A stretch of DNA of 64,000 bases from Bryobacterales bacterium (GTDB lineage Bacteria > Acidobacteriota > Terriglobia > Bryobacterales > Bryobacteraceae), in the NCBI GenBank assembly GCA_003167495.1, contig PMSX01000228.1:1-64000 (forward strand). The letters run 5' to 3'. Each line of letters opens with the position of its first letter. The first letter of the stretch is position 1. The translations under genes and the position numbers were made by a program. Shown piece after piece: positions 1-64,000 of the stretch. The notes beneath the pieces are model-generated. The model did not search any database and was not told the DNA's origin. It saw only the letters and a list, made by a program, of their open reading frames with translations.

Positions 1-97
1 ATTTGTTGGACACTACACTAGAGCACGGGAAGCAGAAGCACCCTGGCGAGATTCCCGAAGCACTTTCTACTAACCCAGCAGGTAATGCACCGGCGGC

Positions 98-1030
98 TCA
101 TTGAGCAACACTCTCTAGCTTCCCATGCGCCATCTTGTCATCAATGGCTAATTTTGTTTGGTGAAGAGATGTCGCGAGCGAGTCTCTCGATACGCGGCGG
201 ACAATGGGCGTCACGAAGAAACGAAACGCCGCGGGAATATCGCGGCTTAAGGCGATGGCCTCCAACTCGGCATACACGCCTCCGTCCCGCTCCTCCAAGC
301 GCGTGATGCTGGAAAGCCGCCAAATCAGGCCAGTGCCCTCGTCCTCAGGCAAGGTTCGTTGCTCCGAAGTCCCAAACTTATCAACCTCCTGGATGTGGGT
401 TGTGTTAGAAATGGCGTACCAGTGACGATCGTCCACACGAATATACGACGCTTCGCAGTCGGTATCGAGAGCCGTTTTCGCCACCACGGTTTTGTTCACG
501 AGGCGAAGGGAAAAGAGGTCTTTGACTCCGTCAGAACCGTGCGAGATTGAGTCAATTACGCCTGGTTGGTAGATCTCTTTGTAGCGGTCATAGTCCCGCA
601 CGATCCGCAAAATGTCCTCGATGGTCGCATTAGGGACGAAGCCCGCGCCAAGCCAATCGTGGATGAGCCCGGAAGGAACTTTCTGCGGAATTTGCCGGCT
701 GATTGGCCCTATGTAAGGTCCCTTAGTGCGGACATGCTCCGCCCGATCCGGCTCGTCATCGAGCCAAAGAAAATGTGCCCCAGGCTGGAGGCGAGCCTGC
801 ATCGCGGCAGTTGCCGTCTGAAGATAAGCATCCCAGGCTGCTTTCGTTTCCGGCTTCAAGGTGGCCGCACCAACGAACTGAGGAAGTTGCAGCAAGATCA
901 AAATAACGACTAGGCCATCATTCTTTATCTTCTTAAAAGTTCTCGCCAATTCTAAAAACAAAAGCCGCAAATGACGGATTTCGTGTTGGCGGCTGCCGAA
1001 ACCCTTGGCGCTCTCGATCTGCGTCATCAT
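98..1030 (-). CDS. Hypothetical secreted or membrane-anchored protein, possibly START/polyketide-cyclase-like
   Basis: 310-aa ORF with hydrophobic N-terminal segment (VVILILLQLPQFVGAA); fold guess from the conserved-looking 'DYDRYKEIYQPGV' region only. Confidence 0.55.
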   Translation of the reverse strand: MMTQIESAKGFGSRQHEIRHLRLLFLELARTFKKIKNDGLVVILILLQLPQFVGAATLKPETKAAWDAYLQTATAAMQARLQPGAHFLWLDDEPDRAEHVRTKGPYIGPISRQIPQKVPSGLIHDWLGAGFVPNATIEDILRIVRDYDRYKEIYQPGVIDSISHGSDGVKDLFSLRLVNKTVVAKTALDTDCEASYIRVDDRHWYAISNTTHIQEVDKFGTSEQRTLPEDEGTGLIWRLSSITRLEERDGGVYAELEAIALSRDIPAAFRFFVTPIVRRVSRDSLATSLHQTKLAIDDKMAHGKLESVAQ

Positions 1031-1259
1031 CTACCCCACGTGAATCGATTTGATTGCGATGTCATTGGTCAATTGATAGGTATCTCTTGCGCATGGGTGG
1101 CAATAGAACAATTGAGTTACCCAGCTTTCAGTCATAAAGAGCCACTGATGGCGGCCTTTGTTGGATTTATCTCACCCGACTAAGCTCGCTGTCCACCCAA
1201 CAAAAAGTGGCGGCCCTTTAACGGACACCGGGGCTCAGCCAGTTCTGGCCAATCTATGA

Positions 1260-1451
1260 TCGGTATCAGCCGAATTGGCGGGGCTCCTTGATCCAAAGTA
1301 TGCTTTGGTCGAACACTACGCGCAGCACTACACTACATTCACCAGTGAGGAAGCTGAGAAGTACATCAAAAGGGCGCGCCGTGATACTTGCCCAATGACA
1401 GACGTCTTTTTGCTGGCCGGGCCAAGTGAGCCGATTCTCGCCAGCAAATGA
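1260..1451 (+). pseudogene. Orphan open frame without ATG, possible gene remnant
   Basis: Hand translation after TGA 1257-1259: SVSAELAGLLDPKYALVEHYAQHYTTFTSEEAEKYIKRARRDTCPMTDVFLLAGPSEPILASK*; protein-like but no ATG (only a TTG candidate) and absent from the ORF track. Confidence 0.3.
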
Positions 1452-1490
1452 ACCCTGTCAGAACAAGTCGTCGGCCAGCTTTCGGTGGTG

Positions 1491-1568
1491 AAGAGTCATT
1501 CACGACGGTGTTTGTTGGATTGCCTCATCGGATCGAACCCCCAACAAAAATGCTTCCGAATGACTCTT
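1491..1568. repeat. Nested inverted repeat: 11-bp outer arms and 8-bp inner arms
   Basis: AAGAGTCATTC (1491-1501) / GAATGACTCTT (1558-1568); inner TTTGTTGG (1511-1518) / CCAACAAA (1541-1548); both intervening spacers are 9 nt. Confidence 0.75.
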
Positions 1569-2253
1569 GCATTTTGTGGACCCCGGGTTCACGGAGACTG
1601 AATTGGCGCGTTTTCTAAAACTAATACTTGTGATCGGGCTGACGGTTACGCTGCCGAGCTTGGTTGGATGCGGAAGCAAAACCCGCTATCCGAGTTACTA
1701 CGTGTTGAACGTGCCCGCGCCTATTCCTGCAAATGCCCACTCCAAACCTATCTTTGGCCAGGTCGCTGTCCGAGAGTTCAGGGCACCGGCCTTCTTAAAG
1801 GAAGGCCCGATTGTGTACCGGCAATCGCCTGAGCAAATCGATTTCTACACCTATCATCGTTGGGTCGAAGATCCCCGGCGCGTTGTGACGGCCGCCTTCG
1901 CACGGAAGATACAGGCCTCCGGGCTCTTTCAGTCGGTCGATCTGATCGACGGTCATCAATCCGCTACATGTCTCCTCACTGGAACGCTTGACCACCTAGA
2001 AGAAGTTGACCGGGGCGCCACGGTCTTCGTCGAAGTGAGTATTTCAGCGCGATTGCTTAACTTGCGAACGGGAGAGGTGCTGTGGCAGGACACAAAATCA
2101 AAAACGACCCAGCTTGAGCGGCGCTCGATGCATGGCATTGTGAACCAATTGTCAGATGACGTGGGCGACGTTGTCGAAGGCTTAGTTTCGTCCATGCAGG
2201 AACGTGTTTCGGCGGAGTCGCTGGCGCCGAAGCCCACCAACACGAATGAATAA
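1567..2253 (+). CDS. ABC-type transport auxiliary lipoprotein (PqiC/DUF330-like)
   Basis: Lipobox-like LPSLVGC near N-terminus; 'YYVLNVPAP', 'VVTAAFARKIQASGLFQSV' and 'GEVLWQDTKS' typical of the family. Confidence 0.7.
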   Translation: MHFVDPGFTETELARFLKLILVIGLTVTLPSLVGCGSKTRYPSYYVLNVPAPIPANAHSKPIFGQVAVREFRAPAFLKEGPIVYRQSPEQIDFYTYHRWVEDPRRVVTAAFARKIQASGLFQSVDLIDGHQSATCLLTGTLDHLEEVDRGATVFVEVSISARLLNLRTGEVLWQDTKSKTTQLERRSMHGIVNQLSDDVGDVVEGLVSSMQERVSAESLAPKPTNTNE

Positions 2254-2279
2254 CGGCGGTATGTCAAGAAGGAACGGAA

Positions 2280-3527
2280 ATGCCTGATTCAATCGCTTCA
2301 TCGCAGCCCAGCTTGGCGCACCGGCTAAAGGAGTGGCTCGTCCCAGGGCTGATTTTGTTTATGGCCGTTGGGATTCTATTTTTGATCGCTGGGAACTGGA
2401 ATACATGGGCCAGTGAAAGGCCTTCGCAAGAAACCGACGATGCCTACCTGCGGGCAGATCTCACACCCCTCAGTACAAAAGTAGCGGGACTTGTGGCGAC
2501 CGTCAATGTCTCGGACTATCAGCCGGTCAAATCGGGAGATCTACTCGTGCAGTTGCGAGACGATGATTTTCGGGCGCAGGTGCAGCAGGCCGAAGCTGCG
2601 GTAGCGGCAGGCGAGGATGCGCTCATCAACAATCAGCGCCAGAAAGAACTGCAGAACGCGCACATTGTTCAGGCGGACGACGGGATTCACGCGGCGGAGG
2701 CCGACATAGCGGCGGGCGAGGCCGGAGTAGAAGCGGCGAAATCGATGATCGCCAATGCCTCGAGCGGAATCGATGCCGCCAAAGCCGATATGGAACGTAC
2801 ATTGTTAGAACGCCGGCGCCAAGAAGCGCTCATCGCGACAGAGTCGGCTACGCACCAAAAACTCGAGCAAGCCGTTGCGGACGAGCAGCGCTTTCGCGCA
2901 CAGCTCTCAAGCCGGGAAGCGGACCTCAGTTCGGCAAAGGCGCAGTTGGCCAGCCGCCAAGCTGATCTGGCGCGAGCACAAGCGCGGCTGGCTAGTACCA
3001 AGGACGAACTGGAAGCGCAGAAACGCCAGCGCGCTGTCCTCGACTCTCAGGGACTTATGCTGCACGCCGATCTAAGTTCGAAAAAAGCCGCGCTTGCACT
3101 TGCTCACACCGATCTCGATTACACGCGGATTGTCGCGCCGGAGAGTGGCATCGTTAGCGAGCGCAAAGTACGCCCCGGGCAACTAGTCAGTCCAGGCACC
3201 CAGGTTATTTCGCTTGTCCAAAAGGACATTTGGGTGCAGGCCAATTACAAAGAAACGCAAGTCCGCCGTATCCTCGCAGGAGACCCTGCCGAAATTCGCG
3301 TGGATGCCCTCCCTGGAACGATTTTCCGGGGGAAAGTCGAACATGTATCGCCGGCTAGCGGCTCACAGTTCGCCTTGTTGCCGCCTGATAACGCAACCGG
3401 TAACTTCACTAAGATCATACAGCGGATACCAGTGAAGATCGTCCTCGACGCCAACCAGGCCACTGAGCGTTTACGGCCCGGGCTATCGGTAATCGCAACC
3501 GTTCGCACAAGTGGCGCAGGCCAGTGA
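2280..3527 (+). CDS. HlyD/EmrA-family membrane fusion protein
   Basis: N-terminal TM helix, 'TDDAYLRADLTPLSTKVAGLV', long Ala/Gln-rich coiled coil, 'APESGIVSERKVRPGQLVSPGT'. Confidence 0.9.
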   Translation: MPDSIASSQPSLAHRLKEWLVPGLILFMAVGILFLIAGNWNTWASERPSQETDDAYLRADLTPLSTKVAGLVATVNVSDYQPVKSGDLLVQLRDDDFRAQVQQAEAAVAAGEDALINNQRQKELQNAHIVQADDGIHAAEADIAAGEAGVEAAKSMIANASSGIDAAKADMERTLLERRRQEALIATESATHQKLEQAVADEQRFRAQLSSREADLSSAKAQLASRQADLARAQARLASTKDELEAQKRQRAVLDSQGLMLHADLSSKKAALALAHTDLDYTRIVAPESGIVSERKVRPGQLVSPGTQVISLVQKDIWVQANYKETQVRRILAGDPAEIRVDALPGTIFRGKVEHVSPASGSQFALLPPDNATGNFTKIIQRIPVKIVLDANQATERLRPGLSVIATVRTSGAGQ

Positions 3528-5151
3528 AGGTGCTTCGGTGATCGCCTCAGCGTCTAGAGGAGCTCCCGCTCCATCACAATCCAGCCAGTCTAAACCGGCC
3601 ACCAATCCGTATGTTGGGATCTTGGGAGTCTTTCTTGGCGCTGGAATCGCCACCCTAAACGGGCGCTTGCTCAGCATAGGTTTACCCGATCTTCGCGGCG
3701 CCCTCGGCTTTGGCTTTGATGAAGCCTCGTGGCTTCCAACCGCGCTCAACATGGCGATGATGTTCAGTGGCGTGTTTGTTGTTTTCCTAAGCGTTGCCTT
3801 CGGCCCGCGCAAGATCTTGTTCACAACGGCGGCCATTTTTGGGGTTGCGTCCGCTCTTCTCCCCTTTGCCTCGAACTATCGCGGCATGCTGGCTTTAGTG
3901 GCGATCGCCGGTCTTAGTTCGGGCACCTTCTACTCGCTCACTATGACCTTCGTGCTAACCACGCTTCCCAGACGGCTGATTATCTTCGGGATTGCAGCTT
4001 ACGCTTCGGACATTGTTTTCATTAGCAACATTGCCTCGGCGATTGAGGGCTGGTACGCCGAGCATCTGTCTTGGCACTGGATCTTTTGGACTGCGGCCAT
4101 CCTCACTCCATTGATGATGCTATGCGTTTATTGGGGAATCCCCCGCAAACCTCCTAGCACTGATCCGAGACCCAGTTGGCGTGGCTTCGCTTATTTCAGC
4201 TTTGGCGTCAGTCTTCTCTATGGAGCTCTCGATCAAGGCGAGCGTCTGTACTGGCTGAACTCCGGCGTCATAGTCGCCATGCTCGCCGCGGGAATCTTTT
4301 TATTGGCAGCGGCGTTAGCGCGCCGTATCTCGCAGCCGAATCCAACGTTAAAGCTCGCCTTTCTCAACCACCGCAACATCATCATCCTCGCCTTATCAGT
4401 TTTCGCGTTTAGGTTCGTTCAGTTGTCCACCATTGTGCTCGTCCCCGGATTTCTGAGTAACATCCAGCAATACCGACCTTTGGAAACCGGCAATGCCCTT
4501 GCCTGGGTGGCGGTGCCAATGTTCGCCGTAGTCTGGCTAGTCGCTCTGATAGTGATCTATTCGCACTCGCGACTCATCTTGGCGCTAGGGCTCACCATAG
4601 CCGCGTTTGGCTGCTGGATGTTTGCACACCTCGATACGTCTTGGTCAGGGGCCAGCTTCGAAACCGTGGAAGTTCTTCTCGCCTGCGGCTTTGCCTGTTC
4701 ATTCATTGGTTTGATAGGTAGTTTGGTTTTGCAAGGTCTGGAAGCAGGCGTTCTTTCAAGCGCCGCTAATGCTGCCACTTACTCCGGATTCGTTCACTTC
4801 ATTCGTCTCTTTGGAGGTCAAGTCGGCGTCGCCATTATGACCCACTTCCTTGCGGTGCGGGAAAAATTCCACTCCAATCTGCTGGGTCTCCATGTGCAAA
4901 ATGGCGATTGGGTTACTGACGAACGACTACGCATGCTGAGCAGCGGACTTTTCGCTGGGTCCTCTGGGTTCGAAGAGGCTCAATCCCGGGCCCTCGGCAT
5001 TTTAGGTCAGCAGGTTCGGGCGCAGGCCTATACGCTGGCGACAGCCGATGGCTTCATCCTGGTCGGCTGGGTCGTAGTCGCTTATCTGCTTTTGATGCTC
5101 TTTCTCCAGCCGGGCAAACTCAGCTATCTGGATTTGAGGAACATGAAATGA
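3511..5151 (+). CDS. MFS drug transporter, DHA2/EmrB-type
   Basis: About 14 hydrophobic segments; follows an EmrA-like gene with short overlap; 'LNGRLLSIGLPDLRGALG', 'ASWLPTALNMAMM'. Confidence 0.88.
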   Translation: MAQASEGASVIASASRGAPAPSQSSQSKPATNPYVGILGVFLGAGIATLNGRLLSIGLPDLRGALGFGFDEASWLPTALNMAMMFSGVFVVFLSVAFGPRKILFTTAAIFGVASALLPFASNYRGMLALVAIAGLSSGTFYSLTMTFVLTTLPRRLIIFGIAAYASDIVFISNIASAIEGWYAEHLSWHWIFWTAAILTPLMMLCVYWGIPRKPPSTDPRPSWRGFAYFSFGVSLLYGALDQGERLYWLNSGVIVAMLAAGIFLLAAALARRISQPNPTLKLAFLNHRNIIILALSVFAFRFVQLSTIVLVPGFLSNIQQYRPLETGNALAWVAVPMFAVVWLVALIVIYSHSRLILALGLTIAAFGCWMFAHLDTSWSGASFETVEVLLACGFACSFIGLIGSLVLQGLEAGVLSSAANAATYSGFVHFIRLFGGQVGVAIMTHFLAVREKFHSNLLGLHVQNGDWVTDERLRMLSSGLFAGSSGFEEAQSRALGILGQQVRAQAYTLATADGFILVGWVVVAYLLLMLFLQPGKLSYLDLRNMK

Positions 5152-6497
5152 ACCGACCAAAATTCTACCGGACAATGGGGATGGCGGCGCTCGCCATCTT
5201 CTCCGCAGCAGTCACTTATGGCGCGGAAGTCCGTCGCCTCACCCTCACGGAGGCGGTGCATCTTGCAATCAGCCAGAACCGGGTGCTGAAAATCGCGCGC
5301 CTCAAGGTGACAGAGAGCGAGCAAAAGAAAGCCGGCGAACGATCTGCCTATTTCCCTTCAATCACTAACCAATCGAATGCGCTCCACGTTACGGATCTGC
5401 AGAATATCGGCATCCCAACGGGAACTCTAGGAACCGTGGCCGGATCGCTCGTCCCCGCTCAAAACGTCGTTCTCCCGCAAGGTCAGAGGACATTGTTTTC
5501 CAGCGGCACAATGCTTTCTCAGCCGCTAACGCAGTTGATCCGCATTCACCAAGCCAACCGGATCGCCGCCTCCGAAATCGCAGCTTCCCGCGACGATCTG
5601 AGAAATTCAGAGAACCAAGTCGCTCTTCAAGTGCACAATCTTTATTTCGGCATCCTGATCGCTCGCCTTCAAAAACAGGCGGCCGAACAACAAAGCACAT
5701 ATGCCGGTGAAAATCTGCGAGAGAGCGAGGACGACGTGCGCAACGGGAGCGCCCTCAAAGTTGCGTCCATTCAAGGCCGCGCAAGCGTACTGGAGAGCCG
5801 GCAAGCTGTACTCACCGCCGAACTCCAAGTCGACGACCTCACCACGGAATTGAACGACCTGCTAGGTCTACCGCTCGACACGCAACTCGAACTCGACCCC
5901 GGCGTGGCAGTCAGTGTTGAGCAACGCCCGCGGGAGGAGTATGTCCAGACCGCATGGTCGGAGAACCCCGAAATACAGGCCGCCGAGGAGGCTATCCGCA
6001 AGGCACAGGCCGGCGTCACTGCGGCGAAGTCCGCCTACATTCCCGATATCACTGCCTTCGCCCGCCAGAGCTATCAGGACGGAGTTCCGTTTTTCGTTCG
6101 CAATTTCGGCACCTTCGGTGTCAATCTAAATTGGGACGTGTTCGACTTCGGCAAACGCCACGCAGCCGTACGCGAACGGGAAACGCAATTGGCCGAAGCA
6201 GAAGAGAATCTGCGCCGGCTCAAGGAAGAAGTTGCCGTAGGAATCGAAAAAACCTATAACAAAATGGAGCGCACCAAGAGTCTGGTCGAGGTTGCCACTC
6301 AGGTTGTGAAACTCCGACAGGAGAGTGAGCGCCTGGCCGAGAACCAAGTAAGCCAGGGCGTGGTATTGGTCTCTGAACGCCGGCAAGCGACTGCCGCCAG
6401 TTACAAAGCACAGGCAGACTTGCTCCAAGCCAACTTAGGGTATCTGCTTGCTTGGGCCGAACTCGAACAAACAGTCGGCCGCACCCCCGGACTCTAG
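5148..6497 (+). CDS. TolC-family outer membrane efflux protein
   Basis: Signal peptide, 'LTLTEAVHLAISQN', repeated coiled-coil halves; 4-nt overlap with the MFS gene. Confidence 0.9.
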   Translation: MNRPKFYRTMGMAALAIFSAAVTYGAEVRRLTLTEAVHLAISQNRVLKIARLKVTESEQKKAGERSAYFPSITNQSNALHVTDLQNIGIPTGTLGTVAGSLVPAQNVVLPQGQRTLFSSGTMLSQPLTQLIRIHQANRIAASEIAASRDDLRNSENQVALQVHNLYFGILIARLQKQAAEQQSTYAGENLRESEDDVRNGSALKVASIQGRASVLESRQAVLTAELQVDDLTTELNDLLGLPLDTQLELDPGVAVSVEQRPREEYVQTAWSENPEIQAAEEAIRKAQAGVTAAKSAYIPDITAFARQSYQDGVPFFVRNFGTFGVNLNWDVFDFGKRHAAVRERETQLAEAEENLRRLKEEVAVGIEKTYNKMERTKSLVEVATQVVKLRQESERLAENQVSQGVVLVSERRQATAASYKAQADLLQANLGYLLAWAELEQTVGRTPGL

Positions 6498-6536
6498 CTG
6501 TGATTTCTTCTGAGTAGCTTGGAATAACGTTACTGA

Positions 6537-7244
6537 ATGCCGGGCGTGACACACAAAGCATTGTCGGCCGTCGTCATAGCAAGCTGGCTCGGTTGTGCTT
6601 CGCAGCCTACCGCCGGCGAGCGTCTAGAGCGCCAATCGAACTGGAAGAGTCCCGATGCGCCGTGTGCGAATTTTGCTGATTTGCGAAAGCCTCGTCTGAG
6701 GAATATTGGTGTCAAGATCGATGTAGCCGAGCCGTGGGCCGATGGATTTCGGCGGGCGATCCGCTTTTGGAACACAGTCCTGGCCGCGACCTTGCACGAA
6801 GAAACAGACCTGAGTGTATGCAGCATACGAATTATCGACGGCGCCCCTGACATTTTGGATCACCCGGTTGCCGCTCGGTCGCAACTCACAGATTGGGCCG
6901 ATTTCACGGGAAAGATCGCTGTTAGCCGGGTGGCCGCGAAGGAGATGAACAATGATGAAATTTACGCCACAGCGGTGCACGAAATCGGACACCTGCTAGG
7001 TCTCAAACATAATGCGAACATCCACTCGATCATGTACTTCCTCGATGTCGACAGCAGCGACGTTCTCGACCGTAAGGATATCTTGAATTTGAGTAGGCGC
7101 CACGAGCTACGGCCGGCAATTCTGGCGAACGGTGTTGTGTCGATTCTGGCGAGTTCAAGTGAGATCGCCCTAAAAGACCCGAGCGTTCAGTCTCCGCGAT
7201 GGTCGCCGCCGAGTAGGAAACCGGCGCATGGCAGTGCGCTATAG
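6537..7244 (+). CDS. Matrixin/metzincin-like zinc metalloprotease
   Basis: Zinc-binding motif HEIGHLLGLKHN followed by Met-turn-like SIMYF; N-terminal signal/lipobox-like segment. Confidence 0.75.
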   Translation: MPGVTHKALSAVVIASWLGCASQPTAGERLERQSNWKSPDAPCANFADLRKPRLRNIGVKIDVAEPWADGFRRAIRFWNTVLAATLHEETDLSVCSIRIIDGAPDILDHPVAARSQLTDWADFTGKIAVSRVAAKEMNNDEIYATAVHEIGHLLGLKHNANIHSIMYFLDVDSSDVLDRKDILNLSRRHELRPAILANGVVSILASSSEIALKDPSVQSPRWSPPSRKPAHGSAL

Positions 7245-7436
7245 CTTCAGGAGAGTGTTCAGCGACGTGCCGTTCGCGGGCCCTCGTCGATTGATGATTC
7301 GTCGAGCACTGTTTGTTAGGATTTGATGTGGACTGCGACCGGTTTTGAAGCGTCCGGCTCCAACAAAGATCGTCGAGTGGGTGCTCATTCTCTAAGAACG
7401 CCCTGCAGCCTGACTGAGCACGGCGAGCAGACGCAA

Positions 7437-7889
7437 ATGGCGATCGGTTTCTTGGTACAACTCGGACAGGTGGGAACTCTTGTGATTGGGTCCATAGGTA
7501 TTTGTGTGGCTCTAATAAACCAGCACCGCCAACTTAACGCCCAAATGTTCATCGAATTTTCGCGACGATTTCAAGAGTTGCTTCGTCTGTTTCCTACGGA
7601 AGCGTGGCTGGCTAACCGCAGTCCTCAACAGCCCTTACCGCCTTCAAGTCAGGAGTTGAGGGACTGTACGCTATACACCATCCAATTCGTTGCGGACGTC
7701 TATTATCTTCACAAAGGCGGATACATTTCGAATCGCCTATGGATGCTTTGGGAACGTGAAATCAAGCGCACTTTAACGGGTCCGGTGTTCCGTCGGGAAT
7801 GGCAGGCCGTGGCTGCCGAATTCGCTCACAACTGTGACTTCCTTCGGTACATAAATGGCCTGATGGATTCCAAACAGCTACCACAGTGA
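7437..7889 (+). CDS. Hypothetical membrane-anchored protein
   Basis: ORF 7323-7889; start placed at internal Met (MAIGFLVQLGQVGTLVIGSIGICVALINQHRQ), a single TM then soluble domain. Confidence 0.45.
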   Translation: MAIGFLVQLGQVGTLVIGSIGICVALINQHRQLNAQMFIEFSRRFQELLRLFPTEAWLANRSPQQPLPPSSQELRDCTLYTIQFVADVYYLHKGGYISNRLWMLWEREIKRTLTGPVFRREWQAVAAEFAHNCDFLRYINGLMDSKQLPQ

Positions 7890-7919
7890 TCATCCTCGAA
7901 TTTTGATATAAATGCCCGT

Positions 7920-8885
7920 TCATTGTGGCACTTTGCGTTCCTTCGGCTGCCTGATTCTCACGAGGCTCCACGGGCGCTGCTTAACCTGGTCGCTCAGTTC
8001 ATCCAGGTTCTCCGTTGCAATCCGAAGATTCTCTATTGTGTCGTGGACATTGTCATCGTTGGCACGCACAGTGGTTTGCAGGCTGGCGATAAGGGCCTTA
8101 GCCTGCTCCATCGTGGATTGCAGTTGTGCGAGATCTTGCCGGAGAGGATCGCGCAATTGCTCGATCGTTGTATTGACGTTGTTCACTGTCGCGTCTGTAT
8201 GTTCCAGCAGCGGATCCATTTTCTTAATGGCTGAATCCGCATCCCGGCTTACTAGTAACACCTGATCCGTTATCTGGTCGATCTTCGGCGATTGCTGGGC
8301 CACCATAGTGTTGACTCGGCGCAAGATTTCTGCGAACTGCTCGCGGTTGGCCGACCCTGTTGTTTCGTTCAGGTTAGCTAAGAGCGTGCTAGCTTGACCG
8401 CTAATTCCCTTGAGTTCGCCTTCCACCTGAGTAATCAAACCAGTCGCTTGGTCAGCAATCCCGGACAGCTTCCGCGTCATGTCGTCGATGCTCACCGTTT
8501 CTTGAGAAGCGATCACTTGACCCGCCTTAAGGCGTTGCGCGTCTTGAGCGCCGGTCGTGATGGAAATTGCGGGACTGCTCATCAGACTGATTGAGCCCAG
8601 CCGCGCTGTGGATTTCTCGTTGAGCGGCGTACCTTCTTTTACTTCAAGGAGAATCTCGATCTGCGTGGGATCCTGATTCCAAGGCCTAACAGAGGTTACC
8701 CTACCTGCTTCGATACCACCGAAAAGAACTGCCGATCCTGGTGCGATGCCCCCAGCGTAACGTAGGTAGGTCTTATAGGGAGTCAAATGCCTACCCCATT
8801 CATTGTTACCGACGTAAAAAACCGTTACGCTTAGCAAGCTCAAAGAAACGAGGACGAATGTCCCCACTTTCGCTTCTGTGGTCAC
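7920..8885 (-). CDS. mlaD: MlaD/Mce-family lipid transport protein
   Basis: TM helix then 'LRYAGGIAPGSAVLFGGIEAGRVTSVRPW' (MCE domain) and C-terminal helical region; adjacent to MlaF/MlaE. Confidence 0.88.
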   Translation of the reverse strand: MTTEAKVGTFVLVSLSLLSVTVFYVGNNEWGRHLTPYKTYLRYAGGIAPGSAVLFGGIEAGRVTSVRPWNQDPTQIEILLEVKEGTPLNEKSTARLGSISLMSSPAISITTGAQDAQRLKAGQVIASQETVSIDDMTRKLSGIADQATGLITQVEGELKGISGQASTLLANLNETTGSANREQFAEILRRVNTMVAQQSPKIDQITDQVLLVSRDADSAIKKMDPLLEHTDATVNNVNTTIEQLRDPLRQDLAQLQSTMEQAKALIASLQTTVRANDDNVHDTIENLRIATENLDELSDQVKQRPWSLVRIRQPKERKVPQ

Positions 8886-9709
8886 TGTGGATCTCCTTCC
8901 AAATAACGTTGCAAATATTTATCTACGGCCGCTGCGTCTGCGATGTTGTCGGGGACTCGATCGAAAAACTGCCGAATACGCGGATGCGGGTTGCTCCGCA
9001 GTTCCTCCTTCGTTCCCACTGCGATCAGCGATCCTCGATAGAGCATCGCCATGCGGTCGGCGATTCGGAATGCGCTTTCCATCTCGTGAGTCACCACCAC
9101 AACGGTCATATTGAACGCGCGCTTCAGGCCTAGAATGAGTTGATCCAGTTCGGCTGCCACGATTGGGTCTAGGCCGGCCGAAGGCTCGTCAAATACCAGA
9201 AGCTCCGGGTCGAGCGAAAGGGCTCGTGCGACAGCAGCGCGCTTCTTCATTCCGCCGGAAAGCGCCTGCGGGCTCAGTTTTCCAAACTCAGCCAGCCCCA
9301 CCACCGCTAGCTTCATCCAAGTCATCAGACGAATTGTGGATTCAGCCAGCCGCGTGTGCTCTCGCAGCGGCAGCGCGACATTGTCTTCCACGGACATTGA
9401 ATTAAATAAAGCCGAATTCTGAAAAGCCATTCCAATTGAGCGACGCACGCTCTTCAGCTCCCTGGCTGTGCATTTCGCCAGATCGACGCCGTTCACAAGA
9501 ACTTCTCCACTTTGCGGCCGCTCTAACCCGATGATTTGACGTAAGAGAGTGCTCTTGCCGGATCCACTACCACCTAGCAGGACCATAGTTTCCCCGCGTA
9601 ATATATCGAGGTTGATTCCATCGAGTACCCGGCGCCCGTTGTAGCTAACTGTCACGTCCCGGACGGAAATTACCGGGTCCGCCCGTGCCGGCTCTGGCGC
9701 TGGAGGCAT
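8882..9709 (-). CDS. mlaF: ABC transporter ATP-binding protein (MlaF-like)
   Basis: Walker A GGSGSGKST, signature LSGGMKKRAAVARAL, Walker B LLVFDEPSAGLDP. Confidence 0.93.
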   Translation of the reverse strand: MPPAPEPARADPVISVRDVTVSYNGRRVLDGINLDILRGETMVLLGGSGSGKSTLLRQIIGLERPQSGEVLVNGVDLAKCTARELKSVRRSIGMAFQNSALFNSMSVEDNVALPLREHTRLAESTIRLMTWMKLAVVGLAEFGKLSPQALSGGMKKRAAVARALSLDPELLVFDEPSAGLDPIVAAELDQLILGLKRAFNMTVVVVTHEMESAFRIADRMAMLYRGSLIAVGTKEELRSNPHPRIRQFFDRVPDNIADAAAVDKYLQRYLEGDPQ

Positions 9710-9713
9710 GACG

Positions 9714-10520
9714 TCACTTCGCTCCAGTCAGGTAGAAGAGGGCCGTGAATCCGACGTCGGCAAGGATAACGAGGAACGTGGATTTCACGACCGCCGCGGT
9801 GGCGGATCGACCGACCGCGTCTGGCCCTCCACGAACACGCAAGCCTTCAAGACACCCGACATGCACGATGATCGTCGCGAAAGCTAGACTCTTTACCAAC
9901 CCTGTCACGACGTCTCGCAGCACCATGGAGTGCCAAACGTATTGCAGGTAGACACCGAGAGTCATGTGCGTACTGAACCGCATGAAAAGCCCACCCGCCA
10001 AGATCCCGCAAGTGTTGCTGATGATCGTCAAACACGGCAAAGTGATCAGTGCCGCGAGGTATTTCGGAGCGAGCACGAATTCCACAGGGTCGATAGCCAT
10101 CGTCCGCAACGCGTCGATCTCTTCGGTTACCACCATACTGCCAATCTCTGCCGAAAACGCCGACCCGGACCGTCCGCTGACCGCAATCGCCGTTAACAAC
10201 GGGCCTAACTCCCGCGTAAAACCAATAGTCACCAAATCCACAACGAAATTCATGGCACCGAACCGGTGAAGTTCGGCGGCACCTTGCATCGCTAGAATGA
10301 ATCCCGCGCAAGCGGCCATGATCCCGACCATCGGAAACGCATCCACGCCCACCTCGAGCATCTGGCGGACGGCGGATCGCCAGCGGCTTCGATTCCCGAC
10401 TAGGGGCAAAGTTCTGCTGAGCGCGCCGAAGACGTTTGCAATCTGAATGGCCAAGCCGCCGACGTACTCGACCTGTCGCAAGGTCGCGCCTCCGAGTCGT
10501 TCAACGGTGGATGGGCTCAT
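9714..10520 (-). CDS. mlaE: MlaE-family ABC transporter permease
   Basis: 'FTRELGPLLTAIAVSGRSGSAFSAEIGSMVVTEEIDALRTMAIDP' signature. Confidence 0.93.
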   Translation of the reverse strand: MSPSTVERLGGATLRQVEYVGGLAIQIANVFGALSRTLPLVGNRSRWRSAVRQMLEVGVDAFPMVGIMAACAGFILAMQGAAELHRFGAMNFVVDLVTIGFTRELGPLLTAIAVSGRSGSAFSAEIGSMVVTEEIDALRTMAIDPVEFVLAPKYLAALITLPCLTIISNTCGILAGGLFMRFSTHMTLGVYLQYVWHSMVLRDVVTGLVKSLAFATIIVHVGCLEGLRVRGGPDAVGRSATAAVVKSTFLVILADVGFTALFYLTGAK

Positions 10521-10918
10521 TGAGGGCTCTCGGACGAAGCGCTTTTCTGTACGGTTTCGCTCTTGGCCTCATGGAAGAAACGCAGCAGCCGCGTCGTTTC
10601 CAGTAGGTATCTTGGTCGCTCCTTGAGCCCGGTTAGCTGGAACTCTTTCCCCTGGGTTCGTGCGGCTTTGAGGATCTCAACTAACATGGCGAGCCCTGAT
10701 GTGTCCACGTAGGCTACTTCGTTGAAGTCGATTGTCAAGGTTAGGCAACCAGGGGATGCCAACTGCTTTAGCAAGGTCTCGCGCAAGTCGGGCGATGAAT
10801 CGATCGTAATTCGCCCCGTGAGCACGGCTTGGCACTCCGGTCCGCGATGTTCGAACACTGCCTCGACGTCTTCGCTTCGCGCCATGGCCTTCGTCATTTT
10901 TCGCCAAGGGAAAGCCAT
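10517..10918 (-). CDS. STAS-domain protein (MlaB/anti-anti-sigma-like)
   Basis: 'LTIDFNEVAYVDTSGLAMLVEILKAARTQGKEF'; overlaps the mlaE start. Confidence 0.85.
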   Translation of the reverse strand: MAFPWRKMTKAMARSEDVEAVFEHRGPECQAVLTGRITIDSSPDLRETLLKQLASPGCLTLTIDFNEVAYVDTSGLAMLVEILKAARTQGKEFQLTGLKERPRYLLETTRLLRFFHEAKSETVQKSASSESPQ

Positions 10919-11011
10919 AAGTTTCCACTTCAGAAGAGCGCAGGAAGAGGGTTCTTGTTGGCAGGGAAAGTTTCACAACCCAACCTTCGCTACGCAGCAA
11001 ACAATTCATTA

Positions 11012-11656
11012 ATGTTGGGCATCTTGGTAATTGAAAAGACCACGGAAATGGCACTGACTTCACAGCTTCAAGACGGCGCTTTGATCAAGCTTGTACTGGC
11101 AGGCCGAGCCGATTGCTTCACGGTCCTGATGGATCGTCACTTGGCAACCGTAAGAAAGCGGATCGGCACGCTGGCGCGAAACGCAGCTGAAGCGGAGGAT
11201 CTCCTTCAAGAGGTGCTGTTGAAGGTCTGGCTCCACTTATCGACGTTTAAATCGGAATCCAGCTTTCGAACCTGGATGACCCGAATCGCCATCAATGAGG
11301 CCTTGCAATCATTCCGAAGGGAACAGCGCCGACGGATCGCTTATCTTTCCTACGATTTCGACAGCTTCGCTTCTCCGTATGAATCACAATGTCAGTCGTT
11401 AGCCAACCGTGAAAAGAGACAAACTCTTCGGAGCGCTGTGACGAAACTCGCGGCAAAGTATCGAGAGGTTTTGATTCTTCGCGATTTTGAAGGGCTAAGC
11501 GAGAAAGAGACGGCACACTCTCTCCACTTGAGCGTTCCAGCGGTGAAGACTCGTCTCAGGCGCGCGAGACTGATGCTGCGAGCAAGGTTCCCGTTGGCCA
11601 ACGGAGTGCCTGCCAGAAAAATTGGCAAGGAGAAGAATTCCTGTAATAATTTGTGA
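11012..11656 (+). CDS. RNA polymerase ECF sigma factor
   Basis: Sigma2 'AEDLLQEVLLKVWLHLSTFKSESSFRTWMTRIAINEAL' and sigma4 'YREVLILRDFEGLSEKETAHSLHLSVPAVKTRLRRAR'; start chosen inside ORF 10829-11656 because the upstream part overlaps the divergent STAS gene. Confidence 0.88.
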   Translation: MLGILVIEKTTEMALTSQLQDGALIKLVLAGRADCFTVLMDRHLATVRKRIGTLARNAAEAEDLLQEVLLKVWLHLSTFKSESSFRTWMTRIAINEALQSFRREQRRRIAYLSYDFDSFASPYESQCQSLANREKRQTLRSAVTKLAAKYREVLILRDFEGLSEKETAHSLHLSVPAVKTRLRRARLMLRARFPLANGVPARKIGKEKNSCNNL

Positions 11657-11748
11657 TCGCCTTTGGCAGGAGGTCCAGCGCGCGCCCCGCTCGTGAAAAG
11701 GCGAAGAGAAGGCGTTTTTTGCGAAACGAGAAATGGCAAGTGGGTCCA

Positions 11749-12030
11749 TTTTGCGCAACGAACCCAATCCGGGTGGACGCCGACGGCTTGTAAAAACAAA
11801 GCCAACCCTTGTTCGAGTGCCCAAGACAAGAGCCATTGGGCAAGTTTGAAAATACGAACCCAATGGCCGGTTTGCTTTGCTGCGCAACGAACCCAATGTT
11901 GCGTCGCCGGTTACTTTTCTGTTTGGGGGCGCGGCCCTTACTTTGAGCTTTGTAAAAACAAACCCAAATGCCGATTCAAGCGCCCGCCGCAGATGCCGTT
12001 GGGCGAGTTTTGAAAATACGAAGCCAATGG
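11749..12030. repeat. Degenerate higher-order repeat (units C-B-A, twice)
   Basis: C: TTGCGCAACGAACCCAAT at 11749-11770 and 11881-11898; B: GCTTGTAAAAACAAA[G/C]CCAA at 11785-11807 and 11947-11969; A: GTTT(T)GAAAATACGAA[C/G]CCAATGG at 11844-11866 and 12007-12030. Confidence 0.8.
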
Positions 12031-12559
12031 CCGGGTTTCGATTGTGGACCTCTTTGGCCGGCTGGGCCATCGCAGCGGATGAAAGTGGGTGATCATAATG
12101 CCGAATTAGGTCGCTGGGTCCGTTGCCTTCAGAGCTTGGCGTTGCCGACTCCTTGGGCGGGTGAAAAAGATGGTTGAGGCGTCTCAGCAGGGCGCTGCCA
12201 AACCAGGTCGCTGACGCTTCCATCTGGGTTCGATATTTCGACAGGGAGGCGGGTTTCGAATTTGCTGTGAATTCGAAAGGCCCGCCCAATATTACATGCG
12301 TGTAGCGGCAGACCAGCAATATTTAAGTTGTCAAACAACCGTGGGCCGATGCTTCGAACACGTTGCGGCGAGAAAGAATCGGCGCTCGTTTGAAAATAGC
12401 GTGCGGCGGGGACTGCCAGATGAACCACCGCCGGGCAAAACAGGCAAGTGGCTGATTTTTCAGGTATTAGGAAGGGAAAATAGTTTGCAAGACTTGTGAC
12501 CGACTTGCAGAAACCGTTCTAACTCTCCAACAAAAATCCCCGGTCGAAGCTCTTGCCGT

Positions 12560-13600
12560 ATGAGGACTGAGCGATCCCAACCAATGAGAGCTACCTCTCA
12601 ATTTGCCATCTTCTGGAGCTTCCTTGCCGTTGCGGCGTACGGACAGCAGGTGCAGGCTATCGGGAACATCTTCAAGCCGAAAGCGACGCCTGCGGAATCT
12701 GTTTACCACGTTTCGCTATTAGTGATGGCGGTTTGTGCGGCTATTTTTATCGTTGTCGCAGGACTACTGACCTTCGCGCTCGTTCGGTTTCGCCGAAAGT
12801 GTGGAGATCACAGAGAACCAGCCCAGGTGTATGGAAGCGATCGGATCGAGATCGCTTGGACGGTGATCCCGATTCTCATCGTCTTCGTGTTAACCATGGC
12901 GACGGCGCGCATCGTGTCGGCGACATTGGACAAGCCCATCCCTTCCGATGCTCTGAAGATAACTGTCGTCGGTCACCAGTGGTGGTGGGAAATCCGGTAT
13001 CCAGCATTCAGGATTGTGACTGCGAATGAGGTGCACGTACCCGTAAGCACAACGGCGAATCCCGCAATTACATTTCTTGGTCTGGAATCCGCCGACGTGG
13101 CACACAGTTTCTGGATCCCTCAGCTGGCCGGCAAGACCGACTTGATTCCAAACCACCCGAACCGCATGTGGATCGACCCGAAACAGGAAGGCACGTTTCT
13201 CGGCAATTGTGCAGAGTATTGCGGAACGCAACACGCCAATATGCGTTTGCGGGTGATCGTTCAGTCGCGGGCAGACTTTGCGAAATGGGTAGCAGGTCAG
13301 CAGCAAAACGCGATGACTGATGCGCACATTGAGACCGGGCGGTCTCAGTTTCTTTCGCTATCTTGCGTAAATTGTCATACCGTGAGTGGAACAGCGGCCA
13401 TTGGAACCTTCGGCCCAGACCTTTCTCACCTGATGAGCAGAGACACACTTGCCGCTGGAGTTGTTCCAAATAGGGTGAATAATCTCCGTGAGTGGATTAA
13501 AGATCCGGATGCTGTCAAACCGGGAAGTCTTATGCCTAATATGCAACTTACTCCTGAGCAATTAGATGAAGTTGTCACTTACCTCTCCTCCCTGAAGTAA
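12560..13600 (+). CDS. ctaC: Cytochrome c oxidase subunit II with C-terminal heme c domain (caa3-type)
   Basis: CuA motif CAEYCGTQHANM; 'GHQWWWEIRYP'; C-terminal heme site CVNCH. Confidence 0.93.
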   Translation: MRTERSQPMRATSQFAIFWSFLAVAAYGQQVQAIGNIFKPKATPAESVYHVSLLVMAVCAAIFIVVAGLLTFALVRFRRKCGDHREPAQVYGSDRIEIAWTVIPILIVFVLTMATARIVSATLDKPIPSDALKITVVGHQWWWEIRYPAFRIVTANEVHVPVSTTANPAITFLGLESADVAHSFWIPQLAGKTDLIPNHPNRMWIDPKQEGTFLGNCAEYCGTQHANMRLRVIVQSRADFAKWVAGQQQNAMTDAHIETGRSQFLSLSCVNCHTVSGTAAIGTFGPDLSHLMSRDTLAAGVVPNRVNNLREWIKDPDAVKPGSLMPNMQLTPEQLDEVVTYLSSLK

Positions 13601-13605
13601 ATCTT

Positions 13606-15285
13606 ATGGCGTCCATTCCTTACAACCCCGAACTTTCCGCCGTAGACGGCAAGGCGTTGTCGCTTCCAACGAAGCTGCATGAATGGGTGGTGACGGTGGA
13701 TCACAAGCGGCTTGGGGTGATGTACATTGCGAGTTCGCTCTTATTTTTTGCCGTTGCCGGGAGTTTAGCGGCACTCATGCGGACGCAGTTAGCGTTTCCG
13801 GATGGCCACTTTTTACGGCCCGAAGTGTTCAACCGGCTGTTTACCGTGCATGGCACAACAATGGTCTTCCTGGTCGGTATGCCGTTTTTCGCCGGATTTG
13901 CGAACTACCTGGTGCCTCTGATGATTGGCGCCCGGGACATGGCGTTTCCGAGGCTGAATGCATTTGGGTACTGGATGTTTCTGTTTGGCGGAATGCTTCT
14001 CTACTTCAGCTATATCGGGGGAGAAGGATTGGCCGGTCACGGGACCGCGCCGGATGTTGGTTGGTTTGCCTACTCACCGTTAACGGAGCGGGCCTTCTCT
14101 CGTGGCACTAGCACAGATTATTGGATTCTCAGTATCTTCGTGAGCGGCATTGGCACAACCGCAAGCGCCATCAATGTTATTGCCACGATTGTCTCGATGC
14201 GCTGCAAAGGAATGACGCTCAGTCGTATGCCGCTATTCGTGTGGCTGATGCTGGTGGTCTCGGGGATGGTTCTTATGGCGATGCCGCCATTAACTGCGGC
14301 CCAGGTCATGCTGCTCCTGGACCGGTATTTGGGCGCTCATTTTTTCGACACGCAGGCAGGCGGGTCGGCACTGCTGTGGCAGCATTTTTTCTGGCTGTTT
14401 GGCCACCCCGAGGTCTACATCCTAGTGATCCCCGGTTTCGCTTGCGTTTCCGAAATCATTCCGGTGTTCTCGCGGAAACCGATGTTCGGGCGCGCAGCCA
14501 TGATTGGCGCCACGATTGCGATTGGAATGGTGTCGGTGAGTGTATGGGCGCACCATATGTTCGCTGTCGGCATGTCATCGACGTCGAACACTTTCTTTGT
14601 GGCGGCCACGATGCTGGTGGGAGTTCCCACCGGAATCAAGATCTTCAACTGGATTGCCACCATGTACAACGGAAAGATCCGGTTGGATACGCCGATGCTG
14701 TTTTGCATAGGTTTCCTGTTTCAGTTTCTAATTGCCGGATTGACGGGAATCATGCTGGCTGCGGCACCGTTTGATTGGCAGCTCACTGACTCTTACTTCG
14801 TTGTTGCGCATTTTCATTACACGCTGATAGGAGGCCTGTTGTTCGCGCTGTTTGGGGGCGTCTACTATTGGTTTCCCAAAGCGACGGGAAAAATGCTGAG
14901 CGAAACTCTCGGCAAATGGAACTTCTGGCTGCTGGTGATCGGGTTCCACATGACTTTTGACCCGTTACACTTCGCGGGGTTGCTGGGTATGCCGCGCCGT
15001 ATCTATACTTATCCGCCGGGGCGAGGCTGGGAAGGTCTGAACCTCATGGCGTCGATTGGGGTCATTTTCCAGGCTGCAGCGGTGGCCTTCTTGGCTTGGA
15101 ATATCATCCGCTCACTGCGAAGGGGCAAGGACGCCGGCAACGATCCCTGGGACGCTTGGAGTTTAGAGTGGGCCACTTCCTCGCCGCCTCCTGAGTACAA
15201 CTTTGCGGTGTTGCCGGAAGTACGGAGCAGCCGTCCTTTGTGGGACCTGAAACATCCTGAAGATCCGGATTGGAAATACGAGTGA
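13606..15285 (+). CDS. ctaD: Cytochrome c oxidase subunit I
   Basis: 'WQHFFWLFGHPEVYILVIPGF', 'VWAHHMFAVGMSS', 'VVAHFHYTLIGG'. Confidence 0.97.
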   Translation: MASIPYNPELSAVDGKALSLPTKLHEWVVTVDHKRLGVMYIASSLLFFAVAGSLAALMRTQLAFPDGHFLRPEVFNRLFTVHGTTMVFLVGMPFFAGFANYLVPLMIGARDMAFPRLNAFGYWMFLFGGMLLYFSYIGGEGLAGHGTAPDVGWFAYSPLTERAFSRGTSTDYWILSIFVSGIGTTASAINVIATIVSMRCKGMTLSRMPLFVWLMLVVSGMVLMAMPPLTAAQVMLLLDRYLGAHFFDTQAGGSALLWQHFFWLFGHPEVYILVIPGFACVSEIIPVFSRKPMFGRAAMIGATIAIGMVSVSVWAHHMFAVGMSSTSNTFFVAATMLVGVPTGIKIFNWIATMYNGKIRLDTPMLFCIGFLFQFLIAGLTGIMLAAAPFDWQLTDSYFVVAHFHYTLIGGLLFALFGGVYYWFPKATGKMLSETLGKWNFWLLVIGFHMTFDPLHFAGLLGMPRRIYTYPPGRGWEGLNLMASIGVIFQAAAVAFLAWNIIRSLRRGKDAGNDPWDAWSLEWATSSPPPEYNFAVLPEVRSSRPLWDLKHPEDPDWKYE

Positions 15286-15295
15286 GGAACCTCCG

Positions 15296-15880
15296 ATGAC
15301 TTCAGCCGTTGCCGTTCAACAGACCGAGTGGAGACTACCAGATCGTGCCATTGCAGGAGTTTCCTGCCTGATCTATACAGAGTTTGTACTCTTCACGATC
15401 TTTGTGGTGGCTTACGTTTTCTATATCGGGAAAAGTCTCAGCGGTCCAACACCTGACCAGGTATTGCATCTCCCGGTTTGGCCGACGATCTGCCTTCTGT
15501 CGAGCAGCGTAACGGCTGGAATGGCGGCGAAAGCGCTTGCGGAGTACCGGACACCGAGCTTCCAGATATTTGTTGCGGCGACAATCCTGCTTGGCTGCGA
15601 GTTTTTACGGCAGACCGCGTTGGAGTGGTACCACCTCATTACGGTTGATCACTTGACTATTACTACAAACCTGTTCGGGACCACTTTTTACTCTCTGGTG
15701 GGACTGCATGCCAGCCACGTTGCGATTGGCCTTACTTTGCTGCTGCTCACACTGATACTCAGCCTGCGCGGAAGCATGTACGGACAGGCTCGGCGTTTCG
15801 AACTTCTCGCCTGGTACTGGCACTTCGTGGATGTGGTCTGGATAGTGGTGTTCACTGTCGTGTATGTGATTGGGCGTTGA
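15296..15880 (+). CDS. ctaE: Cytochrome c oxidase subunit III
   Basis: 'GTTFYSLVGLHASHVAIGLTLLL', 'ELLAWYWHFVDVVWIVVFTVVYV'. Confidence 0.93.
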   Translation: MTSAVAVQQTEWRLPDRAIAGVSCLIYTEFVLFTIFVVAYVFYIGKSLSGPTPDQVLHLPVWPTICLLSSSVTAGMAAKALAEYRTPSFQIFVAATILLGCEFLRQTALEWYHLITVDHLTITTNLFGTTFYSLVGLHASHVAIGLTLLLLTLILSLRGSMYGQARRFELLAWYWHFVDVVWIVVFTVVYVIGR

Positions 15881-15886
15881 AGGCGA

Positions 15887-16738
15887 ATGAAACCCATGCT
15901 GAACGAACACGATTCCGATTCCGTTCTTGTGCCGGCGCGCACTGCCTGGCCAGTTATAACTGCGTTTGGGATAACGCTCATTTGTTCCGGGCTAGTGACT
16001 CATTTCGCGGTTAGCATTGTCGGCGCCGTGACGCTGTTGTGCGCCGCGGTGGGATGGTGGCGCGATGTCTTGCCCGAACAGAAGGAAGAGTTGGTGCCGG
16101 TGAGTGCGGCGGAACGTCGGGGTATAGCTGTGCCGAACAGTTCCCTTGCGGTGGATCACTTAAGGATTGGTGTGGGCAGACATCGCCTCCGAATCCCTGA
16201 AGACTTTCATCCATATTCCGCGGGGCTCTATGGTGGACTCGCCGGGGCCGTAGCGATGGCGGTTGTGGCCACACTATTTGGCATAGTCGCGCAACGCAGC
16301 ATCTGGTACCCCGTCAACTTGCTGGCCGCCGGCATAGTGCCCTCACTAGCCGACGCGCCGCTTTCGCAACTCAGAGAATTTAGCGAGAGCGGCTTGATTG
16401 CCGGTTCAATCATCCACCTTCTGATGTCGCTGTTTGTGGGCGTGCTGTATGCCATTTCGCTTCCAATGTTTCCGCGGGGCGCGAAATGGCGCAGTGGCCT
16501 GGTAACTCCGATTCTCTGGTCAGGGCTGGTCGCGGCGACACTTTCGGTGATCAATCCCGCCTTGAATGCGCGCATCGAGTGGACTTGGTTCGTGGGATCT
16601 CAGATTGCCTTTGGCGTGACGGCGGGTTGGATAGTAGGGCGGAGCGAGAAGATCGAGACCATGCAGAGTTGGCGGCTCATCGATCGTGCGGGAATTGAAT
16701 CTCTGGATAGCGATGCCGAGGAGAAAGCTGACTCATGA
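15887..16738 (+). CDS. Hypothetical multi-TM protein of the oxidase operon
   Basis: Several TM segments; sits between subunit III and cytochrome c with 4-nt overlap downstream. Confidence 0.7.
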   Translation: MKPMLNEHDSDSVLVPARTAWPVITAFGITLICSGLVTHFAVSIVGAVTLLCAAVGWWRDVLPEQKEELVPVSAAERRGIAVPNSSLAVDHLRIGVGRHRLRIPEDFHPYSAGLYGGLAGAVAMAVVATLFGIVAQRSIWYPVNLLAAGIVPSLADAPLSQLREFSESGLIAGSIIHLLMSLFVGVLYAISLPMFPRGAKWRSGLVTPILWSGLVAATLSVINPALNARIEWTWFVGSQIAFGVTAGWIVGRSEKIETMQSWRLIDRAGIESLDSDAEEKADS

Positions 16739-17439
16739 TTTGCTGGATCCGCTCCCTATCAGTTACCGCCGCCATGATGATGCTTGTTGCCTGCGGTGAT
16801 CGCCCGGAGCAATACATGCTACCAGACCAAGTGATGACTTTCGGAACGCTTTATAAAGACAATTGCGCCGGTTGCCACGGGCAGAACGGCCGGTATGGTG
16901 CGGCGCGCCCGTTGAACGACGGACTCTATCTTGGACTCATCGGGAAAGAGCGGCTGCGCAAGGTAATTGCGAACGGCGTGTCTGGGACGACTATGCCCCC
17001 GTTCGCACAGGACCAAGGTGGCACTCTCACGGACCGGCAAATAAGCGTGCTAGCCGACGAAATAGAAAAGAGATGGGCGCTGCCGCAAGAGTTCGATGCC
17101 GCTACAATGCCGGCTTACGACGGCACGCTTGGCAACGCGACCGCCGGCGCGACGACGTTTCGCCAGTACTGCGCTGGTTGTCACGGCCCGGATGGGACAG
17201 GTGTTTCGGGACACAGAGGCGGATCGGCCGTCGATCCCGCTTACCTGGCGCTGGTGAGTGATCAGTACCTTCGCACAACAGTTATCGCCGGTCGATCTGA
17301 CGAAGCTATTCCTAACTGGCGGACTTATGTTCCGGGCCATGAAATGAACCCGCAGGAGGTCTCCGATATCGTAGCTTGGCTCGCTGCCCACCGCACATTT
17401 CCGGATAACCGGACAAAAGGAGGATCGAATTTACCATGA
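16735..17439 (+). CDS. Diheme cytochrome c
   Basis: Two CAGCH heme-attachment motifs with downstream MPPF/IPNW regions; N-terminal lipobox-like MMLVAC. Confidence 0.9.
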   Translation: MICWIRSLSVTAAMMMLVACGDRPEQYMLPDQVMTFGTLYKDNCAGCHGQNGRYGAARPLNDGLYLGLIGKERLRKVIANGVSGTTMPPFAQDQGGTLTDRQISVLADEIEKRWALPQEFDAATMPAYDGTLGNATAGATTFRQYCAGCHGPDGTGVSGHRGGSAVDPAYLALVSDQYLRTTVIAGRSDEAIPNWRTYVPGHEMNPQEVSDIVAWLAAHRTFPDNRTKGGSNLP

Positions 17440-17996
17440 GTGGTAACAATCAGGAATCAGGTTGCGGTTGCAACAAAGTTGCGCTTGCCGAGCACACACC
17501 CGCGCAATCGCTGTCGCGCCGCAATGCACTTCTCAAGCTCGGCGCTGGCCTGAACGCGCTCGCCGGATTATTGATTGGTGTGCCAGTTTTCGGATACGTT
17601 TTATCGACATTCTCGAAAAGGTCACCACGCAGCTGGGTGTCGCTCGGAGCGGTGAATCAGTTCCCCGAAGGGAATACAAGATTAGCGGTGTTTCGGAACC
17701 CAGTCACCGCGGCTTGGGACGGAGATACCGCAGAGGTGCCGTGCTGGGTGCGAAGAATCGAAGGTGAGAAGTTTCAAGTATTCGCCATCAACTGCACCCA
17801 CCTGGGCTGCCCGGTGCGGTGGTTCCAGCAATCACGGCTGTTCATGTGTCCGTGCCACGGTGGCGTGTTCTACGAGGACGGATCTCATGCTTCGGGGCCG
17901 CCTCCGCGTGGACTGTTCGTTTACGAGCACAAGGTGGAGGGCGGAGAGCTGAAGATTTTGGGCGGTAATCTTCCGACCTTGGCGGAGCCAACATGA
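17436..17996 (+). CDS. Rieske 2Fe-2S protein (QcrA/PetC-like)
   Basis: CTHLGC...CPCHGG cluster motifs; N-terminal TM. Confidence 0.93.
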   Translation: MSGNNQESGCGCNKVALAEHTPAQSLSRRNALLKLGAGLNALAGLLIGVPVFGYVLSTFSKRSPRSWVSLGAVNQFPEGNTRLAVFRNPVTAAWDGDTAEVPCWVRRIEGEKFQVFAINCTHLGCPVRWFQQSRLFMCPCHGGVFYEDGSHASGPPPRGLFVYEHKVEGGELKILGGNLPTLAEPT

Positions 17997-18005
17997 GGTT
18001 GACCT

Positions 18006-19490
18006 ATGGTTATGCTTAGATCGCTCGCACTTTGGATAGAAAACCGCTTGCATCTGGTGAAGGTGTTCGAAGCGACTGCCGGCCACAAGGTTCCTCCCAG
18101 CACAAACAGCTGGTTCTATGTCTTTGGCAGTGGAACGCTTTTGTGCTTCGTTCTGCAGATCATCACGGGTATTTGCCTGGCCCTCGTCTATGTTCCTTCT
18201 GCGAGCCAGGCATGGCCCAGTTTGCAATATCTTAATAACCAGCAATTTCTGGGAGCCTTTTTGCGAGCTGTGCACAATTGGGGTTCCATATTCATGGTGG
18301 CCATCATGAGCTTGCACCTGGTGCAAACGTTCTTGTTCGGCGCCTACAAATACCCACGCGAACTGACCTGGGTCAGCGGCTGCGTTTTATTCCTCTGTAC
18401 ACTCGGCATGGCGTTTACCGGCCAGGTTCTACGTTTCGATCAGGATGCCTACTGGGGATTGGGGATTGGCGCATCGATTATGGGGCGCGTACCATTCATT
18501 GGAGCGCAGTTGGTGCATTTTATGCTGGCCGGTTCGATCATAGCGGGCGAGACGCTTTCCCGCTTTTTCACGATGCACGTGTTCGTAGTGCCTGGAATGA
18601 TCATCGCGCTGCTCAGTCTGCATCTAAGACTCGTATTGACAAAGGGTATTAATGAGTATCCGCAGCCCGGCCAGCTGGTGAGCAAAGAAACTTATGAGAA
18701 CGAGTACGAGGAGGCGGTCCACAAGAGTGGCGTGCCGTTTGTGCCGGATGTGATCGGCAAAGACTTGATATTCAGCGCGTTCCTGGTGGTGGCGATTGTC
18801 ACTTGCGCGCTCGTTTTCGGTCCAGCCGGCCCCAATGGACCACCGAACCCAACCTTAATTCACACAGCGCCGAAACCGGATTTTTATTTCCTGCCGGTGT
18901 ACGCGATTCTCGCGCTGCTGCCGGCCTACATGGAGACGTTCCTGCTGCTCGTTGCTCCTGTGATCGGCCTCGCGGTTCTCATTCTGCTTCCGTTCTATTC
19001 GGGAACGGGAGAAAAGAGTTACCGGCGCCGCCCAATAGCTATCGTGATTGTGGTTCTTGCGTTTTTGACGGTAGGGATACTCGCCCATCTTGGAACGTTC
19101 GCACCGTGGTCTCCACACATGGATGCGTGGAGCGGTGCACCAACGCCCGTTGCGTTTATAAGGGACCGTTCTGGATTAGAACTCCAAGGTGCGCTTCTCA
19201 TTCAAGGGAAGCAATGCCGAAATTGTCATAGTCTCAATGGCGAAGGTGGCCTACGTGGTCCGGCTCTCGACACAGTAGCCACAAGATTGACGCGCGACGA
19301 ACTCGTTAGACAAGTCATTCAGGGCAGCGGGAACATGCCGGCCTACGGTAAGAACCTGAGCCCGGCGGAGGTCACCGCGCTAGTCGCCTTTATGGAAACC
19401 TTGCGACCCTCGTATCAGCCTCCGGCGCGTGACTCCACCGAATCAGTGCGACTGCACTCGCCTTCGAAGGACCTGCGAGCGGACCGCTAA
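18006..19490 (+). CDS. Cytochrome b fused to a C-terminal cytochrome c domain
   Basis: Heme b ligand pairs in 'AVHNWGSIFMVAIMSLHL' and 'FFTMHVFVVPGMIIALLSLHL'; C-terminal CRNCH with 'GNMPAYG'. Confidence 0.92.
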   Translation: MVMLRSLALWIENRLHLVKVFEATAGHKVPPSTNSWFYVFGSGTLLCFVLQIITGICLALVYVPSASQAWPSLQYLNNQQFLGAFLRAVHNWGSIFMVAIMSLHLVQTFLFGAYKYPRELTWVSGCVLFLCTLGMAFTGQVLRFDQDAYWGLGIGASIMGRVPFIGAQLVHFMLAGSIIAGETLSRFFTMHVFVVPGMIIALLSLHLRLVLTKGINEYPQPGQLVSKETYENEYEEAVHKSGVPFVPDVIGKDLIFSAFLVVAIVTCALVFGPAGPNGPPNPTLIHTAPKPDFYFLPVYAILALLPAYMETFLLLVAPVIGLAVLILLPFYSGTGEKSYRRRPIAIVIVVLAFLTVGILAHLGTFAPWSPHMDAWSGAPTPVAFIRDRSGLELQGALLIQGKQCRNCHSLNGEGGLRGPALDTVATRLTRDELVRQVIQGSGNMPAYGKNLSPAEVTALVAFMETLRPSYQPPARDSTESVRLHSPSKDLRADR

Positions 19491-19501
19491 AACCAGAGGA
19501 T

Positions 19502-21763
19502 ATGGAAACGGTTGCCGCAGCTGCGCTCTCCTCATGGAGTCTGAACGCTACATTGGTATGCGCGCTGTTGGCGCTAGCGCTTATTTACTTTCGAGGGTGG
19601 CGGCTCCTTAACGCCGAACGGCCTCACAAATACACCGTACCCAGACTCGTCTCGTTTACGTCAGGGCTGACTACGATTTTTATCGCTTTGGCCTCGCCAA
19701 TAGATGCACTTGTCGGGTTCCTCCTGGAGGCACATATGATTCAGCATCTGCTGCTCATCATGGTGGCGCCTCCGCTCCTGTGGCTCGGGCAGCCTGTTCT
19801 GCCACTTATGCGCGGTTTACCTCGCTTCGTGTTCAGAGACGTAGTCGGGCCTTTCTTTTCTTGGAACGAACTGAGGCAAGCCGGCAAGGCAATTATGCAC
19901 CCGCTTATCGGCTGGTGCTCCCTGGCAGCCGTTATCATCGTTTGGCACTTTCCCCGGGTCTACGAGTTAGCGCTTCACTCGCAACGCTGGCATCAAGCCG
20001 AGCATGCGTGCTTCTTCTGGAGCGCCATGCTGTTCTGGTGGCCGGTAATCGGGGTTTGGCCGAGTCAACCTGTCTGGCCCAAGTGGGCGATGATTCCCTA
20101 CCTGGGCCTAGCCGATGTCGTGAATACGGGACTGTCCGCGGTACTGTGCTTCTCGGATCACGTTTTGTATCCCACCTATCAATCGGCCCCGCGCTTGTGG
20201 GGCATCTCGGCAATCAGCGATCAAGTTACTGCGGGCGCCATTATGTGGGTGCCCGGATCAATTGCTTTCCTGGCCCCGGCCGTAGTGCTGATCATGCAGG
20301 TTGCTGAGGCTGGCCGATCTCAGAGAATCAAACGCACGCAGGTCGCTCGCGTGGCCACTCCGCGCGTTCGACCGAAAGCCCTCTGGGATCTCTCGCGGAT
20401 ACCTGCCCTCGGATCCATTCTTCAGTCTCGATATTTTCGGCGATCGATCCAGGTTGTGATGTTGCTGGTGGCGGCAGCGGTTGTAGCCGACGGACTTTTT
20501 GGACCCCAGGTTGCACCGATAAACCTGGCAGGCGTGTTGCCGTGGACTTACTGGCGCGGTCTAGCGGTGATTGCGTTGCTCGTGGCGGGAAACCTCTTTT
20601 GCATGGCGTGCCCATTCACGTTGCCTCGCGACTTAGCGCGAAAATTCGTAACGCCTCTGTTTCGTTGGCCAAGACAATTGCGCACGAAGTGGCTTGCCGT
20701 CGGCTTGCTGATCACGTATCTCTGGGCTTATGAGGCTTTGGGCGTGTGGAACAGCCCGCGCTCGACTGCTTGGATTATTGTAGGCTATTTCGTCGCGGCT
20801 TTCGCGATTGATAGCTTTTTTAAGGGCGCCAGCTTTTGCAAGTACGTCTGTCCCATCGGCCAATTCCATTTCGTTCATGCTCTTGTGTCGCCTCTTGAAG
20901 TGAGGGTGCGCGAACCCGCGGTATGCAATTCCTGCAGCAGCTACGATTGCATTCGCGGCAATGACCGGCACCGAGGATGCGAGCTGAATCTTTTTCAACC
21001 AAAGAAAAAAGGTAACTTCGATTGCACCTTTTGCTTAGATTGCGTGCAGGCTTGTCCTCAACAGAACGTCGGAATTCTTCCAGCGCGGCCGGCGGACGCG
21101 CTATATAAGGATAGCCGTGGATCCGGAATCGGGCGCCTCAGCCAGCGGCCGGATGTCGCGGCTCTCGCCCTAGTGCTGGTATTCGGAGCGTTCGTCAATG
21201 CAGCCGTAATGACTGGGCCGGTGATGATGTGGATGCATCAATGGCACGCAAAGCTGCAGCTCAGCTCGATGGTGCCGGTCGTGACGGTGTTTTATCTCGT
21301 AGGTCTGTTGGTTGTTCCCGCTATCTTGGTCGGCGCTTGTGGCTGGGCCAGCCGCTACTGGGGACAGCTAAACCTGACGCCAATCAGCGTGATCTGTCGT
21401 TTCGCGCTGGCCTTCATACCGGGCGGCTTCGGAATGTGGTTGGCGCACTTTTCCAATCACCTGCTGGCAGGATGGAGCACAATTATCCCGGTAGCCGGCA
21501 GATTCTTGGGGCCGACAACCTCCATCAATTACCCTGCGGCGTTTGTTCCTGATTGGCTGCCCTCAATGGAACTGATCTTCCTGGATGCGGGTCTGCTTCT
21601 AACCTTATATATGATGTGGCGGGTGGCTTTCCGTCTCGTTAATGGTGTGCGCTCATCGCTGCCCGTGTTTTTGCCGTGGGCGCTTCCTGCGATCGCGCTC
21701 TATTTGGCCGGCGTTTGGATCGTTTTCCAACCGATGCAGATGCGCGGAATGATGATGTCGTAG
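19502..21763 (+). CDS. Fusion of CtaG (caa3 oxidase assembly) and polyferredoxin-type membrane 4Fe-4S domain
   Basis: N-terminal CtaG-like multi-TM region ('HMIQHLLLIMVAPPLLWLGQP'); C-terminal CMACPFTLPR, CKYVCPIGQ, CNSCSSYDC, CTFCLDCVQACP in one 753-aa ORF. Confidence 0.85.
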   Translation: METVAAAALSSWSLNATLVCALLALALIYFRGWRLLNAERPHKYTVPRLVSFTSGLTTIFIALASPIDALVGFLLEAHMIQHLLLIMVAPPLLWLGQPVLPLMRGLPRFVFRDVVGPFFSWNELRQAGKAIMHPLIGWCSLAAVIIVWHFPRVYELALHSQRWHQAEHACFFWSAMLFWWPVIGVWPSQPVWPKWAMIPYLGLADVVNTGLSAVLCFSDHVLYPTYQSAPRLWGISAISDQVTAGAIMWVPGSIAFLAPAVVLIMQVAEAGRSQRIKRTQVARVATPRVRPKALWDLSRIPALGSILQSRYFRRSIQVVMLLVAAAVVADGLFGPQVAPINLAGVLPWTYWRGLAVIALLVAGNLFCMACPFTLPRDLARKFVTPLFRWPRQLRTKWLAVGLLITYLWAYEALGVWNSPRSTAWIIVGYFVAAFAIDSFFKGASFCKYVCPIGQFHFVHALVSPLEVRVREPAVCNSCSSYDCIRGNDRHRGCELNLFQPKKKGNFDCTFCLDCVQACPQQNVGILPARPADALYKDSRGSGIGRLSQRPDVAALALVLVFGAFVNAAVMTGPVMMWMHQWHAKLQLSSMVPVVTVFYLVGLLVVPAILVGACGWASRYWGQLNLTPISVICRFALAFIPGGFGMWLAHFSNHLLAGWSTIIPVAGRFLGPTTSINYPAAFVPDWLPSMELIFLDAGLLLTLYMMWRVAFRLVNGVRSSLPVFLPWALPAIALYLAGVWIVFQPMQMRGMMMS

Positions 21764-21778
21764 CCTGGCAGCCGAGCG

Positions 21779-22714
21779 GTGCTTGGTCAACACAGACAGG
21801 ATCGCCAAGCCTCCGCGCAGGCGTTGCCGGGCGATTACTTAGGAGAAACGAGCAGCTACCGAATGCGAGATTACTTGGAACTAACCAAGCCGAGAATCAC
21901 CATGATGATTCTCATCACGACCGCGGTGGGGTACTCGTTCGGTCACCGGACTTTCTTCCATCCGCTGATGCTGCTACATACACTACTTGGAACGGCGCTG
22001 CTGGCTTCAGGAACATCGACTTTGAATCAGTGGTGGGAGGCAAGATCTGACGCGATGATGCATCGGACACGCGAGCGTCCGATTCCCGCTGGCAGAATGA
22101 AGCGCCGTCACGCCCTTGTGTTCGGAGCTTCACTCTCCATCTGCGGATTTGCCGAATTGTGGCTCCAGACAAATGCGCTCACGGCGTTGCTGGGCTTGTT
22201 CACCTTGCTCAGTTATCTGTTCGTCTACACGCCCTTAAAGCGGCGCACACCTCTGTGCACAACCCTCGGAGCGGTGCCGGGCGCGATGCCTCCGCTTATC
22301 GGCTATGCGGCCGCCAACGGACATCTTGACTGGCCGGCGCTGGCCTTGTTTGCCATCCTATTTGTCTGGCAGTTTCCTCACTTCTACGCGATCGCTTGGA
22401 TGTATCGCGAGGATTATGCGAGAGGAGGCATCCGGATGCTCGCGGTGGTCGAGCCTCAAGGAGTATCGACACGCAAGCGCATTGTGGCCTGTTCAGTGCT
22501 ACTGATCCCGATTAGCCTTTTGCCGCGTGCGTTGGGTATGTCGGGATCCATTTACGCAATTGCCGCGGTTGCGGCAGGCCTGGCGCTGCTCTGTGTCGGA
22601 GTACGTTTTCGACAAGAGTGGACCTCCGCCCGAGCACGGCATGTGTTGCTGGCGTCAGTGGTTTACCTGCCGGCGATTCTGGCGGTCATGGTGTTAGACC
22701 GGCGCTCTTTTTGA
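21779..22714 (+). CDS. ctaB: Protoheme IX farnesyltransferase (heme O synthase)
   Basis: 'NQWWEARSDAMMHRTRERPIPAGRM', 'YTPLKRRTPLCTTLGAVPGAMPPLIGYAA'. Confidence 0.95.
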   Translation: MLGQHRQDRQASAQALPGDYLGETSSYRMRDYLELTKPRITMMILITTAVGYSFGHRTFFHPLMLLHTLLGTALLASGTSTLNQWWEARSDAMMHRTRERPIPAGRMKRRHALVFGASLSICGFAELWLQTNALTALLGLFTLLSYLFVYTPLKRRTPLCTTLGAVPGAMPPLIGYAAANGHLDWPALALFAILFVWQFPHFYAIAWMYREDYARGGIRMLAVVEPQGVSTRKRIVACSVLLIPISLLPRALGMSGSIYAIAAVAAGLALLCVGVRFRQEWTSARARHVLLASVVYLPAILAVMVLDRRSF

Positions 22715-22906
22715 GGTTCCACAAACTTACGACCCTAGGTCTCCCTAAGCTTTTCTATCTCACAAACTTTTGTTGCAACTCGCCAAGCGGCCAACAAAAG
22801 TAGTTCGTCTCGTCTCTTCTGGAACGTAGGAAGTGAAACCGAGTTCGGGCTTGTACGACGGGAATGTTCACTAAGTGCAGTTTCCGAGCGAAGGAGAAAA
22901 GGATAC

Positions 22907-23875
22907 ATGAGTTCAGACAAAGCAATAAGACGCATCGCGATTGTCGGCACCGGGGCGATTGGTGCAAGCTGGGCGGCAGAGTTTCTCGCGCGGGGATTCG
23001 ACGTGATTGCTACAGATCCAGCGCCTAACGCCGAGTCGAACCTCCGCAAGTTCATCGACGCGGCGTGGCCGGCTCTCACTGACATAGGTCTTTCGCCCAA
23101 GGCATCGCGAGAAAGGCTCAGTTTCACTCCTGACATGAAAACCGCAGTGTCGGATGCGGATCTGGTACAGGAGAACGGACCCGAGAGGCCCGATTTCAAG
23201 ATCAAATTGTTTGCCGATTTGGACGCCGCGACCCCCCATGACTCGATCATTGCTTCGAGTTCATCGGGGCTGACCATGACCGTCATCCAATCCGGTTGCA
23301 GCCGTCCCGAACGCTGTGTCATTGGACATCCTTTCAATCCTCCGCACATGATTCCGTTGGTGGAGGTAGTTGGAGGCGCAAAGACATCGGCGGAAACGGT
23401 CCGGCGAGCCATTGCGTTTTACGCTTCCATCGGGAAGAAGCCGATTCATCTACGCAAGGAAGTGGTGGGCCACGTTGCGAATCGGCTACAGGCTGCGCTA
23501 TATCGAGAAGTAGTGAACCTGGTTCATTTAGGTGTGCTGGATGTGGCCGATGCCGACACTGCCGTGAGCTGGGGACCTGGACTCCGCTGGGGGGTTATGG
23601 GCCCCAATCTGCTCTTTCATCTCGGTGGCGGTCAAGGTGGAATTCAGCATTTCATGGAACACCTTTCTGGGCCCTTAGCAACCTGGTGGAAGGATCTCGG
23701 CACCTTCACAGATTGGCCGGAAGGGCTCAAACAAACCATAGTTGATGGAACCTTAGGGGAAGTTCACGGGCGCACGGTGGACCAGTTGGCTGCGACTCGG
23801 GATGAAGTGCTGCTGGGCCTTCTACAGCTGCGCGCGAAGTACACCGAGGTTCGCGAGCCGGTTCCAGTTTCCTAA
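22907..23875 (+). CDS. 3-hydroxyacyl-CoA dehydrogenase family, short (~320 aa) carnitine dehydrogenase/lambda-crystallin-like
   Basis: N-terminal Rossmann GTGAIGASWAAEF, 'VIGHPFNPPHMIPLVEVVGG', 'HVANRLQAALYREVVNLV'. Confidence 0.85.
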   Translation: MSSDKAIRRIAIVGTGAIGASWAAEFLARGFDVIATDPAPNAESNLRKFIDAAWPALTDIGLSPKASRERLSFTPDMKTAVSDADLVQENGPERPDFKIKLFADLDAATPHDSIIASSSSGLTMTVIQSGCSRPERCVIGHPFNPPHMIPLVEVVGGAKTSAETVRRAIAFYASIGKKPIHLRKEVVGHVANRLQAALYREVVNLVHLGVLDVADADTAVSWGPGLRWGVMGPNLLFHLGGGQGGIQHFMEHLSGPLATWWKDLGTFTDWPEGLKQTIVDGTLGEVHGRTVDQLAATRDEVLLGLLQLRAKYTEVREPVPVS

Positions 23876-23890
23876 CAGGAACTGCCGCAT

Positions 23891-25210
23891 ATGTCTGAGC
23901 GCACACCTCGTGTCGTTATTGTCGGCGGTGGCTTTGGCGGTTTAGCCGCTGCTAAGGCGCTGCGAGATGCCCCGGCGCAGATCATCTTGATCGATCGCAC
24001 GAATCATCACCTCTTTCAGCCGCTGCTCTACCAAGTGGCGACGTCGGTGCTCACGCCTTCACAAATAGGTTCACCGATCCGTAACATTCTTCGAAGACAA
24101 AAGAATACGACGGTGATCCTGGGTGAAGCTACGGGTGTAAATAAGGAAGAAAAGTATGTACTCGTCAACTCAGCCGACCGGACGAACGTGCCGATTACTT
24201 ACGATTTCCTGGTGTTGGCGACCGGAGCAACTCACAGTTACTTCGGACACAACGAATTCGAGAGATTTGCGCCCGGCCTGAAGAGCTTGGCCGACGCGGT
24301 AGCGATACGCAACAAGGTCTTGCATGCCTTCGAGCAGGCGGAAGCCGAGGAAGACCCCAACAATCACCGGGATCTCCTCACATTCGTGCTGGTCGGGGCC
24401 GGTCCTACGGGAGTGGAGATGGCCAGCGCAATAGCCCTGCTGACTCGCAGTACGCTCAAATCGGAGTTCCGGCGCATCAATCCTGATTCAGCACGGATTC
24501 TCCTGTTGGATGCGGCGCCGCGTGTTCTTGGGCCTTTTGCGGAAACGCTATCGCAGGCCGCCAAACAACGCCTGGAGAGCTTGGGCGTCGAGGTCCGGCT
24601 AGGGCACAGCGTCGATCAGATTGATGCTGACGGTGTGGTCGTGTCGGGAGAACGCATTTTCAGCAAAACAGTGATTTGGACGGCCGGAGTTACCCCATCA
24701 CCAGCCGGCAAGTGGCTGAACGTGCCGACGGATCGCGCCGGGCGAGTTCGCGTCGAACCTGATTTGTCGGTAGCGGGGTACCCGGACGTTTTTGTGGTTG
24801 GCGACACGGCGTCACTAGACCAGGACGGTAAGCCATTAGCGGGCGTTGCGCAAGTGGCAATGCAAGAAGGACGCTATGCTGGAAAGCTGATTCGCCGCCG
24901 CTTATGCGGTGTAGCGACGCCGAAGCCTTTTCGTTACTTCGATAAGGGCACGATGGCGGTAGTGGGCAAAGGCTTTGCTGTCTTACAAAGCGGCAAAGTG
25001 CGGATCAGCGGTTTCCTCGCGTGGCTCGCCTGGGCGGCGATACATCTCCAGTTTCTGGCGCAATCCAGCCTTCGCATGAGTGTCTTCTTGCAATGGGCTT
25101 GGACGTATATCACCGGACAGCGCGGCTCGCGCTTGATTGTAAATCACCACGGTGCGGAGCTAGCGCGGCCGGCTGCTCGCGAAGCGCAGGTACAAAGTTT
25201 TTCAAAGTGA
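23891..25210 (+). CDS. ndh: Type II NADH dehydrogenase
   Basis: 'VVIVGGGFGGLAAAKAL', 'LVGAGPTGVEMASAIA', 'VFVVGDTASL', C-terminal 'GFLAWLAWAAIHLQFLAQ...QWAWTYITGQRGSRLI'. Confidence 0.93.
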   Translation: MSERTPRVVIVGGGFGGLAAAKALRDAPAQIILIDRTNHHLFQPLLYQVATSVLTPSQIGSPIRNILRRQKNTTVILGEATGVNKEEKYVLVNSADRTNVPITYDFLVLATGATHSYFGHNEFERFAPGLKSLADAVAIRNKVLHAFEQAEAEEDPNNHRDLLTFVLVGAGPTGVEMASAIALLTRSTLKSEFRRINPDSARILLLDAAPRVLGPFAETLSQAAKQRLESLGVEVRLGHSVDQIDADGVVVSGERIFSKTVIWTAGVTPSPAGKWLNVPTDRAGRVRVEPDLSVAGYPDVFVVGDTASLDQDGKPLAGVAQVAMQEGRYAGKLIRRRLCGVATPKPFRYFDKGTMAVVGKGFAVLQSGKVRISGFLAWLAWAAIHLQFLAQSSLRMSVFLQWAWTYITGQRGSRLIVNHHGAELARPAAREAQVQSFSK

Positions 25211-25228
25211 CAGTTAAGGAGAAGTTTC

Positions 25229-26470
25229 ATGAGTACAACCCTCACACATGCTGCGGAGGCAACAGGAAAAAAGAGCCAACAAGCCCCGGCAACATTACCG
25301 AAGCCAGATGGTGATTTCTATCAAATCATCGAGTGCCTAAGTGAACAGGAACGCGCGATTGTGAAGCGGGTTCGAGAGTTCATGGAGACGAAAGTGGCCC
25401 CAGTTATAACTAAGTACTGGGCTGAGGATTCATTCCCGTTTGGGTTAGTTCCGGCGCTACGCGAGCTGAATATCGAGGGCTTAGGCTACGAGGGCTATGG
25501 CTGCCGCGGAGGGAGTACTCTACTCGCGGGCTTCGTTGCGATGGAGATGGCGCGAGTGGACTCGTCTTTCGCTACGTTCTTTGGCGTCCATAGCGGGCTG
25601 GCAATGGGGTCAATCTACTTGGGTGGCTCCGAGGAGCAGAAGCAAAAATGGCTGCCACCGATGGCTCGACTGGAAAAAGTAGGATCATTCGGCCTGACCG
25701 AGCCTCTGGTCGGGTCCGGCACCGGCGGAGGTCTTACGACAACTGCGCGACGCGAGGGCGACACTTGGGTGCTGAACGGGCAGAAGAAGTGGATCGGAAA
25801 CGCAACCTGGGGCGACGTCACCATCATCTGGGCGCGCGATGTGGCTGATAACCAGGTGAAGGGGTTTATCGTCGAAAACAAAACGACGCCTGGGTTCACA
25901 GTGGAAAAAATTCAGAATAAGATCGCGCTACGCGTGGTACAAAACGGGCTAATCACCATGGAAAACTGCCGCGTGCCCGAAGAGAACCGGCTACAGGCCG
26001 ATGCCTCGTTTCGTGATACCGCCAAGGTGCTTCGGATGACGCGTGCCTTTGTCGCTTGGGAATCTACTGGCTGCGCTATGGGCGCGTATGAGCACGCTCT
26101 GGCATATGCCCAAACGCGCGAACAGTTTGGCAAACCCATCGCGAAATTCCAGTTGGTTCAGGACTTGCTCGCGAAAATGCTCGGCAACGTTACTGCCGCG
26201 CAATGCATGGTACTTCGCCTTTCGCAAATGCAGGACCAGGGCAAGTTACTCGATCACCATGCGTCTCTAGCTAAAGCGTTCTGCACTGTGCGAATGCGTG
26301 AGACCGTGGCCTGGGCACGCGAGTTATTCGGCGCCAACGGCATTCTGCTGGATTATCAAGTGGCGCGTTTTTTCGCCGACGCTGAAGCTCTGTATTCATA
26401 TGAAGGCACGCGAGAGATGAACACGCTCATTGTTGGTAAGGCCATCACCGGATTGAGCGCCTTTGTTTAG
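25229..26470 (+). CDS. Acyl-CoA dehydrogenase, glutaryl-CoA dehydrogenase/ACX4-like subgroup
   Basis: 'GSFGLTEPLVGSGTGGGLTTTA', 'GQKKWIGNATWGDVTIIWAR', 'YEGTREMNTLIVGKAITG'. Confidence 0.9.
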   Translation: MSTTLTHAAEATGKKSQQAPATLPKPDGDFYQIIECLSEQERAIVKRVREFMETKVAPVITKYWAEDSFPFGLVPALRELNIEGLGYEGYGCRGGSTLLAGFVAMEMARVDSSFATFFGVHSGLAMGSIYLGGSEEQKQKWLPPMARLEKVGSFGLTEPLVGSGTGGGLTTTARREGDTWVLNGQKKWIGNATWGDVTIIWARDVADNQVKGFIVENKTTPGFTVEKIQNKIALRVVQNGLITMENCRVPEENRLQADASFRDTAKVLRMTRAFVAWESTGCAMGAYEHALAYAQTREQFGKPIAKFQLVQDLLAKMLGNVTAAQCMVLRLSQMQDQGKLLDHHASLAKAFCTVRMRETVAWARELFGANGILLDYQVARFFADAEALYSYEGTREMNTLIVGKAITGLSAFV

Positions 26471-26487
26471 CAGGTATAGCGGCGTCG

Positions 26488-26916
26488 ATGACACAAACGT
26501 CGGTTGTGATTCATGGCACGGGCTCGGGCTTCGCCCAGGAGATCGTGGCGGGGCAGCATCGCCTAAACGCGGACGAACCGCTGTCTGCGGGAGGTAGCGA
26601 AACGGGTCCGACTCCTTACGAACTGCTTCTTGCGGCTCTTGGCGCATGTACTGCGATGACAGTAACGATGTATGCGCAACGGAAAAAGTTGCCACTCGAT
26701 GGAATCGTGGTGCGACTACAACATTCGAGGATTCATGCCGAAGATTGCTTCGAGTGTCAGGCCGAAACGGGGCTTTTAGACCTGATCGAGCGCGAAATTG
26801 AATTGAGCGGCTCGTTAAGTCCGGACGAGCGTCTGAGGCTGTTCGAGATTGCGGAGAAATGTCCCGTTCACCGAACGCTGACGTCGGAAATCAGCATACG
26901 TTCGAGTCTTAAGTAA
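26488..26916 (+). CDS. OsmC/Ohr-family protein
   Basis: 'GPTPYELLLAALGACTAMTVTMYAQRKKLPL', 'EIAEKCPVHRTL'. Confidence 0.92.
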   Translation: MTQTSVVIHGTGSGFAQEIVAGQHRLNADEPLSAGGSETGPTPYELLLAALGACTAMTVTMYAQRKKLPLDGIVVRLQHSRIHAEDCFECQAETGLLDLIEREIELSGSLSPDERLRLFEIAEKCPVHRTLTSEISIRSSLK

Positions 26917-26962
26917 GCCAACAAAGCGCTTAGTTTTCCGATCTCTCTGGGAGGAGAGTTAA

Positions 26963-27769
26963 ATGAGCCAATCAACAGCTACGGGATTAGCACTTGAAAC
27001 CGTTCTTTTTGAAAGGAAGGATGCCATCGCGTACGTGAGCGTAAATCGCCCCAAGGTTCTCAATGCTCTGAATCATCAAACATGGACGGATTTGCGCTCG
27101 GCGTTCGAAGAGGCACGGGATGACGCAGGCGTGCGCGGCGTGATCTTGACCGGCGCCGGCGAAAAGGCTTTCATAGCTGGGGCCGACATCAGCGAGCTTG
27201 CTCATGTCACCGCCTTAGAAGCAGAACGGTCTAGCCGCTTTGGTCAAGCGGTCCTGAACCTCATCGAAAATCTCGGTAAGCCGGTGATCGCCGCAATCAA
27301 CGGCTTTGCTCTCGGCGGTGGCTGCGAGACCGCAATGGCTTGCACCATCAGGATCGCCGCAGAGAACGCAAAGTTCGGCCAGCCCGAAGTGAAACTCGGC
27401 CTTGTTCCTGGCGGAGGGGGTACGCAGCGCTTGCCCAGGCTGGTAGGGAAGGGACGGGCTCTTCAACTCATTCTTTCGGCAGCGATCATTGATGCCACCG
27501 AAGCTCATCGCATCGGACTAGTCAACGAGGTTGTTCCGGCCGCAGAACTCATTCCGCGTGCTGAAACGGTCTTGAAACAGATTTTTGCCAACGCTCCGGT
27601 CGCTGTTCAGTATTCGATCGAGGCAGTGAACAAGGGATTGGAAACGAGCCAGGCTGAGGGGTTAGCACTCGAGGCTTCTTTCTTTGGGATCTGCGCTGCA
27701 ACAGAAGACAAAAAGGAAGGAACAACCGCATTTCTCGAAAAGCGACCGGCGAAGTTCCAGGGCCGGTAG
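26963..27769 (+). CDS. Enoyl-CoA hydratase/crotonase
   Basis: 'AFIAGADISELAHV', 'GFALGGGCETAMACTIRIAAENAKFGQPEVKLGLVPGGGGTQRLPRLVG'. Confidence 0.95.
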   Translation: MSQSTATGLALETVLFERKDAIAYVSVNRPKVLNALNHQTWTDLRSAFEEARDDAGVRGVILTGAGEKAFIAGADISELAHVTALEAERSSRFGQAVLNLIENLGKPVIAAINGFALGGGCETAMACTIRIAAENAKFGQPEVKLGLVPGGGGTQRLPRLVGKGRALQLILSAAIIDATEAHRIGLVNEVVPAAELIPRAETVLKQIFANAPVAVQYSIEAVNKGLETSQAEGLALEASFFGICAATEDKKEGTTAFLEKRPAKFQGR

Positions 27770-27781
27770 AAAGAAAGAGCT

Positions 27782-29038
27782 ATGAATAACGACAATATCT
27801 TTTCAGGACTGAAGGTGGTGGACCTGTCGAGTTTCATCGCCGGGCCCGCCGCTGCCGTGATCTTGTCCGATTTCGGTGCTGACGTTATAAAGGTTGAACC
27901 TCCAACCGGTGACACATGGAGAATCGGTCACAAGATTCCCCCGCAACCGCGATCCCACGATAGTTATCCCTGGCACTTGAACAATCGCAACAAACGGGGA
28001 CTGTCCCTCGATCTAAAATCTCCACAGGCAGGAGAGATACTAGAACGGCTCGTCAAGTGGGCGGACGTGCTCATCGTCAACACGCCGCATCCGGCCCGTA
28101 AGAAGCTGAAGTTTGAGTATGAGGACGTTGCGCAGTGGAATCCCCGGCTGATTTATGCCGACGTAACTGGTTACGGCGAAAAGGGGCCGGATGCCAGCCT
28201 TCCGGGATTCGACATCACGGCGTACTGGGCCAGATCCGGTTTGCTGTCACTGACCCGGGATGCGGGCGCTCCACCCACTCTCCCTCCATCGGGCAGTGGA
28301 GACCACGCGACGGCGGTTACGTTGTTTTCCGCCATCGCCATGGGTCTATACCGGCGGGAACGCACCGGAAAGGGTTCGTACGTTACCACGTCGCTCCTTG
28401 CCGCCGGTGTCTGGTCATGCGGCGTGTTCGTTCAAGCTGCTCTTTGCGATGCTACGTTCTTCCCACTGCATGACCGGATGAAACCACCGAACGCAATCCT
28501 CAATGTATATCGAGCCTCGGACGATGTCTGGTTCCTGATTGTCCTTACGCCGGACAAGTGGCCAGCCCTAGCAAAGGCAATTAGCCGGCCGGACCTGCTG
28601 ACTGATCCGCGCTTCATAGACGCGGCAAAGCAGACAGCCAATTCGGCGGATCTCACGGCCATTCTGGATCAAGTGTTCGAATCACAACCGATGTCGCACT
28701 GGCGGGAAGTGTTCAATCAAGCTCACCTGACATTCGGGGTAGTTCTCGCTCCGAGCGAAGTAGTCAAAGATCCACAGCTTCGAGAGAACGACATAGTCGT
28801 CCCGATCGAGGGTGCCGGAGGAAATCTGAAGTTCACCGTGAACAGTCCGATGCAAGTGCACGGTGTCGTTAAAGTGTCTGCAAAGCGTGCGCCGGAAATC
28901 GGAGAACACAACGAGGAGATTCTCCGAGAAGTGGGTTTCGAGACGAGCGAAATCGAAGGCTTGCGCGGAGGAGGCGCCCTCGGCACAGCACCCGAGCGAG
29001 CACAAGGCGATCTAGTCTCGCGAGCGCACGGAAGTTGA
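27782..29038 (+). CDS. CaiB/BaiF (family III) CoA-transferase
   Basis: 'GLKVVDLSSFIAGPAAAVILSDFGADVIKVEPP', 'NNRNKRGLSLDLKSP'. Confidence 0.94.
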   Translation: MNNDNIFSGLKVVDLSSFIAGPAAAVILSDFGADVIKVEPPTGDTWRIGHKIPPQPRSHDSYPWHLNNRNKRGLSLDLKSPQAGEILERLVKWADVLIVNTPHPARKKLKFEYEDVAQWNPRLIYADVTGYGEKGPDASLPGFDITAYWARSGLLSLTRDAGAPPTLPPSGSGDHATAVTLFSAIAMGLYRRERTGKGSYVTTSLLAAGVWSCGVFVQAALCDATFFPLHDRMKPPNAILNVYRASDDVWFLIVLTPDKWPALAKAISRPDLLTDPRFIDAAKQTANSADLTAILDQVFESQPMSHWREVFNQAHLTFGVVLAPSEVVKDPQLRENDIVVPIEGAGGNLKFTVNSPMQVHGVVKVSAKRAPEIGEHNEEILREVGFETSEIEGLRGGGALGTAPERAQGDLVSRAHGS

Positions 29039-29053
29039 AAAAGCACCGGAGGA

Positions 29054-29683
29054 ATGATGACTAACCGCGCGGAAGCGGACCCTATTCGACGAATTGCTTC
29101 CACTCGAATGCCTACCAGGTGGGGAATGTTTCAGGCCTTGGCATTCGAGCGTGACACGTCCGGCGATACCAGGCAAGTCGAAACAGCGCTCGTGATGATT
29201 ATGGGAGATGTTACACGCGGAGCTCCCTTGCTGCGAATCCACTCGCAATGCGTCACCAGCGAAGTCTTTGGGTCGCTTCGTTGTGACTGCAGCGAGCAGT
29301 TAGAGATGGCTATGCGAGCTATTGCTGCGGAAGGATGCGGCGTTCTTATCTACGAGCATCAGGAGGGCCGCGGAATTGGGCTTATGGCAAAGCTAAAGGC
29401 CTACGCGCTGCAAGACGAAGGCCTCGACACGATTGCGGCAAATCACGCACTCGGGTTTGAAGCCGATTGTCGCGATTTCCGTTTACCTGTCGCGGTACTC
29501 AATCAACTTGGGATACGCGGGGTTCGGCTTCTTTCGAACAATCCTCAGAAGGTCCATGCCTTGGTTGAAGGTGGAATCGACGTTCAGGCACGCGTTCCGT
29601 GCGAGACTCCACCCAGTCCTCACTCTATTTTTTATCTAAGAAGCAAAAAAGAGCGGATGGGGCACGCGCTTACGCTGGTGTAG
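29054..29683 (+). CDS. ribA: GTP cyclohydrolase II (stand-alone)
   Basis: '[29 protein letters not shown]', '[23 protein letters not shown]', 'RLLSNNPQK'. Confidence 0.95.
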
Positions 29684-29708
29684 GCTGAGTGCCTCTAATC
29701 GTCTATCT

Positions 29709-30425
29709 ATGCTAATCGATTGCATTGAAAACTTTGGAGCTGCCGAAACCATTTCGCGTTCCGACATGGCTCATAGATCCCCTGTGTTCGTATCGATCGG
29801 AGAAGCTATCGAAGAACTGCAGGCCGGGCGCATGATTGTGGTCGTCGACGATCAAGATCGCGAGAACGAAGGCGATCTTACAATGGCCGCTGAGATGATC
29901 ACACCGGAAGCCATCAATTTTATGGCGACGCATGCACGTGGCCTGATCTGCTTGGCCATTACGGGCGAGAGGGCGGACGAATTGGAACTGAGCCCCATGA
30001 CACCGATCAATACATCACCGGGCGGTACCGCTTTCACGGTGTCCATCGATGCGAAGGGATGTGGCGTCACTACAGGTATCTCGGCCTATGATCGCGCGCA
30101 AACTATCTTGGCCGCGATCGATTCAGCTTCGCGTCCTGAGGACCTGGGGAGGCCGGGACATATTTTCCCGCTCAGAGCACGTCCGGGCGGGGTGTTGGAG
30201 CGCCGAGGACAGACGGAGGCCGCCGTTGACCTGGCACGTCTCGCCGGATTGAATCCGTCAGGCGTCATCTGCGAAATCATGAACGAGGATGGCAGCATGG
30301 CCCGCTTGCCCGAGCTCCTTCGCTTCTGCATCAAGCACAATCTGAAAATGATTACGGTCGAAGACCTGGCCCTGTATAGACTTGAACGCGAGGCGATCGA
30401 GCTTTGGACTGGGCTGGAATGGTGA
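29709..30425 (+). CDS. ribB: 3,4-dihydroxy-2-butanone-4-phosphate synthase (stand-alone)
   Basis: '[21 protein letters not shown]', '[25 protein letters not shown]', '[27 protein letters not shown]'. Confidence 0.95.
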
Positions 30426-30429
30426 CCGG

Positions 30430-31935
30430 ATGATCTATGTCCATTCCATGGAGCGAGCACTCCGGTATCACCCAGAGCAGCCCGCGTGGTGTCTGGGCCA
30501 GAGCGGGATGAATTTTCGCGAGCTTCACGGGCAAGTGAGGCGCTTGGCTGCTACCCTCACGCACCTCGGCTTTGAACCAGGCGACCGGCTCGCGCTCCTA
30601 CTCCCGAACGGACTCGACTACATCAAGTTTGTCTACGCATGCAGCTGGCTTGGTGTTATTGTCGTGCCGATTAACATACGTCTCTCCGCTGCAGAGATCA
30701 ATCGTGTGTTGGAAAATGCCTCCCCCCGAGGATTGGTACGGCATTCCTCCTTGCCGGCACCCACTGCGCGAGTTCCCTGGGAGCTGGTCGTGGACCAACA
30801 GACTCTGAACCAACCGACTGTGAACCAGGGTGAGTATACTTGCCCGGAGCCGTGTTACAAACCCGAAGCCATTCTTGCGTTGATATATACAAGCGGAACG
30901 ACTGGTCAGCCAAAGGGCGTGATGGTGACGCACGCGAACATTTTGGCCAACGTCCATCATTTCAACTACTGGATGCGCTATCGCGAGGGTGGCGTATTCT
31001 TACACGCGGCTCCTATGTTCCATATCGCCGATTTCCCCGCGATGTTCGCGGCGCCGGCCTTCGGAGCATGCCAAACGGTGCTGCCGACTTTTAGCCCGGC
31101 AGGTTTCTGTGAGACCGTTTCGACGGAGCGAGTCAATTATAGTGTTTTGGTTCCGACCATGATCAACCTGCTCACTCAATTGCCAGAGATTAAGAAATTT
31201 GATTTGAGCAGTCTCGGTGTCCTCGCTTATGGCGGATCGCCCATGGCACCTGAGTTAGTTCCTAAGAGCCGAGAAATTCTTCCGAACGCAGAGCTCGTTC
31301 AGGTCTACGGACTGAGCGAAACGGGATTGCTTACCGGTCTTCAAGACAAGGACCACGCCGGCGCAAGACTGTTATCGTGCGGGCGTCCATGCCCTGGTGT
31401 CGATCTACGGGTGACCGATGATTCCGGCAAGCAAGTCGGTTCCGGTGAACACGGTGAATTGGTTGTCCGCGGCGCAAACATCACCGCCGGATATTGGAAC
31501 AACCGCGAAGAGACCGCGGCTGCGTTCCGAAACGGTTTCTTTCGCACTGGAGACATTGGCTACCAGGATGCGGATGGCTACTTCTATATTCTGGACCGTT
31601 TGAAGGACATGATCGTAACGGGCGGGGAAAATGTCTATAGCGGCGAGGTCGAGGCGGTCATTGTCACACATCCTGTGGTGCGCGAGGCCGCGGCCTTTGG
31701 AATACCTGATCCCAAGTGGGGAGAGCTTGTAGCCGCGTGCGTAGTCGTCAAACCGGGCATGAATATGACTGCGGACGAGCTGATGGGTCACTGTCGCAAA
31801 AGCCTGGCGAGCTATAAGATCCCCCGTCGGGTGGAGTTCTTAGAGACTGATTTGCCGAAAAGCGGTTCTGGCAAAGTGTTAAAGCGGCTTCTACGCGAGC
31901 GTTTCTGGGCCGGCAAAGAACGCGCCGTTAGCTAA
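30430..31935 (+). CDS. AMP-binding acyl-CoA ligase
   Basis: 'LIYTSGTTGQPKGVMVTH', 'QVYGLSETGLLTGL', 'YFYILDRLKDMIVTGGENVYSGEVE'; start moved to ATG 30430 because the upstream part overlaps ribB. Confidence 0.94.
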   Translation: MIYVHSMERALRYHPEQPAWCLGQSGMNFRELHGQVRRLAATLTHLGFEPGDRLALLLPNGLDYIKFVYACSWLGVIVVPINIRLSAAEINRVLENASPRGLVRHSSLPAPTARVPWELVVDQQTLNQPTVNQGEYTCPEPCYKPEAILALIYTSGTTGQPKGVMVTHANILANVHHFNYWMRYREGGVFLHAAPMFHIADFPAMFAAPAFGACQTVLPTFSPAGFCETVSTERVNYSVLVPTMINLLTQLPEIKKFDLSSLGVLAYGGSPMAPELVPKSREILPNAELVQVYGLSETGLLTGLQDKDHAGARLLSCGRPCPGVDLRVTDDSGKQVGSGEHGELVVRGANITAGYWNNREETAAAFRNGFFRTGDIGYQDADGYFYILDRLKDMIVTGGENVYSGEVEAVIVTHPVVREAAAFGIPDPKWGELVAACVVVKPGMNMTADELMGHCRKSLASYKIPRRVEFLETDLPKSGSGKVLKRLLRERFWAGKERAVS

Positions 31936-32232
31936 CGGTTTCCAAAGTACCCGCATTTGCGGTTATGGCGGACTAGTTCGGCCATCGCGATCAGAGGACG
32001 TGGAACAACTGATTCGGTGATCTGTAACTACGACTTGGGTACACGACATAGAAGTGGAGCCTCGTCGCGAACCTGTCGTTACCGCTCTTTTACAATCGCG
32101 GCTCAGAGGCGTATTTACTACGCAAGGGATTTGATCGTTTGGCCCATGCTCCACAGCATTTGAGTCCTTCGTACCAAACAATATCGCCCAGCAGTGGCTC
32201 TTTGTTGTCGAGGAGAGTGGAAAGGAACCGGT

Positions 32233-33621
32233 ATGCCATATCAAAGCGTGAACCCATCGAACGGAGAGCTGCTGCGCACCTTCGACGAACACAGCGATCA
32301 ACAAATGGAAGAAATGCTCGTAACCGCCGAGCAGACATTTCGTGAGGTTTGGTCCACGAAGCCTATCCGTGAAAGGGCAAAGGTAGTCGGCAAGGCCGCT
32401 TCGCTGATGCTCGATCAGAAGGAGAAGTTTGCGAGACTCGCGACGCTCGAGATGGGGAAGCGAATTGCCGAGAGCCGAGGAGAGGTGGACCTGAGCGCGT
32501 CGATCCTGAAGTACTACGCCGATAATGCGGAGACGTTTCTGGCGCCCCGCCCGCTCCATTCCCTCGCCGGTGACGCATACATCGAATACTCTCCCCTGGG
32601 CGTTCTGATCGGCGTGCAGCCGTGGAATTATCCCTATTATCAATTGGCGCGTTTCGCGGCGCCGCATCTGTCGTCGGGAAACGTCATGCTTGTGAAGCAT
32701 GCTCCAGGCGTGCCGCAGTGCGCGGTTGCATTCGAACAGCTCTTCTCGGAGGCAGGCGCGCCCCGTGGTGCTTATACCAACGTATTCCTATCCAACGATC
32801 AGGTCGCAAAGCTGATCGACGACCCGCGTACCAAAGGGGTGGCGTTGACGGGATCCGAGCGCGCCGGCGAATCTCTAGCATCTCGAGCCGGTAAGAATCT
32901 GAAGAAATCAACCATGGAGTTGGGCGGAAGCGATCCGTTTATCGTGCTGGAGGATTATGATCTGGAGGAAGCTGTTAAGATGGCCGTTGTCGGAAGGATC
33001 GGCAACGCGGGACAAACCTGTATAGGCGCGAAGCGGTTCATTTTCGTTGGGCCCAGACTCGAACAGTTCCTCAAGATGTTTCGCACTGCGCTGGAATCGC
33101 TCGTGATTGGCAATCCATTCGATGAAGCTACGACGCTCGGCCCCCTCTCATCTGAGGCGGCCCTCACGCTCTTGCTCAAACAAGTAAATGAGGCAGTTGC
33201 CCACGGCGCGAACGTCCTCACCGGAGGTAAACGAGTGAACCGCGAGGGCTCGTTCATGCAACCGACCATCCTAACCGATATAGCGCCGGACAATCCTGCT
33301 TACAGACAGGAGTTCTTTGGCCCTGTCGCACTCATTTTTCCGGCCAAGAACGAAGATGAAGCAATCGCTATCGCTAACGATTCCCCTTTCGGTTTGGGTG
33401 GTTCCATTTACACCAAGAATATCGACCACGGCAAGCGGGTTGCCAGCAGAATCGAGACTGGCATGGTCTTCATCAACTACCCCTCGGTCAGTACTGCGGA
33501 TCTACCCTTCGGCGGGATCAAGAGGTCCGGCTATGGCAAGGAGCTTTCCGATCTCGGAATTCAGGAATTCGTAAACAAGAAACTGATTTGCGCCTCCAAT
33601 GGGTTCTCCCTGGTGGCGTGA
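32233..33621 (+). CDS. NAD(P)-dependent aldehyde dehydrogenase, succinate-semialdehyde dehydrogenase-like
   Basis: 'GVALTGSERAGESLASRAGKNLKKSTMELGGSDPFIVLEDYDLEEAV', 'GNAGQTCIGAKRFIF'. Confidence 0.94.
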   Translation: MPYQSVNPSNGELLRTFDEHSDQQMEEMLVTAEQTFREVWSTKPIRERAKVVGKAASLMLDQKEKFARLATLEMGKRIAESRGEVDLSASILKYYADNAETFLAPRPLHSLAGDAYIEYSPLGVLIGVQPWNYPYYQLARFAAPHLSSGNVMLVKHAPGVPQCAVAFEQLFSEAGAPRGAYTNVFLSNDQVAKLIDDPRTKGVALTGSERAGESLASRAGKNLKKSTMELGGSDPFIVLEDYDLEEAVKMAVVGRIGNAGQTCIGAKRFIFVGPRLEQFLKMFRTALESLVIGNPFDEATTLGPLSSEAALTLLLKQVNEAVAHGANVLTGGKRVNREGSFMQPTILTDIAPDNPAYRQEFFGPVALIFPAKNEDEAIAIANDSPFGLGGSIYTKNIDHGKRVASRIETGMVFINYPSVSTADLPFGGIKRSGYGKELSDLGIQEFVNKKLICASNGFSLVA

Positions 33622-33651
33622 GGTGACGCCTCTTATTGTCTTGGTGACGGC

Positions 33652-34443
33652 ATGCTTACATTAACTAAATCAGCGAGCCGTAAGACTTCGCCGAAAGACA
33701 TGAAAATCGGTCTGTTCGTGCCGTGCTACATCGACTTGGTCTATCCGAAGGTTGGGATCGCGACGTTAGAGCTATTAGAAAAGTTCGGGCTAAATGTGCG
33801 CTACCCGCTCACTCAAACTTGCTGCGGACAACCGATGTCCAACAGCGGCGACCAGGCCAATGCGGAGGCCGCGGAACGCCTTTTCGTGGAGAACTTTAAG
33901 CACTATGACTGTATCATTGGCCCGGCCGGAAGCTGCGTCAAACAGGTTCGTTGCCACTTCGACACGATGGACCAGACCGATGACGTGATGCACGTTCGCG
34001 AGCACACCTACGAATTGGTTGAATTCTTGTACGACATTCTCAAGGTTGAATCCTTTCCCTGGGCGGCGTTCCCACACTCAGTTGCGATTCACAATAGCTG
34101 CAGCTCGGTGCGAGGTCTGGGACTGGCCAGGCCGTCGGAGATCATGCGTCCACCGTTCAACAAGACCGAGGCGCTGCTCTCGAAGGTCAAGGGACTGGTG
34201 CTGGTGCCTCTGGACAGGCCCGATGAGTGTTGTGGATTTGGTGGCACGTTTTGCGTGACGGATGAGACCGTGTCCGCCCGGATGGGATTCGACAAGATTC
34301 AGGACCAGCTCCGCCACGGGGCCGAATACGTGGTTTCGCCGGACATGTCCTGCCTGATGCACCAGCAGGGCATCGCACGGCGGGCAGAGATCGGTCTCAA
34401 GTACCTCCACGTCGCTCAGGTTCTGAATGGCGGGCCATATTGA
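33652..34443 (+). CDS. lutA: LutA-type (Fe-S)-binding protein
   Basis: CCG-domain motifs CCGQPMSNSGD and CCGFGGTFCVTD; followed by lutB and lutC. Confidence 0.9.
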   Translation: MLTLTKSASRKTSPKDMKIGLFVPCYIDLVYPKVGIATLELLEKFGLNVRYPLTQTCCGQPMSNSGDQANAEAAERLFVENFKHYDCIIGPAGSCVKQVRCHFDTMDQTDDVMHVREHTYELVEFLYDILKVESFPWAAFPHSVAIHNSCSSVRGLGLARPSEIMRPPFNKTEALLSKVKGLVLVPLDRPDECCGFGGTFCVTDETVSARMGFDKIQDQLRHGAEYVVSPDMSCLMHQQGIARRAEIGLKYLHVAQVLNGGPY

Positions 34444-34459
34444 GCAGGAGCTTATTGCA

Positions 34460-35863
34460 ATGAGCATTCAACAACCAGTGGATCCGGCGGCAAACGCATC
34501 TCTCTTCATTCTTCAAGACAACATCCACGAGCCGATGCATGATCGCTTCCTGTGGACAATCAGGATGCGCCGCGACCATCAGGCGACGGTCATCCCGGAA
34601 TGGGAAGAACTTCGTGAGCTCGCCTCCGCGATCAAGGAACATACGCTCACTCACCTCGATCAATATCTGGAGGAGTTCGAACGCAACGCAACCAGACGCG
34701 GCGCTCAGGTTCATTGGGCACGAGATGCGGCCGAACACAACGAAATCGTACACTCCATTCTCCTGGAACACGGTGTCCAGGGTCTGATCAAGAGCAAATC
34801 GATGCTTCAGGAAGAGTGCGCCATGACGCCCTACCTGGAGAATCGGGGAATCTCCGTGGTGGAATCTGACTTAGGTGAAAGAATTCAGCAGTTGGACGGT
34901 CAGCCGCCGAGCCACATCATAGCTCCCGCCATTCATAAAACTCGTCAAGATGTGGCTCGAGTCTTCGCCCGAACCATTGGTACGGATCCTAATAATGATG
35001 ATCCACATTTCCTGACTGAAGCCATGCGAAATAACGCTCGGCCTCGGTTTCTCGCCGCGGGAGCCGGTATGACGGGCGCGAACTTCGCGATCGCCGAAAC
35101 AGGAACGTTCGTGGTGTGCACCAATGAAGGGAATGCTGATATTGGCGCTGCCGTGCCCCCACTACACATTGCGAGCATCGGGATTGAAAAGATGATTCCG
35201 CGAGTGGAAGACATGGGCGTATTCCTGCGCCTGCTGACCCGAAGTGCGCTCGGTGAGCCTTTGACGCAATATTCCTCTCACTTCACTGGACCGAGAAAAG
35301 GAGGCGAGCTTCACATTGTTCTGGTGGACAACGGGAGGAGCCACCGGCTTGGCATGACTGAATTCTGGCATTCGTTGAAATGCATTCGTTGTGGAGCTTG
35401 CATGGATACTTGTCCCGTTTACCGCCGCAGTGGGGGGTTGGCGTACGGCGCGACTTATTCCGGTCCGATCGGTGTGATTCTCGACCCCACAATCGACGAA
35501 TTCAGGTACAACGAACTGCCCTTCCACTCTACCTTGTGTGGATCATGCTCGGAAGTATGCCCGGTGAAAATCGACATCAGCGACCAAATACTGAAATGGC
35601 GAAGAGTAATGGCCGAGAAGGGTTATCTTCCGTTGGCCAAGCGTCTTTCCTTCGCGGTTGCCGGGCATGTATTCGCTCATCCGGAAGAGTTTCACGCCGT
35701 AGAAAAGGCAGCAGGGCCGGCGCTGGACCACACGCCACATTTCCTCCTGTACAACCGGTCTCTCAATCCATGGGGGCGGGATCGGGAACTGCCGGCGCTC
35801 GCCAAACAGACGTTCCGCGAATGGTATCTCGCCAACAGGACTCAAGCTAATGTCGAACAATAG
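34460..35863 (+). CDS. lutB: LutB-type iron-sulfur protein
   Basis: 'ETGTFVVCTNEGNADIGAAVPPLHIA', CIRCGACMDTCPVYR, CGSCSEVCPVKI; start at ATG after AGGAGC. Confidence 0.93.
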   Translation: MSIQQPVDPAANASLFILQDNIHEPMHDRFLWTIRMRRDHQATVIPEWEELRELASAIKEHTLTHLDQYLEEFERNATRRGAQVHWARDAAEHNEIVHSILLEHGVQGLIKSKSMLQEECAMTPYLENRGISVVESDLGERIQQLDGQPPSHIIAPAIHKTRQDVARVFARTIGTDPNNDDPHFLTEAMRNNARPRFLAAGAGMTGANFAIAETGTFVVCTNEGNADIGAAVPPLHIASIGIEKMIPRVEDMGVFLRLLTRSALGEPLTQYSSHFTGPRKGGELHIVLVDNGRSHRLGMTEFWHSLKCIRCGACMDTCPVYRRSGGLAYGATYSGPIGVILDPTIDEFRYNELPFHSTLCGSCSEVCPVKIDISDQILKWRRVMAEKGYLPLAKRLSFAVAGHVFAHPEEFHAVEKAAGPALDHTPHFLLYNRSLNPWGRDRELPALAKQTFREWYLANRTQANVEQ

Positions 35864-36452
35864 CCGAGAGCAGATTCTTTTCGCGATCCGCGCCAACGTT
35901 CCGCGAGAGCCAGTCGAGCGCCCACAGATTCCCGTCTTCAGGCGGGCAGACGCGCACCTCAAGTCCACTTTTGAAAAACACCTTCAAGAAGCCGGCGGCG
36001 CCGCACACGATATCGAGAACCTAACCGAGGCGCAATCGAGATTGGCCTCGCTCCATCCTACGGCACAGGTGGTGTGCTCCGCTGTTCCTGAGATCCCGGG
36101 TACACGGCGCGCAGAGACGATTCGCGATCCACACCAACTCGCGGACGTAGATGTCGGGGTGGTTCGGGCGCGGTTCGGCGTTGCTGAGAGTGGGGCTGTC
36201 TGGCTTACCGAGGAGGACTTGATCGTGAACGGTCTGGGGTTCCTTTCCCAACATCTCGTGGTCTTGCTCGATCCCAACGAAATCGTCGCTGACATGCACG
36301 AGGCTTACGCATGCGTGCGTCTCGACTTGACAGCCTACGGGTGCTTCATGATGGGACCTTCAGCGACGGGCGACGTGGAGGGCACTCTGGTTCACGGTGC
36401 GCAGGGAGCTCGCTCCTTGAATTTGTTTTTTCTATCAATGAGTGCGTTATGA
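35850..36452 (+). CDS. lutC: LutC-type protein
   Basis: 'VRARFGVAESGAVWLTEEDL...LSQHLVVLLDP...GPSATGDVEGTLVHGAQGARSLNLFF'. Confidence 0.88.
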   Translation: MSNNSREQILFAIRANVPREPVERPQIPVFRRADAHLKSTFEKHLQEAGGAAHDIENLTEAQSRLASLHPTAQVVCSAVPEIPGTRRAETIRDPHQLADVDVGVVRARFGVAESGAVWLTEEDLIVNGLGFLSQHLVVLLDPNEIVADMHEAYACVRLDLTAYGCFMMGPSATGDVEGTLVHGAQGARSLNLFFLSMSAL

Positions 36453-36581
36453 ATTTAGGCGTCGACGCGATTAGTAAACCCTGCGCGGTCACAGACGATC
36501 AATACACACGAACGGCGCGGAGACGTCCGTAGTCGGGAAATTCCAGAGTAAAGCCTCGTACGCCCTGTTTCGAGGTGTAAT

Positions 36582-38321
36582 CTACCTATTACCTCTCGCC
36601 GACAGCCTGGAACTCGCCGTCAAGTCGCGCTCTTCAACTTTAAATCTGTGTTTGTTGATATTCAAGCTCTTGATTTTTGATTCCAGCGTAGAGCGCGGGA
36701 TGCCAAGTTTGACTGCCGCGCCAGAGGGCCCAAAAATGCGCCCGCAGCTCTCTTCCAGTGCCGCTTCGATCATTTCCTTTTCCCTATTGGCGAGGGTCTG
36801 TGTGAGGGCAGAAGGCGCTTCCGGCCCTCTGGCTGCTTCGCACTGGATCCAGCTCTCGTCCACTGAAAACGTTTCTCGATCACACAGAATCACCGCTCTC
36901 TCGACAACGTTCTGCAGTTCTCGGATATTGCCTGGCCAATCGTAACTCTGAAATGACGCTATCGTCTTCTTTTCGACATTCACAATCTTTTTGCCGGCTG
37001 CAGCCGCGTAGCGGTTAATGAAGTACTTGGTCAGTAACGGTATATCGCCGGCGCGCTCGCGTAATGAGGGCACGCGAACCGGGAAGACATTCAGTCTATA
37101 AAACAAGTCGAGCCGGAATGTGCCGGCATCGACAGCGGCTTTCAAGTCCTGATTAGTGGCCGCGACAACTCGCACGTCCACCGATACCGGATGGGCGCCG
37201 CCGATGCGTTCAAACTCGCGCTCCTGCAGGACGCGCAGCAGCGCGATCTGCGTCTCAGCTGGAATGTCACCAACCTCGTCAAGGAAGATCGTGCCGCCAT
37301 TCGCCAGCTCAAAGCGGCCCAGACGCCGCTCACTGGCGCCAGTGAACGCTCCTTTCTCATGGCCGAAAAGCTCCGACGCGATTAGCGATGGTGGAATGGC
37401 CGCGCAATTGACGCGCACAAATGGGCAGTTCGCGCGCCGTGAACGTTTGTGTATCGCACGCGCGATCAGTTCTTTGCCTGTTCCGCTCTCGCCCGAGATC
37501 AGAACAGTGGACTCCGTCGGCGCAACCCGCGCGACATGCTCCAGAGTTCGGAGAAGTGGAGTGGACGAGCCAACAATTTCTTCGAACATCGCACCGTTGA
37601 GGATCTCTTGCTCCAGGTAAAGTCCCTCGCAGGCGAGTTTCTCCTCGAGGCAGCCGATTCGACGATGCGCGACTGCGTTTTCGACAGCAACTGCTATCTG
37701 TCTTGCGATCTGCTTCAGAAACGGGAGTTGACAATCAGCGAACGTGGCTTCGGTGAGACTGGCTAGAGTGAGAACACCAGGGGTTCGGCCAACCAATGGA
37801 AGGTGGCACAACGCTTTGAATCCTTCAGTCCACGGGAGGACATGATTATCCAATTTAGCGTCCGTAAGCCGCAGCGGCTCACCAGCTTGCACAAGCTTTG
37901 TCAGCCACGCACCCCCGTCGGCTGAGTTGGCGTGTTGCTTTTGCAGCCGTCCGCTGTTACCTGGATACTCAATGGCCCACTCGCGAAAACTGCACAGATC
38001 TTCGGGATCGAATAGCGCAATGCTTGCCGCGTCGCACTGAATTACACGCCGGATGGTGGGCAAAAGATCTTGAAGCAAGTGAGGTATGGTGAGGCCCGAG
38101 ACTGTGATGCTCATAACGTCCAACAAAGCTTCCAAGTGCTCTCGCGAAAGCTGAATGTACGTAGCATTACTTCCTCGATCAAGCGAATGGAATTGTGACG
38201 AGTCGCTAAGAACACCTCCTCTGCTAAAGGTATGTCCGCGCCGACGGAGTGCTTTGTGCTCCGGCTTTAGAGGTCTTCCGCCGAGAATGGTTTGGAAGTC
38301 AGTCAATGCGATGTGTTTCAT
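36582..38321 (-). CDS. Sigma54-interacting transcriptional activator with GAF domain and Fis-type HTH (EBP1)
   Basis: '[20 protein letters not shown]', [16 protein letters not shown]-terminal '[21 protein letters not shown]'. Confidence 0.94.
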
Positions 38322-38611
38322 TTACTTCGGCTCCTTAAGGCCTGTCGTTGACTCTTCGAACTCGCGGTATGCGTTGCTTGTCTGTGATCTGAGCGTAAAC
38401 GATAAAGGCGAGTAAAGCATCACGACATAGGATAAATTTCCGCTACCATGTTTGATCTTTCTAGGAGTAACTCCAAAGAGGTAGGTATGAGCCTGTGGCT
38501 TGGTAATTTGCGTTGCCCTTGTAACGGCCGGTTCGCCAAGTTCGGGAGTTCAGTGACATCATCGCACTCAGCAAGCGCTTGCCAGCCGGATGCGGGAGTG
38601 ATCGGAGCGGA

Positions 38612-39076
38612 CTATTTAGGCGTGCGTGAAATTGATGGAATAATAATTTCTCGACGCCCGAAAAGCCTAGCATCAACCGAAAGAGCTCCGGGCCCAAGAA
38701 GAACGATCGCCACACTCACAATTCCCGAGAATAGGCGTGGCAGTGTACCGTCGAATAAGTTGCACTCAGACGACGGGAACCCCGAAAGAGCAATGCCGAT
38801 TATTCCCAACCCAACCACTGTTCCGACAACGGACGTGAGAAAGCCTAAGACAAGCATTATGCCACTTACGAGCGAGAGCGCACCGAAAACCGCCATTTTG
38901 ACCGTCAGTCCGCGAGGGCCGGCAAGATACAGCAGGCCTTGAAGCGACGTTACAAGGCCGAGCGCCAATCTCAATAGGAGCAGACCCACGGCGGCCAATC
39001 CACCCGGAAAGACGGAGGACATTCGCAGCAGCCGGTGTTTCCTTTTTTTCATTTCTTGCGCATCCCATGCGGGCAC
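38612..39076 (-). CDS. DoxX-like small membrane protein (copy 1)
   Basis: Four hydrophobic segments; C-terminus 'LGPGALSVDARLFGRREIIIPSISRTPK' paralogous to the ORF ending at 57799. Confidence 0.7.
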   Translation of the reverse strand: MPAWDAQEMKKRKHRLLRMSSVFPGGLAAVGLLLLRLALGLVTSLQGLLYLAGPRGLTVKMAVFGALSLVSGIMLVLGFLTSVVGTVVGLGIIGIALSGFPSSECNLFDGTLPRLFSGIVSVAIVLLGPGALSVDARLFGRREIIIPSISRTPK

Positions 39077-39118
39077 GCGCTTACAAGGGTAGCTGCTCGC
39101 GGAGGATCATGAAACACT

Positions 39119-39161
39119 CGAAAGCGGGATCTTTTGATCCCGCTTTCGTGTTAGTATTTTT
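39119..39161 (+). terminator. Terminator-like hairpin, perfect 13-bp stem, in the leader of the histidine kinase gene
   Basis: CGAAAGCGGGATC (39119-39131), TTTT loop, GATCCCGCTTTCG (39136-39148), T5 at 39157-39161. Confidence 0.75.
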
Positions 39162-39226
39162 CGACTTAAAACTGATGTGGCAGTTGATGCCTTTTGCGCT
39201 AGACTGGTACCCGCGCGGATTTCTTG

Positions 39227-42200
39227 ATGAGCATCGTGCTGTCGTATGGCGAAAATCGTGAATTGCGTAGAGTTGTTGTCTGTGCTGCGGCGCTCCTGAC
39301 GATCTTTTCCGGTTACGGGCCGACGCTCGACGCTGCCCAGCCAGCAGGCAGGTATATTCGAACCGAATTTACCGTGGAAGACGGGCTTCCATCGAACGTC
39401 GTAAACGTCATAGTCCAAACCCGAAATGGATTCCTGTGGATCGGAACGGACGCAGGGTTGACGCGCTTCGACGGAAGACATTTCACTCCGGTTAACTTCC
39501 GTGGACCACAGTCCACTGCGCAAGGTATCGTGCGTTCGTTAGCGGAAGCTCCGGACGGCGATCTGTGGGTTGGAACAAGTTTCGGGTTGGCGCGCATTGC
39601 GGGCGCCGGGCTGAATAATCTCGATAGACCCTTGATAGCAACGATCTATCATCCGGGCACTGGTTTGAGCGACGATGTTGGCAGCCTTAAGTTTGCGCGT
39701 GACGGCGTGCTGTGGGTGGGCACCGAGGCCGGCCTTTATCGTTTCGATAGGGGTATCTTCGTGCTCGTTCTAGCGCGAGGAGGTATCTCTCAGCTCGAGC
39801 AAGCGCCCGATGGCCATCTGCTCATGGTCGCTGCGCATGAGTTCATCGACTGGGACGGCGATCGGGTTGTGGAACATCCGGGGTTGGCTGATCGGTTAGG
39901 GATCGGACCGAAAGGATACTTTCACGTTATGCAGGACCACACTGGCGCCCTGTGGTTCTGTACTCATGCGGGCGTCGCACGTCTGACCGGTGGCAGAATC
40001 GAGCGTTTCGAACCGTATGGTCTCGCCGCGCCCGGTAATGGAGTCAGGCTACGGAACTACGAAAACCATATCTACGAAGACAATCAGGGGAACGTATGGG
40101 TCTACGTGCCTCCCTTGCTATTTCGACCTTCGATAGCCGGTGAGGAGCCATTGGCACTGTCCAGTCGCGTAAGGTCACTGTTCACGGATCGTGATGGCGA
40201 GTTGTGGGTGGGCACAAACACTGATGGGCTTGTCCGGTTCAAGGACCGGGCGTTACGGATGTTCACGACTGCCGATGGCTTACCCAACAATACAACGATG
40301 ACTGTGCTGTCCAGCCACGACGGCACTCTATGGGTGGGCAACAACTGTGGAGGCCTTTCCTCGTTTGATGGACGGCGCTTCAAAACATACGGCGAAAAGG
40401 ACGGGCTCTTAAACTCCTGTGTGTGGGCCCTCGCGGAAGGGCGCAACAGTGATCTATGGATTGGAACTTGGGGTGGGGGACTCTTCCGCTTTAAGAGCGG
40501 TCATTTTACTCAGTTTTCGACGCCACAAGGTCTGGCGCACGAGGTTGTGCGGCAGATTTTTGCGGCGCGCGACGGTTCGCTATGGGTTCCAACTGGGGCG
40601 GGCCTAAGTCATATGCAGAACGGAGGTTTCCGAAACTACACCACCTCCGACGGGCTGTCGAGCAATAGCGTCCTCACCGTTTTTCAGGATCGCAGCGGCG
40701 GCATCTGGGTCGGAACAAGCCGGGGAATCGATCGAATGATAGGGGACCACTTTATAAGCGTTCCGTCGACCAAAGAGATATTCGATCCTCGGTATATGGA
40801 TCTCGCGGAAGGTCCCTTCGGTGCTCTCTATGCATTCTCGGCACCGAAGGGGCTTAGCCACCTCGAACGCAATCAACTGGTTAGCGTTAATACAGACCTC
40901 GACCTATTAAGCATGGCGGAGTTCCAGGATCGGGATTTGTGGTTCAGCGGGGGTGATGGCATTTTCCGGGTTCCCGCGGTCAGCATTAACCGGTCCGAAC
41001 GAGACCGCGAGGTGCCTCTTGATTACACATCCTTCGGTCGTGCCGACGGCCTGAACTCGACCCAGTGCAGCATCGGCAATCCTAATATGGCGATCACAGC
41101 CGATGGCAAGCTCTGGGTGGCGACGGTGCAGGGTTTAGCGATGATTGACCTGCCGCGACTGCCGCGCACGAATCGCCCACCGGCACTTTTTGTGGAAGAA
41201 GTTGCGATTGGGAGGAACAAACAACCCGCGGGCGATGAACTTGTCCTGGCCCCTGGCACGCACCACGTTGAGCTTCAGTTCGATTCCATAGAACTCGCGT
41301 CGCCGGAAAAGATTCGTTTCCAGTATCGGATGGACGGCGTTGATCCGGACTGGCTGAACGCCGACGGAACCCGCAGCGCAGTATACACGAGCATCCCACC
41401 GGGCGCCCATGCGTTCCGTCTTCGCGCGTGTAATAGCAATGGAGTGTGGGATCGCGCCGGCATAATCTACAAAGTCAGTCAACAACCTTATTTCTACGAG
41501 ACAAACTGGTTTCGATTCCTCGCGTTCGTAGTGATTGCTTCGCTCATCACGGGCGTCTATTTTCTTCGGCTCAGGCGGATTTCGGGGCAAATTCAGAATA
41601 GGTTTGAGGAGCGGCTCGCGGAGCGAACACGGATCGCACAGGAGCTACACGACACTTTGCTTCAGGGCTTTCTCAGCGCCTCGATGCACGTCCATGTCGC
41701 GGCGGACAGCTTGCCCGCCGACTCGCCGGAAAAGCCGATCCTCAACCGGGCGATGCAACTGATGGGGCGGGTGATTGAAGAGGGGCGCAACGCTGTGCGA
41801 GGTTTGCGTGGCTACGGTAGCGCATCCATTGACCTCGAACAGGCGCTTTCATGCATCCCAGACGAACTGGCGCAGGAACAAATCGAGTTTCGCGTGGTTG
41901 TTAACGGCGAGCGGAGGCCGTTGCACCCCGCGCTTAGAGATGAAGTGTACCTGATCGGACGAGAAGCCCTCATAAATGCATTCCGGCATGCACAAGCGAA
42001 AAGCATTGAGGTGGAACTGAAGTATACCGCCAGTTATCTTCGCTTGCTGGTGCGGGACGACGGCTGCGGGATTGACCCTCATGTGATCGGCGCGGGACGC
42101 GATGGACACTGGGGCCTTTCAGGAATGCGCGAGAGGGCGGACCGAATTGGCGCGCGATTGCATGTTTTAAGCAGCGCGACGGCCGGTACAGAGATCGAAC

Positions 42201-42322
42201 TCTCAGTCCGCGGCCACATAGCCTTTCAGGATCAAGCCGGCGGGAGGCTAAAATGGCTCGACAGACTCGAAGCACTACTTATAGTGAATGGGCGAAAGAC
42301 AAGGAATGGGAAGAGCAAATGA
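39227..42322 (+). CDS. Two-component regulator propeller sensor histidine kinase (HisKA_3, NarX/DesK type), copy 1
   Basis: Repeated 'LWVGT' propeller blades, Y_Y_Y-like domain, TM, 'ERTRIAQELHDTLLQGFLSASMHV', HATPase 'LLVRDDGCGIDP'. Confidence 0.94.
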   Translation: MSIVLSYGENRELRRVVVCAAALLTIFSGYGPTLDAAQPAGRYIRTEFTVEDGLPSNVVNVIVQTRNGFLWIGTDAGLTRFDGRHFTPVNFRGPQSTAQGIVRSLAEAPDGDLWVGTSFGLARIAGAGLNNLDRPLIATIYHPGTGLSDDVGSLKFARDGVLWVGTEAGLYRFDRGIFVLVLARGGISQLEQAPDGHLLMVAAHEFIDWDGDRVVEHPGLADRLGIGPKGYFHVMQDHTGALWFCTHAGVARLTGGRIERFEPYGLAAPGNGVRLRNYENHIYEDNQGNVWVYVPPLLFRPSIAGEEPLALSSRVRSLFTDRDGELWVGTNTDGLVRFKDRALRMFTTADGLPNNTTMTVLSSHDGTLWVGNNCGGLSSFDGRRFKTYGEKDGLLNSCVWALAEGRNSDLWIGTWGGGLFRFKSGHFTQFSTPQGLAHEVVRQIFAARDGSLWVPTGAGLSHMQNGGFRNYTTSDGLSSNSVLTVFQDRSGGIWVGTSRGIDRMIGDHFISVPSTKEIFDPRYMDLAEGPFGALYAFSAPKGLSHLERNQLVSVNTDLDLLSMAEFQDRDLWFSGGDGIFRVPAVSINRSERDREVPLDYTSFGRADGLNSTQCSIGNPNMAITADGKLWVATVQGLAMIDLPRLPRTNRPPALFVEEVAIGRNKQPAGDELVLAPGTHHVELQFDSIELASPEKIRFQYRMDGVDPDWLNADGTRSAVYTSIPPGAHAFRLRACNSNGVWDRAGIIYKVSQQPYFYETNWFRFLAFVVIASLITGVYFLRLRRISGQIQNRFEERLAERTRIAQELHDTLLQGFLSASMHVHVAADSLPADSPEKPILNRAMQLMGRVIEEGRNAVRGLRGYGSASIDLEQALSCIPDELAQEQIEFRVVVNGERRPLHPALRDEVYLIGREALINAFRHAQAKSIEVELKYTASYLRLLVRDDGCGIDPHVIGAGRDGHWGLSGMRERADRIGARLHVLSSATAGTEIELSVRGHIAFQDQAGGRLKWLDRLEALLIVNGRKTRNGKSK

Positions 42323-42948
42323 ACGATCAGGCTCGCATCCGAATACTCAGCGTCGATGACCACCCTCTTCTTCGGGAAGGGATTGCCACCATCATCAACA
42401 ATCAAGCCGATATGTTGCTCGTATCCCAAGCATCCAACGGCACCGAAGCCATTCAACAATATCGGGAGCACAAACCAGACGTTACGCTGATGGATCTCAG
42501 ACTGCCTCATCTGAGCGGCATTGACGCAATGCTCGCAATTCGAGAGGAGTTCCCGAACGCCCGCATCGTTATGCTTACAACCTTTGAGGGCGACGTTGAG
42601 ATTCAGCGAGCGCTCGAAGCGGGAGCGCGTGGGTACCTCCTCAAGAACATGCCCCCGAGCGAACTGGTTGAAGCGATCCGTCAAGTACACGCCGGGAAGA
42701 GGCGCATACCGCCGGTGGTTGCGACGCAACTTGCCGAGCATATGGGTGATGAGGACCTGACTGCCCGTGAGATTGACGTGTTGCGGTTGCTCGGCGCCGG
42801 CAACCGGAATCGGGACATAGCCGAACGCCTGTTCATCGCTGAGGAGACCGTCAAAGTCCATGTTAAACACATCATGGACAAACTAGGCGCCAAGGACCGC
42901 ACGCAAGCGACTGCGATCGCCGTACGCCGAGGAATTATAGAATTCTGA
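42319..42948 (+). CDS. NarL/LuxR-family response regulator, copy 1
   Basis: 'RILSVDDHPLLREGIATI', 'LTAREIDVLRLLGAGNRNRDIAERLFIAEETVKVHVKHIMDKLGAKDRTQA'; ATGA overlap with kinase. Confidence 0.95.
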   Translation: MNDQARIRILSVDDHPLLREGIATIINNQADMLLVSQASNGTEAIQQYREHKPDVTLMDLRLPHLSGIDAMLAIREEFPNARIVMLTTFEGDVEIQRALEAGARGYLLKNMPPSELVEAIRQVHAGKRRIPPVVATQLAEHMGDEDLTAREIDVLRLLGAGNRNRDIAERLFIAEETVKVHVKHIMDKLGAKDRTQATAIAVRRGIIEF

Positions 42949-44116
42949 CCCGTGAGACGCCCTGTGGCGCCGTATAGTTCCCGATAGGGCTAGTTAAAGG
43001 CCGTGTTAGTTCTTCGAGCGCGTATAGGAAAGACTCATAAGGAGCCCCTGTCGCATGCTCCATTCCAACTTCACACGTTCTATTCGCGCAAAGGTATAGA
43101 TCCAAGTTCTTGCCGGCAACCTCGTCCGCTTCCTCCCGCGTTGCCGAGCGCGTCAGTTCCTCGTGTAGCAAACCGCGATCTCCTGCAAAAGCGCAGCATG
43201 TACTGGTCAGCGGATAAAAGGGGGCTTCGGCTAACTGAGCCGCGATCTTTCGGAGGGTTGCATCAACGCCAAGCGTATGCATAGAGCATGTTGGGTGTAT
43301 CGTCGCCGACCGGACCTTCCGTCTCACCTTCAAGTTAGGCAGGAGCCTCTCGTCCGCCCAAGTGATGGAATCGTAGATCGTGAGGCGTTTATGTCGATCC
43401 TGGTTCTCGGGAGTGAGATAGTCCAAAACCTCTTGCCGGAGGCCCAAGGTACAGGAGCTAGCATCAGAGACGATCGGTAGTGCGCCCTGCTTGCTCCATC
43501 GCCACATGCTTTCTACAACACGATTGGCCATCAATATGTTGCCGGCGTTATATCCCTTCGAATGCCACACGGTCGCGCAACAATTGCCGGCAACATCCGA
43601 AGGAATGAAAACCGGATTGCCAGCCCGTTCCGAGACCGTCACAAACGTTTCGGCGAGGGATCTTTTGCGGCGCGAGATCTTCGATCCGCCAAAAATGCGG
43701 TTGATACATGCGGGGAAATAAACGGCCGCGGCACCCTCTTCCTTTGTGCGAGGTAATCTGGATCGAGCCGACATTGGGAGAGATTCTACCCAACTGGGAA
43801 GGAGTTCCGGGCTGACAATTCTCCGGGAGGTGTTCAGCACCGCACGAAACGCCGCGGTTAACAAACAGCTTTGCCGCCAGATTGCCAGCAAACAGCGACA
43901 TTCGGGCGATCGGTTCGACGATCTTCCCGGATCGGCGATCCTTTCAGCTACCCATTCCTCTCGCTGGCTGTGTTCCAGGTGGCGGAATTGTTTCATCATG
44001 ACGCCGGTGTTGATCTGCACCGGGCACGCATGCTCGCAAGATCCATCGCCGGCACAAGTCTGAACCGCGTCGTACTCATATTCCTTCAGGAGGGCTCCGT
44101 CATCCCGGCTGGAATT
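42935..44116 (-). pseudogene. Truncated D-lactate dehydrogenase, C-terminal (Fe-S)-binding region
   Basis: Extending ORF 42935-44020 upstream in frame gives SSRDDGALLKEYEYDAVQTCAGDGSCEHACPVQINTGVMMKQ, then TAG at 44117; 'CCAFAGDRG' CCG domain kept, FAD domain absent. Confidence 0.65.
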
Positions 44117-44494
44117 CTATTCGGGACCGACGGCTTGCATAATTTGTCCCATTTCCATCGCATTGCTCGATGGGATCTCCTGGAGAGAGATTGCGAGCTG
44201 TTCGGTGGCAATTCCGGTAACGTTTTGAAACATCGACCATAGTTGGCGGAGCATGTCCGTTTTCTCCGCCATACTGTGACCGCTACGTAAGGTGCAATTC
44301 AGTGCTGCGGTCGGAGCCTCCATGCCGGCGGCATATCCTGAGCCCTTGGGATAAGAGAGAAATACCACTCGGACGAAATGTGCGGGCACCTTCATGACCG
44401 TGGTATGGATGCGCGTAATCTCCTCGGCGATCCTCGATTTGATGTATCCCGAAAGAGATTGCTCTTCAGTTATTACGGTGTACAAAGGCATCAT
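44117..44494 (-). CDS. Tautomerase family protein
   Basis: 'MPLYTVITEEQSLSGYIKSRIAEEITRIHTTVMKVPAHFVRVVF' resembles 4-oxalocrotonate tautomerase-like proteins. Confidence 0.75.
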   Translation of the reverse strand: MMPLYTVITEEQSLSGYIKSRIAEEITRIHTTVMKVPAHFVRVVFLSYPKGSGYAAGMEAPTAALNCTLRSGHSMAEKTDMLRQLWSMFQNVTGIATEQLAISLQEIPSSNAMEMGQIMQAVGPE

Positions 44495-45123
44495 TACCTC
44501 CCGGCGGCCTTGAGGGCGGCGGCCACCTGGGTGACGCGCGCACCCTGATGCTTGGCAACCTCGAGCTCGTCCGCAGTCGGTCGGGCGCTGTTCTGTCCCG
44601 AAGTCGACGACGATCCATACGGCGTCCCGTGTCCTTCAAAAAGCTTGGCGTGCGTGTAGCCGTTCGGCACGATAATGAATCCCAGATGCGCCATCGGGAT
44701 GTAGAGCGAGAGCAGCGTGGTCTCGTTTCCGCCGTGCGGTCCCCCCGTCGACGTAATGACCCCTGCTGCCTTTCCGTTCAGTTTGCCTTGAAACCACAAA
44801 CCTCCCAGACTGTCTATGAACGCTTTCAACTCCGCTGATGTATTGCCGAAGCGCGTCGGGGTGCCGAATATGATTCCGTCGGCCCATTCCGCGTCGGCTG
44901 GTGTTGGGGCTCCGTACTCGGCGAGCATTCTTTTGCTACGTTCCTCCCAGCCCGGAACATTGGCCATTACTGTCGGAGAAACGAGATCGGGTACACGGCG
45001 AAGCCGCATCTCGGCCCCAGCCTCACGAGCTCCTTCGCCCACCGCTTTGGCTAGCGCTTCCACGGAGCCGTCACGAGAGTAAAACACAACGAGAATCTTT
45101 GCTTTAGAATCCGCCATTGGCAT
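44494..45123 (-). CDS. wrbA: NAD(P)H:quinone oxidoreductase, WrbA family
   Basis: 'ILVVFYSRDGSVEALAKAVGEGAREAGAEM', 'DGIIFGTPTRFGNTSAELKAFIDSLGGLWFQGKLNGKAAGVITSTGGPHGGNETTLLS'. Confidence 0.94.
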   Translation of the reverse strand: MPMADSKAKILVVFYSRDGSVEALAKAVGEGAREAGAEMRLRRVPDLVSPTVMANVPGWEERSKRMLAEYGAPTPADAEWADGIIFGTPTRFGNTSAELKAFIDSLGGLWFQGKLNGKAAGVITSTGGPHGGNETTLLSLYIPMAHLGFIIVPNGYTHAKLFEGHGTPYGSSSTSGQNSARPTADELEVAKHQGARVTQVAAALKAAGR

Positions 45124-45138
45124 CTCTTTTTAAGAAGA

Positions 45139-45187
45139 GCCTCGAATCAGCTGTGTTGTTTGTCCCTGACTGCGCCTGATTCGAGGC
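45139..45187. repeat. 12-bp perfect inverted repeat between alsS and wrbA
   Basis: GCCTCGAATCAG (45139-45150) / CTGATTCGAGGC (45176-45187), 25-nt loop. Confidence 0.8.
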
Positions 45188-45193
45188 GACGAA

Positions 45194-46870
45194 TCAAATG
45201 AGAAGATGCTTATGCACTTTCTCGAACAGCTTGTGGTTGTCCCGGTAGTCCACATTGATTCCGATAAGTACAGGGCCCGGCATCTCGAAAGCCTTGCGCA
45301 ACTGGCACCCGATTTCATCCGGGGAGTTGATAAACAGACCCTTGGCACCAAAGGCTTCGGCGTACTTGACGACGTCGACGGGGCCGAAATCCACGCCCGA
45401 TGTCCGTTGGTATTTGGCGAGCTCTTGGACCCCGACCATATCGTAGGTTCCGTCGATCCAGATCATATGGACTAGATTTAACTTCAATCGGACGGCGGTT
45501 TCCAACTCCATGCTGGAGAAGAGAAATCCGCCGTCACCCGAGATCGACAACGTCTTCTCATGTGGCCGCACCAGGCAGGAAGCGATTCCCCAGGGCAGTG
45601 CCACTCCAAGCGTCTGTTGCCCATTGCTGATCAGAATCTGGCGGGCTCGGAAGCTAAATAAGAAGTGAGCAATCCAAAGATGGAAGGATCCCATATCGAC
45701 GCACACCGTCACATCCTCAGTCAACCATTTCTGAAGTTCAGCGACGATACGGAGAGGATGTATCGGATTCCCGGTGTGCTGGTTGGCCTGCTCAATTCTA
45801 AGAGCGCGCTTTGCGGACAATGTCGCGAAGAATTGCTTCACACCTGGAGCCACGACAATGGGATGGACCAAATCCAACAAGGCGAAAAGGCTTGCAGCCA
45901 CATCGCCCAACACTTCAATGGCCGGTAAGTAAAAATTGTCAATGTCGGCCCGATTCGAATCGATATGAATCAGCTTCGCTTTGCGGAACCCGTTCCAAAT
46001 CGAGGGATCGTACTCCACCGGGTCGTAGCCGACCGTAATGATCACGTCCGCGGCCGCCAGGAGTTCGTCTCCCGGCGTATTATTGAGTTGACCGATGCGG
46101 CCTGCGAAATTGTAAAAAAGGTCCGCCGATACCGTGCCAGCAGCCTGAAAAGTCCCGACCACTGGGATACCGGTCTTTCGCACGAAGGTACGCACAGCCT
46201 CCGCATTCCCGGGCTTACTGGCGAGAAGCCCCAAGAGCATCACGGGTTGTTGCGAGCCGTTGATAAGCCTCGCTGTTTCCTCAATCGACTCCCGGCTGCC
46301 AGGCCCGAACGCAGGTGTCGCGGAACCAGTCAATGCTTCACAGTCTGCCGCTCCTTCCATTACGTCCTTCGGCAGGCTGACAAATGCAGCGCCTGGCCGG
46401 TCCGATTCAGCAGCAACAAATGCATTGGCCAGCACCTCGCCGATGGATTGCGGAGAAGTGGCTTCAGCGCTGAACTTCGTTAGAGGCCGAAACGCTGCTA
46501 CACCTTGAAAGGTCTGATGAACCTGCTTGATGCCCTGTGAGGTTGGGGCAGCTCCGCCGAGCGCGACTAGCGGGTCACCTTCGCTATTTGCAGTTAAGAG
46601 TCCTGTTGTCAAGTTACTAACGCCAGGACCTGAGGTAGCAATAGCGACACCCGCCTTGCCGGTCATTCTTCCTATGCCACCTGCGATGAAAGCTGCATTT
46701 TGCTCGTGACGACAGACTATGGTTTGGATGGAGGAGGAAGCCAGAGTGTCAAATACCTTGTCGATCTTTGCGCCAGGGATTCCAAACACATACTTGACGC
46801 CTTGCCGTTCCAGCGATTCGACCACTATCTGAGCACCCGTCTTTGCTGATGGTGAAGTCATAAGGCTCAA
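45194..46870 (-). CDS. alsS: Acetolactate synthase (catabolic AlsS-like, ThDP enzyme)
   Basis: 'VFGIPGAKIDKVFDTL', 'CRHEQNAAFIAGGIGRMTGKAGVAIATSGPGVSNLTTGLLTANSEGDP', 'ISGDGGFLFSSMELETAVRLKLNLVH'. Confidence 0.93.
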   Translation of the reverse strand: MSLMTSPSAKTGAQIVVESLERQGVKYVFGIPGAKIDKVFDTLASSSIQTIVCRHEQNAAFIAGGIGRMTGKAGVAIATSGPGVSNLTTGLLTANSEGDPLVALGGAAPTSQGIKQVHQTFQGVAAFRPLTKFSAEATSPQSIGEVLANAFVAAESDRPGAAFVSLPKDVMEGAADCEALTGSATPAFGPGSRESIEETARLINGSQQPVMLLGLLASKPGNAEAVRTFVRKTGIPVVGTFQAAGTVSADLFYNFAGRIGQLNNTPGDELLAAADVIITVGYDPVEYDPSIWNGFRKAKLIHIDSNRADIDNFYLPAIEVLGDVAASLFALLDLVHPIVVAPGVKQFFATLSAKRALRIEQANQHTGNPIHPLRIVAELQKWLTEDVTVCVDMGSFHLWIAHFLFSFRARQILISNGQQTLGVALPWGIASCLVRPHEKTLSISGDGGFLFSSMELETAVRLKLNLVHMIWIDGTYDMVGVQELAKYQRTSGVDFGPVDVVKYAEAFGAKGLFINSPDEIGCQLRKAFEMPGPVLIGINVDYRDNHKLFEKVHKHLLI

Positions 46871-46882
46871 GATCGATACCCC

Positions 46883-47749
46883 TTAGCAGTCAAACGGGAT
46901 CGGCGCTGATGCTCGCGAGGCTCTGCTGCGCTCGGCACTTAACAAGTCTTCCACTGGATCGCGAGAGAGATCCGCCTTAAGGAATTCCTCGGTCTCGGGC
47001 AACGAAACATGCATTTCGCCGATAGAGCAACCTTCAATATCGACATCTGAGGCTCGGCACTCGAGAACGTGTCCTCCCTTTTGCCGATCCTCCGACAGAA
47101 AATGGAAGTGGTATCCCGGAACACTAAACGATGCGGCGAACTCCGGCGACCACAGGCCAACCAGCGTTCCACGCAACTCGTCAAAGGAGAATTCCTGCTG
47201 TCCAGAGGCGGCCATCTTTAGCGTCGTTCCCTCCGAAACTGACTTCATGACCCTGGCCTTCACGGTATGGAAGTTTCCGGTCGCCCGGAAGGCATAGAAG
47301 AGGTTGTTTGAATCGCGGAGTTGGTCACAGGCCGCAACCAAGTCATTCATGGTGGATATTGTTTGATGATTCTTTCGAAAGTCGGGGTTAAACCTTGTTA
47401 CGACTGCGTAAGGAATAAGGCGCTCTCCGTCCACCGTAACAACGGTCCCTGTCGAAGAGACTTGATAGCAGACTCCTTCTAGCACCACCATTTCGCCGTC
47501 CAGATCCGCAAATGTCCCGAGCCCAAAATCTCCGTGTCGCAATAAGCGTGAGACCCGCACTGCTCCTTGATATAGCCCCTCGACAAGGGCCGCCGAAGTC
47601 GATACCTGGAAAAGAGTGTGTAGCGGGGTTCCTAGACTCTTCGCAAGTGCGCGGGCGACCAAATGATCACAGGTTTCCTTGTCACCGGTCATCCGCTCTT
47701 TGAGCGCCGCATAGAGGGAATCGGGAAGATTACAAGTAATTGTCCTCAT
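46883..47749 (-). CDS. alsD: Acetolactate decarboxylase with N-terminal RHH-like extension
   Basis: 'VEGLYQGAVRVSRLLRHGDFGLGTFADLDGEMVVLEGVCYQV', 'VPGYHFHFLSEDRQKGGHVLE'; extension MRTITCNLPDSLYAALKERMTGDKETCDHLVARALAKSLG. Confidence 0.92.
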   Translation of the reverse strand: MRTITCNLPDSLYAALKERMTGDKETCDHLVARALAKSLGTPLHTLFQVSTSAALVEGLYQGAVRVSRLLRHGDFGLGTFADLDGEMVVLEGVCYQVSSTGTVVTVDGERLIPYAVVTRFNPDFRKNHQTISTMNDLVAACDQLRDSNNLFYAFRATGNFHTVKARVMKSVSEGTTLKMAASGQQEFSFDELRGTLVGLWSPEFAASFSVPGYHFHFLSEDRQKGGHVLECRASDVDIEGCSIGEMHVSLPETEEFLKADLSRDPVEDLLSAERSRASRASAPIPFDC

Positions 47750-48609
47750 GACAGGCGCTTGAGGGTTTTGAGGTCATCCACGACATAGGCCATGGATGCG
47801 CGGAGGCCTGCACCGCAGCGAACGGGGGCAAGGTCTGATAACTCTTCGCCTCTGCAAACCGGGAGCGCGAGCGTACCATCGCCGATCCAAGCCTGCTCTA
47901 TTTTGACGTCGTGGGGTACATTCTCAACCAGTTCGTGAATCGCAGGTTTGTTGTGCATTCCCGCTGCCAGGCGCGGTGTGTGCAAGAGGTTTACGACCGG
48001 ACGTTTCGACAACGTGGAAGGGTTCTTAATCGGTTCTCTCAAGGTTACAACGCCTTCGGCAAGCCGCTGCCCGGCCGCCGACAGAATCCCCGCAAACTTC
48101 GATCCCGCCGCCAACGCAGGACCCGCTTCGCCTGTAGCAGCGTAATATCTCGTCTGGAAAACGGACCCAATGCGTTTCGGATAGCCCTGAGTCCAGCCCC
48201 GCGCCAGAGCCGCATCGTTGTCCACAAAGATATATGGACAGTAGGAGATAGGTCTTCCTTCGAAGAATGCATCCAACAAAATGAAGAACTCACGATACTG
48301 ATACCGCGCAGGATCCAGGTATTCATCGTCCGAGCCGGAGAACTGCCAATCGTAAAACAGGGCATTCGCGTGGCCATCGGCAGATGGATCAGGATCGAGC
48401 CCCGGTGGGAGCGTGGCTGCCACGACCGAAGGATTTGCCCAAAACTCAATGTTCAGGAAGTCCGCGGAATAGTGCCAGGGGGGAAGCGGGTTCAGTGTCG
48501 ACTTCCCTTGCGGAGTCAATGGATAATTGAAGCCTTTTAGCATATTGAGAGCCTCGTAAATTGTGTTCGCCCGTCCTGTCGCAGGCAGAATGGATATGTT
48601 GCAGTCCAC
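47746..48609 (-). CDS. Acetoacetate decarboxylase family protein
   Basis: 'PPWHYSADFLNIEFWANPSVVAATLPPGL', 'YCPYIFVDNDAALARGWTQGYPKRIGSVFQTRYY'; start may be internal (MLKGFNYPL). Confidence 0.82.
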   Translation of the reverse strand: MDCNISILPATGRANTIYEALNMLKGFNYPLTPQGKSTLNPLPPWHYSADFLNIEFWANPSVVAATLPPGLDPDPSADGHANALFYDWQFSGSDDEYLDPARYQYREFFILLDAFFEGRPISYCPYIFVDNDAALARGWTQGYPKRIGSVFQTRYYAATGEAGPALAAGSKFAGILSAAGQRLAEGVVTLREPIKNPSTLSKRPVVNLLHTPRLAAGMHNKPAIHELVENVPHDVKIEQAWIGDGTLALPVCRGEELSDLAPVRCGAGLRASMAYVVDDLKTLKRLS

Positions 48610-48655
48610 TGCTGGACGGTCTACTTAAGAAGACTCGGTTCAGGTCACGTTTGTT

Positions 48656-48695
48656 GGAGCGCCGCTCCGCATCAAGGCAGGCAAAACTGCCTGCC
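48656..48695. repeat. Pair of REP-like palindromes
   Basis: GGAGC-GCC-GCTCC (48656-48668) and GGCAGGCA-AAAC-TGCCTGCC (48676-48695). Confidence 0.7.
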
Positions 48696-48802
48696 CCACA
48701 AAGCACAGGAATGTAGAAACTCCAGTCTGCTGCGCCGGCACGGCTGATTTTGGAGACACTCCGGGTTTGGGTAGTGACGGGGACGAGCTTTGGGAGGGCG
48801 AA

Positions 48803-49624
48803 TTAGGCGGCGTTTTGCTCCTTTCGGTAAGCGATGAGGAACGTTTCGAAGTCAGGACGGGTGCAGGTGAGGCGGTTCTGGGTTTGGCTGCGACGGAGAT
48901 AGGTTTGGATTTCGTCGGTTGAAAAATCGAAGCCACAGTCGGCGGGATTGAAGGGGGTGTCGCGCTCGTCGGCCAGCTCGAAGTGCCTCGTGCACAACGC
49001 AATTTCCCGCTTGCGCTTATCGGTTCGAGCACTCTGCAGGGTTTCGAGCTGGGCGGTATCTTTTTCGAGATGATTGCGGAGACGGCGTTCCTGCAGGGCG
49101 AGATTACTGAGATCGCGGCGGTAATGGAGCATGGTTTGGGCGCGGGTGAGAGCGGCGCGGGTGGTGGGATTGTCTTCGTCATTGAACTCATTGGCGAATT
49201 GGCGGTGACCGATGGAATAGACGCCGGCTTCGAGAGGGGCGATGCGGAGGAGACGCCAACTTGTGTCGGCAACGGCTTGGACGAGGGTGTGTTCGTCGTC
49301 AGTGAGAGGGGAGTATTTGGCGAAGTGACGGAGGATATGGGCCTGGTAGGCGATGGCATCATCGGTTGGGAGGACGACGGTTTGGCCGGTGAGACCGGTT
49401 TTAATGGCGTTCAAAGAGGATTTGGCCTTACCGGTTTCTGTACGAGGCCCTGTGGAATGTTGGGAGTTGGCACGGTTGGCGGCGTGGCGGGCGTCAGAGA
49501 TGGGAGGATGTTGCGTGGGCTCGGGTTCGGTCTCGGCGGAGGTACCGGAGGCGGTGGCGGAGAGGGTGCGCTTCTGGTTATCTGGTTGGCGCATGGCAGC
49601 GCGGCGGGCGGCTCGGTTCGACAT
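48803..49624 (-). CDS. Hypothetical protein of the 'NSQHSTGPRTETGKAKSSLNAIKTGLTG' family
   Basis: 273-aa ORF; motif recalled from a widespread, often multi-copy acidobacterial family; not searched. Confidence 0.65.
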   Translation of the reverse strand: MSNRAARRAAMRQPDNQKRTLSATASGTSAETEPEPTQHPPISDARHAANRANSQHSTGPRTETGKAKSSLNAIKTGLTGQTVVLPTDDAIAYQAHILRHFAKYSPLTDDEHTLVQAVADTSWRLLRIAPLEAGVYSIGHRQFANEFNDEDNPTTRAALTRAQTMLHYRRDLSNLALQERRLRNHLEKDTAQLETLQSARTDKRKREIALCTRHFELADERDTPFNPADCGFDFSTDEIQTYLRRSQTQNRLTCTRPDFETFLIAYRKEQNAA

Positions 49625-49657
49625 GTTCGTAGTGAATTCCTTTTCGAGAGAGATGAG

Positions 49658-49675
49658 GCAACACGGGAGTGTTGC
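49658..49675. repeat. 7-bp perfect hairpin in the 5' leader of the 48803-49624 gene
   Basis: GCAACAC-GGGA-GTGTTGC. Confidence 0.6.
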
Positions 49676-49891
49676 GGGTCAGTTCAGAAATAGCATCTGA
49701 TGGAGATGGGGCAGTGCGTATGAGAGGGAGGGAGTTGGGTAAGCGGTTGATGGGAAGGGAGATAGGGGTTGAAAATAAACTTTGGAGGTTTGTGAACCGG
49801 GAAAAACCCTTCCGAAGAGTGCCGTCTAATGTGGTGGCAATTAGGCCATGACAAGTCTCGTGATAGGGAACGGAAAGGCGAATATACTGCA

Positions 49892-52800
49892 ATGGATTAC
49901 CGCTCGATTCCCTGGATTGAATCGAGAGGAGAGATCGGAGTGTCGGGAATGAATATAATACGACCTATGGCTGCCAACGGAGATGGTGCCCCCCGACGGG
50001 ATCAAACGTCAGACCTTCAACTCCTTGTCCATTCGACCCCCAGCCTGATTCACACGGGTAGGCCGGACGGCCACCTCGATTTCTTTAATCAAACATGGGT
50101 CAGGTATGTAGGTCAGTCGGTGCAGGATTTGGAGGGCTGGAAGTGGACAGCGTTCATCCATCCCGAGGATGTCGAAGGAATCGTGGAAAAGTGGCGCGCG
50201 TCTCTGGCCAGCGGCGAGCCGTTCCTGCATGAAGCCCGCGTCCTGCGTGCAGACGGTGAATATCGCTGGCTGCTGCACCACAAAGTAGCAGTGCGCGACC
50301 GGCACGGCGAAATAGTTAAGTGGTATGGGTCAAGTATCGACATTGAGGATCGCAAGCAAGCGGAAGAACAGCTCCGCCGAAGCACCCAGGAGCTGCAAAG
50401 AAGCGAATTTTATCTCGCCGAAGGGCAGCGCCTTGCCCACATGGGTAGCTGGGCCTTCAATCCTGCCGGATTCGACTACTGGTCTCCTGAATTATTTCGA
50501 ATGCACGGCCTCGATCCGGCCCGCAATCCGCCTAATGTTCAGGAATACCTGGATTATCTCCACCCGCAGGATCGCGAATCCATGGCGACCATCATCAAGG
50601 GGCTTTCGACGAAGGCTTCAGCCTTCGATGTCACCAAGCGAATCGTCCGACCTGATGGCGAGGTCCGGTACATTCGCTGCGTCGGGGTTCCCGTCATCGA
50701 AAATCAAAGCCTCAAAAGGTTCATTGGCAGCGCTATCGACGTCACGGAGCAAGAGTTGGCGAACCAGGAACTTCGACGGCGGGAGGCCTATCTCGCAGAA
50801 GCCCAAAGGCTCAGCCACACAGGCAGTTTCGGGTGGAGGCCTGATGACGGCGAGCTTGTCTGGTCAGACGAAACCTATCGCATCTTCGAATACGACAGCA
50901 CAGTAAAGCCAATCCTGGATTCAGTGATTCAGCGCGTACATCCCCAGGATGTGGCGCCTTTCCAACAGGTCACCGATCGCGCATCCCAGACTGGCACAGA
51001 CTTCGAACATGAGTATCGCCTGCTGCTGCCCGGCGGGCGAGTCAAGTATGTCCATACGATTGCTCGCGCGGTACAGAGTGCATCCGGCGACCGCGAGTTT
51101 ATCGGGGCTGTCACCGACATCACCGAACGTAAGACTACCGAGGATAAAATCCGGCGCTTGGTCGAAGCTGGCATTCTGGGGATCTTCATCGCGAATGTCC
51201 AGGGTGAGATCGTCGAGGCCAACCAGGCGTTTCTACGAATGCTGCAGTACGGCCGTGAGGATCTCCACTCGGGTCGATTGCGCTTGACGGATCTGACGCC
51301 AGCGGAATTGCGCGAACGAGACCAACGTGCCTTGACAGAATCGCTGGCAACCGGAGTCTTTCAGTCATACGAGAAGGAGTTTCTCCGCAAAGATGGCAGC
51401 CGCGTGCCAGTGCTGATTGGGGGGGCGCTATTTCAAAGTGCGAACGAGGGCGTAACGTTTGCCCTCGACTTGAGCCAACAAAAGCGCGCCGAGGGAAAGA
51501 TCCGGGAGCAGGAAATGGAGTTCCGGCAGATTCTGGATTTGACGCCTCAGCTTGTTGCCGTATACGGGCTTAATCGTGAACGCCTTTACGCCAACCGCGT
51601 CATGCTTGATTACTTCGGTCTTAGTCTCGAAGAGTGGCAGCGGAGAGTTAAATTTGGTCAGGGCCTTCATCCCGATGACTGGGAACGGACGATCGGCCAT
51701 TTTGATAGTGCTGTCTCTAGTGGGGCTGGTTTCGAGGTGGAGTTGCGCCTACGAAAAGGTGATGGAACTTATCGCTGGTTTCTGACCCGTTGCAACCCTG
51801 TGTGCGACGACAAGGGACAGATCATGCGCTGGTACGTTGCGTGTACCGATATTGAAGACCGCAAGCGGGCCGAACAGAAACTTCAGCAAGAAAACATTGC
51901 CCTCCGCGAGGAGATCGACAAGACTTCGATGTTCGAGGAAATTGTCGGCACATCGAGGCCTCTAAAGGCCGTTCTTTCGCAAATTGCCAAAGTTGCGCCG
52001 ACCGACTCGACCGTTCTGATTACCGGAGAAACCGGCACCGGCAAAGAGCTCGTTGCCCGCGCCGTTCACAAACGATCCCACAGGTCTGGCCGTCCCTTCG
52101 TTAGTGTGAATTGTGCGGCGCTTCCGCCCGCGCTGGTTTCCTCGGAATTGTTTGGCCATGAGAAGGGAGCTTTCACGGGAGCGACGCAGCGTCGACTCGG
52201 CCGCTTCGAAATGGCTGACGGCGGAACGATTTTCCTGGACGAAGTGGGCGAACTGCTATCCGAAACTCAGGCGGCGTTACTGAGAGTACTGCAGGAAAGG
52301 GAATTCGAGAGGGTAGGGGGAGGACAACCCATTCAAATCAACGTTCGCGTAATCGCTGCCACCAATCGCGACTTAAACGCCGCGGTAGCGCGTGGGACTT
52401 TTCGTCAGGATCTCCTGTATCGCCTGAATGTGTTTCCGCTCGAAGTGCCGCCTTTGCGAGAACGGAAAGACGACCTCTTAATGCTGGTCGAGTATTTCGT
52501 GCAGCGCTACGCCAATCGAGCGGGAAGAAATATCCGATCAATCGACCACAAGACCCTGGAGCTATTGCAGTCCTACGACTGGCCTGGCAACATCCGGGAG
52601 TTGCAAAACGTAATTGAAAGGTCCATTATTTTGAGCTCCGCCGATATTTTTTCAGTTGATGAGTTGTGGCTTTCCAAACGGACTCATTCGCAAACACCTC
52701 GGGTTGAACCGTTGCCGGTTTTGAATGTCGAGCCGCGAAGCGAACGGGAGATTATCGAGGCGGCGCTGGCCGAGAGTAGAGGCCGCGTATCCGGAGCTTC

Positions 52801-52894
52801 AGGAGCGGCAGCCAAGCTTCGAGTTCCAGCTTCTACTCTTGAGACCCGCATTAAGGCGCTGAAGATCGATAAACGCCAGTTCAAATTCCGGTAG
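49892..52894 (+). CDS. Multi-PAS sigma54-interacting transcriptional activator with Fis-type HTH (EBP2)
   Basis: Several PAS/PAC blocks ('[38 protein letters not shown]'), '[20 protein letters not shown]', [16 protein letters not shown]-terminal HTH. Confidence 0.94.
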
Positions 52895-53052
52895 GAGTTC
52901 TCTGAAGATCCGGGCACCGATTCGCGGAATTCACGAAATTTGCGAATATCGCGGAACTCGTGTTGATCGCCGAGGGTCTGGCTCTGGCGTGCCCAATATT
53001 TTCAATGAGTTACAAACGGCTGAGCGCGTGCTAGATTCATGCTGCATGTCTG

Positions 53053-53415
53053 ATGATCGTCGGCCCGCGCCAGAAAGATCCAAGTGAAAAGAACAGCAAA
53101 GGCTTCATCGGCGGTCTGAACATGACTTGGCGGATTGATCGAATAGTCGGCGACGACGATATTGTGGCGCTGTGTATAAGCGGCCGAATTACAAAACAGG
53201 ATGTGGGCACACTGCGCAATGTAATCGAGGAGGACGCTAGCGCGGTTGCTATCGATCTCAAGAACGTCATTCTTGTGGACGGAGAGGTCGTGAAATTTCT
53301 GGCCCAAACAGAGCGCAGCGGGACCTTACTCCAGAACTGCCCTCGTTATATCCGTGACTGGGTCACGAGAGAGCGAGAGGAAACGATCGGAACAACGGGA
53401 GACGAGGATGCCTGA
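53053..53415 (+). CDS. Small STAS-like protein
   Basis: 'DIVALCISGRITKQDVGTLRNVIEEDASAVAIDLKNVILVDGEVVKFLAQTER' resembles a STAS fold. Confidence 0.6.
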   Translation: MIVGPRQKDPSEKNSKGFIGGLNMTWRIDRIVGDDDIVALCISGRITKQDVGTLRNVIEEDASAVAIDLKNVILVDGEVVKFLAQTERSGTLLQNCPRYIRDWVTREREETIGTTGDEDA

Positions 53416-56400
53416 TGCCCCTAACTCGGTCGCGTTACAGGTTGTTTGCACGGTCGCGAGTAGACGAATGCGGTTTCGGGGAACTGGTCTGTTGAATCCG
53501 ATCAATGTTTGGATTGGTCTTTTGGCCGTCACTTTCGGCGTACCTCGTAGCTTTAGCGCCAAGCCGACTCCCGATCCCCGCCCGGATGTCGTTCGGATAC
53601 CGATAATCGAAGGACGGGACATCCGCTTCCGAAAGCTCTCCAACCCCCAGAATCTATCGCACATTAGAGTTGTGTCGATCGTTCAGGACACTCAAGGCTT
53701 TATGTGGTTTGGTACCTGGAATGGGCTCACTCGGTACGACGGGTACAAGTTCAAGGTATTCAAACACGAGGCCGATGATCGCAAGAGTCTCAGCGGTGTG
53801 TACGTGTACTCATTGTTCAAGGATCATTTGGGAAACCTGTGGGTCGGAACTGACGGATTCCTTGATCGCTTTCAACCAGAGACTGAGAGCTTCATACATT
53901 ACAAACTCGATAGACCTGCTGCGAATGGGCTATCGAGCATCGTTAACCATATCAGCGAGGACTCTGACGGGACGCTTTGGCTCTCAACCCGCAACGGTTT
54001 GTTCCGCCTGGACCCAGGCAGCGGCCAGTTGAAGAATTATACTCACGACCCTGCCGACCCTTTTACGCTCGCCGATAACTACGTTCTAACTAGTGGCGAG
54101 GACAGAGCAGGAAACTTCTGGGTAGGCACGAGCAGAACTCTTGATGAATTCGATAGGAATATTTGTCAGGTGAAGCGCCATATCCAGGTGGGCGAATCAG
54201 GTGTCGGACTTTGGTTTCACGAGGACCGATTCGGCGTGTTTTGGGTCATCTATGGTTCTCTCGGTTACATCGGCACACTTGACCGCAAGACAAACCGGCT
54301 GACGCGCTTCGAATACGAATGGAAAGTTGGACCAGCACAGGCAAATCAGGCCTATTCCATGCTCGAAGATGGCAACGGAACTATGTGGTTCGGGACCGCT
54401 GCCGCAGGGTTGATGAAGTTCGATCGCGAGAATCACTGCTTTATCAGTTACCATCACGACCCGACCGACCCAGAGACCATTGGCGACAATCACGTCATTG
54501 CACTCTTCGAGGACCGTGAGGGAAACATCTGGGTTGGCCTTCATCAGGAGGAGCCGAATCACTTTCCAATTAGACCTCTTCCGTTCGAAAACCTCTCACG
54601 TTTGACGCACACGAGCCAGTATGAGATTTCCGGTCTGGTCGGCGCCATATACGAAGACGGACGGGATGAAGTGTGGCTGGGCGTCAATCGCGGGTTATAC
54701 CGCCTCAATCGCAAGACGGCGCAAGTCTGGAAGTTCAAGGGCGTCGATAATTCGGACGTCTATTCGATCATTGCGGAGGGACCAGATGTACTCTGGTTCG
54801 GCAACGCATACCCGGGTCTGCTCAGATACAACGTGAAAACGGGAGAAGAGAGGGGCTATCGTCACGATCGAGCGGATCCCTCAAGTTTATGCAGTGGCGT
54901 GATCTATCATCTCCTCATCGACCGTGAAGGAACACTGTGGGCTGCTACTTGGGATGGCCTGTGCCGATTGGACTCATCAACTAACCTTTTCACGAGATAT
55001 ACGCCCGCTCCCGACAGCCGCGGTCTTAACTACTACGCTATAACGCAAGGCCGTGACCGCAGTCTGTGGTTGGGCGGCAACCTTGGCCTTCATCGTTTTG
55101 ACCAGCGGACCAAGACGTTTAGTGTCTACAGTCATGACCCCGGCGATTCAACAAGCATTAGTGACGATCACGTCAACGCAGTGCTTTCCGATCACGTTGG
55201 TACTCTTTGGGCTGGAACTCAGAACGGCCTTGATAAGTTCGAGCCGCTAACTCGCACGTTCAAAAGTTACGACCAGCGGAATGGCATGTCTGGCACTGTC
55301 GTGAGCTGCCTCCTCGAAGACAGCCGCGGCACGCTCTGGATGAGTACAAACGCGGGAATTTCCAGCTTCAATACGAAGACAGAACAGTTCTCCAACTACA
55401 CGACTGCCGATGGCCTTCCCGGTCCAGATCTCAGTGGCAATCGAGCTTGTTACCAGAATCGGCGTGGCGAGATGTTCTTTGCCGGGTTCAGCGGCACGAC
55501 CACGTTTTTTCCCGACAAAGTGGTCGAGAGCACGTATATACCTCAACCCGTCCTGACGGACTTTCGCCTTTTCGGTTCTTCGGTCGTTCCTGGTCGCCGT
55601 TCACGCTTGAAGACGCCTATCAACTGGGCGAGCGCCATACAGCTTTCGCATTCGGAGAACATCTTGTCCATCGAATTTTCCGCGCTCAGCTATCTCAATC
55701 CTGAAACCAATCGCTACAGATACAAGCTCGACGGTATTGATGAACGTTGGCGCGAGGTGGGAAGTGACGAGCGGCTCGCGACGTATACAACGCTGCCGGC
55801 CGGCAACCATACTTTTCGGGTTGAGGCAGCTACCAGTAGAGGTCCGTGGTCGGCTGACGTGGTCCTCCAGATTAGGATTTTGCCTCCGTTCTGGCAGACA
55901 TACTGGTTTCTCGCATGCGTTATCGCTGCTCTTTTTGGGATTTTGAGGCTGTCCTATCGACTACGATTAAACTACTTAACAGCACAGTTCAACATACGAA
56001 CAGAAGAGCGCGTTGCCGAGCGAACCCGTATTGCTCGCGAGCTGCATGACACGCTTCTTCAGAGTTTTCAGGGTCTGATGCTCCGTTTTCAGGCAGTGCA
56101 CGAATTAATGCAAGATGGAAAGGCAAAGAAACAACTCCAAGAAACACTCAAACGAGCGGATCAGGCGATTACTGAGGGTCGCAGTGCCGTGTACGAGCTG
56201 CGCTCACCCACCAAGCCTACGAATGACTACGCTCAGGCTGTTCGAGCATTGGGTGCCGAACTGGGCGCGGAAGACGCCGCGGCGTTCCGTTTGGCAGTGG
56301 AAGGCCGTCCGCGCGAGTTCCATCCGATCGTTCGAGACGAACTTTACCGCATCACTCGCGAGGCTCTGCGAAATGCCTTCAATCACGCGCACGCTCAGCG

Positions 56401-56686
56401 AATCGAGGTGGAAATTATCTATGCAGAACGGATCTTCCGGTTAAGGATCCGGGACGATGGAGAAGGCATTCCGCCCGAAGTCCTGAAGCAAGGCCGCCCA
56501 GGACACTACGGCCTTAATGGAATGCGCGAGCGAGCCGGACAAATGGGTGCGAAGTTCGGCGTATGGAGCGGAGCAACTGGAGTTGGGACCGAGATCGAGT
56601 TGACTATTTCTAGTTCCATTGCATACGGCAAATCGGCAAATCGCCTCCGTTCCCGGCCGTTTCGAGAGAACGTTGGCGATACGTGA
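53408..56686 (+). CDS. Two-component regulator propeller sensor histidine kinase, copy 2
   Basis: Propeller blades (FGTWNGLTRYDGYKF, LWVGTDGFLDRF and others), Y_Y_Y-like domain, TM, 'ERTRIARELHDTLLQSFQGLMLRFQ'; ATG 53408 or 53468 possible starts. Confidence 0.93.
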   Translation: MPDAPNSVALQVVCTVASRRMRFRGTGLLNPINVWIGLLAVTFGVPRSFSAKPTPDPRPDVVRIPIIEGRDIRFRKLSNPQNLSHIRVVSIVQDTQGFMWFGTWNGLTRYDGYKFKVFKHEADDRKSLSGVYVYSLFKDHLGNLWVGTDGFLDRFQPETESFIHYKLDRPAANGLSSIVNHISEDSDGTLWLSTRNGLFRLDPGSGQLKNYTHDPADPFTLADNYVLTSGEDRAGNFWVGTSRTLDEFDRNICQVKRHIQVGESGVGLWFHEDRFGVFWVIYGSLGYIGTLDRKTNRLTRFEYEWKVGPAQANQAYSMLEDGNGTMWFGTAAAGLMKFDRENHCFISYHHDPTDPETIGDNHVIALFEDREGNIWVGLHQEEPNHFPIRPLPFENLSRLTHTSQYEISGLVGAIYEDGRDEVWLGVNRGLYRLNRKTAQVWKFKGVDNSDVYSIIAEGPDVLWFGNAYPGLLRYNVKTGEERGYRHDRADPSSLCSGVIYHLLIDREGTLWAATWDGLCRLDSSTNLFTRYTPAPDSRGLNYYAITQGRDRSLWLGGNLGLHRFDQRTKTFSVYSHDPGDSTSISDDHVNAVLSDHVGTLWAGTQNGLDKFEPLTRTFKSYDQRNGMSGTVVSCLLEDSRGTLWMSTNAGISSFNTKTEQFSNYTTADGLPGPDLSGNRACYQNRRGEMFFAGFSGTTTFFPDKVVESTYIPQPVLTDFRLFGSSVVPGRRSRLKTPINWASAIQLSHSENILSIEFSALSYLNPETNRYRYKLDGIDERWREVGSDERLATYTTLPAGNHTFRVEAATSRGPWSADVVLQIRILPPFWQTYWFLACVIAALFGILRLSYRLRLNYLTAQFNIRTEERVAERTRIARELHDTLLQSFQGLMLRFQAVHELMQDGKAKKQLQETLKRADQAITEGRSAVYELRSPTKPTNDYAQAVRALGAELGAEDAAAFRLAVEGRPREFHPIVRDELYRITREALRNAFNHAHAQRIEVEIIYAERIFRLRIRDDGEGIPPEVLKQGRPGHYGLNGMRERAGQMGAKFGVWSGATGVGTEIELTISSSIAYGKSANRLRSRPFRENVGDT

Positions 56687-57297
56687 TTCGAGTTCTAACT
56701 GTAGACGACCATCCGCTTCTTCGCGAAGGCATTGCTGCGCTGATCGACACTCAATCCGACATGCAGTTGATTGGGGAAGCTTCGAACGGACGCGAGGCGC
56801 TCGAACAGTTTCGAAACCATCGCCCAGATATCACGCTCATGGATTTACAGATGCCGGAAGTGAGCGGCATCGACGCAATCAGTGCAATTCGCGGTGAGTT
56901 TCCCGACGCACGAATTGTCGTGCTAACGACACATGCAGGCGATTTCCAGGTTTCTCGCGCACTCAAAGCCGGCGTTCGGGCTTACTTGATCAAGGGCTTA
57001 CTGAGAGAGGAGTTGTTGAAGACAATTCGCGCTGTCTATGCCGGCCAAAAGCGCCTGTCGGCTGAGATTGCTGTCGAAATTGCTGAACACGCGGCTGACT
57101 ATGTCTTGACCCCGCGCGAAATAGATGTACTGCGATTGATCGCTAAAGGAAATGCGAATAAGGAGATCGCTGGAGGTTTGCTCCTCGCTGAGGAGACAGT
57201 GAAGGTTCATGTCAAGAATATTCTCGCCAAACTTGGCGCAAAGGACCGCACCCATGCCGTTACCGTTGGACTCAAGCGCGGAATTATCGATCTGTAG
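56683..57297 (+). CDS. NarL/LuxR-family response regulator, copy 2
   Basis: 'VLTVDDHPLLREGIAALIDTQ', 'LTPREIDVLRLIAKGNANKEIAGGLLLAEETVKVHVKNILAKLGAKDRTHA'; GTGA overlap with kinase. Confidence 0.94.
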   Translation: MIRVLTVDDHPLLREGIAALIDTQSDMQLIGEASNGREALEQFRNHRPDITLMDLQMPEVSGIDAISAIRGEFPDARIVVLTTHAGDFQVSRALKAGVRAYLIKGLLREELLKTIRAVYAGQKRLSAEIAVEIAEHAADYVLTPREIDVLRLIAKGNANKEIAGGLLLAEETVKVHVKNILAKLGAKDRTHAVTVGLKRGIIDL

Positions 57298-57799
57298 TTC
57301 TGCGATACCTCCAAAGAGGTATGCGAAAGATTCTTTACTGGGTATTTCAGATCTCGTCTGCATCGCCCATAATTTGAGGCGGGATGTCATTCTGCAACGT
57401 CTATTCTCAACTCTTCCTGACGGGTGGCCCGGATATGGCATTTTGATGCTGCGCATTGGCACAGGGATCGCTCTAATCTGTCTTGGCATCGATAATTTCG
57501 TGACAGGCGTCAAAGAACCGATCGCCATCGCTCGGGAGTTTGTCGCCGTCTTTGGAGGCATTCTTTGGCTTTTGGGCTTCTGGACACCCATAATAGGAAC
57601 ACTAATAGCGATTGATGAGCTATGGATCGCGTTCTCAGTCTCGTCTTCACCGCGTGACGGTCAGTGGATTCATTTCTTCTTAGCGGTACTGGCTGCTGGT
57701 ACGGCGATGGTCGGCCCTGGCGCATGGTCGATCGATGCAGTCCGCTTCGGAAGAAAGCGCTTTGATATCCCAAGCAGGGGCAGGACGCCACACCCTTGA
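57209..57799 (+). CDS. DoxX-like small membrane protein (copy 2)
   Basis: C-terminus 'VGPGAWSIDAVRFGRKRFDIPSRGRTPHP' parallels copy 1; true start is probably after 57297 because the first ~90 nt overlap the regulator. Confidence 0.65.
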   Translation: MSRIFSPNLAQRTAPMPLPLDSSAELSICSSAIPPKRYAKDSLLGISDLVCIAHNLRRDVILQRLFSTLPDGWPGYGILMLRIGTGIALICLGIDNFVTGVKEPIAIAREFVAVFGGILWLLGFWTPIIGTLIAIDELWIAFSVSSSPRDGQWIHFFLAVLAAGTAMVGPGAWSIDAVRFGRKRFDIPSRGRTPHP

Positions 57800-57866
57800 A
57801 AGGAGTTGTTATTCGCAATGGTTTCGGAAACTGTGTTGCAAAAACGGATTTTAATGGAGCCTTACG

Positions 57867-59003
57867 ATGAATTGTTCTTCGACTGCTTTAGACGCCTTCA
57901 CCCCTGGATCCCTTTCTGGCAAGCAGGATCGGATGTCCGACCATTTCGTAGACCGTACCGCGAGTCGAGGTGGCACCGAAACGTCTAAAGGCCCCACTGA
58001 AGAAACGCTCAATCTCCGCGACGAAGACATCCTCTCGACATCCGTGTTCGAGGAGATCGTCGGCTCCTCAGAGGCGATCAGTCGAGTTGCCGGACAAGTG
58101 ATCAGGGTCGCTCCTTCGGGGGCCACAGTCCTCATAACCGGAGAGAGCGGCACGGGAAAGGAACTCATCGCCCGCGCGATTCAGAAGAGGTCGCGACGGT
58201 CGGCATCGCCTTTCACAAAAATGAATTGCGCCGCTACGCCACCCTCGCTGATGGCAACCGAGCTCTTTGGTTACGAGAAAGGTGCCTTCACCGGCGCCAA
58301 CCAGCGACACGCAGGCCGTTTTGAAGCCGCGAACCACGGTACGATTTTCCTCGATGAGATCGGCAACATGCCAGTGGAAACCCAAGTCGCCCTGTTGCGC
58401 GTGCTCCAGGAACGCGAATTCGAGCGGGTTGGAGGTACGCAGAGCATCTCCGTTGACGTTCGAGTGATCGCAGCCACAAACTGCGATCTTTGGGCCGCGG
58501 TTCGTTCCGGGAAATTCCGTCTGGACCTCTTTTATCGCTTGAACGTCTTTCCGATTCACGTCCCCCCTCTTCGCGAGCGGCGGGAGGACATTCTTTTGCT
58601 CGCCAAGTATTTCATCGAACGCTACGCTGCTAAAGAGCGCAAGAGGATTCAAAGGATAGAAAAGCGGACAGCAGAGCTTCTCGAGGCATACGACTGGCCG
58701 GGAAACATCCGTCAACTTCAGAATGTGATTGAGCGAGCCATGATCCTTTGCGATGCGGATACGTTCTTCGTTGAAAAAGCATGGCTGCACTCGGAATCAG
58801 AGCCCAGACTCGGCCTGCAGCCGTCTCTGACAACCCAGGAGCGAGAGCTCATTGAAGCTGCGCTTGCGGAAACCTGCGGCCGCATTTCGGGTCCAGATGG
58901 CGCTGCCAGGAGGCTGGGAGTGCCGAGGACGACGCTGGAATCCAGGATCAAGAGCTTGCGCATTGACAAATACCTGTACCGGGTTGAAGGTCGCGAGCGC
59001 TAA
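57867..59003 (+). CDS. Sigma54-interacting transcriptional activator lacking a sensory domain (EBP3)
   Basis: '[20 protein letters not shown]', GAFTGANQRHAGRFE, Fis-type 'GAARRLGVPRTTLESRIKSLRIDK'; only ~50 aa before the AAA+ domain. Confidence 0.94.
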   Translation: MNCSSTALDAFTPGSLSGKQDRMSDHFVDRTASRGGTETSKGPTEETLNLRDEDILSTSVFEEIVGSSEAISRVAGQVIRVAPSGATVLITGESGTGKELIARAIQKRSRRSASPFTKMNCAATPPSLMATELFGYEKGAFTGANQRHAGRFEAANHGTIFLDEIGNMPVETQVALLRVLQEREFERVGGTQSISVDVRVIAATNCDLWAAVRSGKFRLDLFYRLNVFPIHVPPLRERREDILLLAKYFIERYAAKERKRIQRIEKRTAELLEAYDWPGNIRQLQNVIERAMILCDADTFFVEKAWLHSESEPRLGLQPSLTTQERELIEAALAETCGRISGPDGAARRLGVPRTTLESRIKSLRIDKYLYRVEGRER

Positions 59004-59120
59004 GTCGTGATCTTCGTATAGCGTTGGGGAACCCGCGGATTTGCCGCCGCTGACGTGCTACCTGCGCTCGTGATCCCGCGCGGTGTGGATCTCTTGCTGG
59101 CGGCCCGTCATCATGTCTGC

Positions 59121-59214
59121 CGGCGTTTCGTGGCGTAGCTTGCCGGGGCGGAACTTCATCTCCACTTTCTCGCGCAATCGAGCCTGCGCCTAAGCGTTTT
59201 TGTTGAATAGTTAT
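59121..59214 (+). pseudogene. Relic of the C-terminal region of a type II NADH dehydrogenase
   Basis: Ungapped DNA similarity to 25005-25097; frame reads RRFVA*LAGAELHLHFLAQSSLRLSVFVE* versus SGFLAWLAWAAIHLQFLAQSSLRMSVFLQ of ndh. Confidence 0.7.
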
Positions 59215-59458
59215 CGACCTGTCCCGCCGTACAGAGTGGCTTATGGCCCATCGTCAACCGGCGAATTTGCAACCCAACAAAACCCGGATCCGAAGGCTCC
59301 TCAGTTGTGAGTAGCGAACAAACAAGTTTACGAGAAAGCATATGTCGGCACCTAGTGCAAACCCGACGGACGATTCAGCGCTGCCCGGATTGAGGCGTTT
59401 CGAGCCAGTCCGACCATTCCGCCGTCTAGGTTAGTGCTGAAGCCATAGGAGGTAAACG

Positions 59459-60403
59459 ATGAGTGAAGTAATTTCCCAAAAAACAAGATCTCGGAAACCA
59501 GCAAAGGAGGAACCTACCGGCCGCCTGTTCTTCCTCGATCTGTCCATGGGTCGTGTGATGTCTTGCACGCCCGATGGCTCAGGCCTAAGAACGATCGTCA
59601 CCCTTGGACGGAAACTCCCCGATGGCATCGTCGTCGACCCGGACGCCGGTCACATTTACTGGACCAACATGGGTATCCCTAACGCGAATGACGGATCCGT
59701 TATGCGCGCGGACCTCGACGGCGGCAATATATCCACGATTGTTCCCGAAGGTGCCACCCATACGCCAAAGCAGCTCCAGTTAGACAAAAAGAACGGGCGG
59801 CTTTATTGGTCAGATCGCGAGGGAATGAGAGTCATGCGGGTCAACCTGGATGGCTCGAAGCTTGAAACTCTCGTCGACACAAGCCAGGGCGATCTACGGC
59901 CGGGGACGGATGCAACCAAGTGGTGCGTTGGGATAGCGCTCGACGTGGAACGCGGCCAGCTCTACTGGACCCAAAAAGGTCCCGACAACGCTGGTCAGGG
60001 TCGCATCTTTCGAGCTGGTCTCGAAATTCCAAAAGGACAACATGCGGAGCGTCGGGCAGACATCGACCTTCTCTATGGAGGTCTACCCGAGCCGATCGAC
60101 CTGGATCTCGATGTTGCAGCCCGCATGATGTACTGGACCGACCGCGGCGATCCGCCGCGAGGCAATACCGTAAATCGCGCGCCGATGGATGCGCCCTCCG
60201 GTCGCCGCGAAGAACCAGAAATCATTTTCAACCATCTCATGGAAGGAATTGGTTTAGCGCTGGATTTGAAAAATGCTCGCATGTTCTTAACCGACCTCGG
60301 CGGTTCCGTATATCGCTGCAATCTGGACGGGTCGGAAAGGAAGGTGCTCATGATCGCGGAAGGAAACTTGAGCGGTATTGCATACGCGGAAATTTCGAGT
60401 TGA
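59459..60403 (+). CDS. LDL-receptor class B (YWTD)-type beta-propeller protein
   Basis: Repeats IYWTNMG, LYWSDREG, LYWTQKG, MYWTDRG at blade-like spacing. Confidence 0.85.
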   Translation: MSEVISQKTRSRKPAKEEPTGRLFFLDLSMGRVMSCTPDGSGLRTIVTLGRKLPDGIVVDPDAGHIYWTNMGIPNANDGSVMRADLDGGNISTIVPEGATHTPKQLQLDKKNGRLYWSDREGMRVMRVNLDGSKLETLVDTSQGDLRPGTDATKWCVGIALDVERGQLYWTQKGPDNAGQGRIFRAGLEIPKGQHAERRADIDLLYGGLPEPIDLDLDVAARMMYWTDRGDPPRGNTVNRAPMDAPSGRREEPEIIFNHLMEGIGLALDLKNARMFLTDLGGSVYRCNLDGSERKVLMIAEGNLSGIAYAEISS

Positions 60404-60408
60404 CGGTC

Positions 60409-61203
60409 ATGGAGGAGATCATCACCGAACTTTCCGGCAACGTCTTGCGCGTCCAATTCAATCGCCCGTCTAAGAAGAACGCGATGACGGTGGCGATGTA
60501 CGCTGCCCTCGCAGAGGAGCTCGACCGAGCTGACCAGAACGATGAAGTTCGCGTCGTCCTGGTGCATGGCGCCGGCGATTCCTTCACGGCCGGCAATGAT
60601 TTGGCGGATTTCACGAGCCATCCTCCTGGGCCTGGCGATAGCCCACAGGCTAGATTCCTCAATGCGCTCATTCGATTCAGCAAACCGCTGATTGCAGCCG
60701 TGCACGGCGTCGCTATCGGGGGCGGGATGACGATGCTTCTGCATTTCGATTTCGTCTATGCCGCGGAAAGTACGAGATTTCAGCTCCCGTTCATCAACCT
60801 CGCGCTCGTACCCGAACTGGCGTCAAGCTACACGCTGCCGAGACAGATTGGATATCTGCCGGCGGCCGAGTTGATTCTCCTGGGTGAGCCATTCAGTGCG
60901 GCTCGCGCAAACGAGCTTGGTCTCGTGACGGCCGTCGTTCCCGATCAAACCGTCTCGGCTAAAGCCGCCGAGACCGCGATGAACCTCGCGCAAAAACCGG
61001 CCGAGGCACTAAGAGCCTGTAAGAAACTCATCAAGGCTCCAGACCGAGACTCCATTCATCAGGCCGTAAGTCGTGAACTCGATGAATTCGCCGCCAGAGT
61101 CCGATCCGCCGAAGCAAAAGAGGCCTTCGCGGCATTTCTCGAGAAGCGCAAGCCGGACTTTAATAGCACCAAGGCTCACCAGACGCCACTCAAGGCCTCC
61201 TAA
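60409..61203 (+). CDS. Enoyl-CoA hydratase/isomerase family protein
   Basis: 'VLVHGAGDSFTAGNDLADF', 'IAAVHGVAIGGGMTMLLHFDFVYAAESTRFQLPFINLALVPE'; start moved to ATG 60409, 3' of the propeller stop. Confidence 0.92.
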   Translation: MEEIITELSGNVLRVQFNRPSKKNAMTVAMYAALAEELDRADQNDEVRVVLVHGAGDSFTAGNDLADFTSHPPGPGDSPQARFLNALIRFSKPLIAAVHGVAIGGGMTMLLHFDFVYAAESTRFQLPFINLALVPELASSYTLPRQIGYLPAAELILLGEPFSAARANELGLVTAVVPDQTVSAKAAETAMNLAQKPAEALRACKKLIKAPDRDSIHQAVSRELDEFAARVRSAEAKEAFAAFLEKRKPDFNSTKAHQTPLKAS

Positions 61204-61340
61204 AGCGGGAAGCTTGCGCAAAGGGATCTCTATGAGAGAGGCTCAGGAGCGCAAAGGGCGCGGATGCGCGCCACCATGAGTGATCCGCAGCCCTTCCGGT
61301 GGCCGCTTGACACCGCGCCCGTCTTGCGCGTGTCTCCTAA

Positions 61341-61562
61341 GAAACCAAGCCGATAGGACAGTTCACCGCTGCGGAGCTGCCAATCGTCGCGGCGTTGTCC
61401 CGGGAGTCGAGTGAATCCGCTGGACGGCTGGTCGCTTTCCTGCGAAACGAGTTGTCCGGGTTCTCTTTCCCACTTTTTTGCGTGTCGTCCGACTTGCAAC
61501 GAAAGCTCGAGCAACATACGAAAGCAACTGACGGCGATCATCGACGAGATCTCATCAATTGA
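61341..61562 (+). pseudogene. Orphan open frame without ATG, possible gene remnant
   Basis: Hand translation after TAA 61338-61340: ETKPIGQFTAAELPIVAALSRESSESAGRLVAFLRNELSGFSFPLFCVSSDLQRKLEQHTKATDGDHRRDLIN*. Confidence 0.25.
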
Positions 61563-61667
61563 CGACCGCCGTCACCTGATTCGCTGAAGCCTGTGGTAGG
61601 CAACCCTCAGAAAACACTCATGATTCGTCCTCCCGTCGCATGGAAAAACAAATGCACTTAAGGGGGC

Positions 61668-62252
61668 ATGATGGAACACACAATCCCAAATGAGAGACTC
61701 CTTCAGGAGGGAGCGGCCGTCGCTACGTTCCTGGAGTCTCCCAGCGAACATTCCTTCGCTGACCTCTTCAAAATCTACACTCCACAACTGATCTCGTTCT
61801 TCCGCGCGCGTGGCTGCGAGACGGCCGTGAGCGAAGAACTTGGTCAGGAAGTGATGTTCATCGTCTATCGCAAAGCGGATCGACTTCGCGACCGCACCCT
61901 GTTTCGAGCGTGGCTGTTCAAAGTTGCACGAAACGCTCTCTGCCGTCACTACGGCAAACAAGCGCGCGAAGTGGATACGATCGCGCTGGAAAAGGCAGGC
62001 GATCATTTGGTTGCTTCCAGTAAAGCGCAGGCCGCGACACCCGCGTTCGAATTTCTGCACTGGATGTCATTTCTTGACTCCCGTGAGCGGGAAGCGCTGA
62101 CACTGCGCTTTGTCGAGGAATGGGAATACCACGAAATCGCTGCGGAGAAAGCGATTCCGATCGGCACTGTCCAGTGGCGTGTGTTCAATGCAAAAAAGAA
62201 ACTCGCGGTGCATCTCAAACGCCGCGAGAGAACGCTGCCAGTAACCCACTAA
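61668..62252 (+). CDS. RNA polymerase ECF sigma factor (SigZ-like)
   Basis: 'LFKIYTPQLISFFRARGCETAVSEELGQEVMFIVYRKADRLRDRTLFRAWLFKVARNALCRHY', 'EREALTLRFVEEWEYHEIAAEKAIPIGTVQWRVFNAKKKL'. Confidence 0.88.
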   Translation: MMEHTIPNERLLQEGAAVATFLESPSEHSFADLFKIYTPQLISFFRARGCETAVSEELGQEVMFIVYRKADRLRDRTLFRAWLFKVARNALCRHYGKQAREVDTIALEKAGDHLVASSKAQAATPAFEFLHWMSFLDSREREALTLRFVEEWEYHEIAAEKAIPIGTVQWRVFNAKKKLAVHLKRRERTLPVTH

Positions 62253-62264
62253 GGAGACAAAGCA

Positions 62265-63902
62265 ATGAGCGAAGACAAACGATCCGCTGTTCAGATGACG
62301 GTTCACGAGGCCACTTACAACCTCTTACGTCGTCTCGGCTTGACAACAGTTTTCGGCAACCCTGGGTCGACTGAGCAACCCTTTCTGAAGAATTTTCCGA
62401 AAGACTTTCAATATGTACTCGGTCTGCAGGAAGCGTCGGTTGTTGCAATGGCCGATGGATTTTCACAAGCGACCCAAAAGCCCGCGCTGGTGAACCTACA
62501 CTCAAGCGCTGGAACCGGTAACGGGATGTGCAATATCATGACGGCCTATCTGAACAAGACGCCACTCATCATCACGGCAGGTCAGCAGACACGCGAGATG
62601 ATTCTTTGCGACCCGCTCCTTACGAATCGGGATGAGACGGTGCTGCCCAGGCCATGGGTGAAGTGGGCGTATCAACCGGTCAGAGCCCAGGACGTCCCCG
62701 GAGCGATCATGCGGGCCTATGCAACCGCTTTGCAGCCTCCGGCGGGCCCGGTATACGTCTCAATCCCACTGGACGACTGGGACCAGCCCGCGCTGGGGAA
62801 CGCGGTCGTCCGAAGTGTCAGTTCACGCTGCTCGCCCGATCCTCAGCGAGTCGCGTTGTTCGCCGAGAGGATTCGGAAGAGCAAGAACCCAGTGTTGGTT
62901 TACGGACCGGAGATTGAACGATCGGGCGGTTGGGACTCGGCTGTCAAATTCGCCGAGCGCCTAAGGGCACCCGTGTATATTGCGCCGTTGTCCGATCGAG
63001 CGTCATTTCCTCAAACCCACCCCCAGTTTCGTGGTATGGCACCGATCGCGATCGGGCCAATGAGCAAAGCGCTTCGTGGTTATGACCTCATCATCGTGAT
63101 TGGCGCCCAAGTCTTCCGTTATTACCCGTTCGTTGCGGGTGATTACCTTCCCGAAGGTGCTGAGCTATTGCAGGTTACAAGCGACCCATACGATGCCGCG
63201 GCAGCCATTGTAGGAGACAGCCTCTTATCAGACACAAGACTGGCCCTGGAAGCGTTTATCGACGCCGTTCCCGTGGCGAAGTCGCGGCCCACTCTCGCCC
63301 CGTTGAGTATTGACAGGAAGCTTCCATCTCCACCCAATAGTCCTTTGACAGCGCTTGAGGCATTTGCCGCACTAAGTGAGTTGCGGCCCGACGACGCAAT
63401 TCTGGTAAATGAGACGGCGTCAAACAATGCCGATCTGTTGCAGTTCTGGCCAATCGTGAAGCCCGATTCTTATTACACCTTCGCTAGCGGCGGCCTGGGT
63501 TGGGGCTCACCTGCCGCGGTTGGCGTGGCCATTGCTGAAAAGAAGATGGGAACGGGCCGCGTGGTAGTGGCCGCCATTGGAGACGGGGCTTTCCAGTATT
63601 CAGTGCAGGACCTGTATACCGCCGCCCAATTGAAGCTGAAACTCATATTCATCGTGCCCTGCAACGGCGAATATGCGATTCTCAAGGAATTTGCCGTCCT
63701 CGAGAAGACACCAAACGTTCCGGCTCTTGATCTTCCTGGGCTGGACATCGTCGCTACTGCCAAGGCCTTCGGCTGCATTGGCGTTAGCGCCAATACGGCA
63801 GACGAAATCAAGAAGGAATTCGCTAAGGCACTCAAGGCCGAGGGGCCAACTGTGATCGCGATTCCCATTGCCCGGCAGGAGCGTGCCTTGGTGGCGGAGT
63901 AG
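62265..63902 (+). CDS. mdlC: ThDP-dependent enzyme, benzoylformate decarboxylase-like
   Basis: 'TTVFGNPGSTEQPFLKNFP', 'NLHSSAGTGNGMCNIMTAYLNKTPLIITAGQQTREM', 'AAIGDGAFQYSVQDLYTAAQLKLKLIFIVPCNGEYAILKEF'. Confidence 0.88.
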   Translation: MSEDKRSAVQMTVHEATYNLLRRLGLTTVFGNPGSTEQPFLKNFPKDFQYVLGLQEASVVAMADGFSQATQKPALVNLHSSAGTGNGMCNIMTAYLNKTPLIITAGQQTREMILCDPLLTNRDETVLPRPWVKWAYQPVRAQDVPGAIMRAYATALQPPAGPVYVSIPLDDWDQPALGNAVVRSVSSRCSPDPQRVALFAERIRKSKNPVLVYGPEIERSGGWDSAVKFAERLRAPVYIAPLSDRASFPQTHPQFRGMAPIAIGPMSKALRGYDLIIVIGAQVFRYYPFVAGDYLPEGAELLQVTSDPYDAAAAIVGDSLLSDTRLALEAFIDAVPVAKSRPTLAPLSIDRKLPSPPNSPLTALEAFAALSELRPDDAILVNETASNNADLLQFWPIVKPDSYYTFASGGLGWGSPAAVGVAIAEKKMGTGRVVVAAIGDGAFQYSVQDLYTAAQLKLKLIFIVPCNGEYAILKEFAVLEKTPNVPALDLPGLDIVATAKAFGCIGVSANTADEIKKEFAKALKAEGPTVIAIPIARQERALVAE

Positions 63903-63906
63903 GAGA

Positions 63907-64000
63907 ATGTCTATGCATAAACCAGTGCTCGTAGTTACAACTCAATTTCTCGATGAGATCGAGGCGCGCATCGATCGAGATTACGACGTGCGCCGCAATC
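63907..64000 (+). CDS. Start of a probable 2-hydroxyacid dehydrogenase (cut by window end)
   Basis: Hand translation MSMHKPVLVVTTQFLDEIEARIDRDYDVRRN, directly downstream of the benzoylformate decarboxylase-like gene. Confidence 0.4.
   Translation, partial: MSMHKPVLVVTTQFLDEIEARIDRDYDVRRN

Follow-up and report, generated by a model that had tools for sequence, protein, structure and literature searches.

A nested inverted repeat before a lipoprotein/efflux operon in uncultured Acidobacteria is most likely two outward-facing copies of one promoter

An AAC motif in the -35 box is a hallmark of ECF sigma factor promoters (PMC8103513). The canonical EcfG promoter carries AAC in the -35 element and CGTT in the -10 element (GGAAC...CGTT). 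The site described here resembles ECF promoters such as that of EcfG. It is bipartite, has AAC upstream, and places its downstream box ~17 nt from CCAAC. It differs from the canonical form in its boxes, which are CCAACAAA and GCTC[C/A/T]T. Because the downstream box is CTC[C/A/T]T and not CGT, the site is not filed in any described ECF group. The genes that it precedes resemble an ECF regulon in forming a small set of envelope/stress genes, with ECF genes in or beside the set. Unlike in ECF systems, no anti-sigma gene was identified, no autoregulatory site was seen, and the two putative promoters lie back to back.

The element is also comparable to regions in which a regulator and its target have divergent promoters. 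In the relative G011, it separates the lipoprotein operon from a divergent sigma54-activator gene, with one arm for each. In contrast to such regions, both promoters here would be one regulon-specific motif, and in our sequence the divergent gene is gone while the left arm persists. MITEs and REP-like repeats are likewise short elements with inverted arms, whereas this element is undispersed and bound to orthologous positions and gene starts. No paper containing the octamer together with a sigma factor and a promoter was found in the literature.

The stretch analyzed (the window) comprises the initial 64 kb of contig C260, which is 88 kb long. The draft genome is 9.4 Mb, with 7.6% estimated contamination. 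We report that an inverted repeat at 1491-1568 is most likely two copies of one promoter facing outward. It appears to belong to a previously unrecognized coregulated set of envelope, efflux, and energy genes in uncultured Acidobacteria.

The inverted repeat and its orthologues

The nested geometry given in the first-pass annotation was confirmed. The inner arms match at 8/8 positions and the outer arms at 11/11, with gaps of 9 nt on both sides and a center of 22 nt. The features are as follows.

1491-1501 and 1558-1568: outer 11-bp arms, AAGAGTCATTC and GAATGACTCTT
1511-1518 and 1541-1548: inner 8-bp arms, TTTGTTGG and CCAACAAA
1541-1570, + strand: right arm, a promoter-like site for the lipoprotein/efflux operon, with box 1 CCAACAAA at 1541-1548, spacer at 1549-1562, and box 2 ACTCTTGC at 1563-1570
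1489-1518, - strand: left arm, the same site, with box 1 at 1518-1511, box 2 ACTCTTCA at 1496-1489, and a third box CGAAAGCT at 1484-1477 (E = 1.7e-4)
1603-2253, + strand: ABC_trans_aux lipoprotein gene, probable start TTG 1603, heading the efflux operon
2280-3527, 3511-5151, and 5148-6497, + strand: HlyD, MFS, and OEP genes, the rest of the efflux operon

Each arm is a bipartite site, CCAACAAA-N14-[G/A]CTC[C/A/T]T, after which TGAxAGCT is often found. A gapless alignment of twelve arms shows CCAACAAA, 14 variable bases, [G/A/C]CTC[C/A/T]T, and a weaker TGAxAGCT a few bases on. The match of the arm model to the right arm spans 1541-1580. The 11-bp outer arm consists of box 2 together with five bases of the spacer, which match in this copy. 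Spacers of paired arms are alike at 3-4 of 14 positions, against a mean of 4.2 for unrelated spacers; the exception is the 1491-1568 copy (7/14). Paired spacers are thus no more alike than unrelated ones, so that conservation resides in each arm's two boxes rather than in pairing between the arms.

The 28-nt arms of the repeat are 75% complementary. A perfect 8-bp inner arm with pairing of at least 19/28 was counted 4 times in the window, with overlapping registers each counted. The mean in 40 Markov-1 sequences was 0.25, and the maximum was 2. By arm score alone (21/28), the repeat is less exceptional (1 versus a mean of 0.35). The reported enrichment of the inner-arm octamer held (14 versus 2.1 expected; 0/100 shuffles), and the regulon site accounts for much of it. 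Start codons are mechanical calls. The lipoprotein gene had been proposed to start at 1567, within the repeat. TTG 1603 is the probable start, since it is preceded by GGAG and aligns near the starts of the orthologues, and the repeat then ends ~35 nt short of the gene. Integron attC sites have the pattern GTTRRRY...RYYYAAC; this identity was ruled out for the repeat by orientation.

Three genomes of the same genus have an orthologue of the lipoprotein (51-54% identical). In all three, the octamer pair TTTGTTGG-N33/34-CCAACAAA stands ~60-120 bp before the matched protein start, and the left octamer has one mismatch in two of them. The more distant MAG L093 (the same as G257) has the right arm only. 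The site thus precedes the lipoprotein gene in G001, G011, G005, and L093/G257, and it lies 59-78 nt before the start. The center of the repeat varies (22, 32, 33, 34, and 34 nt), and the outer box stays 14 nt from the octamer. The site was absent before the order-level orthologues and before those in G096, G079, and G097; in these three, the lipoprotein gene comes after an apparent MCE-type gene. A contig search with the lipoprotein alone gave no matches, and one with alignment A1 gave four loci. Searching 60 relatives at the DNA level with the 600-bp region returned only noise. Named records with the same operon are MAGs of Acidobacteriaceae and Bryobacterales.

Some relatives (L072, L073, and L074) carry small ion-channel and UspA genes between the lipoprotein and HlyD genes; the window has neither. 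A phosphoketolase gene adjoins the operon in G001 and G011. The same genome as the window also contains a truncated second lipoprotein gene (G000:C94, ~6146-6339; L071, L174), with a site variant, CGAACAAA, at the expected distance. The left partner of this variant, GTTCG at 32 nt, is a matching double change.

The left arm differs among the relatives. In G011, 65 nt separate it from the probable start (MGNEIS...) of the divergent GAF/sigma54-activator gene. It is intact in G001, where the activator gene is reduced to a 5' remnant (131 bp, 77% identical) that runs into the arm. G005 has no divergent gene, and its left arm lacks box 2. L093 has no left arm, and a related activator gene lies upstream in the same direction. 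Among these relatives, the left arm persists where there is, or recently was, a divergent gene (G011 and G001) and is worn or absent in those with none (G005 and L093), the pattern expected of two divergent promoters. The window counts against this reading in that it has no intact divergent gene for the left arm, which survives beside degraded sequence. Three sigma54-activator genes occur elsewhere in the window, at 36657-37826 (-), 51911-52867 (+), and 57867-59003 (+). They are 47-52% identical to the G011 activator.

A second inverted repeat, built to the same plan but more worn, occupies 1121-1225 and had been overlooked. Its inner octamers, at 1157-1164 and 1197-1204, are 32 nt apart. The left arms of the two repeats are 77% identical over 47 nt. 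The following features belong to it.

1123-1165, - strand: left arm, with box 1 at 1164-1157 and box 2 GCTCTTTA at 1142-1135 (arm model E = 3.0e-4)
1197-1204, + strand: right octamer, without box 2, directly abutting the Spy-like pseudogene
1215-1451, + strand: pseudogene of a Spy-like secreted protein, N terminus missing, frameshifted, with an internal stop

The pseudogene is situated between the two repeats and matches homologues at 44% identity (E = 4.1e-8) and 47% identity (E = 4e-10). "Spy-like" is a label given by sequence character; Pfam gave no match. Intact Spy-like homologues in G074, G011, and G005 are preceded by the site. The left arm of the second repeat is directed toward gene 98-1030 (-). 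This gene encodes a secreted protein for which Pfam gave no match. Homologues occur in 202 of the 237 family genomes, and its own genome contains several paralogues. The site was not found before its closest homologues in the fetched loci. The contig itself starts within another octamer, TTTGTTGGA (window 1-9), which may be one more copy of the site, truncated where the assembly ends.

Recurrence of the site before other genes

In related Acidobacteriaceae MAGs, genes are preceded by single sites on the appropriate strand, mostly at a distance of 43-78 nt. The site, its spacing, its recurrence, its strand, and its position before genes are direct observations. The arm model, which uses sequence only, was searched in 237 family genomes. 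It gave E < 0.01 in only 6 of them, the five with the operon plus G074. A position weight matrix from the 12 arms was scanned over 12 contigs (334 kb) of the six model-hit genomes and G242. It found 36 sites scoring 12 bits or more, of which 24 lay outside the training set; reversed DNA gave 0. Since the contigs were chosen because they contain sites, these counts should not be read as rates across whole genomes; the reversed control and the model search across the family carry less bias. The scanned contigs contain 49 CCAACAAA octamers (9.4 expected; 6 in the reversed control). CTC follows 25 of the 49 at offset 15, and at any other offset it follows at most 4. Over 150 genomes, the exact pattern showed no general excess above control, which confines the regulon to a few genomes.

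The matches in the window, with the genes that follow them, are listed here.

10932-10961, - strand: site CCAACAAG...GCTCTTCT, 43 nt before the STAS gene
8882-10918, - strand: mla-type transporter operon, with STAS at 10517-10918, MlaE permease at 9714-10520, and ABC ATPase at 8882-9709
12527-12556, + strand: site before coxB (16.3 bits); coxB is at 12560-13600, and the ATG used may be 12584
59274-59303, + strand: further good match, CCAACAAA-N14-GCTCCTCA (14 bits); an SMP-30-like ORF, a candidate target, starts 185 nt on
22791-22820, + strand: weaker match, CCAACAAA-N14-TCTCTTCT (11.6 bits; one reversed-control hit reaches 11.4 bits), 116 nt before a dehydrogenase-like gene

For recurring targets, box 1 lies 43-78 nt before the start codon. 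The STAS gene heading the mla-type ABC operon has the site at exactly 43 nt in five of five genomes (the window, G001, G005, G011, and G257). The site lies 57-67 nt before the start of Spy-like proteins. Other site-bearing genes, named by sequence inspection only, are atpB in G001 and, in G242, glucose-6-phosphate dehydrogenase-like, isomerase-like, and histidine-phosphatase-like genes. Octamers at 7360, 26918, and 48657 of the window have a shifted or changed box 2 (N15; CTC displaced; AGTC for ACTC). They may be weak sites or chance occurrences.

Candidate sigma factors and competing explanations

The bipartite site is very probably a promoter. The twelve arms and most of the new sites share CCAAC-N17-GCTC, an AAC upstream box with a fixed spacer. 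A -35 AAC with a spacer of ~17 nt suggests an ECF sigma factor, and reading of the site by such a factor is favored on balance. Two candidates are encoded in the window.

61668-62252, + strand: ECF sigma factor A, 194 aa, Sigma70_r2 and r4, candidate reader of the site
~11051-11656, + strand: ECF sigma factor B, start uncertain (ORF from 10829), Sigma70_r2 and r4, second candidate reader

ECF presence was scored in the fetched contigs. ECF A is 55-71% identical to ECFs near sites in G257/L093, G001, and G005. Of these relatives, that of G257/L093 adjoins the lipoprotein gene, that of G001 is ~1.8 kb away from the STAS site, and that in G005:C349 neighbors ECF B. The ECF B gene and the STAS operon are arranged divergently in the window, G001, and G011; in G005, they lie close together. 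Which of the two acts (A at 61668 or B at ~11051), if either, we can only infer. Two points speak against an ECF promoter. The -10-like GCTC[C/A]T is not the usual ECF CGT, and in the fetched contigs neither ECF gene is preceded by a matrix or model hit. Autoregulation, which many ECF genes show, is not required of all of them.

We consider it probable that the repeat contains one regulon promoter twice, in divergent orientation, with an ECF as its probable reader. The inner octamer CCAACAAA of each arm would be a -35-like element bearing the AAC typical of ECF promoters. The outer arm would supply a -10-like [G/A]CTC[C/A/T]T 14 nt further out, with transcription starting a few bases beyond. 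The right arm would drive the lipoprotein/efflux operon. The left arm would be the matching promoter of a divergent gene lost in the window, a sigma54-type activator in the relative G011. The same promoter before the STAS-mla operon, coxB, and other window genes would coinduce efflux with envelope-maintenance and energy genes. Coinduction would probably be by a nearby-encoded ECF sigma factor, ECF A or ECF B.

A sigma70-like hexamer (TATACT or TATCCT) follows GCTCC in some arms, which makes an activator-type operator possible. Each arm would then serve as a two-part operator at which an activator or response regulator works together with the housekeeping sigma70. The hexamer would be the -10 element, and CCAACAAA (~-39 to -32) an activator site overlapping the -35 element. 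This explanation is unlikely. In its favor, TAT[A/C]CT is present in the right arms of G001, G011, and L093, and the site has a GAF/sigma54-activator gene as its neighbor in two genomes (G011 and L093) and a histidine kinase gene in G005. However, the window arms and several STAS and Spy sites have a poor hexamer or none but keep CTC, and ECFs are the only linked regulators in most loci. No sigma54 -24/-12 sites were seen by eye in the arms or just downstream, despite the sigma54-activator neighbor in two relatives. The first-pass suggestion of a dual operator came nearest. The arms are two opposite copies of one protein-recognition site, best read as divergent promoters.

The same annotation offered a cruciform or RNA leader and a very short MITE. 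A hairpin or cruciform (RNA leader or terminator-like) in the operon 5' region is very improbable. The 11 + 8 bp of pairing in the window copy gives z = -2.8 when folded as RNA, but only z = -1.1 with flanks (16 nt left, 7 nt right). Among five sequences, 12 double-change cells were counted against a shuffled mean of 7.3 (15/500 shuffles), but a register slid by +2 gave nearly as many (10), and the pair counts are equivocal. Arm pairing is not clearly maintained. The 14-nt spacers are unpaired above background except in the 1491-1568 copy, the repeat had no Rfam match up to E = 5, and single arms recur without partners. With the promoter in the right arm, rightward transcription would leave out the repeat. 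A MITE or other mobile repeat is less credible still, and we give it almost no weight. Its long terminal arms, a second copy, and an imperfect 11-bp direct repeat (1149-1159/1208-1218) flanking the 1121-1225 copy would fit such an element. No target-site duplications are evident at 1491-1568. The genome search, however, yielded no dispersed copies, only one partial related copy 354 bp away. The element also keeps its position in the orthologous loci of other species, and single arms stand at constant distances from genes. Arm pairing that is not clearly kept, single arms that recur alone, and the lack of dispersed copies together disfavor both the hairpin and the MITE. Treating absent copies and absent compensatory changes as decisive, as had been proposed, overlooks the real signal, which is the one-arm copies before other genes.

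Implications for uncultured Acidobacteria

The chances seem even that uncultured Acidobacteriaceae have an ECF group with a promoter specificity of its own (CCAAC-N17-GCTC[C/A/T]T) and that this group jointly controls the tripartite efflux operon, an mla-type lipid transporter, Spy-like periplasmic proteins, a terminal oxidase, and sugar-phosphate genes. The repeat would then be a double promoter that also ties a sigma54-activator gene into the regulon in some species. The case also illustrates how two divergent promoters can give rise to a nested inverted repeat, with neither hairpin nor mobile element involved. Target genes can be predicted from the site, and two candidate regulators are encoded in the window. 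It would tie efflux to envelope-lipid maintenance and respiration. One odd palindrome may in this way lead to a testable regulon in organisms known here from metagenomes alone.
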